64,000 nucleotides of DNA, from the NCBI RefSeq assembly GCF_964355755.1, contig NC_092676.1:24410288-24474287 (forward strand), written 5' to 3'. A model generated the notes under the pieces. It made no database searches, was not told where the DNA came from, and worked only from the letters and a program-made list of their open reading frames with translations. The stretch comes from Antedon mediterranea. Taxonomy: Eukaryota > Echinodermata > Crinoidea > Comatulida > Antedonidae. Both the position numbers and the translations under genes were made by a program. Shown here piece by piece: positions 1 to 64,000 of this stretch. The first letter of the stretch is position 1. Each line of letters starts with the position of its first letter.

Positions 1-777
<777 letters not shown>

Positions 778-2244
778 ACTAAACTCAAGTTCAGCATCAC
801 ACGTTATAGTTACTACACCAAAATGCACATTTTCTTTCATATTCGACAATACCGGTATTATTTATAATAATATAAACATCTTTGACATTTTGTATCGGTT
901 TCATGTTCGTTATGGTTCTTCTATATTATTATAAAGCAACTCTAGTAATTCCACATCCCGTTATCCTATAAAATACAATACTGTACTGTATTACTTTCGA
1001 TATTTCAATTCACTTACTTACGACAACCGGTAAAATATTTTACGATGTTTGTAGCAAACAATATTTATATTTTCGCGTATTATTTATTAAGTGGTTGTAT
1101 ATTTGATGTACTGTACATGAATATTCATCAGTGAACTTTCACCTCTTTATACAAATATAATTAACGATTGCATTTATAGCTTATAATTACCCAGACGTTC
1201 AAGGCACTTTCAGCCATATAGTGACTACCTCACCTATTTACACAAATACACAACAAACTGTTAACGTGGCCGTTTCTATAACAGATGAAATAAAATATCA
1301 GTATATATCTGCAACTTTGTTTGTGTTTTAATTGTTTATGCCATTGAGGTACGTATAATCTTTTTACCTCCATGCTTATGCTAAGTATAATGGCTAAAGT
1401 TGTTTAAAACGGACGAACCAATCCTTTTGAATACAGTAGGACCAGTATAACTCTTCCCTGGTAGGACCCGGACCTTTGGGACACCCCTATTCAGGGGACA
1501 CCGGTAAATTTGTGTTTTGACACACGGTCAACTCCTATCGGGGAGGCTTTGTTTGGTCCCGAAGGTGTTTCCTTAATAGAGGTTCTATTTATTACATTTT
1601 CAGTACTGTACAGTGTGTAGGTATACACTTAATTCTACACGTTTTGCGTAGAGCTAATAACACAGAATCGATATGTACGCTTACGATGTGTCACCTTAGA
1701 ATTCATGCATAATTCTAAGACCTGCGGAAGATTAATGCATGGCGTGCAGTTGTTGTAATGAAAGATAATGCAATCTGAAAGACATTCGTGAATATCATTA
1801 TCATATGTAATGAATTACGAAATACAAAGAAAACATGACAATAACAAGAATGACAATACGAACATGAAGATAAAGGTATAATGATAGTAAAACCATGGAC
1901 ATAAATAAATGGCTGAATAATCATTTACTTTATTTTTATATTTTACTGATATAAAATATTCGAAAACAAACAAAGGTTGAAATGAATAGTTTACAATAAT
2001 TCAGAACGCCATCATAAATGATAACGGTGATAATTCACAATGACGAAAATTATGCTTTTTATGATGTTAAAGTTTTTGTTGAATATGCAATTTTAATGTC
2101 ACATAGTAGTTATTCACTTTGACCAAAAACAAAAATTTACCTGAAAATCATTGTAATTTAACGAAAAAAAAAAGTCAAATTGACTGTAAGTCCAAAATTG
2201 GTTTATGGTTGGATTTAACCGTTTATTTTATCTTTTGTATAGGC

Positions 2245-2400
2245 CTTAGAAGTGAAAACGTTATTATTTTTTTCTAAGGAAGTGATTAACTTGATTAAAA
2301 CAACTAAATAACCTATCCAAAGTCTTCTTTTATAATCATCGTTTTGCATGCTTTTGGTGGACAATACATCTTTAATTTAGAAATGCATTTTCTCTTTCTC
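2245..2400. repeat. dispersed repeat, copy 1 (copy 2 at ~4073-4205)
   Basis: Both segments share an ordered series of words: AAGTGAAAAC, a T-rich run, GGAAGTGATTAA, ATTAAAAC, AAATAACCTAT, then TTTT, CATGCTTTT and GGGAAA/GGTGGACAA-like blocks. They are diverged by small indels. No terminal repeats were recognised, so the class is unknown. Confidence 0.55.
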
Positions 2401-2845
2401 AATCAGCTGGGGCTAAAAATGATACTACACGATTAACATTAACAACCCATGAGTTCAAACGACGGGTAATGATCATTTGGTGGATTATTGTGGATTATCT
2501 GCTCATACCTCTTGGCTTATAATCAAATCCCAATAATAATATGTTTTGACTTGTCAACACACTGCTTACAAGTGTTTGTCCAGAAATGGGGCATGAGGGC
2601 GGTATAACATGTCCAGATAAGGGCTGAACATACAACATACAGGGAAATAGCAAAACGACTTGAATGAAACACAATGAAAACCTTCCATTTTTTTTTTCAC
2701 TATCCGAGGATGACAAAAATCATAACTATATATGACACAAGATAATATAAATAGAGGGATTATGCCTCAAGGAAAAAAAAAATTATGATTTATCATTAAT
2801 TCTTTCAGTGGATATATATATATATACTGATGAATGGCTAGTGTT

Positions 2846-2985
2846 GTCCGAAAGCTCTGCTAACTTTTCTGGCTGTTTTACTTATCGTTTTGATTTAGCT
2901 TTTCGATTTTTTTTGTATCTCCATTGAGATCCAGCCACTGATACCCACAGCATTGTCATTTTTTCAGTAATTTGCCCTTGGATTT
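2846..2985 (-). repeat. dispersed repeat, inverted relative to ~56228-56362
   Basis: Reverse complement of this segment matches 56228-56362 through the words GCAAATTACTG, ATGACAATGCTGTGGGTATC, AGTGGCTG, GGAGATAC, AAAGCTAAATCAAAACGAT and AACAGCCAGAAAAGTTAG. The copies lie about 53 kb apart. No coding potential or obvious terminal inverted repeats; unknown class. Confidence 0.65.
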
Positions 2986-4412
2986 ATACATATATATATC
3001 ACTGGTATATTTTATTCAATTATTCAATTATATACATAAAAATGCATTAATAAAAATTAGCAGCAGGAAAAAAAAAACATCTTTCAGCTGAATTGCACCG
3101 TTTTACAATTAATGTCACATATCCTGTCAGCATTGCGGGTATAATATTTATGAATAGTATTAATTCTATATAGTGGAAGAAGTGGGAACAACTTAGAGTT
3201 AGGATTCAAAATGGATTTCGAAAATATACAAATATGCTGTGGATAGGCCTATAATCATAACAATGCATTAGCCTATACAGTATTATATTTGGAGGTGGAT
3301 CATTAAACTTCTCTATTATTATATACAGCAGAGAAAAGCAAATCATTGAGAACGAAGACTAAGTTAGGGTAATACTTCCATTGTGACCAAACCATATTAT
3401 TTTAGCTGCAAACATCAGACTAGATGTGAGAAAGGTGTGAACACTAAATAAAATCAATTTATGTTTCCACTGAACCATCGAGGTCTGAAGTCTCTGATGG
3501 ATGGAGGTGTCGACGAGAAGAGAAACTAGGAATATTAGATCGATAATAATAGCTTTCATGATGATATGATGTGAGTCATGTTCACCAGAAGCACTAATTA
3601 CATTAACATAATCCTGGGATAATCATTTCAACTTATTTACTTACTATCAACATCCGAGATATTAAACATAACAACAATTAAAATATTGATTCTTCCTTCT
3701 AACAGAATAAAAAAAAAAAACATTTAATGAATACCGTAACTATTTTAAAATTAGTAATAATTGTTATTAAAGCGGTTATTTATTTATATTTATTATGTCT
3801 TTATACTAAATGACACTTTCAGTGCTAAGCATTGATTTCTAAAGTGGCTCAGTAGAGAACATCAACAATATAATAACAAATAATTTTAATACAACTAACA
3901 AAGTAATTTACCTTAGTACAATTTATCAATTCATTCATCCTCCATCAATACAAAATTCGTATTTCATATCATTATTTTATTTACCTATCTTGCTATAGGC
4001 CCTATTGTTAAACATGTAGTTCTATCCCTTTTAAGTTGGACACCTACAGGTCCCAAGTGTCCCCGTAAAAAGAGATAAGTGAAAACATTTTTTTTTGCTT
4101 TTTTTTCTATGGAAGTGATTAAATTTATTAAAACTACAAAATAACCTATTAAATTAATCTTTATTTTTCATGCTTTTTGGGGAAAACTAGAAAAAAAACT
4201 TTTTCATTAATTGTGTGTTGCGTTGTTTCATCTGATTACTGTCTCAGGTTTCATCAAACTTCATATGCAATGCATGCAGAAGTATCAGAAGGAAAAATTA
4301 ACATAAAATTTCGTTTTAAATTATGAAGAAAAACCACACCTCAATCTGGGCATCTAATATTCAGCCAAGATACGTTTCGTTATTCAGTGTGAATAGCAAA
4401 TAAGAATTAAGA

Positions 4413-4426
4413 ATTTCCATAGCAAC
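4413..4426 (+). promoter_or_regulatory. X-box-like RFX site upstream of alpha-tubulin gene 2
   Basis: The sequence ATTTCCATAGCAAC fits the two-half-site RFX X-box pattern (RYYNCC, short spacer, RGNAAC). It lies about 46 bp before the TATA box of gene 2. A near-identical motif sits in the same place before gene 3. RFX X-boxes are typical of ciliary genes; function here is inferred. Confidence 0.55.
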
Positions 4427-4458
4427 GGAATGGCCCATTCATAGTGGAGGGTGTGTCG

Positions 4459-4466
4459 TATATAAA
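4459..4466 (+). promoter_or_regulatory. TATA box of alpha-tubulin gene 2
   Basis: TATATAAA, 142 bp before the ATG-only exon. About 36 bp downstream is TCTTCATC, similar to the TCATC-containing sequence found 33-36 bp after the TATA box in genes 3, 4 and 5, so transcription probably starts near 4495. Confidence 0.75.
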
Positions 4467-4600
4467 GTAGGAGCAAGGCAACAGACGAATAAAATCTTCA
4501 TCATCCAACCATTGAGAACGGATCCGTGAAGAAAAAAAACTCCAACTGAATCTAGGGTAAACCCCTCCCGAATTACCAGCAACACAAAAACCTAGCCAAA

Positions 4601-8373
<3,773 letters not shown>

Positions 8374-8580
8374 GGAAACTTTCTGAAAATTAGAACTGAA
8401 CAATCTAAGACAGGGTGGTTCTATCATGGCGTTCGTATAATTAGAAAATGCTCCGCACAAGTCTTTCATTCTATTGACGGAAAGAGAACTTTGTTAACAG
8501 TAATATATGTTGAAATTTTGACTAAAACAAATTATTTATATGTGGTATAAAATTGTTTTCCAATTAAGTATTATCCTTCC

Positions 8581-8586
8581 AATAAA
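8581..8586 (+). other. poly(A) signal of alpha-tubulin gene 2
   Basis: AATAAA 208 bp after the stop codon of gene 2, in the sequence CCAATAAAGGC; no competing signal between the stop and this site. Confidence 0.65.
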
Positions 8587-8645
8587 GGCAAAGCTTGCAA
8601 TTAAGAATATGTAAAACTGAGTGTTTGTTTTCTTTTTTTACTGTA

Positions 8646-8764
8646 AGGTGTGATGTGCCCAAATATGGTAGTTATGCCCAAATATGGTACTGATATGACA
8701 TCAACGTGCCCTTATATGGACATTTTTTTGTCACATAAAGTTTGATAGTGTAGACAGAGCTTTA
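8646..8764. mobile_element. CArG foldback MITE, truncated at left end
   Basis: Contains CCAAATATGG twice and the right terminal repeat ending in TAGACAGAGCTTTAA. The left terminal repeat is missing. Same family as the full copy at 13452-13602. Confidence 0.85.
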
Positions 8765-9843
8765 AATGCACTTTCACCAACCATGACGTCGACATGCTAT
8801 TATAATATCGATGATGAAAACAAATGATAATGATCAAACAATGCAAATCGCGTGATATATTATGACATGTGAGGATTGTATGGCAAAGCATAAACTTAAC
8901 ATAATGTAGGTGCCATATTTTTAGTTTGACGATAACGAAAATATCAATGATGACAATGATTATAACAGGCCTGGATGAATGGTATACCGGTAAAACAAGA
9001 TGATGATGTGCCACACCTAAGAAGAAGAGCAGTAAAATTGGTCACCGAAGAGGGCGCCTGTGCAAAGATGATTGAGTTCTTCTTGGTTGGCCCTACTGTA
9101 GAATAAAACCATGTAAAAGAAATTATAATATTTACTAAGCATTTCCATAAAAGTAAACGTATGATTAAAATATGTTAATGAGTCCCTGATTCCGATTAGA
9201 TGACTCAGAACAAATTTTAAATACAGTCTGTTGGCCTAATCCCGACATGGCAGACGATGACCTCAAATTCAATGATCAATAGCCTATTTACTATTTATTT
9301 TGTAATCATCAATATTATTATCATTTAAAAATAGTATTACTACGCCGCATTTTCTACCAAAATCTATTTTACACATTTGTCATACCATAAGGATTTTTAG
9401 ACCTAACCCACCCAGTGTAATAATCAACAAAGAAAACAATAATTAAACTGAACAGTAGACCTGAATCTATTTTTGTTTGGATGGAGCAATGCCAAACATA
9501 GACTGAAACGTGTTGACTTAGGCCTAATTAAATATTGGATGCAAATGAGCAAATATCATCAGAAACAGATGTACCATACAAAATACGCTGACTAGGCATA
9601 ATTATGCTATGGGTGAAAAAAATAAAAATCAGAATTTTCGAATTTCCCTTTTTTTATCTTTGTAATTTAATCAACATAAATTGGCTTATGCTATGCTGGG
9701 CCAGACCATATGCTATCTAAAAAACTGAAAAGATGAGATCGTATATAGCCTACATAGCACGTTCTTCAAGTAGCGCCACACCTTACGGCAAAAAAAAAGA
9801 CAAATTCAAATTTAAATTTCGCAACGGTAAATATTAATGAGGA

Positions 9844-9857
9844 ATTTCTATGGCAAC
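9844..9857 (+). promoter_or_regulatory. X-box-like RFX site upstream of alpha-tubulin gene 3
   Basis: ATTTCTATGGCAAC, matching the motif before gene 2 at 12 of 14 positions and also preceded by GA and followed by G. It lies 57 bp before the TATA box. Confidence 0.5.
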
Positions 9858-9885
9858 GGTTTGCATATCGTCTTAATTCTCTTTG

Positions 9886-9897
9886 TGACGTCACGTG
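9886..9897 (+). promoter_or_regulatory. CRE (TGACGTCA) overlapping an E-box (CACGTG)
   Basis: A perfect 8-bp cAMP-response element palindrome at 9886-9893 overlaps CACGTG at 9892-9897, just upstream of the TATA box of alpha-tubulin gene 3. Binding by CREB/ATF or bHLH factors is inferred from the motif only. Confidence 0.55.
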
Positions 9898-9900
9898 CAC

Positions 9901-9908
9901 TATATAAA
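9901..9908 (+). promoter_or_regulatory. TATA box of alpha-tubulin gene 3
   Basis: TATATAAA, 137 bp before the ATG-only exon; a CTCTTCATC start-like sequence follows about 34 bp downstream. Confidence 0.75.
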
Positions 9909-10037
9909 CCAACCCGAATCGCTTGAGCGAATCACTCTTCATCGCCTGTCTTTGAAAACGGAACGTTGAAGTATCTCACAGTCAGTAACACTCAATCTCA
10001 TTTTTCATACTAACCAGTCCGACAACAACCTGAAAAT

Positions 10038-12778
<2,741 letters not shown>

Positions 12779-13451
12779 GCTACTAATCTCTAAACGATCA
12801 GCAAACGCATAACAATCTGCTTTAATTATTAAACAATCACAACTATAATTTGTTTAGTTTTGTTCTAATAGATACAGTATTTACATTCCTTCCAATCTCT
12901 GAAAATGATGATTATTCCATAAGTGCTTTCTCATTATCTTTCAAGAGTTCTCATCAGTAAATTGTTTTTATTATCTTCCATAAATTCATCTTGAAGCTTC
13001 TTTTTGTTACCATAATTTATTTACGTTAATACAGTAGTATTAAATCACATTGTGATACAGTATAAATACTTGTGTCATGCTTTTGTTACTGTCTAAATGT
13101 ATGGATCATGTGTGAAATGATTGAGGTACTAAAATACACTGCGGTGACGGTGGAATGTGTAGGAAGATGTGACACATCAGAATGTGTAGAAAGACGAAGA
13201 CAGATGATGTTTTGTCAATGAGCAATGCTAAACATTACTCAAAAATATTGTTTTAATTTTTATTTAAAATGTATATTGTACTGTACCATGAACTAAATAT
13301 GTATTTAGTCCATGACTGTACTAGGAGTACATGAATCATACTGAATAGTTGGCTATGGTATTGGAATTAGTGTATAACATAGCCATTATATATATATTAT
13401 GGCTCTGGTGTATAAATCTGTCTTGCGCCCTCTAGTAGTAGGACTGTTCAC

Positions 13452-13602
13452 TAAAGCTCTGTCTACACTATCAAACTTTAAGTGACAAAGAATGTGATGT
13501 GCCCATATATGGACATGATGACGTCATATCACTTTGAGCATATCACCACCATATTTTAACACATCACAATTTTTTGTCACATAAAGTGTAGACTGAGCTT
13601 AA
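13452..13602. mobile_element. CArG foldback MITE, full copy
   Basis: Both terminal repeats are present (TAAAGCTCTGTCTACACTAT at the left, TAGACTGAGCTTAA at the right). The centre has CCATATATGG followed by a perfect TGACGTCA. A useful reference copy for the family. Confidence 0.92.
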
Positions 13603-14978
13603 TGTTCTAGACAAAAATGGTTTCGGTACTGAATGCAGTTGAAAAAAAATTATTGGAATACATAATGCAACCGTCAATTGCACTGGAAAACGGCAAGGTT
13701 TCATATTACGCGTCCGACATACAGTAAATATGCTATTTCTGTAATTTGTAAACATTATACATAAATACGACTAGATAAAAACAATACAACCATGAAACCA
13801 TTTGGCGTTTTTTAGGTAGGACACACAGAACATTTACATCTGATATGATAATGAACCATGCATTTCTATTTGCCGAGAAAAAATGTTGAGCACGTATTTG
13901 TTGAAAGGTAGATAATAGATAAAACGCTTAATGAGATGTCAGGAAAAGGATGTGTGAAGTCTGATGAAATATAAAACGCAGGTTGTTATTTCCTTCGTGG
14001 CCAACCACAACAGAATTATTCTATCTAACGTTAATGATTTAATTTATTATCAAAATGTATGGATGCCGGTAAAATATATTTAAATATTGCTGAATAAAAA
14101 GGGGGTACTCGACCACTCGCTACATACCATCCGATTAGTAATTTTCTTTCAAAATATGAGGCGCACCGACTTATGAGTATATACCAAAGGATCAGAAGAA
14201 GAGTGAGTCTCATCTTATAATGTCATATATTAACATCATTTGCATTTTCTACCCTTAACCTAACCACATGTGATATAAATGAGATGCTGTATTACCAAAT
14301 ATTCCTATGATACTTCGGAAATATAGTGTGTGGAGATACAGTACTGGGAATTGATTGTACACAACTAGTGGATAAGGTTAATGCACTGAATAAATAAACC
14401 ATTAACTCATTTCACTATAAATAACTCTATTCTTCGTAATTAAGAAAAATTCGAGATGTACCGTATTAGGCCTCTCATCTTAGGATGATTAAGGTCTTTG
14501 AACACTGCGATTGCCTATAGATTCGAAATGCCTCGAAATGTTAATGTTTTATCATTAATTACGGTAATGCTACTGTGTAGCATCCCCTTCGGTATACAAT
14601 GTCAAGATTACAGTGGTTTATTAATTTACAGCAGAAACTCATATAATTAAACCCCTTTGATCAGGACCAATTCATTCAATTTACAAAGTGAATTTGCCGA
14701 AGTTATACTAATTGTATAAACAATGAGGTGTGTAATCTTTACTGATGTAAATATTGGATTAGATTCTATGCATCGGACTAAAAATATAGATATTTCTGTA
14801 AAAAAAAATATAATGTTGAATGTTAGACTAAAATTAATCAGGGGATTTTAACTTTACCTCAATCGCTTACCATCGCTACTTTATAGTTTAAATAATCGAT
14901 ATTCTTTAACGTAACATTATCCAACATCATCAATGATTCACCATGAGGATGAAGAAGGTATAAATCTTCAACATATAG

Positions 14979-15120
14979 TTAAGCTATGTCTACACTATCA
15001 AATGTGGATGTGCCCATATATGGACATGATGATGGCATATCACTACCATATTTGGGCATATCACTACCATATTTGGGCACACTTTTTTTGTCAAACTAGT
15101 TTGATAGTGTAGACAGAGCC
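14979..15120. mobile_element. CArG foldback MITE, full copy
   Basis: Termini TTAAGCTATGTCTACACTAT and TAGTGTAGACAGAGCC. Carries CCATATATGG once and CCATATTTGG twice in TATCACTACCATATTTGGGC subrepeats. Confidence 0.92.
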
Positions 15121-15586
15121 GTTTAGGTTAAATTAATGATGGGCCTCAATGGGAGCTCCAACCCAAACTTGATTCACAAGCAGCCCAATTATTTTTAAAC
15201 ATTATGCAGCCCGATGAATCAGTCGACGTCGAAAAGCTTCACTTTTTATTTCATGTCATTGGGTGAATTATATTGCCGAGTTTTGAAACGATGGACCTCA
15301 GCTATTTGCGTTAATTTCGACGTGTTATGGTCTATAGCTGAAATACACACAATATCATGATGTTCCAGCTGTTGCTTTTTATGTTTTCGAAAAAACCTGT
15401 TTTAATCGATTTTAATCTTTTAAATCGTAATTTCGTCGAAGCGAAGAGGAATTTATTTATTTAAAATCATTTCAAATCATCGATCGCCTGACATTCTATT
15501 TTAATTCAGCCAATCGTACGTAAGTTTATTAATCTTATGAATATTAATGTCAGATGTAGCCAATTGGAAAGGCCCGTGAATGTAGC

Positions 15587-15594
15587 TATATAAA
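15587..15594 (+). promoter_or_regulatory. TATA box of alpha-tubulin gene 4
   Basis: TATATAAA, 162 bp before the ATG-only exon. TTCGTCATCT lies 34 bp downstream and is repeated exactly 33 bp after the TATA box of gene 5, so it probably marks the start region. A CCAAT box lies about 27 bp upstream. Confidence 0.78.
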
Positions 15595-15748
15595 ATGCTG
15601 AAGCCCGCTCCTCCTAGTTATTCGTCATCTCAACCCTAGCATTAACTAGGCTCCGGGAACGAGGACTGTCTCATCATCTAGGCTTAAAAACTAGAAGATA
15701 AAGCATCAATTTCAGTTTTCCATCAAGCTATAAAACACATCTTACATC

Positions 15749-19662
<3,914 letters not shown>

Positions 19663-19793
19663 CACTGCAATATACACACAAACATTATAGAAACTACGTT
19701 AAACAAATCTTTAATTCAGGTTTTAATAATTATATGATCTTCCATGTTTTTGTTTAATATTCACTACCAATTTGTTTCTGTTTCAAGAGTCAC

Positions 19794-19799
19794 AATAAA
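19794..19799 (+). other. poly(A) signal of alpha-tubulin gene 4
   Basis: AATAAA about 130 bp after the stop codon of gene 4, in CACAATAAATC. Confidence 0.65.
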
Positions 19800-20021
19800 T
19801 CATTAGCATTCAAATGAAACTGTATTAATTGTGTTTTATGTGTTCTAAGAATGAGACTGACTGATTTAGTGTGATTTTATTACGTAGTAATAATATTAAT
19901 AAGTGGGCCTATATCGATCACAACGATAGGATAGATAATCGATCAAAGGCCAAACATTTTGGACGTATTAATTGATAGGTGACGATGAAGTGTTGGTTGA
20001 TATATGGCAATCTAACAACAG

Positions 20022-20150
20022 CTCAGGAGATCAAAGGGTTTATCTGTGGCTGCGACACCGTACAGTTCCATCCCGTAACAGAACAGAAGCCGTGGAGAAT
20101 GTACATAGTACAGTACTGTTGGTATTGTTGCAGTCAGACATAAGATCTAT
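20022..20150 (+). mobile_element. foldback MITE, TGTGGCTGCGACA family
   Basis: Begins GAGATCAAAGGGTTTATCTG and TGGCTGCGACA, and ends with the imperfect complement TGTTGCAGTCAGACATAAGA. The internal block AATGTACATAGTACAGTACTG also occurs in the copy at 26192-26330. Another copy is inverted at 44692-44782. Confidence 0.75.
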
Positions 20151-20751
20151 CTTTAGATTTCCTTGGTTGATCGTAAGCCATATTTTGATTTTAACTGTGT
20201 CAGTCTGAAATAGGCCTACATTATGTGTATACATATGCGCCTAATTAATAATACTGATTATTAATCATGTTAACAATAGCAACATAATAATTGATTTTTA
20301 GATTAAATTAAATTATGGGAGGGCAGATGGAAAACATATGCTACGGGTTCTAAATTTGCATGACACGTGTTGCACTATACAAACGACGTGGATACTGATA
20401 ATGACGTTGGAAAATCACACGAATACATTCTATTCAATGCACTACAGCGCAGCAATAGTTTCCCGCACAAATCCAAACCAGGTATAGGCCTACGTTGGTG
20501 GTTTTGCACCCCAGTCAACTCTAAAATGCCGCTTCCCTCATGACAATGTATAATAGGCCTATATCTAATTATATTATGAGGAATTTTATAAATTAATTTC
20601 ACCTTCATTCTAACTAATCATGTAAAATCGGATAACTATTCGATTGTTGTATTTGACCAATCAAAACGCATAAACAAATGCGTGGTAGATCCTGTCTATT
20701 GAATATTGAACTAGAGCGACCATGAACATGGCTTGTTTAATACTTCCTTGC

Positions 20752-20759
20752 TATATAAA
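20752..20759 (+). promoter_or_regulatory. TATA box of alpha-tubulin gene 5
   Basis: TATATAAA, 160 bp before the ATG-only exon; TTCGTCATCT at 20785-20794 matches gene 4 exactly. Confidence 0.78.
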
Positions 20760-20911
20760 GCCTATGGCTGGCTCTGTGAGTTCATTCGTCATCTTAATTC
20801 CTGGCATTAAAAAGGAATCGAGACCGAAAAGTTCTTTCCGTCAGTTCGAAAAGAAGTCATAACATTTCTCAACGAATTCGTTAGTTTGTGTAGAGAAAAC
20901 GACATTTTACC

Positions 20912-23233
<2,322 letters not shown>

Positions 23234-23817
23234 TTGTCTACCTCTAACCCTATTATCCACCATTGACAGGCCTATGACAGACATACGAAGATAGTACTTA
23301 AATATAATTGTAATTTGATAATTTTGAATACAGATTTTTATTACTATTTGTAGACTAACAGTACACTCAATAAATACATTTATTATGTAAAACATTCAAA
23401 GTTTACCTGTTGTTTTTTTAATAACATCAAAATAAAGTGTGAAAATATCCTATAGCCTACTCTATAATATCAGAATATCGTTGGGGTTATCACCTCTGAT
23501 TAGTCAGAGGGTATGTGACGTGCATAGGCCTAGACCAGAGTGGATCTTATAATCAGTTTTGAATATAAACAAAACGTGTGACGATTAACGAAAAATGAAA
23601 GACGATGACGAGACAATGAGTAAAATAAATGTGTTCACACAAGAAATAATTAATACTGTAACCAATGATTTGCTGTAACGTTGGCCTACAGCAACTCGTA
23701 CAGTACACTGTATGTAAAATAACACGTGCTTTGGGGGTGTGTTCGCTTCGGTCCAATCACAAACACAATACACGATTTGACCTCAAGTGACACAGCTGCA
23801 AAAGTCGATAAAACAAC
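23234..23817. other. intergenic DNA between the tubulin array and ACAT2
   Basis: 3' UTR of gene 5, then about 300 bp of AT-rich sequence. A CCAAT box in CGGTCCAATCAC at about 23750-23761 lies about 60 bp before the ACAT2 start codon; no TATA box is seen there, so the ACAT2 promoter looks TATA-less. Confidence 0.55.
23369..23374 (+). other. poly(A) signal of alpha-tubulin gene 5
   Basis: AATAAA 136 bp after the stop codon of gene 5. Confidence 0.65.
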
Positions 23818-28839
<5,022 letters not shown>

Positions 28840-28854
28840 ATACAACATTATCTC

Positions 28855-28860
28855 AATAAA
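28855..28860 (+). other. poly(A) signal of ACAT2
   Basis: AATAAA in TCTCAATAAACTG, 16 bp after the stop codon; an unusually short 3' UTR if used. Confidence 0.55.
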
Positions 28861-28870
28861 CTGTCTATCA

Positions 28871-28950
28871 TAAATTTTATGTGACAAAAATTGTGATGCA
28901 CCTATATATGGACATGTCATATTACTACCATATTTGTAGACAGAGCTTAG
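28871..28950. mobile_element. CArG foldback MITE, internally deleted, 3' of ACAT2
   Basis: Retains AATTTTATGTGACAAAAATT, CCTATATATGGACATG (a near-CArG), TACTACCATATTTG and the end TAGACAGAGCTTAG. Both terminal repeats are incomplete. Confidence 0.8.
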
Positions 28951-29575
28951 GTCTTCCAATAATTTAAATATATCAGAGTGTCTACCAATATGTTTGATAT
29001 GGTAAAACAAACATCATGGCTTTTGAAGTTTCATCTGAACGAACTGAGTTCATTAATAGAATTTGATCTTGGAATTATGTAATAAATTGCTCATATTGAG
29101 TAAATCTTTTTTCTCTTTCGTATGTTTAATTTTAACACAGCATTATATTTTATCTACATGAGTCTAAGTACCAATCAATGTGAATTTGGTTTGTTTGTTG
29201 AGTGAGTCAGTGGTACATAAGACTCAATAATATGTCTACATATCTGTTGAAGATAAAACAACAAAGTTAACAGTTGATCTATCAAATTCATTTGTAAATA
29301 AAAGCTATAAAACCAAAACATATTTTAATAAAAACATTTTTATTAATAATTAAAAATCATGAAGCACAATACACACATCAAAAAATGATAGTTAAAGGAT
29401 TCGGACAAAAGTAGTATCCAAAACAAAAAATGTTTCAATGACATGACACAATTTGAAAAATTTAACAGAAATATGTGGAATAAATTACAGTTAGTGATTT
29501 CATCTTTCAATGTACAGTACTAAACTATGAGACACAAATACTGTTTGCAAAGGATCGGATAAACTTTTTAATGGG
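28951..29575. other. convergent intergenic region between ACAT2 and SAP18
   Basis: AT-rich, no coding region. TTTATT at 29339-29344 reads AATAAA on the - strand and is a candidate poly(A) signal for SAP18, about 230 bp after its stop. Confidence 0.5.
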
Positions 29576-30594
29576 CTATCGTCCCCACTGCTCACGTCTA
29601 GGTGGTCCTCCTCCCATACCGCCACCCCCACCTCCAATTCCACCACCACCTCTTGGAGGTGTGCTCACTGCTATATCTATGTAATCTCCAATTATAAAGT
29701 TCTTTTGCGCAAGAGTGAAATTATCATCTGGTCCTTTTCGTCCTGAGCAGGTGACGCCGATCTCTCGCAGGCGATAGACTGGACGCCGTGTATCCGGAGA
29801 AACTATTGCAAAATCAAAGTATGTTCCTCTTTTACGTGCCTCTGGATTTACTTCTTTCACCAGGCTGGATAGTTCTTTTAAGGTTGCATCCATCCTGAAA
29901 AGAAAATTTAAATATTGGTTAATATTTTTAGGTTATCAATTACTAATATAAGATATAACTGCAATATAATGACAATGTAACATGTGAACCACTATTATAT
30001 TAATCCAGTCGTACTCACCATGTATAAATTTGAAGTTCATTCGATGGCACTAAACCTCTGCTGAAATCGTCTACACGATGATGTCGACCATTGTTGCAGA
30101 AGACACGTAGTAACAAAGGACAACACTATAAAAAAAGGAAAGGCTTACTTGCATTACTTAGGCTAGTCTTTTATTCAAAATTTATTTCTTGAAAAGAAAT
30201 TAACTAAACTAATTTAATAATACTAATTCTAGCCTAGCCTACCCTTCTTCGGCATAATAGACAAAATGCATTACTGTTTACATGGTTACTTAATCGGTAA
30301 ACCCGCCAAATAATTCTAGGCCTAATTATAATTGGCTTATACTTAGGCTCAGCAGTGGATAGCATTAATACGATGGGGAAAAAAGCCATGTTCACGCCGG
30401 CCGGCGGGTGCAGCAGGTGGCCATGACACAACGACGAAGCTAGGCCTAGATTTACAGCATATTTTCTCATAAATCATATATCAATGAAATTACACCGTTT
30501 TATAAATGAAATAGTGAACTACCTTTTCACGATCAACTGGCTTATCAGCAGGTCTTTCAACTTCTGTTACACGGGATTCTACAACGCTAGACAT
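29576..30594 (-). CDS. SAP18: Sin3A-associated protein 18
   Basis: Component of Sin3-HDAC repressor and of the ASAP/PSAP splicing-associated complexes; acts in the nucleus. Exons (- strand): 30523-30594, 30019-30125, 29576-29894, giving 165 residues (human 153). The N-terminus MSSVVESRVTEVERPADKPV is followed by DREK, CCPLLLRVF, NGRHHRVDDFSRG and ELQIYTW, then MDATLKELSSLVKEVNPEAR, GTYFDFAIV, EIGVTCSGRKGPDD and IGDYIDIAVSTP. This is the conserved ubiquitin-like fold sequence from end to end. The C-terminal tail after it is unusual: about 30 residues dominated by glycine and ending RREQWGR, where vertebrate SAP18 has a short proline/arginine tail. Start chosen because it gives the conserved VESRVT N-terminus. 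Confidence 0.95.
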
Positions 30595-31649
30595 TTTTTA
30601 AAAGAAACAACGCGTTCACGCAGCATCTAAGGGTAGCGCCCTCTTTAGTCGACAATTTTTGTTAATGCAGGAAAATTAAAACAAACGGCAGCAAAATTAT
30701 ACAGTAGACACAAACACAATACGTTATTTTATCATTTCAATAAATTCTTAAACTTAATTTTGAAACAGATGATTGATAAAAACAAGGGCTGTTTGACAAT
30801 AATACTATAAGCATATCAATAAAATAAACTTAATTTAAGTACTAAATTCTTTTTCATTGTAAACATAAAATAATTTCTATCCCTTTTGGAATATTGTCAT
30901 TATTAAAGTAATCCTCCATCCTGGGTATGCACTAATTATTATATTACACACTTTAAACAATAAATCAAATCAGGTTTTAAAAATTCAGAACTAAACTTAA
31001 TCCAAAGTGTCATTATTACCCAGTATACATGGTCTCAATACTGTAGTGTGAGAACACCTCTTTAAAATTATCAAGAATTGATCAGCAATACTATTACAGT
31101 ATATAAATAGTTTTAGAAACTGATTGTAATTACAAATAATATAAATTAAATCAAGGAATAAAATATTAATATGTGCAGAGTACATGGAATTGCCAAGAGT
31201 GTGTTTTCAAATAAGTTACAATATGATTTGTTCTTATATTATTTTTATCAATGTATTAAATATATGAACTATAATACATTTTAAATACTAAATTTATACA
31301 TGGTTTTCTTCTGGTTATTGGTTCCCAATCCAACCAAGAGTGGTAGCTTGGTGGTTTAAGGGTCAAGGTTCAAATCTTTTCTGATGTCATATCTTTTTTC
31401 TCAACAAAACTTTAGAAGACTATGTTTGTCCTTATTCCTCCTCAGTCACAGGCAGAAATCATGAATAATGCATACGAATAATTATTGCATAATGTTAAAG
31501 ATAGCTGACCTACTTCTTAAATAGTTGACCTACTAACCATCTAAATAATCTCCATACAAGTTGACTTGCCAAAAACCGTTGATACAAACTATTCAATCTA
31601 TGTCCATGCTTATATAGCGCACTCTACAATTTCCTAATTTTTCTCATAA

Positions 31650-31680
<31 letters not shown>

Positions 31681-31946
31681 TCTAATGAATTATTCATCAT
31701 TTCTGCCTGAGATCTCGAGTAATAGAAATTTGAAGTCCTGGCCACCACCAGACAGTGATTAAATTCACAAATAGAAGAAATTATGGCTATCATGAAATAT
31801 AGCTGTTAAAAATGTTTATATATATACATTTTAAGTAATGTTTTAATAATATATGATTTTAAAAAAGGATGTTTGATTGTGGTGGGTCCTTTACAGGTGT
31901 TTGAGGTACATTGATTCAAGGTGTCTGGAATGTTCACAAAGTATTT
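30595..31946. other. region between SAP18 and the 3' end of ARL6
   Basis: SAP18 5' flank (no TATA box; ACGCGTTCACGC at about 30610) followed by AT-rich DNA that includes the ARL6 3' UTR. A microsatellite (ATT)n lies at about 31650-31675. No coding region seen. Confidence 0.55.
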
Positions 31947-34162
31947 TCACCTTCGTTGACTACCAATTTGGTCTGAAAAGAAGACAATAATTTTTCAATT
32001 TCATATGTATTTCTGATGATACACACCAACTCTGATAGAAAGTGGGGTTGGGCGTATGTATAACAATACAGTGTGTGTGAATATTAAGACTAAAGCTCTG
32101 TCTACACTATCAAACTTTTTATGTGACAAAAAATGTGATGTGCCTATATATGGAAATGATGATTTATTATCACTACCAATACCATATTTGAGCGACATAT
32201 CACTACCATATTTAAGCATATCACTACCATATTTAGGCACATCACACATTGTTTGTGTTTTGTTTCAAACTGATAGTGTAGACAGAGCTTAATACTAATA
32301 GTACAATGGACAATTGACATTCAGGATTTAATAACTGTAAAGTTGATGCTATTAGTATATTATGGTAATGATTCTAAGACAAGAATAATGAAATATTTTA
32401 GTACTTCTGTACCTGTTAACCATTGAATGCCCTCATGAAGACCCTCTCCAGTCAATGCATTACTTGCACAGATGTGCCATGGTTTATCTTTAATCTTATC
32501 AAGATCCAGCATGTTTGAACATTTCACTGATGATAGTGCATCACGCATATCCATCTTGTTGGCAAAAAACAGCACTGGTAAACAACGTGTTGAAATTTCT
32601 ACAAAAAGAACAATTTGAAAGAAATTAAATAATTGAATAAGGATCAAAAACAGGGGACATCTGTCAAATAAAATAACTGGATACATACAGTTAGATTTTT
32701 CATAGATTAACAGCTGACTCAGCTGTTGTGTATGGCCGAGCGGATAAGACAGTCGAACTGTAATTATGTACCCATAACACCGGCAAGGGTTTGAGACTCG
32801 CTCGCTCCATGATTCTGGTGGTAGAACGAGTCTTAATAAAAAGGACTATAAACTGTAGGTCCAGTGTACACATCTAGCTCATGTACACTTTACAGAACCT
32901 AGTACATCTTTCGAGGCAAGTAGGGGGTGCACTAGTACATCACAGCCACTGATCATAACTGGTTGCCCAGTATAAATAAATAATAACAAATAATACTGTA
33001 TAGGCGAATAAATACACATTTGCATGAAATTGTTAACAATGGCATTGCGAACCTGCATGTTTTAGTAGCAACTCTAGTTCCTCTTTGGCCACTACCATTC
33101 TTAATTTATCACTACTGTCTAGTACAAATATTATAGCCTGAGCATCTCTTGAAAAAAAAGAAAAGAAAATTAGTTTGAATAGATTGAATTGGTGGTCAGA
33201 ACTTAGATGAGCATCAATTTTCATGTTTTTTTTAAAAATTTTATTATGAGGGTTGATGTGGAGTTATTTACTCACTGAGGTAATTACTCCCCACAACAAG
33301 TGAGCAATCATATATGGACAGGCTTCCTGTGTATTTGTTTTGTAACCCAAATTTAACTGTTAGTTAAGCTCTGTCTACACTATCAAACTTTATGTGAAAA
33401 CAAAATGTGATTTGCCCATAATGGACACAATGACATCATAAAACTACCATATTTGGGCAGCATCACACTTATTTTGTCAAACTAGTTTGATAGTGTAAAC
33501 AGAGCTTTAGACATGTTATATCTTACTTGTAATAATGTTCCCATAGGTTCCTGTATTTGCCTTGTCCAGACATATCAAATACTGTAAAGTTGACAGATAG
33601 TGAGCGGAATTTCTCCACAGTAAAACCTATTGTAGGAACGATATCCTCAGTCTGAGCCTGTAAAAACAATAAATTATATTTTTTTTTGTATTTGTAAAAC
33701 AATAACAAACATGAATCAAATACCTTATTATTGTGCCAAATATAGAAAATATAAATGTATAATAATAATAATAATAACCCAATAATGATCTGTCTCACAT
33801 TGAAACCATGTTATATTATTTTTAAGTTCTATCTACACTATCAAACTAATTTGACAAAAAAAGTGTGATGTGCCCAAATATGGTAGTGATATGCTTAAAT
33901 ATGGAATGATGACACCATTATCATCATGTCCATATATAGGCACATCACATTTTTTGTCACATAAAGTTTGATAGTGTAGACAGAGCTTTTAATATCATTT
34001 ATTATTATTCTCAAGAAATCTATGGCTTTGAAAACTTACATCTTTTGGTTTCAGTTGATTAATTATGGTGGTTTTACCACTATTGTCAAGACCAACACAA
34101 AGAACTTGGGCTTGCTTTTTATTTGAGCTGAACAGTTTTGAAAAGAAATCAAATAAACCCAT
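31947..34162 (-). CDS. ARL6: ARF-like small GTPase 6 (Bardet-Biedl syndrome 3 protein)
   Basis: GTP-bound ARL6 recruits the BBSome coat to membranes for ciliary cargo transport. Coding exons (- strand): 34040-34162, 33527-33657, 33053-33147, 32413-32598, 31947-31972. They join in frame to 186 residues, exactly the human length. The last exon codes for only DQIGSQRR after WLTG. P-loop GLDNSGKT is at residues 24-31; PTIGF (switch I), DMSGQG (switch II), NKMD and CAS are present. [18 protein letters not shown] and [10 protein letters not shown] are close to the human protein. A 5' UTR exon probably precedes, because a donor (GTAAGT on -) lies near 34857 and an acceptor TTTTTTTAG lies about 70 bp before the ATG. 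Three introns carry CArG MITEs and one a tRNA-SINE. Confidence 0.96.
32091..32292. mobile_element. CArG foldback MITE, expanded copy, in ARL6 intron 4
   Basis: Left TAAAGCTCTGTCTACACTAT, right TAGTGTAGACAGAGCTTAA. At about 202 bp it is longer than most because the ATATCACTACCATATTT subrepeat occurs three times. Confidence 0.92.
32724..32990 (+). mobile_element. tRNA-derived SINE, family 1
   Basis: Head resembles a tRNA-Leu/Ser: A box TGGCCGAGCGG at 32733-32743 and B box GGTTTGAGACTC at 32788-32799. The tRNA-unrelated body GGACTATAAACTGTAGGTCC, GTGTACACATCTAGCTCATG recurs inverted at 39243-39412. Ends in an AATAAATAATAA-like tail. Lies in ARL6 intron 3. It is not a functional tRNA. Confidence 0.85.
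33364..33509. mobile_element. CArG foldback MITE in ARL6 intron 2
   Basis: TTAAGCTCTGTCTACACTAT at the left, TAGTGTAAACAGAGCTTTAG at the right; has CCATATTTGG and a decayed CCATAATGG. It ends 18 bp from the exon 2 boundary. Confidence 0.9.
33822..33991. mobile_element. CArG foldback MITE in ARL6 intron 1
   Basis: TTAAGTTCTATCTACACTAT at the left, TAGTGTAGACAGAGCTTTTA at the right. Contains CCAAATATGG and a decayed CCATATATAGG. Confidence 0.9.
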
Positions 34163-34419
34163 GATGAAAAAAAAAGAGGGACTCTGTGCAGGTTTGCAAG
34201 AAGAATTGGCTGACAGTGACACTACAGTAATCTAAAAAAAGAAAAAGAAAAAACAGTTATTAAAGTATTAATTTATATTTGTAACAGCTGACTCCCGTGT
34301 GCTCACTTTGCTTTCTTAATTTGTTCATAGTAATTTTAACAGAAATAAAATTGATGTTTTATGATTACTTTAAAATCTTATGGATAACACATCATCATAT
34401 TATAATTAGTCATAATAGT

Positions 34420-34810
34420 TTACTAGGCATAGCCTAGCCCTAATAATAATACTGTACTTTATTTTTAGGGCCAATTATGCCATATCATATTATTAAAATT
34501 ATTACTAGGCCTAAAGCCTAAAGGCCTAATACTAGACTAGAGAGCCTACTAGCCGCCTAGGTTATCCCTACGGATTCCCATCCCTACTATCCTACAGTAG
34601 GCCTAGACCTTAGCTAGCTAGGCTGTTTAGGTAGGCCTAGGCCTACGGCGTAGCGGGGCCTACCTACTACTACTACTAGGCTAGTAGTAGGCCTACTCCC
34701 GGCCTAGCTAGCTAGAGGCTAGCTAGGCATAGCCTCTATAGGCTAGGCTAGGGCTAGGCGTAGGCCTATATAGATAGCCTAGGCCTAGCCTCTAGGCCTA
34801 CCCACAGACA
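34420..34810. repeat. cluster of TAGGCCTA/AGCCTAGG palindromes near the ARL6 5' end
   Basis: The 8-mer palindrome TAGGCCTA and its shifted forms (AGGCCTAGGCCT, GCCTAGGC, CTAGCTAG) recur almost continuously through the intron between the presumed ARL6 5' UTR exon and the ATG exon. Similar clusters lie at 36000-36050, 36590-36900, 46500-46960 and 47480-47580. Confidence 0.7.
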
Positions 34811-36030
34811 GGGGGTGGGGGGTGGAATATCAAACGTCAAAATAACAATAACACTTACCTCTTCACAGTATGCTGAATTTTGGCAGAAAATTAATACCAA
34901 CAAAATAAATACAATTTCCTCTCTCCCAGCGTTCTTAGCAACTAACTTTCGACCTTTAAAAACAAATTAAAAAACAGATCGCCCGCCCCCACGCGATATA
35001 AAAATAAAAACCACGTGGAAAAATTGAGGGCGCACGACTGAAATTTTACAGCTCTATTTTTAAAACTTTAGAAATCAAAGATTCATAATATTCAAAGAAA
35101 ATATCGTAACTAAAAAACAACTAAACTAAATAATAACTGAATGAAAGCCAAGAAAAATAAAGTTGCATGAGGTTTTTAAAACCTGGGGGAGGAAGAGGAA
35201 TAATTGATGACAGTCTTCTATTCAAAAAAATGATTCACAAATTATTATTTTACTATCATAGTGTTCAGTATTTAGTTTCTCTGGCATAAGAAAAAATAAA
35301 ATGATATTTCAAATGATTGAAATAATTGAAATAAAATGAGGTTATATTAAATAACAACAAATAATTACAGCTTGAATGCCCATAGCAATGTCAACAGTTA
35401 ATAAAGCACAACATATACAAATTGATAAGTTGTGGAAAAAAAACAGGAACAAGGAAATAGTTCCTATAAAAATACCATACCATGAATATTTGCATAAAAA
35501 ATAGTTTTGATTTAATTGGTTATGTCTTAATTACACATATGATTAAACCTCAATTTTTAATTCGGTTCCGACAGCTCTAGAGGTACTTTCACTAGCTGTT
35601 AGTGTTGCTTTCTTCCTGTCAAACCATGACTCCTTTTTTATATATTTTTATTGACGATATACTCAGCTGCTTAAATGTGCCTTATTCATACAATTATATA
35701 TTTTTATTATTTTTCTATTCTATTTTAATAAATAAAATAAATTACCATGTTTTGGATGTCTTGTTGTTTGTGCTGTGTAACCTAACATGCACACACAAAT
35801 GTCATTTTAAAGTAAAATCCCGGATTCCAAGTTAAACCTACAAAAAATAATTAAAAAAACTTTAGTTTAGTGTTCAATGTTATAAAAATGGAGAGGTAGT
35901 AGTAGGATACCTAGTAAATTGGTACTCTTTTTATTAAACAACTGGAACACTTGAGTGATCAAAGGTTTACACAAATCAAATATAAAAATGGTAGGCCTAA
36001 TGCAACTTTGGGGAGAGAGACCTAGGCCTA
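34811..36030. other. region between ARL6 5' flank and candidate exon at 36032
   Basis: The presumed ARL6 transcription start region (about 34860-35000) is followed by AT-rich DNA with no recognised gene or repeat. A T-rich stretch at 35640-35750 has an open frame without protein-like features. Confidence 0.45.
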
Positions 36031-36031
36031 G

Positions 36032-36241
36032 CCTACATCGACTCTCTCGGTCCCCTACCATCTTCGCTCGGCCCTGCTTTCCAAACTGCTGATGAGAGGC
36101 CTACCTGCTGAAGTGAAGATGACACCGAGCCTGCTGAGTGATGCTGTCTTGTTACAATACAAGTTTGTCAAGGATATTATTGAGGATGATACTGATAGTT
36201 ATTCTATGATTGACGACATCCGTTTTCCTAATCGTGACTTC
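36032..36241 (+). CDS. candidate coding exon of unknown identity
   Basis: A frame open from 36032 (after a TAG) to TAA at 36239-36241, about 69 codons, with less AT-rich, protein-like composition. It includes LRSALLSKLLMRGLPAEVKM, then TPSLLSDAVLLQYKFVKDII and an acidic EDDTDSYSMIDDIRFPNRDF. The sequence CCAATT/GTAAGA just before the stop is a good splice donor, so it may be an internal exon rather than an ORF end. It lies about 0.9 kb upstream of SKA3 on the same strand. I do not recognise the protein. It could be a 5' exon of another transcript, a fragment of a mobile element, or chance. Confidence 0.35.
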
Positions 36242-37131
36242 CAATTGTAAGAAAGTATTACAGTGTACATTTTGGTATATTTTTATAATGCTTTTTCACA
36301 CCTCTTTCAAATTTTCCGCCTCTCATCATAAAACAACAACCACCACCAAAAAGTTACGCAACAACAACACGTCGTACGACAAAACAAAACAAACACAGTC
36401 TATAGAGGGCAGCAAATACACGGCGGTAAAATACAAAAAGTCGTTTTTATTTTTTTTCAGTTTTAGGAGAAAAAGTTTACTATTTAGAGGTCTCTGGGCC
36501 AGATGTTTGTTAGGTCTAAGGCGTAAGCTTTAATTTCTATGATAAAGGTAAACCTACACTATATTAGATTTTATTAGCTTCAACTAGGTAGCTAGATATC
36601 CCTTGATAGAGGCTAGACCTACCAGGCCTAGCCTAGGCCTAGGCTATAGGGATATAGTAGGCCTCTAAGCTAGAATAGTAAGCTATCTACTAGAGTAGAG
36701 GGCCTAGCCTAGGCGCGGCTTAACTAACTAGGCCTAGGCCTAGTCAGACTTCATCAATCAAATGTCAAATGATCAGTCAGCTCACTCTCTGTGTGTTCTC
36801 CCTGCTAGTTGGGCAGGCATACTACTAGAAGAGAGAGCTTGACTAGAAGACCTAGCTAGCTAGGCTAGTAGGCCTATAGTACAGTACATACAGTAGTAGT
36901 ATTTACTAATTAATTTATAATAGGGTCTAGCTAGGTCCAAGTAATCCCCAAACTAGTCGAAATTCCATCAAAAAATGATTGTCATTGATGCATATGCATG
37001 GGTCTTAAATAAATATTGAAAACAAAAATAAAAATTAGGCCTAAATTACAAAACAAGTGTCATGAGTCGAGTCAAAGAAAGAAGGTAGAGTACTGAAAAG
37101 ACAAATTTGAATTCCTTTTTTCTTAGAGAAA
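36242..37131. other. 5' flank and probable 5' UTR of SKA3
   Basis: No coding region recognised. Contains a dense TAGGCCTA/CTAGCTAG cluster at 36590-36900. TTTTTTCTTAG ends at about 37127, 5 bases before the SKA3 ATG, and looks like a splice acceptor, so an upstream non-coding exon is likely. Confidence 0.5.
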
Positions 37132-40100
37132 ATGGAGAAAGAAAATGTGTTTAAGAAGTTGCGGCATCTTGCAGCAAAAGTTGAGAAGGAAAGCAGACAC
37201 ATTGAAACATGCATCAATATGCCAGCACATATGCGACCAGGAGCACGGTCAGCAGAATTGATCCTCAAAGAGCTGCAATGCAACGTCCAGACAATGACGG
37301 TACATCATCTTCCTCTTCATTTCATGCGCACTTGTCAATTGTGTCATGACATGCATATGATAAAGTAAAATGCACTTCGGACAAATGACGCACCATGGGA
37401 GGTCGTATGGTGCGTCATACAACTGACAAAGTGCATTACAATGTTTCGCATGTTAAAAATGCAAGATCAAACCTTAATACAAGAACGCTTGGAAAGAAGA
37501 ATGTTCACATATATTATCCTAAGCCTTGTCTACACTGATACCACTACTACTATCAAACTTTAAATGTGATGTGCCCATATATGGACATGGTGATGTCATA
37601 TCACTACCATATTTGGGCACACCACACTTTTTGTCAAAATAGTTTGATAGTGATAGTCAGAGCTTTAGCTTGCTTTTTCTTTAATATTATATATATTTTA
37701 TTACTATTTCAGTTACAAGCTCAGAAGGATTTAAAAGAGTTACAGGAACAGACTTCTTTTAGGAATCTCCTGGAAAATGTTGAGATCATTACTAAGCTAA
37801 CCGAAGAAAGAATCAATCTCTTGGAAGAAAATTTAATGAAATATGGTTACAAGAAAGCAGTAGTAGAAACCAATGTGAAAAAACAATGTAAGTTCCACAA
37901 CCACAGTCTGTTAATAATATAATATAACATCCTGGATTTATATAGTGCTTAATGTTGTGAAACCTCTAAGCGGTGAACATTATTATCCCAGTCATTTTTT
38001 TTGGGTGGGTCAAACACGTATGGAAACATACTCCCATAATGCAGCTAGTAATCAGCGCAAAGTTGTGTCTTGATCTAACCAGGTTCCCAATTATACACCT
38101 GGTGGTAAGTAAAGTGTCTTAAAGGATACAAGCAATGCGGTGAGAGTTGGATTCGAACCTCGATCTCACGATCAGTAGTCGAACATTCAACACCACATGC
38201 CCCTAATTACTGTCTGTTTTCTCTACCATCACAAAACGAAAGCTTGTTACTATGTCAATCAGACTACATGTTCTACTACTTCTACCTGACCATCCAATAA
38301 GTACAAAACATTGCTAAGTTCTAGGTTGAAGCTCTGTCTACACTATCAAACTTTATGCCAAAACAAAATGTGATATGGACATGATGATGTCATATAACTA
38401 CTATATTTGGGCATATCACTTCCATATTTGGGCACATTACACTTTTTTGTAAAACTTGTTTGATGTGTAGTCAGAGCTTTAGGGAGGTCATGGAGATTTC
38501 TTAACTATTCACCCAACACCAAATAATGCAATGCTATTAAATTTACACATTTGTATCATTGAATAGGTCCTGTATACATTCTAACTTGTTGCCTGTTGGC
38601 AATTTTTAATTTCAGTGCCAGCCGATTCCAATACAGACAAAGAGAACAGAGAACCAGATCAAACTGATAATGATTCATCTTCAAACACTCTTCCGTATCC
38701 TTTTTTATTCTAGTTAACCAGTCAATAATTGTATAGACTAACATACTTTAAGCTCTGTCTTCATTATCAAACTAGTTTGACACATATTTGTTGTCACATA
38801 AAGTTTGATAGTTTGGTCAAAGCTTTAGTTTAAAAGTTGTATAATACTGTATGTACTGGTAAATATTTTTGTTTTTTTGGTACTAATTGTACCCAAGGCC
38901 CAACGTGAGACCAGTCTTTTTGACTGATTGGGCCGCCTTGGTAACATGTTGATATTAAATAAATTGGTTGTATCATCCTTAATATTATACCAGACAAACC
39001 CCAAAGCAGGTATCTGCATCAGATGTGCACAAAATACAGGATAGTCTAATGAAAACACCAACATTAGCCGATTTTGGCATCAGTCGAGCAACCCTAGACT
39101 TCCTTGCCAACCAGAACATGGCCTCTCAAAGAAAGAAATCAGCTCAAAATGGGTAAGTTCATAGAAAGACTGTTTACCATTTTTTTTTTCATTATTATTT
39201 ATTTTTATTATTATTTATTAATACTGAGTAGCCTCTTCAGTCAAATACTGTTATCCCAGAGGACACTATATGATCAGTGGCTATACTCTTTATTCGTTTT
39301 TGTACTAAGTTCTTTAAAGTGCACATGAGCTAGATGTGTACACTGGACCTACGGTTTATAGTCCTTATCTAAGAAGATTCGTTTTACCACCAGAACCATA
39401 GAGCGAGTGAATTGTGCTAATTCTGAATTGGGTGGGCTTGAAAAGACATTTGGGTTGTAGTTGTTTAACAAATTAACAAAGTTCTTGTATATTAGAACAC
39501 CTTTCAAGAAATTACCAGCAGCACCAACTTTACCAGCAGATCATATTGATGCTGAGTCGCCATTTGACGCCAATGTTGTTTTCACACCGGGACTGTTTGG
39601 ACACGGGAGAAAGGTTCCAACAGCTACACCAGAACACATGCAGGGTAACAAGATAAATATGTTTTTGTGTGTGATAAAGTTTCTACAGTTTTATCAGCTC
39701 TGCAATTCTATCTCAATAGAAACTGAATCATAATACCCAAATCAGAAAGAGTCACTTCGGGACAGCATATACTCTATATCCTCAAGCTTTGTTTTGTAAT
39801 ACAATTTCTTTGGTAAACAATTCTTTACAGCACATCATACAATTTTTATTGTCCATTCACAGGTTCAGTTTATCAAACTCCCAGGAATATGACAAGAACT
39901 CTTAAGGATGATGCAACCATATGCTTTGGCTTTACTGTGAGTAACCAGCTATTAATCTCTGTCTACACACTATCAGACTAGTTTGACAAAAACAAATGTA
40001 ATCTGCCCAAATAATATGGTAGTTGTATGACCTCATCTTGTCCTTATACAGTATGGGCACATCACATTTGTCACATAAACTTTGATATTGTAGTGCAGAG

Positions 40101-41910
40101 CTTTATGCATACAATACGATATTATACAGTTTGCATGTTTTATTCTACCATATTTGGGCATACCACTACCATATTTGGGTATATCACTACCATATTTGGG
40201 CACATCACACTTTTTTTGATAGTGTGAACAGAGCTTTACATTACAAAGCTGTAATTAATAAATAAGTCTTGATATTAACTAAACTGAATTAATTACTTTC
40301 AGACTCCTTTTCAGTCAAGATCGATGGCGAGCATCCATCCGACACCCATTGGTTACCAATACCATGCCAGCAACATGACACAAACAATCACACAGCCAAA
40401 GAACATGTGGCAGGCAGAGACAACCAATGATAACACTCCTACTATACCAGACCTTCAGTACCAACCATCCAGAAGCCCAGACAATCCTCAGCTCATTGCC
40501 AACCCTACAGACATACAGACTCAGGTACTGCTTAAGGGCTCTTCAGATCATGGAAATGATACTCCTACAGAACCACAGTTGATGGGTACACTGCCAGAGA
40601 AACTACCTGAGGGACCTGTCTTGCTGTCGCAGGGTGACACCATTTCCTCAAGAACAAACATAAATGGGTCTCATAAGTTCACCACTCCTTTTAAAGCCTT
40701 CAAGAACTTTAATATTGAGGATGACATGCCAAAAACACCTGAACTAACATTTTCATATGCAAGGTAAGACTCAATAATAATCTGTTTTTTCTTATTATTG
40801 TTCATGTACTACTGTATTATGAAATTATGAAAGTAATAAAACAAAAAAGACTCAATAATGTGGATTCTCTGGCAATGTTTTCTGAGTGCTTGCAATAAAT
40901 GCTTATTTCATCAGTGGCATAACACAGAGGCCTGAGGCTCCTGGTTTAAGGATTCCAAGGAGCCCTCCCATATTTATAGCCTTTTTCCACATGTTTTAAT
41001 GCCTGTGCTGGGTACTGCTCAGGGGCCCCTGTAAGCTCCGGTGGCCGTTGGGTTTAACCAGTGAGCACTCATAGCTGTAACGCCGCTGTATTTCATCTTT
41101 ATAAGGTATGTCGATGTTGGGGCTTCACTTGCAAGTACTAAGGAACAAACTTCAGATTCAACTAATATTGAAAGTGGTACAAGAGAGTTGGTAATGGAAG
41201 AAGTCACTACCACACAAGATGAAGTGGATTCCCAGCCTACTATGCCGCCAGAGACTACTCAGCAACCAAGTAAAGATTGTCATAGGTAAGCTAATGATGA
41301 TGATAAATAACTGTACATTTCTTGCCATTGTCTGAGACTAAAAAGGCACTAAAGTGTCTTTTACATCTGTTCCGGCACGGTTCTGGTCCGGCGAATCGAA
41401 CATCAATTTTTTTTTGTGTCAAACGATATGCGCGCAGCCGTGTGAAAACGAAACATTGACGTTCGATCGGATTTTCCGTGAAAGACCCTCAATTGTTTGA
41501 TTAGATGTTTAATCAATGGTTGTCATGCCTATCTGAACAACCTACAACTTTCTAATGTAATAGATAATGCCTTTTTGTATTGTCCAGTGTAACTTATAAT
41601 ATGATTCATGGAGTATCATTATCTTTGGACTAGATCTGGTGCTATTGCCTTTATTTCTGAGGAAGAGTTCCTAGAGCAATCCAGCTTCTTACAAAGACTT
41701 CTTCCATTGGAAGATGTCAATGCTTGGATCAAAAAGATTAACAAGTACGTGGCCAGGAAGAAAGACAGCCAGTACCTGTTGGAGAGTGAAATAAGTAATC
41801 TTGGAATGGGTCCTCGTGCTAAGGCAATGCTGCTGTTGCTTGTTAAGTTGAAGCGACTTGCTCAAGCACGACCAAACGGTGCAGGCGATCAGGTATATCA
41901 GCTCATTTAG
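37132..41910 (+). CDS. SKA3: spindle and kinetochore-associated protein 3, with SKA1-like C-terminal domain
   Basis: The Ska complex (SKA1-SKA2-SKA3) couples kinetochores to microtubules. Nine coding exons: 37132-37299, 37713-37887, 38616-38694, 38994-39152, 39496-39644, 39863-39936, 40303-40763, 41106-41285, 41634-41910. They join in frame to 573 residues (human SKA3: 412). Residues 1-115 are a predicted coiled coil with FKKLRHLAAKVEKE, EEN and KYGY, matching the human N-terminus. TPTLADFGISRATLDFL and VFTPGLFG match later SKA3 motifs. The middle is Ser/Thr/Pro-rich and probably disordered. Residues 482-573 (AFISEEEF...LPLEDVNAWIKKIN... KAMLLLLVKLKRLAQAR...VYQLI) resemble the microtubule-binding winged helix of SKA1, which human SKA3 lacks. 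The stop at 41910 aligns with the SKA1 C-terminus, which supports the end chosen. A 5' UTR exon is likely. Confidence 0.88.
37520..37668. mobile_element. CArG foldback MITE in SKA3 intron 1
   Basis: Left end TAAGCCTTGTCTACACTGAT carries a small insertion; right end TTTGATAGTGATAGTCAGAG. Has CCATATATGG and CCATATTTGG. It ends 45 bp before exon 2. Confidence 0.88.
37926..38207 (-). mobile_element. tRNA-derived SINE, family 2, in SKA3 intron 2
   Basis: On the - strand it reads GGGGCATGTGGTGTTGAATG, GAGGTTCGAATCCAACTCTC, then GGTGTATAATTGGGAACCTG, GACACAACTTTGCGCTGATT and ATTATGGGAGTATGTTTCCA. Perfect B box GGTTCGAATCC. Other copies at 42407-42690 (+) and 52708-52930 (-). Confidence 0.88.
38328..38481. 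mobile_element. CArG foldback MITE in SKA3 intron 2
   Basis: GAAGCTCTGTCTACACTATC at the left; TTTGATGTGTAGTCAGAGCT at the right. Has TCACTTCCATATTTGGGCAC (a CArG box). Confidence 0.88.
38748..38828. mobile_element. CArG foldback MITE, internally deleted, in SKA3 intron 3
   Basis: Only the ends remain: TTTAAGCTCTGTCTTCATTA at the left, AAGTTTGATAGTTTGGTCAA at the right, with TTGTTGTCACAT between. Confidence 0.8.
39243..39412 (-). mobile_element. tRNA-derived SINE, family 1, partial, in SKA3 intron 4
   Basis: Reverse complement contains CACTCGCTCTATGGTTCTGG, AAGGACTATAAACCGTAGGT and GTACACATCTAGCTCATGTG, matching the body of 32724-32990. The A-box head is missing. Confidence 0.8.
39953..40238. 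mobile_element. two adjacent CArG foldback MITE copies in SKA3 intron 6
   Basis: First copy about 39953-40105 (CTCTGTCTACACACTATCAG to TTTGATATTGTAGTGCAGAG). Second, left-truncated copy about 40143-40238 has three ACCACTACCATATTTGGG-type units and the right end TGATAGTGTGAACAGAGCTT. CCATATTTGG occurs three times. Confidence 0.88.
40912..41088 (-). mobile_element. hAT-like MITE with 8-bp target duplication, next to SKA3 exon 8
   Basis: Starts CAGTGGCATAACACAGAGGC and ends CATAGCTGTAACGCCGCTG. It is flanked by a perfect 8-bp direct repeat TATTTCAT (40904-40911 and 41089-41096). CAGTGGCGTAA-type ends and an 8-bp duplication are typical of hAT elements. The right flank runs into the SKA3 exon 8 acceptor at 41105. 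Confidence 0.9.
41357..41485. mobile_element. foldback MITE, GTCTTTYACACCTG family, in SKA3 intron 8
   Basis: Left GTGTCTTTTACATCTGTTCC, right CGGATTTTCCGTGAAAGACC. These are imperfect inverted repeats. Internal ACGAAACATTGACGTTCGAT resembles AATGAAAAACATTGACATTT of the copy at 43549. Confidence 0.65.
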
Positions 41911-42406
41911 TGTATTTTTCCATCTTTAATTTAATAAGCGAGTGATAACATTATTATTAAAACAATGAAAAATTTAAAAACATATAAAATAAGTAAAACT
42001 AGCATAGCATGTTGGATTATTTGTGTTAGTACAGATGTACGTATGGGAAATATTATACAGTATTGTATAACAGATTATAAATGGTTAGTATTTTCACCCC
42101 TGTCTCACTCACAACTTGAATATTCTTAGACCGGTCCTGCTTAAAAATGATTACAATATTTCGGTCATAGGGTCTACTAATTTACGCCCAGTAGGGTTTA
42201 ATGATATAAAATGTCATATCATGGTAACATATTTTTAAATATTATTAAAATAATATATTAGATGCTATATTATGTCAATTCAATGTATCTGAATAGAAAT
42301 AATACATGTTTCATTTTGATAATAAATTAGAATTTGAGACTGAGAGTAATAATGTAACTATATGTTCATAGTACTGTAGTAGAAATTACAACCTCCAGAT
42401 CATAAG

Positions 42407-42690
42407 GGCATGTGGCGCAGTGTGTTGGATGTTTGACTACTGATCGTGAGATTAAGGTTCGAATCCAACTCTCGCCGCATTGCTTGTATCCTTAGGCAAG
42501 ATACTTTACTTTCGTTTGCCTCTCTCCACCCAGGTGTATAAATGGGAACCTAGTTAGATTAAGACACAACTTTGCGCTGATTACTAGCTGCATTATGGGA
42601 GTATGTTTCCATAAGGTGTTTGATCCAAAAAATGACTACGGTTATAATGTTCAGCGCTTAGAGGTTTCACAACATTGGGAAACAGAGTTT
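42407..42690 (+). mobile_element. tRNA-derived SINE, family 2, best copy
   Basis: Head GGGCATGTGGCGCAGTGTGT gives an A-box-like TGGCGCAGTGTG; B box GGTTCGAATCC at 42456-42466 is perfect. The body runs through GACACAACTTTGCGCTGATT and AGCGCTTAGAGGTTTCACAA. A 16-bp unit ATCCATACACAAGAAAG is repeated just after it (about 42701-42733). Confidence 0.88.
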
Positions 42691-42862
42691 TTAATATTGA
42701 ATCCATACACAAGAAAGAATCCATACACAAGAAAGAATACACACGCTTGTAGTATTGGTGAATTTATTAAAAACATCTAATTTAGTACATAAATAAATAT
42801 CTCAAATTTTACAACTACAAAATACCCGATAATTGCATAATAAATATATGATGTATTTACTC

Positions 42863-43016
42863 TTCCTATCAAACCAGTTTGACAAACAAAGTGTGATGTG
42901 CCCAAATGTGGTAGTTATATGCCCAAATATGGTAGTGATATGACATCATTGTGTCCATATATGGGTACTGTACATCACATTTTTTTGTAACATAAAATTT
43001 GATAGTGTAGACTTAA
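42863..43016. mobile_element. CArG foldback MITE between SKA3 and PDSS2
   Basis: Left end shortened (TTCCTATCAAACCAGTTTGA), right end AATTTGATAGTGTAGACTTA. Contains CCAAATATGG and CCATATATGG. Confidence 0.88.
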
Positions 43017-43289
43017 CACTCTCTGGTGAATTAAATTGTATGAATTAGTAGCAAGTACCATAAACAACACATCGGGCTGTTAGTGCACAGACGAATTAGC
43101 ACCATTTGGATGCTTGACACAAAAGATGCTGCAATTAGACACAGCATGCACAAATTATTTAATTTAGTCTTCCCATAAACTGAGTAAAAATTCTAAAAAT
43201 CATAATTAAACAGTGCTTTATACTGTATGTAAACAATTGATTCAAAACTAACCCACAAAAATACACAAACACATTGACAAGTGCCTCTT

Positions 43290-43295
43290 TTTATT
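43290..43295 (-). other. poly(A) signal of PDSS2
   Basis: TTTATT on + reads AATAAA on -, 69 bp after the PDSS2 stop codon. Confidence 0.6.
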
Positions 43296-43363
43296 GGGAT
43301 AAAATGAATGTGCTTCTCCTCTTTAACAACACACCTTCAACCCTCACTGCAAATCCTCACTCT

Positions 43364-46348
43364 TCAATATTCTAATAGAGAATTGACAATGTTGACAAGG
43401 GCATGCTTAGATTCTGAGTCTTCTAAGTCTTCAATGGAATCTAATGCTGCTTGTACATAATTTTTTAGTTCAGACTTTATTGTATCGGTAGCTGGTCCTG
43501 CAGCAATAATTTGGTAAAGCTGCAAAAAAAAAAGGTAAAACGCATCTTTCACACCTGATCCGGACATTTCAATTGAATGAACAGCATTTATTTGTCCAAT
43601 ATAAAATATCAGAAATTTGCTTTCTGTACATATCATATCCTATGTTACAAATAATAAAGAGAACAATATAATATAAAGTCCAAACATATATTCCATAAAG
43701 CCGTGTGGAGCATCGTGCAAAATGAAAAACATTGACATTTAATTTGCTGGTGCCGCACCAGGTGTAAAAGACGCTCAACAATAGTCAACTCCTGCAAAAA
43801 CCGGAAAATCTCCCAAAACCTGAAGGTCCACAATTTGTTTCTACTATGTAAAATGAATAATTATATAACAATTATATTAATAATAATTATTTAATTTACT
43901 GTTTACCTGTTGAAAGTCGGCTGCGTTACTCGCCGTTGACATGGGCAGAGCTTCTCCAGTCGTAATGATGTGTTGAATGTGGAACATCATTGCAGAGGAG
44001 CAAAGATTGAAGGCATCACCAAGTTCATAAGATTCATTTACAAAAGGTTGTAGGTCAAGGTTCAACTACCAAACGAAGAATGTAGAGATTTGTTTGCATA
44101 ATTTAAAAATCATTTACTTTATATTAGATATAAAAATAACAAAACAGACATTTTATTTTCTATGCAGCAACAATGTTCTGTTTACATAGGCAGTAGTATA
44201 ATGGCTAAGAGCGCTCTCTGGCTAAACCCAGGGGCCCCATAGCTTATGGGCCCCAGAGCATAAGCAGCCCCAATGCAACTACCCATCATTTGAGGGCCCC
44301 TTACGAGTGCTAAACCAGGGGCCTTTCCTCCTGTGTCATGCCACTATGCATAGGACCTGCTTTTAGCAAAATTATTAAAAACTAAAACATACTTGTTGTG
44401 CAACTGTTAAGTATTTTCCAAATTGAAAAGCTCTGTTTTGCATGTCTTCATCCTGATTGGCCAGAATCAAAGCTGCCTGGCAACACTTGGCCAATAAGCT
44501 TCCATTAGACAGGTAAACATGATTCAACCAGTCAGCAAAGGTCAGCTGCAGGTTAACGGTGTCCACTGAAAAACCCATGAACTCTGATTCCGTATAATCA
44601 GTAATTGCAGAAGATACCAATTCAACAACCTGATAATGATACATGATCACAGTTAAAATCGTAACAAATACGACAACGACAAATACCAATATGTACATAT
44701 TCTCTGCGGCGCAGTGTCTGTTAAAAGCATGGAACTGGTTGTGTCGCAGCCACAGATAAACCCTTTGATCCCCTGACCTCTAACTAAGGTAATAATAGTT
44801 CCAATGATTACAGTTTTCATACCTGTGTGTTGTGCAGTTTAGCCAGACCTTGGCTAGCATTTGCCAAAAGGAAGTCACCACTTAACACCGACATCTTGTT
44901 GCCAAACTCCAGATCATCTGGTGAGCCGTCTCCAGGCCTAATTTCTTTTAAGTCAATGATGCCACGGTGTACTAGATAGGCGGTGTGAATCATTTCAGAT
45001 ATTTCTGCCAGTGTCCTTTGACTGAAACAAATATACACACACTTTGTAATCTTTCAGTTCATGGTTGCTGCTGCCATGTGTGACATGCCTATTAATAATG
45101 ACCTACTGTACTACCCAATCTAAAGATCTGTCTACACTATCAAACTTGTGACAAAAAATGTGATGTGCTCATAATGGACATGATGATGTCGTATCACTAG
45201 CATATTTGGGTATATCACTACCATATTGGGCACATCACACTTTTTTGGTCAAACTAGTTTGATAGTGTAGACAAAGCTTTAAATTAACCACTGACCTTAC
45301 TACCCAATCTAAAGCTCTGTCTACAGAAATTTACAGTATGTGAGAAAAAAAATGTGATGTGCTCATATATGGACATGATGATGTCGTATCACTAGCATAT
45401 TTGGGTATATCACTACCATATTGGGCACATCACACTTTTTTGGTCAAACTAGTTTGATAGTGTAGACAAAGCTTTAAATTAACCACTGACCTTACTACCC
45501 AATCTAAAGCTCTGTCTACAGAAATTTACAGTATGTGAGAAAAAAAATGTGATGTGCTCAAATATGGACATGATGATGTCATATCACTACCATATTTGGG
45601 TATATCACTTCCATATTTGGGAACATCACACTTTTTTTGTCAAACTAGTTTGATAGTGTAGACAGAGCTTTAAATTAACTTTATTTACACATGAAATCTC
45701 AGTTTGTTGCCTTTTCTTCAGCACCTTGGATACTTACCTTTGGTAGACGTTATGTGAGTTGTCTTGGGCATCAGGTGGTAGTCCAGCCGCTCTTGACAGA
45801 AGCAAAATTACAAGACCTCTAGTTTGGAGATTACTACCTTCATAGACAAATGATCTATAAAATATAAATTATTAAATATTATTGCATGCTGGTTGTTGTT
45901 ATTTCTTATTTATTTTCTTCTGCTGTAGCTGAAAAGAGGTATTTACAAATACATATATTTCAATTATTTAACAATAACATTGTCATACATACTTTGCCGT
46001 TTTTAAAATAGGGTGATTGGTTCCGACTAATTTCCTCACGTGTAGAGCAACATTTGCGAGTTCATCACTCAAAAGTGTTCTTAAGCTCATAAACGAGGTG
46101 GGATATCCGACCAAACGTTCACCTTCTGACACAGCCTTGTTCCAGGCACTGGTATCACCAGATGCAAATAAACTAGAATTTCGACAATGATGGTCGATTC
46201 TTGAATCAGCAAGCAATGTGGTTTGTTTACAATGAAAAGTTGATCTGGGGTGCAGCTGCTTCTGAAAACATGCTGACCAATTAGAAAAACACTTAATGCT
46301 TGAGGTTTGTTGACTGATGCGAAGTATGTTATGAATTTTAAATTTCAT
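43364..46348 (-). CDS. PDSS2: decaprenyl diphosphate synthase subunit 2
   Basis: Partner of PDSS1 in the mitochondrial enzyme that makes the polyprenyl tail of ubiquinone. Six exons (- strand): 45993-46348, 45738-45854, 44823-45021, 44393-44629, 43907-44065, 43364-43519. All junctions stay in frame, giving 407 residues (human 399). The first about 70 residues are rich in Arg, Lys, Ser and Gln with no acidic cluster and look like a mitochondrial presequence. [55 protein letters not shown] and [17 protein letters not shown] match the human protein closely. At the usual DDxxD site there is LVHRGIID, so the Mg-binding aspartates are absent, as is normal for PDSS2 as opposed to PDSS1. An in-frame TAA precedes the ATG. 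Intron 2 holds a tandem MITE array. Head to head with MLYCD. Confidence 0.95.
43549..43782. mobile_element. foldback MITE, GTCTTTYACACCTG family, in PDSS2 intron 5
   Basis: Left GCATCTTTCACACCTGATCC and right GGTGCCGCACCAGGTGTAAA followed by AGACGC are inverted repeats of each other. It fills about 60% of a 387-bp intron. Confidence 0.78.
44191..44346 (+). mobile_element. hAT-like MITE with near-perfect 8-bp target duplication, PDSS2 intron 4
   Basis: Starts CAGTAGTATAATGGCTAAGA and ends TCCTGTGTCATGCCACTA. Flanks are TACATAGG (44183-44190) and TGCATAGG (44347-44354), one mismatch. Internal GGGGCCCCAT and TGGGCCCC words match the family. Confidence 0.82.
44692..44782 (-). mobile_element. foldback MITE, TGTGGCTGCGACA family, partial, PDSS2 intron 3
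   Basis: On the - strand reads GATCAAAGGGTTTATCTGTG, GCTGCGACA, CCATGCTTTTAACAGACACT and AGAATATGTACA, matching the left parts of 20022 and 26192. The right end is missing. Confidence 0.75.
45105..45675. mobile_element. tandem array of three CArG foldback MITEs in PDSS2 intron 2
   Basis: Copies at about 45122-45283, 45308-45475 and 45503-45675. The last two are joined in a 195-bp direct repeat that includes the linker AAATTAACCACTGACCTTAC and CTACCCAATC, and both have lost the normal left inner terminus (CTGTCTACAGAAATTTACAG). Single-element transposition would not give this, so the unit was duplicated after insertion. Confidence 0.88.
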
Positions 46349-47384
46349 ATTGATTTAAAATGAATAAAACTGCAAAAAAAAAATTAAAAAAATTATGGTT
46401 TAATTATTAATTTATTTTTCTAAAAAGTAAAAAAACTATTTTTGTTTTCACATGGGGTACTGTACACTTTTACAATACAGTACACCAGTATCTTTTTTAA
46501 TAACATTAGGTAGGCCTATGTTTAGGCCCACTTATAGTACTACTACTACCTAAGGGCCAGGCCTACCTAGAGAGAGATCAGGTAAGTTTATCACTCTGCT
46601 TTGCCCAGGACTAACTTTAGCCTGTCTGTACTTCTACCTAGCTAGTAACAAAATTAAAGTAGGCCTAAGCCTTACCTAGACTAGTAGTAGGCCTGTACAG
46701 TAGAGTTTAATATTTAGTAGGGCGGTAGGCCTAGAGTACTTACTTAGTATTAGTAGTAGTAGCCGGTACCGTATGCGTGCGTAGTACGTAGTCTAGTAGC
46801 CTTCCTACTAAAAAGAGAGGGTAGACCTGTCCTGTCTTAATTGATAGAAAGAGAGTAACAAGCTTGTATGTAGAGCCTAGAGTAAACGTATTATTTATTA
46901 TTATTGTGATATACTTACTAGGCCTAGGGCCTATTGTGTATTTTGGATCAGATCCTTTATTGAAAACTATTGTACTAGGCTATATCAATCATGAATGCAT
47001 GCTGTGTGTGTTTTGGCTAGTTTTTTCCGGATTTTCCTAGTTGCAATTCGCGATCACGCCCTCTATTATATAACTATTAGCAGACGATATTTGTGGTATA
47101 CATACAACTTTTTACACATTTTACATATTCATACAAATACGTGCATGCATATTTGATAAAATTTTAAAATAATTATATATGTTTTTATCGTATATATTTA
47201 AATAAAACAAATGAAGAATATATCATTTTTTATAATGTATAAATATTTATATTATTGTTATTAAAAATGTGCTCACCCTCACCTCTTATTTTGTATGTAG
47301 AGGGCGACAGATTAAGATGACATGTTACGATTTATAAAATAATAAAAAAGTTTCTTTAAATATCCTTTAATAAATAACGCCTTG
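46349..47384. other. shared upstream region of PDSS2 (-) and MLYCD (+)
   Basis: 1,036 bp between two divergent start codons, a candidate bidirectional promoter. A TAGGCCTA/ACTAGTAGTAG-rich cluster spans 46500-46960. No TATA box is obvious for either gene. No coding region seen. Confidence 0.55.
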
Positions 47385-50300
47385 ATGATGGCAGCATCTG
47401 TGTTTAGGAGGTGTATAATAAGGGTAAGAATGACATAATTTATGAATTGTAAACCTGTCTAATTTCCATTACCTAGGCCTAATCCTGCAAGCTAATAGTG
47501 AAGCACTAAGCTTACTAGCTTACCTTACTAATACTAGGCCTAGGGCCTAGTTAGGCCTAGGCTAGCCTAGCCTAGGAGGCCAGCAATTGGCGTATTGGCA
47601 TACTATAATGACGGTGGTCATTTCGCCTGTCATTGTTGTATAAAATACTACAGTGAGATAGTAGAATGGAAAGCTTCGCTTTTACGAATAGAATATCCTA
47701 ACCCAATCATTATTTTTAACATTTATGTTTTAAAACAGAATTGCCTTGTTGTGAAATCATGCAAACATCATCCCTGCAGCAGCAAGATTTGTCATAAGAA
47801 AATGTCATCCTCACAATATGATACGCACAACACAAAATCATTGTTTAGCATTCTTGGAGAATTTGAAGTAAACAGTTCAAGTAAAAGATCGGTGGGGTCA
47901 CAACAGCCATGGGTCTCAGAGGTAAAATCTGTCAAGTGTTATGCTTTTTAGAAAGTAATAAAATAAACATCTTTATTTCTTTTTATTCTAATTAATATTA
48001 TTTATTGTTATCTTTACAGGAACAAGTGGGAAACTTCTGTCAACGGTATCAAAAACTTGGGGTGAAAGAGAAAGCTGAGGTTTTATTGTTCCTGTCTGAA
48101 CGATGCGGCGTGAACCATTCAGATGCAATGTCTGCAGCTTCAGTATTGGCCGCAGCCAAAGTAAATCACTTTTTAGTAATAACCATCCTTTGGGATTGGT
48201 CATTCGCTTGCGTTGCAGCTTACGTCCTTGTGTTGCATCCTAGTGTGAACCAAGCTTAAAATAACCATCAGAAGCAATAACAATATAAAATTCTGTGTGG
48301 AAAATTACGTTGGTTATAAAAAATAATAATTGGTTACAAATATAAGTTGGTTTTAAAATGTATATCTTTGCATCAATTACAAAGAGTCATTAATTAGAAT
48401 AAGACAATTTTTAAGTTTTCATAATTTTGTCTCCCAAGATTAATTACTTTTTTGTTTTGTTTAGGATGACCCATCAATCTTTACATATGAACACCGTTTA
48501 CAGGAGTCACTGTCGCCCAAATACTCGCACTTATTCACAATGATCAGCCGTACACCAAATGGTGTCAAGTTTCTAGTCGACATGAGAAGTAACATTTTGG
48601 TAATTACGTTTTGTTTATATACATATATTGTACAGTAAATATTGATATGTACTCTATTAATAGATTGTAAACCAGTATAAATTTAACTGATGTTCAAGAC
48701 AATACACTAATCGAAATCAGAGGAAAATGTTTTCACTGTACAGTATATAATTTATAATACACCTATTTATAGTAGAATGTTAAAATCAGACAAACTTCAT
48801 CCCCAGCCTTGCTGTATGTAAAAAGGATATGTTATCATGAATGACATAGACAGCATGTTGGCTCTGACGATTCACCTGCACCCAATCCCAGTTCAGCTTT
48901 GCTTTGAGCTGCAAAGGGAGCAATGCACCAAGCTCTAAGAGCATGATTGCAATTATACACAATAATTTGTTATAAATTGTTTTACTTTTTTGTGTTTTAG
49001 GATTTACTTTCCACTCCATTAAGTCAGAATGAAGCAGAACCTTTAAAACACTTGAATATAAGTCTACGCGGTCTACTAGCTCACTGGTTCTCTACCGGCT
49101 TGCTTAACCTACAGCGGATAACATGGCAAACATCTTGCGATATGCTACAGAAGGTACGGTAGGACATTTTTTAGGTTAACACGTCATGCATAACCTGACA
49201 AGCAAAATGTGATGCCGAGCATGACAGCGCCCCCTTCTCCCTCCCCACCACACCATACAAATATGTGATGACGAGCACAACAGCCCTCCCCCACCTCACC
49301 ATGGAATGATGTAATGTCGTAAGCAACAAAGTTACAGTATTCAAATACTTACTATCACATGTGGTGTGCCCAAATATGGTAGTGATATGCCCAAATATAG
49401 TAGTGATATGCCCAACTATAGTAGTGATATGTCATCATCATGTCCATATATGGGCACATCACATTTTGTTGTCACATAAAGTTGAATGGTGTAGACTGGA
49501 TCTGTCACATATTGGTCATGTTTTGTCTTTTGTTTTGTGAATTGTAAAGTTAAATTTTTATTTTTTAAACATGGTAGGTGAGTGAATATGAGGCAGTGCA
49601 TCCAGTAAAGAATTGGTTGGATTTAAAGAATAGAGTTGGTGCCTATAGACGTTGTTTTGTTTTCACGCACAATAGTATGCCAACAGAACCAGTTGTGGTA
49701 CTACACACGGCTCTTACAAGTGATATATGTAGTAAAATTCAGGTAGGCTATGGTTAATGGTTCACACAAAAGCATTGAAGTGCTATCAAAGTTATTACAC
49801 TATAATATGGATGCCATAAACACTACACCATAGATTCATTGTTGATGGAGTATGCTAAATATAATAAATATACATAATTATTACAATGAATATTAATTTG
49901 TTTCAGTCAATAGTTGAGAGAACTGAGGGTGGTGATACATTATTGGATAGGGAAGATGTTAACCGCATCAATGCAGCCATCTTTTATTCGGTTACGTCAA
50001 CTCAACGAGGTAATACCTAAAACTTCTCAAATTTATTTCTTCGTAATAAAACTAAAATAACTTAAAATACGAAATCATACTACTGTATTTGCTATGTTAA
50101 GTGAAATAATTTTTAAAAAAATGTTTAATTAATCTGCAGGATTACAAGGTATTGATCTTGGTAATTATCTAATCAAAACGGTCGTTCAAAAGCTTCGTGC
50201 CGAGTTTCCTAACATGAACGTCTTTTCAAGTTTGTCTCCAATTCCAGGATTTCGCGATTGGTTATTACAAGAAATGAACAACACTATTCGAGGTAAGTGG

Positions 50301-53194
50301 GCAGTCAATTACAGCAAAAGAATTTGAATTAAATTCGATTGCTACTTGTGGGTTGTCACAAAACTTGTTTGTCATAGTAGGAGAAAACTAATCATAAACT
50401 GTACATAGTTAGAAAGACATTTTCAATTTTTGTTGATCCAATATGGTACTTACAACTACGTTTCACAATCAGTTTGCTTTCTCAAATAGACTGTTGATCT
50501 TGGTTACAGTCTGGTCAATACTTCACCTCTGTGTTTTTTAGGGTGCTGTGTTTTTCTTCTGCGACATTGTTTGCGAAATGTCATGAGCACCATTTTTAGT
50601 ATTTTAAATTTGTTGATCAACAATAAAGAAACATTTCTCTAATATAATAATAGGATCCAAATGAAATTAATTTAAGATTGTAAATAGTTTTAACTTCTTT
50701 TCATTTTTTGGTAATTTTCTTTCTAGGTTCTACAGAGGAATTATTCTTAAAAGAAGAGCAAAATAGTCTTCAATCGTTGTTAAATTGCAAGTCAGCTGAT
50801 TTTACAACTGAGATGAAACAAGTTATTCAATCAAACACATGGAACAAATCAGAAACTTTGAATGCTGCCCTCAAGCTTCCTCTCACCAGGTTATGTGCTA
50901 GGTAATGTAACTTAATTTGTTTTTTCAAAGAAGTATAAAGACGTTACAAAGCAAAGATTTACTAAAAAGCGAAATAAATAATTTTCAGTGACGTATTAGC
51001 TATGGCCACTCACTAGCTAAACCTAAACAGACATTAAAATATGTCAAAAAAGTCTCGAGGCCTCTATCGTTGGAGGGCCACTTAGGGTTCCTAAACCAGG
51101 AGCCTCAGGTCTGAGATGAAACAAGTTATTCAATCAAACACATGGAACAAATCAGAAACTTTGAATGCTGCCCTCAAACTTCCACTCACCAGGTTATGTG
51201 CTAGGTAATGTACCTTAATTTTTTTTAGTCAAAGAAGTATAAAGACGTTACAAAACAAAGAATGTGAGATTTAAAAAATCAAACAGATTCACCAAAAAGC
51301 AAAATACATCAGTGACGTAATGGCTATGGGTGCTCACTGGCTAAACCCAGGGGCCTCTGAGCAGTGCCCAGAGAGAAAAAAAAACAGACATTAAAATATG
51401 TCGAAAAAGGCTAAAAACGCCTCAGGCCTCCATTGTTGTAGGGCCACTTAGGGTATGTTCAGACCTACGGAGTTATGCTTTCGTATCACAGCCAAGGTCA
51501 TATTTTAATGAGCGTCATAAGAGCAAAGTGTTCAGATTCATTGCAACGAAGTTGCATTACAAACGGATATGATGTCACTCGCTGGCAATTAACCAAACTC
51601 TAACGCACGCATAGACCTACCTTTGTTGTTATTAAAAGTAGTAGTGGTTGGTTTAGGAACGAACACTTGGGCTCGGCATTATCGATTGGTTGTCAGGCAT
51701 ACCAACCAGCCGATCGTTTTGGGGTTTGGGTTTATATTTGGTCTATGACCTAAAATATCATTTATGGCAGAAAAATTTTCAAATCCCGTACTTGCACCGG
51801 CTCCAGATTTATTTACTCGGTCTTTCGCCGCTTTATACGACGACCCCTTCAATTTCGTTTGGATATTAAATCTTTCTTTATGAGGATGGCCCATCTGCTA
51901 ACGTGTCCGCCATGTCGTTGAACACAGACATCTTGTTGCCGGTGCTTTTTTTACGCCAGTTTTTCACTTCCAACCGATCTCTGAACTCAGGGCTTCCCCA
52001 CAATGAAATAAGGTATTTTACTTCGGTTTCTCGCCAATGCGCACGCTTCGATGACATTTTAAATTAATTAATATAATAATATTAATAATAATACTGTATA
52101 GTGTAACAACAAAAGGTATGCTTTTTTCGCACGTTCACCGATCACAACAAATGGATCAGCTTGGCTATACGATGAGGAGCACATGTCACGATGTGATGTG
52201 GCGAATATTGTAATTTGATTGGCTAGATATCTAACCTAGGTCATATTCATCGATGCGTGACTTTCGTATTGTAAGCGACGTCCACTAAACTCATACCTTG
52301 AGCTTTCGTAGCGTACGAAATATCAGTGTCGTACGAGGTGGCTTCCACTAATCTTTTCCTGGTTCAGACGTATGGACTTGTACGCCGCGTACAATACGAA
52401 AGCATAACTCCGTAGGTCTGAACAGGCCCTTAGGGTTCCTAAACCATTGCCTCAGGTCTTTATGTTACGCCAATGATTATTGTCAAGTGGCTCAACAAAG
52501 TGGAATTGAAAATAGACATCATAGAATAGAATCAAATGAATTACATACATTATGATCCACATGTTTCCTGACTTGTTATCTTCTTTTGTGTTCAGGTACC
52601 TATATCAAGAGAAGAGAAGAGGATATGCGGTCAACCCTGTTGGTAAGTGTAAACTTGATAAACCATCAATTAACATTAATTATTAACGTGCTATAATTAT
52701 AAATAATACTAATATCCTTGATTTATAAAGTGCCTGTTGTGAAACCACTAAGCGCTCTGAACATTATTACCCTGGTCATTTTTTTATCAAACACGTATGG
52801 AAACATATTCTCATAATGCAGCTAGTAATCAGCGAAAAGTTGTGTCTTGACCTTTCCAGGTACCCATTTGTACACCTGGGTGTAGAGAGGCAAACATAAG
52901 TAAAGTGTCTTAAGGATACAAGCAATTCGTTTTAACATAAGATAAAATTACTATTATTTCACAGCAAATTTTCACTTGAGGAACGGTGCGACGATGTGGC
53001 GTATAAACTGGCTCGGAGATGTCAGTAACAGAGGCCTGACAGCCTCATGTGGCTTGATGGTTAATTATAGGTACTTTTTAGATAGGACCACCAATAACAG
53101 TCAAATGTATGTAGAACAAAAACACATTGATGCATCAAGCCATGTTTTAAATTTACTCCAACCAAACCATTATAATAAAACAAGCAAATTATGA
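47385..53194 (+). CDS. MLYCD: malonyl-CoA decarboxylase
   Basis: Converts malonyl-CoA to acetyl-CoA and CO2, relieving inhibition of fatty-acid oxidation. Eleven exons: 47385-47423, 47739-47921, 48020-48160, 48465-48599, 49001-49153, 49578-49742, 49907-50009, 50140-50292, 50727-50901, 52596-52642, 52965-53194. They join in frame to 507 residues (human 493). The N-terminus [13 protein letters not shown] is basic and mitochondrial-like. An internal Met in [10 protein letters not shown] could start a shorter form, as in human MLYCD. The C-terminus is SKL, the type 1 peroxisomal signal. [30 protein letters not shown] (with the catalytic Ser) and [12 protein letters not shown] (with the catalytic His) are conserved. 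After exon 9 the 3' half of that exon is duplicated in the intron. ATG choice among two adjacent Met codons is open. Confidence 0.95.
48175..48258. mobile_element. foldback MITE, CGCAACGCAAGGACG family, partial, MLYCD intron 3
   Basis: Contains GGGATTGGTCATTCGCTTGC, GTTGCAGCTTACGTCCTTGT and the end CTAGTGTGAACCAAGCTTA. These match the right half of the complete copy at 58219-58378. It begins 14 bases after the exon 3 donor. Confidence 0.7.
49345..49502. mobile_element. CArG foldback MITE, degraded, in MLYCD intron 5
   Basis: Three CCAAATATGG/CCAAATATAG/CCAACTATAG units followed by CCATATATGG; right end AAAGTTGAATGGTGTAGACT. The left terminus is mostly lost. Confidence 0.82.
50808..51209 (+). 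repeat. 303-bp tandem duplication including the 3' half of MLYCD exon 9
   Basis: CTGAGATGAAACAAGTTATT at 50808 recurs at 51111. The second copy repeats the coding sequence through the splice donor GCTAG/GTAATG (first copy donor at 50902, second at 51205) with few changes, then the intron start and the hAT-like MITE. The second copy has no acceptor, so it should be skipped, but it supplies a decoy donor. Confidence 0.9.
50986..51110 (+). mobile_element. hAT-like MITE, copy A, MLYCD intron 9
   Basis: Starts CAGTGACGTATTAGCTATGG; ends at the duplication junction near AGGAGCCTCAGGTCTG. Part of the 303-bp duplicated unit. Confidence 0.75.
51451..52429. mobile_element. non-autonomous PIF/Harbinger-type element 1
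   Basis: 979 bp. Terminal inverted repeats GGGTATGTTCAGACCTACGG and its near-complement ending GTCTGAACAGGCCC extend through CGGAGTTATGCTTTCGTAT. Flanking duplication TTA at 51448-51450 and 52430-52432. TTA duplications and GGG/GGC ends are the Harbinger pattern. Inside is a broken Myb/SANT-like gene on the - strand and no transposase. Confidence 0.9.
51679..52057 (-). pseudogene. frameshifted Myb/SANT-like DNA-binding protein of a Harbinger element
   Basis: Frame 1 (52057 down to stop at 51878) starts [20 protein letters not shown] and continues with [14 protein letters not shown] and [10 protein letters not shown]. This is the first two helices of a trihelix/Myb-like domain. A one-base shift near 51890 moves the rest into the frame of 51894-51679: [31 protein letters not shown] and [10 protein letters not shown], the third helix and the usual SG...ILG.RP end. 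Harbinger elements normally carry such a gene beside the transposase, so this is a decayed remnant. Confidence 0.8.
52708..52930 (-). mobile_element. tRNA-derived SINE, family 2, head-truncated, MLYCD intron 10
   Basis: On the - strand it contains GGTGTACAAATGGGTACCTG, GACACAACTTTTCGCTGATT, ATTATGAGAATATGTTTCCA and GAGCGCTTAGTGGTTTCACA. The tRNA-like head is missing. It ends about 35 bp before exon 11. Confidence 0.85.
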
Positions 53195-53547
53195 ACAAAC
53201 TTTTGATTCCTAATAAGTGAATTATGTCTATATAAATTAATATTCTTATTTTAAAGAAAGAAATATACTATAATTAAAACAGTATTATTAAAAAGATTTT
53301 AAATTGTAAATTAAACTGAATACTTGGTTCATTTAAGAACATGTGTAAACAAAAGCTTAAGGTAAAATCAGTTATCTCAGAGTAAAAATTAGTATCAGTT
53401 ATTATCAGTATTATCATGCAGAAAAAGAAGCTATAAAGTGGTCAGTTATGTCCAAAAAAAAAATAAAAAGAACAATATTTGGTCATTAAAAAACAATATA
53501 AAGAAGAAATACAGCATTTAAATTGCATGATTTTCCATCTCATTGTC

Positions 53548-53696
53548 TAAAGCTCTGTTTACACTATCAAACTTTATGCGACAACAAAATGTGATGTGCC
53601 AATATATTGGGCATATTGCTACCATATTTTGGTATATCAATACCATATTTGGACACATCACATTTTTTTGTCATTATCTGATATAGTAAACAGTAC
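53548..53696. mobile_element. CArG foldback MITE after MLYCD
   Basis: Left TAAAGCTCTGTTTACACTAT; right end decayed (TCATTATCTGATATAGTAAA). Contains CCATATTTTGG and CCATATTTGG. Confidence 0.88.
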
Positions 53697-53984
53697 AAGC
53701 ATTAACTTTTGACTTGCCAAGGGATGATGTGTGTGCTATGGAGCATAAATTGGTACTGGACTAATTGCAACGAATGTTGTTTTATATCAATTACCAAGGC
53801 CAATATAATATTTGATCACAGTTATAAATTTATTGCCGCAATAAAATGGTAATTAATGCTTTTTATGGGAACTATTTTTAGTAAATCAAGTGTTTACTTT
53901 TCATAAATGTATTGGAAACAGAAATCACTAATCGTTAAGATAAACAATTCTTACACACCATGATGAAGGGAGCTGTGGACGAAA

Positions 53985-53998
53985 GGGGGGGGGGGGGG
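53985..53998. repeat. run of 14 G
   Basis: Homopolymer GGGGGGGGGGGGGG after GAAA. Length may be a sequencing or assembly artefact; it could form quadruplex structures. Confidence 0.8.
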
Positions 53999-54359
53999 TT
54001 TATTTGAACTTACGATGCATGAAACACAATACATGATTTAGAATACTAATAAATATATTCTTATATCATTTTATTATCGCAGTGTAAAACTAAACTCCAC
54101 TACCTAAGCCTAAATGAGACTTTTTTATAAAATAGTTTATCCGTCCTGTAATTGGCGAGTTACTTGGATGTGTATGAAATAAACAAAAAAATGTTGATAT
54201 TATTTTATTATAGTTATGTCATTGTCGTTTTATTCATGCATAAACATTATTAACTAATTATGTTAACATATAAACCTCGGGATCCAACAAAGACCGAAAC
54301 GTTGAATCATGACTTCCCTCACATATCACATTAATATTTTGTGTAAGTTTTAAACTATC

Positions 54360-54517
54360 TTAAGCTCTGTCTACATTACTTTGACAATAAACGGTGTGAT
54401 GTGCCCAAATATGGTAGTGATATGCATAAATATGGTAGTGCTATGACATCATCATTTCCATATATGGGCACATCACATTTTTTGTCGCATACAGTTTGAT
54501 AGTGTAGACAGATCTTT
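54360..54517. mobile_element. CArG foldback MITE
   Basis: Left TTAAGCTCTGTCTACATTAC, right TTTGATAGTGTAGACAGATC. Contains CCAAATATGG and CCATATATGG. Confidence 0.9.
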
Positions 54518-56227
54518 TGAACAATATTTTTTAATGTAGGCCTACATGAATAATAATGAATAAAAACTATGAATAATTACTGTAGTGTAATAATAACAGT
54601 TTTAGCAGTATCATTAACGAACCAGACAAAGAACATGTCGACTTATGTCGTAAAGCGTTTTCTTAAATCTACTTGGCCTATAATTCCAGTATCCGGTCAT
54701 AATAAATCGTTTGCAATCAAACGTACTTAGAAAGGCATTAAATTGTTTTCGCGACGATACACACACTCGACTAATAATATACAAAGGCACAAACTCCGAT
54801 CATTTTCGCTCAAGTTAAAAGCTGTCGAAATAGCCAAGAGGCTTCCTACAGTGTTAAGTACACACAATAAGGTATAATGTCGGATTTGCTCGCTTCGATA
54901 CACTTTTATAAAACAGTCTAACATTCTATTGACTCTAGCAAGCGCTTAGTAAACATGTCGGTTAATTGAAAAATATTCTGGATTAAACTTGTAGAAAATA
55001 AATCAAACCATATTTTTATAGTCTGGGGATAAATAATAATAATAAAAATAATTCAAACCATTATAGTCTGGGGATATATAGATTTCTTTTTCACTCAAGC
55101 TCCTGTAAATACTGTTCCGGCGAGCTCTCATGCGGGAGCTTTAAAGTGCTGGATAAAACAAATTTAAATGATTCCTCTGCTTTTTTCTTTTCTTATTTTT
55201 TGTTGTTGGTTATCTTGGCATATTTTATGGAGCATGTTTGTGTGTAAAGCGCTTAGAAACACTGTATTAGGCTACCATTATTAGTATAAAAACGAAAAGG
55301 TAAAAAGACACAACATTTTGGGGTAACAAAATTTAAGAAACTGTTACTTTCTACACATATTTCTACCATGATTTTTTATGTTCGCAATTTGAATTGTTGA
55401 TGAGGACTATTATTAGATAACTGTGATGATGTGCCGACATGAGAATGTATATATCATAATTCTCCCGAGTAGGCCTACTTCTTGCCATCTCCTTCCTACT
55501 CTGATAATCCTTCTCAGCCACTCAAAAGTAGACCAATTGTCATTCTATATGTGTTATGAGTAGGCCTAGTTATTAATTCATTGGTATTTGGTTAAACAAC
55601 AATGCGGTTTTAAAACATATGTAGGCCGACTTATGCATACTCTACAATGCTAGAATTAAGCAACGAATGAGGGACAATTAACACTAACTAATTAACGCTA
55701 TGGCCAACACTGTACATTATGATGAATTATTTTTCCTTCGTGACTTTACATATGTTGCTAGAAAAAATCGAGCGCCTAATAATATACTTTTGAACTGTAT
55801 ATGTATGCTGCAGTCAACATATCATTGAGAGTTTGCAACACTTTGGCATAGTCTACTTATAAACAGATTTATTTCCAAATATTTATGCAAACCATATTTC
55901 ATTGGCGACAATTGGTTACAAAATCTGGTTAACAAAATTAACGTGCGTTTGCACAGCATTGCCAATCAATATGAATTACATTGCACTCGCAATTATTCAG
56001 GCTAAATGGCAAGCAGATTAACTAACACATTCATTTCTCAAAGAAATCATTATAAAATTAGGCTAATCGTACCTGAGTGAATAACATTAGTGAATCTATT
56101 ACTCCGTCGAGAAATCTAGATTACGATAACTAACCAGCGCTTGCTGGCTTACAAAGTGCGAGCGTTTTGTTGCTGTTTTAAACTATTGCTCTATGGTAAT
56201 CTCAACATTGTTCATTATATCATAAAT

Positions 56228-56362
56228 CCAAAGGCAAATTACTGGAAAAATGACAATGCTGTGGGTATCAGTGGCTGAATCTTAATGGAGATACACAAAA
56301 AAAAACACGAAAAAGCTAAATCAAAACGATACAGTAAAACAGCCAGAAAAGTTAGTAGAACT
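56228..56362 (+). repeat. dispersed repeat, inverted copy of ~2846-2985
   Basis: GCAAATTACTGGAAAAATGA, CAATGCTGTGGGTATCAGTG and ACAGCCAGAAAAGTTAG match the reverse complement of the segment near 2900. Confidence 0.65.
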
Positions 56363-56516
56363 ATGACTTATTGATGTCATTAGGTTCAGGCTTAAGATAT
56401 TTACCGGGTAAGTTTGTTTCACAGGCAGCAGTTATAGCTAAAGTTGGCGGGCAGGAACCAACTTACCCAGTCAACTAAGCCTCCTGAATACAGGCCTATA
56501 TAGGCCTACAGTAGTT

Positions 56517-56925
56517 TCCAATACCATCTCCTCTCTGTTACAAAAATAATAACAGTTAGTTGTAGGGCAACGTTGATTTTTACGTCCAATATTTTTACCG
56601 TGCGTACAGGCCATGGCCCGAGAACTTAAAAAGTTCAATTCAAACTTTATAGAATGAGAAAAGTAAATGTCGCTAGCTTCAGATTTTTTCCCCGTTTCAC
56701 CCTTTTAAACTATCAACACCATCTTCCCCTGTTACAAAACTAATTACAGATAGTAGTAGCCTATAAGTTGATTTTTCTGTCCGGGCATACCCCCGATATT
56801 TTTACAATATGTGCAGGCCTTGGCCCGAGAACTGAAAAGTAAAGCTCAATCAAATTTTAACATTATAGAATATGAAAAGTAAATGTCGCCAGCCTCAGAT
56901 TTTTTTTCCTGTTTCACCCTGTTAT
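56517..56925 (+). repeat. two tandem copies of a ~194-bp repeat
   Basis: CTGTTACAAAA recurs at 56535 and 56729; also shared are AATATTTTTAC, GCAGGCC/ACAGGCC, TGGCCCGAGAAC, TATAGAAT, GAAAAGTAAATGTCGC and CAGATTTTTT. Copy 1 about 56517-56710, copy 2 about 56711-56925. No coding frame. Confidence 0.8.
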
Positions 56926-57281
56926 TATTCGGTTTTTTAACATAAGGTTTGTTACTAATAATAGGGACGTGTTACAATCCTAAAATGGTTGGGGTTTTAC
57001 TGCCTTTGTGTGGCACCGACTTCCTGCAATCAAGGATACCAATTGCAATAAAAGTACATGTGGACGGAATTTAAACCTGATGAATTTCACAGTCATTGTA
57101 CTTTGTAGTGTGATGTACTTTTTTATATTCTTGTTTGTGATAAATTCATTCACACAGCAGAAGAACACATAAACAAACGGCATTCATCCGCGACGGTTCG
57201 ATTATGAAGTTTAACTGTCCTTAATGCAAATCGTATACCTTTAATTGAAATACAGTTGGAACTAACAAAAAGATACTTTTA
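56926..57281. other. intergenic DNA, no feature seen
   Basis: AT-rich sequence between two tandem repeat blocks; I see no gene, RNA or transposon end in it. Confidence 0.4.
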
Positions 57282-57665
57282 TATGACTACTAAATTACAG
57301 GCATTCTTTTTCAAAACTTAAGAAGGTTGAAGAGAAGAGCATTGCTACGCACTCTACAACATATTTCCTACTTTGGTCTAACTCCTATTGGCCTAAGGAA
57401 GAAGATACGTATACCTTGAGGCCTATAACTATAGGCCTACTAATTATTACTATACTAAATCACAGGCACTCTTTTCCAAATTTAAGGTTTAAATAAAACT
57501 CTACAACATATCTCCTACTTTGGGCCAACTCCTATTGGCCTATCAAGATCCTTTTATACTATACCGTACTAATTATGACTATACTAAATCACAGGGACTC
57601 ATATTCAAAACTTAAAGGTTGAAGAAAAGAGTATTAAGCTACGCACTGCACAACTTATACGTTGC
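57282..57665 (+). repeat. three degenerate tandem repeats (~125-165 bp)
   Basis: Each unit begins ACTAAATYACAGGSAYTC (about 57288, 57453, 57584) and contains AAACTTAAGAAGGTTGAAG/AAACTTAAAGGTTGAAGA, CTACAACATAT and TCCTACTTTGG. Units 1 and 2 share AACTCCTATTGGCCTA. Unit 3 is cut short after about 80 bp. TAGGCCTA words are frequent. Confidence 0.78.
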
Positions 57666-58218
57666 CATTATGGGCACACAGTGCTTCGTGTGTCCCCGAA
57701 GCTGTTTGAAAAACAACATGCAGATCCAACTAACCTAGATAGTGTAAATTACACATTGAAATTTAAATATATATACACTTCAAGTTTCTTTTGTTGAGAT
57801 CAAATAGCAAATCGTCTTGTTGAAGCTTGCAGTTTAATTACTATCTACATATATAATTTATTCATGAATTTTTAAATGGAACCCCCAAAGGATTGTCTGT
57901 CGGCGCGGCGGCGTCGAAATAACATTGACCGCATTATTGACGCGCGCGACTGGAATTATTATTAAATTTCGGAAAACAAGATCTTGCTCGGATCCGGCGG
58001 TTCACGTCGAATTCGTTCGAATCGTTGCATAATTGTATATTAGCGTAAAGTAATGGTCTATTTTTGGTGGCATGCATTATTCTGAAAACACGTTACCAGC
58101 GATAAGGGTCGAATCTTATTCTTTAATCCATGGTCGAATAGTAAACGTTTTGTTTTTCTACAGTGTTTTATAGTTTAAAAAAATCCTCAGTCGCAGTACT
58201 CTACTAGGTAGTTTAATC
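57666..58218. other. intergenic DNA, no gene seen
   Basis: AT-rich with a short CpG-rich island-like patch at about 57898-58020 (GGCGCGGCGGCGTCG, GACGCGCGCGAC). No reading frame of note across it; it could be a promoter or an inserted sequence. Confidence 0.4.
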
Positions 58219-58378
58219 AAGCTTGGTTCCACCTAGGACGCAACGCAAGGACGTAAACGTAACGTAAGCGATTTGACCAATCATAAGCGATAGATAATTC
58301 GAATTGTCGCTTGTCATTGGTCAACTCGCTTGCGTTGCATCGTTGTCCTTGCGTTGCGTCTCTAGTGGGAACCACGCC
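58219..58378. mobile_element. foldback MITE, CGCAACGCAAGGACG family, complete
   Basis: Left AAGCTTGGTTCCACCTAGGA then CGCAACGCAAGGACG; right CGTTGTCCTTGCGTTGCGTC then TCTAGTGGGAACCACG. Ends are inverted repeats of about 35 bp. A second, partial copy is at 48175-48258. Confidence 0.85.
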
Positions 58379-58616
58379 ATGTCTAACGATATTGTTATAC
58401 AAGTATGTGTGAATAATAAACTTAGTTGGATCGTATAATGTACCGTAATACAGTACATAATAGGCCTACAGTATGTATTTAAATAATGGAGGAATTATTT
58501 TGCTTGATATTGCAGTTAGCTAAAAATGAGAAATTGTGCTGCGTGTAAAGTGCACACATGTCATTTTATGTCAATGAATCGCAATAAAAAGGGATAAAAT
58601 TTGAAGCTGTACTGTG

Positions 58617-58720
58617 TAAAGCTCTGTCTACACTATCCAACTTTAAGTGACAAACTATAGACACGATGATGTCATATCACTACCATATTTGGGTACATCA
58701 CACTTCTTCACAGAGCTTCC
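58617..58720. mobile_element. CArG foldback MITE, shortened
   Basis: TAAAGCTCTGTCTACACTAT at the left; right end reduced to CACTTCTTCACAGAGCTT. Contains CCATATTTGG. Confidence 0.88.
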
Positions 58721-61700
58721 ATACTTAAAAAAGATTTTCGTTTTTGAACTCAATAATCCAGTAGTTCCAAGTACTGTCAAATAATCCCATTGTGTCAATT
58801 CCCAGCATACATCAGCAACTATTGTATTTACAAAGGGCGATGACCGTATCCCTACCCAATGGTTTTAATTACGTCAAGTTTTCTGCTTCGGAATTTACAT
58901 TAAGCTAAATCAATAATTAGTTTAGCGGCAATCAATGGAAACTTGCGCTGATTACTTTCGATTTAGACACTCGGCTAATTAGCGTAAAGAATAGTCTGAT
59001 GCTAATTGAAAAGAATAATTAAAATGAAAGAGAATTTTCAAGGGTTTGAAGTCTACAGTAAAATTAATTCTGTGGAGTGGGAGAACATTTAAATTGTAAT
59101 GAAAATATATCGCCCTTGAAATAAATAGAATCGCAGTTACCAATAAATGGTATTGATAATGTTCTATGAACAATCAATGGTTAAGCTACGGTTCTTCGGT
59201 CACAGAGCAACGACGTGGGTACTTATTGTTTGCGACGCACCTACGTTGCTTCCAAGTCAATTTAAAATTTAATTTCACTACAAAAAAAAAGTATATAGAT
59301 AAAGTGGAAACCAAGCTTAAATGTCCAGTTATTAGTAAACAACAGTGCCTCTAAACCTGTCTTGATGGATATAGTACATGGGGTCGAGTGCGAAACCACG
59401 GCGATCCACCGGAAGAAGTAACTATAATTCTGGCTTACTGACTGAAGGAATAGTCATACCGGATTAATCATTACAAAATTGCTACGGGCAAGTATCACAA
59501 TTGCTCTATTTGAAGTGATGATAATAGGCTATGTACGTTAATAATGCATGCAATATATACAAATAATAAATAGTGCGTACTATTGCACGTCATGTGACCC
59601 AAAATCGTCCAATCAAATGACAGAAATTTATTTAGGTGTTTAAAACCATGTATGTATGTTATATTAGCTAACTATGATATCTACATCACAAGAAGCATGC
59701 CTGCCCAGATGGGTACACGTTTTAAAAACATTGTTTGCCTTGGTAAATAATCACGACGCGGTCTGTTTAATTGATTAATGAAAAGATGATAATTTAGGCC
59801 AAATATCAATAATAAGCATGTTTACGATTGAAATAGGCCTATTGCATTTATTTTATATTATCTCAATTTAACTTGTAGTAATAAACTTAAATACATGTAA
59901 GTATCATCGCGTTGTTGCTGGTAAAATTGAGAGAGTACAACACAGTTACAGTGATGATGGGAAATGAACACGTTAAAGATGAAATTGAATTAAGTCGCTA
60001 ATTTAAACCATTTAAACTATGCACTGGTAAGGATGCAAATCCTGGGGCAATTTCCAAATTCTTGTGTGTTAATTCAATAATACCCAGCAGGCTCAGCAGC
60101 AACTAGAATCACTGCTGGCATCGTTGATTTTAACCACACAATGGTAACAAATGGCATAGGTCCTATACTTGTTATGATTTGGCACAAAGGTGTTCACTGT
60201 ATGTTTAAAAAAGTATTCACAGTTCTATTAAATATTAAAACAGAATAAAGTATAAGACTTTATATAAAATCACAATTGATCCACCGTTCGTTTCGATTAC
60301 ATGAATTAATTCACTCAGTATATCAGTATTTTTTGTCTAATTTTTATTATTGAAGGCCTATAACGCTATACATTTTTTTATGTATATGTTTTGAAATGAA
60401 ATTTAAAAAAAAAATAAATAAATAAATAAACTTCTATGATCGTACAGTTTGCCATTGCAAAGATATGAAGAACAATCTAAATATTAGACCTAAATTAAGT
60501 CGACCGCACTTTGTTTGTATTCATGTTTCCGCAATGAAGTTAATTCTGTACATATTGCCGTTGTCCTGTTTTTTTTTCCACGACCTATATAGTTAAATTT
60601 TCGAACAAAAGCGGCGACAAGGATCTAGATACATTTCAAACTTCACAAACACTGTATTTGATACAATTTAAGACGATATAAAGATCTCTTTGTTTACTAT
60701 ATTGAAATATTGGTCAATAGCTGAAAGCACAGATCCAACCAAGATAACATTATTTATAATCAGTTATACAATTACTGTAGCTTGATGCATATGTGTGTAC
60801 GTGCGCTTATTTAGTGTTTAAGGACATTTTCCCTGACGGTTAATAATATTGATTAGGCGCAAATATGGTTACAATCGTCACGGTAAACTAAAATAGTTCT
60901 GTAAAATTGAAAAAGTACTCTGTACTGTGTTTACAAAATCGTCCTATATTTTAGACTTTAAAAGAAAATATTTAAACAAATGCAATGAATTTAGTGAGAA
61001 GTGAGAGAACCAGTAGACATAATCCCACCGAGGTATAGGAGTTAGCCGCAGTTATTATATACTTCTATAAAACGTTTGATAAAGCAATGCGAAGAATCAC
61101 CTAAAAAGAGCCGCTGTTCAGTGGTGTGTGGCTATTGACGAACATTATCAATTGAGAGGCAAAACCATGACACGACGAGAACTATGCTTGCACATCAATG
61201 GACAATCGTAAATTGATTTGGTGCTAAGGGTGCTTTACGAGAGGAAGACATTAAAACCATATGAAAAGAAAAACTTAAAAGTCGGTTAAAGATATCTGTA
61301 GGGAATAAGATGAGAGAATACCGAATATAGGTTTTGTTCAAGGTCAGACCACAGTAGCAATGAACTAGCTAACAAATGTAGCGTACGACAAACAAAGATC
61401 TAATACAAGCAATGCAATCTCCTCCATCGAGAATAAAAACAACAAGGAACGCTTAATCTAATAACAATACGGATTTTGCAAGTCTTGAAATATCTAACAT
61501 ATTAAACACGATAATATCAATCCAATTGTTAATATTGACTTTTAAATCAATGAATAAAATATACTTAAATGTGTTTGTAATTTTATTTTTATTACATTTT
61601 CATACAAACATGGCTTAGAACATTGCATCTTACATAATTATTATATACGGAAATATAAACTTACTAAGAAGATATATTTGGCATGGCAACAACTAGTATA

Positions 61701-61881
61701 TAACATGGTTCAAGCATCAGGGAGTATATTAATAAATCCATGGTTCAAGCATGGACCTATAAATTAGAGGTCCATGGTTCAAACACGAGGAGGAATTACC
61801 TTCCATTTTTAAACAATTGGTTATTTAAAACCAGTACAATTTTCTTTCACCCATTGAGATAGACAAATAATACAGTATATT
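58721..61881. other. intergenic DNA, no gene seen
   Basis: About 3.2 kb of AT-rich sequence without recognisable exons, RNA genes or the repeat families listed elsewhere. A simple AAATAAATAAATAAAT tract lies near 60412-60432 and CCATGGTTCAAGCA/TCCATGGTTCAAACA direct repeats at about 61738-61785. Confidence 0.4.
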
Positions 61882-61928
61882 CAGGGAGTTGTAAAATAAT
61901 ATAATAATAATTATTTTACAACTCCCTG
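61882..61928. repeat. perfect 19-bp inverted repeat (hairpin)
   Basis: CAGGGAGTTGTAAAATAAT at 61882-61900 pairs perfectly with 61910-61928 around a 9-base AT loop. Could be a terminator-like or foldback remnant; no gene nearby explains it. Confidence 0.8.
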
Positions 61929-62856
61929 GTATATTTATGGTTGATTCATAATCATGATTTTGTTAATGTATCTGCTAATCGCATAGGTAAACATTGTAAA
62001 CGAATATATATGCCTAGCTAATCACCCACAGCACCATTAATGACAAAGGTTGTTCGGCATCTTTGAAACGTCTACAGAACAATATTTACAGTCCTGACAG
62101 AAAATAATGAATTACATTTTTATGACAAGTTGTTTTGTGTTATACTGTAGAGAGTAGGATGACCTTTGGAGTCTGTGATTATCAACGATACCATCTCTTG
62201 ATATGTGTTGTTGATACAACCCATTACACTGATTCATATCAATTTTGCAACTCTCTGGTGTTTAATAACATCATGAACTTTACGAGTGAATTAAAGAAAC
62301 CCTTCTTTGCAAAACCATATTATATTAAGACACTTTACCATGAAACAAGTGGAAATGTAGCCTAATAGTTAAACATTACGGAAATACTTTGTTGTGTCCC
62401 AAGGAATCCCAATTTGAATAGGGGTCTACTGTATTTGTAGCCAACACTTTATAATGCAAAGACTTAAGTTCAATGAACAGACATCGGACGTCTTACACTG
62501 AACGAAAATTGGAAATAGGGCCTACAAATAATTAGGAAAACCTAGGCCATGCAATCTAGGCCGCTTACTATTACTAGAAAACAATTAAGGAAAATACCGA
62601 ATATTCATGATGAGACTGCATGAGGACCATGATATCGTTTTCAAAATCTTTTAAAGCTCAGTTTAGTTTAGGTTATAATGTGGTAGAGAATGGCACTAGA
62701 GCTCAGAGAAACAGTTTAAAACTACGATACACAGTAGGCCTATACATTAAATATATATATTTACCGGCAATATTATCATACAAAGTTTTAATGTACAACA
62801 ACACGGCATAAAAATATGTGTTCTTATTTCTATGTTAAAAATTCATTAAAGATTCA
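61929..62856. other. 3' flank of the Frizzled gene, no other feature
   Basis: AT-rich, no coding region. Should contain the 3' UTR of the - strand Frizzled gene; no single poly(A) signal stands out. Confidence 0.45.
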
Positions 62857-64000
62857 TCAAATAATTTCACTTGGAGTTTTATAAACTGTTTGATTTGGTA
62901 CACGGGTATACGTAACCGCCTGCAGACTTGACGCTTTACTGGCAGGGTCAGAGTTCACTCCATAGCCTTCAGTTGGCAAGATAACAGTCTTCAGGGCTGG
63001 GGACGTTCTGTATGACGTCGGTGCGGCAGACGCGGTGGTATTTACGGGCTGGTGTTTCTTTTTCGTAAATCCAAATGTCATATCGCAGCATTTCATCCAG
63101 CTGGTTATTGTCTTAGGGCCTGTTTCTATAGAGCAGAGAATACGGTTTTGAATACCGTTCTTTTCAAGAACCGTTTTTTCTTGCCAGCAGAAATGGGTCC
63201 CCACAAAAAACCACAAAAAAGAACCGATCTTAAAAACGGTTTCAAAAACCCCAATTGATTGCGGTCTCGATCGCAAAGAACCGTTCTGAAACCGGTTTCC
63301 GCGGAGCAATTTTTAGCTGCAACACAATCGCGGTCTCAATTTGACCCCAAAAACTGAACTCTGCAGTCTGCTGCACTGGGATGATTGCGGTCAACTCGCA
63401 GTCAAACTCGCGCGATAGGACCTAGGCCTAAGTCATTTTTATTTCTCTAGATAGTGAGTATTTTATTTAACTAAAAAATGTTGACCGATGCTATTACGAG
63501 GTTCGTAAAAAATATGTGAAGGAAAGAAGATGAGGGGACTTGTCGGGAGTCGGAAGAAAGACTCGCGTATAATAGGCCTACATGTTTTTAAGAATATTGT
63601 AAAGCGTGTGAAAAATAGACGAGTTCAACTTGACAATATCAGAGGGTGCGACGTAGGCCTACCTATACTTTAACCAAGGACCACAATAACGTTTCAGGTA
63701 ATAATTCCCCCTTCTATGATGAAATGGATGCTATTTCTTGGGGATCGCGCTATGCGAAAAAAAGTAAACATGACCTCGATCAAATCGCGCTTCCGCCTAA
63801 CGAACTGCATTGTGGTGTATATAATGACGTCATTCATAACGAACGCACATGGACGGAACCGGTTTTATTGGAGTAAAAATTGAGCTGCAACGCGATCTTT
63901 ATTTATAAACAACAGCCGAAACCGGTTTCCAAAAAACCGTTCTTTTTTTATTTTTCAATAGAAACAGGCCCTTAGAGCTTAATATCCACATGCCACTGGT
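62857..64000 (-). CDS. Frizzled receptor, C-terminal coding end, split by a transposon
   Basis: Host coding parts are 63972-64000 and 62857-63115 on the - strand. The first piece reads TSGMWILSS, the end of transmembrane helix 7. The second continues KTITSWMKCCDMTFGF and a polar tail ending TPSEII, with stop TGA at 62857-62859. TSGMWI.S.KT...W is the Frizzled signature, and KTITSW is the KTxxxW motif that binds the Dishevelled PDZ domain. Between them sits an 856-bp Harbinger-type element plus a duplicated TTA. Removing the element and one TTA restores one open frame of 94 codons. As assembled, the frame enters the element and meets TAA at 63899-63901 after 23 foreign codons, losing KTxxxW and the tail. 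Splicing around the insert, or an uninserted allele, cannot be excluded. Upstream part is outside the window. Confidence 0.82.
63116..63971. mobile_element. non-autonomous PIF/Harbinger-type element 2
   Basis: 856 bp with ends GGGCCTGTTTCTATAGAGCA and, at the right, the complement of GGGCCTGTTTCTATTGAAAA. Subterminal AACGGTTTT and AAACCGGTTTC words occur at both ends. TTA duplications lie at 63113-63115 and 63972-63974. It has the same GGG(C/T)(C/A)TGTT(T/C) start as element 1 but different internal sequence. Confidence 0.9.
63646..63876 (+). pseudogene. Myb/SANT-like gene fragment in Harbinger-type element 2
   Basis: A 76-codon frame with TKDHNNVSGNNSPFYDEMDA followed by ISWGSRYAKK. The KD.N..SGN...FYDEMDAI.G pattern is the third helix region of the Myb/SANT-like protein of Harbinger elements. 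The first two helices are missing upstream, so it is a remnant. Confidence 0.6.

Follow-up and report, generated by a model that had tools for sequence, protein, structure and literature searches.

The ancestral bilaterian Frizzled set consisted of four receptors, Fz1/2/7, Fz5/8, Fz4 and Fz9/10 (PMC4669655), and the KTxxxW motif is essential for Wnt signalling to β-catenin (PMC5087658). When mFZD4 is cut just before the tryptophan of this motif, Norrin-induced TCF activation is nearly lost with the protein still expressed, and no recruitment of DVL2 is detectable (PMC4834752). Insect Fz4 is found without KTxxxW, a loss common to Diptera and Lepidoptera, and a decoy role has been proposed for it (PMC10560568). 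Harbinger transposons are flanked by 3-bp duplications and encode a transposase together with a Myb-like protein (PMC9179366). Our literature search found no paper on a Frizzled gene disrupted by a transposon; the locus described here adds one more example to a familiar class of mutation, the insertion of a young MITE-like element into a coding exon.

The window (the whole 64,000-nucleotide stretch that was analysed, C7:24410288-24474287 of a 354-Mb animal genome in which contig sizes point to roughly 11 chromosome-size contigs) ends inside the Frizzled gene, which extends upstream past the window edge (L003, C7:24472752-24476675). Its coding region is a single open exon, intronless, running from a plausible ATG (MEASW...) through a leader-like start, the Fz domain and the seven-transmembrane domain. 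Pfam recognises both domains (PF01534 Frizzled, 424 bits; PF01392 Fz domain, 106 bits), and these scores, together with three paralogues in which TM7 runs uninterrupted into KTxxxW, bear out the Frizzled assignment made in the first-pass annotation.

The gene lies on the minus strand and is split by an 856-bp element between TTA duplications, with ends of 22 nt that are 91% complementary (terminal inverted repeats GGGCCTGTTTCTAT; Table 1). The insertion point falls inside the lysine codon of KTxxxW, after its second base (AA|G), so that K is retained and TxxxW is lost. The first-pass annotation had already drawn the same bounds for the element and had placed the end of TM7 and the KTITSW-containing tail on either side of it, at coordinates that we confirmed; its statement that the gene is split exactly before KTxxxW stands as to the split and fails as to ‘before’.

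The assembled open reading frame has 547 codons, and ends with the lysine, exactly 23 residues supplied by the element (GLFLLKNKKRTVFWKPVSAVVYK) and a stop at 63899-63901. When the element and one TTA are removed, the flanks form a single frame of 608 codons from MEASW to KTITSW and the tail, and the insertion therefore costs the receptor 84 residues and adds 23. Translation thus agrees with the earlier claims that excision restores one frame and that the assembled receptor stops after TM7 with 23 element-encoded residues and no KTxxxW, with the qualification that the lysine itself is kept. Since KTxxxW after TM7 is absent from the assembled frame and present once the flanks are joined, the locus is a disrupted Frizzled allele and not an intact member of the family. 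As assembled, the receptor would retain its cysteine-rich domain (CRD) and seven transmembrane helices.

Table 1. Features of the window, with positions counted from its first nucleotide.
Feature	Position	Strand	Evidence
Alpha-tubulin-like coding regions	1-777, 7018-8373, 11612-12778, 18313-19662, 21881-23233	+	
Separated Frizzled 3' coding end: KTITSW and C-terminal tail ...YKTPSEII*	62857-63115	-	
Target-site duplication copy 2: TTA	63113-63115		
Element of 856 bp, assigned as a non-autonomous PIF/Harbinger, MITE-like internal-deletion derivative	63116-63971		
Terminal inverted repeat, gene-distal end, GGGCCTGTTTCTATAGAGCAGA	63116-63137	+	
Divergent Harbinger Myb/SANT frame remnant within the short element	63475-63816	+	tblastn
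G completing the Lys codon, 23 element codons (GLFLLKNKKRTVFWKPVSAVVYK) and premature TAA stop	63899-63971	-	
Terminal inverted repeat, gene-proximal end, GGGCCTGTTTCTATTGAAAAAT	63950-63971	-	
Target-site duplication copy 1: TTA on the plus strand, read as TAA in the gene	63972-63974		
Frizzled TM7 end: TSGMWILSS and bases 1-2 of the Lys codon	63972-64000	-	translation, Pfam

Elsewhere in the window, at least five coding regions that look like alpha-tubulin stand in tandem on the plus strand, as recognised by eye from translations (Table 1). A 195-bp unit is present in three copies, 94% matching, at 45109-45679, and repeats of 21 bp at 40145-40208 and 49367-49431 have a similar motif, TTTGGGCATATCA-like.

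A genome search found four Frizzled genes. Besides the window gene these are Fz1/2/7 (L001; best solved relative FZD7, 708 bits), Fz5/8 (L002; FZD5, 751 bits) and Fz4 (L004; FZD4, 677 bits), all intact, with TM7 leading straight into the KTxxxW region. Over its whole chain the window gene matches FZD4 best (536 bits), in a comparison where the solved matches include no FZD9/10 transmembrane chain; its CRD fits solved FZD10 best, by a narrow margin (147 bits, against 145.6 for FZD5). With what we take to be the human FZD10 sequence, the window gene scores higher than its paralogues, at 593 bits against 548 for the Fz4 paralogue. On the strength of the CRD fit, this presumed FZD10 comparison and one-to-one elimination against the ancestral set, we class the window gene as the genome's single Fz9/10-class Frizzled. 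Another locus with a weak Pfam Frizzled match (L008, C7:22231303-22234782) looks adhesion-GPCR-like, with a long extracellular part followed by a 7TM region as judged from translation only, and does not look like a fifth Frizzled.

The origin of the element was traced by comparing the positions of its ends with those of transposases, which led to a 6,311-bp relative (C1:17464433-17470743) whose ends are the same and whose TAA duplications are perfect, with a split DDE_Tnp_4 frame (PF13359, 67.5 bits, above the curated cut-off) and a Myb_DNA-bind_4 frame (Myb/SANT; PF13837, 51.5 bits). The short element matches the ends of this relative at 78% over its own positions 1-640 and at 95% over 643-856, and it contains a Myb/SANT remnant (36.5% identity over 126 aa, tblastn E 5.6e-11). 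Because a long relative with the same ends carries both frames, the short element is, by sequence comparison, a non-autonomous PIF/Harbinger derivative that arose by internal deletion, and the Harbinger-type call of the first reading is upheld. The 30 best-scoring DDE_Tnp_4 loci all lack the element ends. Three intermediates of about 2.3-4.0 kb (L066, L067, L068) have the same ends and no transposase match, which suggests that internal deletion took place several times, or that insertions were nested. Two other superfamilies were considered and dropped, CACTA for ends that are not CACTA and piggyBac for a duplication that is not TTAA, with the DDE_Tnp_4 frame of the long relative telling against both.

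Searching the genome with the short element gave 41 matches, 38 of them near-full-length at 95-100% identity, which makes 38 the minimum number of near-full copies in the family. With at most three mismatches, one end sequence is present about 211 times and the other about 145 times. Among 20 extracted copies the flanking 3-mers match in 14, against a mean of 3.5 after shuffling and a maximum of 10 in 20,000 shuffles. The duplications include TTA, TAA, TAG, TAT, ATA, TTC and TCT, so the target leans towards A+T and is not strictly TWA. The flanking 3-mers of the other six copies (L012, L013, L016, L022, L023 and L027) do not match, possibly through inexact repair, recombination or later mutation; L012, which is identical to the window copy, is flanked by AAA/ATA. 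When the flanks of 19 other copies were joined, none of the joined sites fell deep within an open frame of at least 100 codons, and the Frizzled insertion looks unusual among the copies checked, by a criterion that would miss short exons.

The window copy is identical, at 856 of 856 positions, to the copy at C3:17857844-17858704, and differs from the 20-copy consensus by no substitution apart from a 6-nt TAGGCC variant that is present in 7 of the 20. The mean divergence among these 20 copies is 0.66%, and the family looks recently active. With no substitutions in 856 bp against the consensus, the insertion is most likely very recent; a recent polymorphic insertion was one of three options raised at first reading. 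The corresponding upper bound on divergence is approximately 0.35% (Poisson, 95%, 3/856), which bounds the age loosely, a figure in years needing an assumed mutation rate. Both halves of the gene are open, as is expected after a recent insertion whether they are used or not.

The reading that we prefer, with a probability of about 0.78, is a recent PIF/Harbinger insertion in the lysine codon of the sole Fz9/10 gene, giving a young and most likely segregating allele whose product would act as a null, hypomorph or decoy. A recently active non-autonomous element transposed into an exonic TTA site, within the KTxxxW lysine codon in the single coding exon of this gene; the resulting allele would be carried on one haplotype or by some individuals, and its product, provided that it is made and is stable, would be able to bind Wnt without recruiting Dishevelled. 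Since the reference individual has lost the tail of a developmental receptor, a segregating allele is the simplest account, and the insertion is probably not carried by every individual. The allele may be heterozygous and have been taken up into a haploid assembly, in which the genome search found no second copy or alternative haplotype of the Frizzled tail.

The alternative that survives best is that the truncation is fixed, with the gene now encoding a functional tail-less Fz9/10-class decoy that binds Wnt without Dishevelled recruitment. The gene being the only Fz9/10 copy in the genome, its open CRD and 7TM frames, and the precedent of insect Fz4, with KTxxxW lost and a decoy role proposed (PMC10560568), all fit such a history; it is nevertheless unlikely, as 0 substitutions in 856 positions leave little time for fixation and a new function, and the lost tail shows no decay. 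We find it more doubtful still that a fixed, element-encoded C-terminus made the lineage's sole Fz9/10 a Dishevelled-blind decoy very quickly. A stable natural truncation of the receptor is possible.

The chance that the element is instead spliced from the mRNA like an intron, leaving a normal or nearly normal receptor, we regard as very slim. The frame upstream of KTITSW is open for approximately 66 codons inside the element, making an inexact in-frame splice conceivable, and CTAAG is present at the right edge of the element. Against this, the left edge (AAG|GGCC) offers no GT or GC donor, exact GT-AG or GC-AG removal being impossible there, and no donor-acceptor pair scoring at least 70 with simple consensus matrices joins TM7 in frame to KTITSW, in a coding region that is otherwise intronless. 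Splicing, one of the options raised by the first-pass annotation, is not supported. Read in gene sense, the element also contains AATAAA five times, once overlapping the new stop, so premature polyadenylation is possible as well. Least probable of all is an assembly artefact with a repeat misplaced into an intact Frizzled gene, for although near-identical copies elsewhere can confuse assembly, a matching TTA duplication and two halves that make one Frizzled exon are unexpected from a misjoin, and, with a single occurrence of the tail in the genome, no second locus has been merged.

On the preferred reading of a young, segregating insertion, the expected consequence follows from the published mFZD4 truncation, the KTxxxW requirement and insect Fz4: the truncated product, if expressed, would be a null, hypomorph or decoy and not a normal receptor. 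The mechanism of mutation is itself ordinary; what makes the case interesting is that a sole Fz9/10 gene was hit at just the point where the insertion removes precisely the Dishevelled-binding motif and the tail. If the allele is segregating, carriers would permit an in vivo test of Fz9/10 tail function; if it is fixed, it would be a way of gaining a decoy receptor quickly.

Compared with known systems, the window gene resembles Fz9/10-class Frizzleds in its CRD and 7TM domains, in FZD10 being its best CRD match and in the KTxxxW that directly follows TM7 at the empty site, and departs from them, as assembled, in being without TxxxW and the tail. The element shares with non-autonomous PIF/Harbinger elements, such as Tourist-like MITEs and internal-deletion derivatives, its GGGCCTGTTTC-type terminal inverted repeats, its 3-bp duplications, its many near-identical copies and a long DDE_Tnp_4 and Myb/SANT relative; it differs in having duplications beyond TTA/TAA (TAG, TAT, ATA, TTC and TCT), and many MITEs are shorter than this family (846-859 bp). 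Like insect Fz4 (PMC10560568), the locus presents a Frizzled without its Dishevelled-binding motif, whereas the loss in insects spans Diptera and Lepidoptera and that described here stems from an insertion that is most likely recent.
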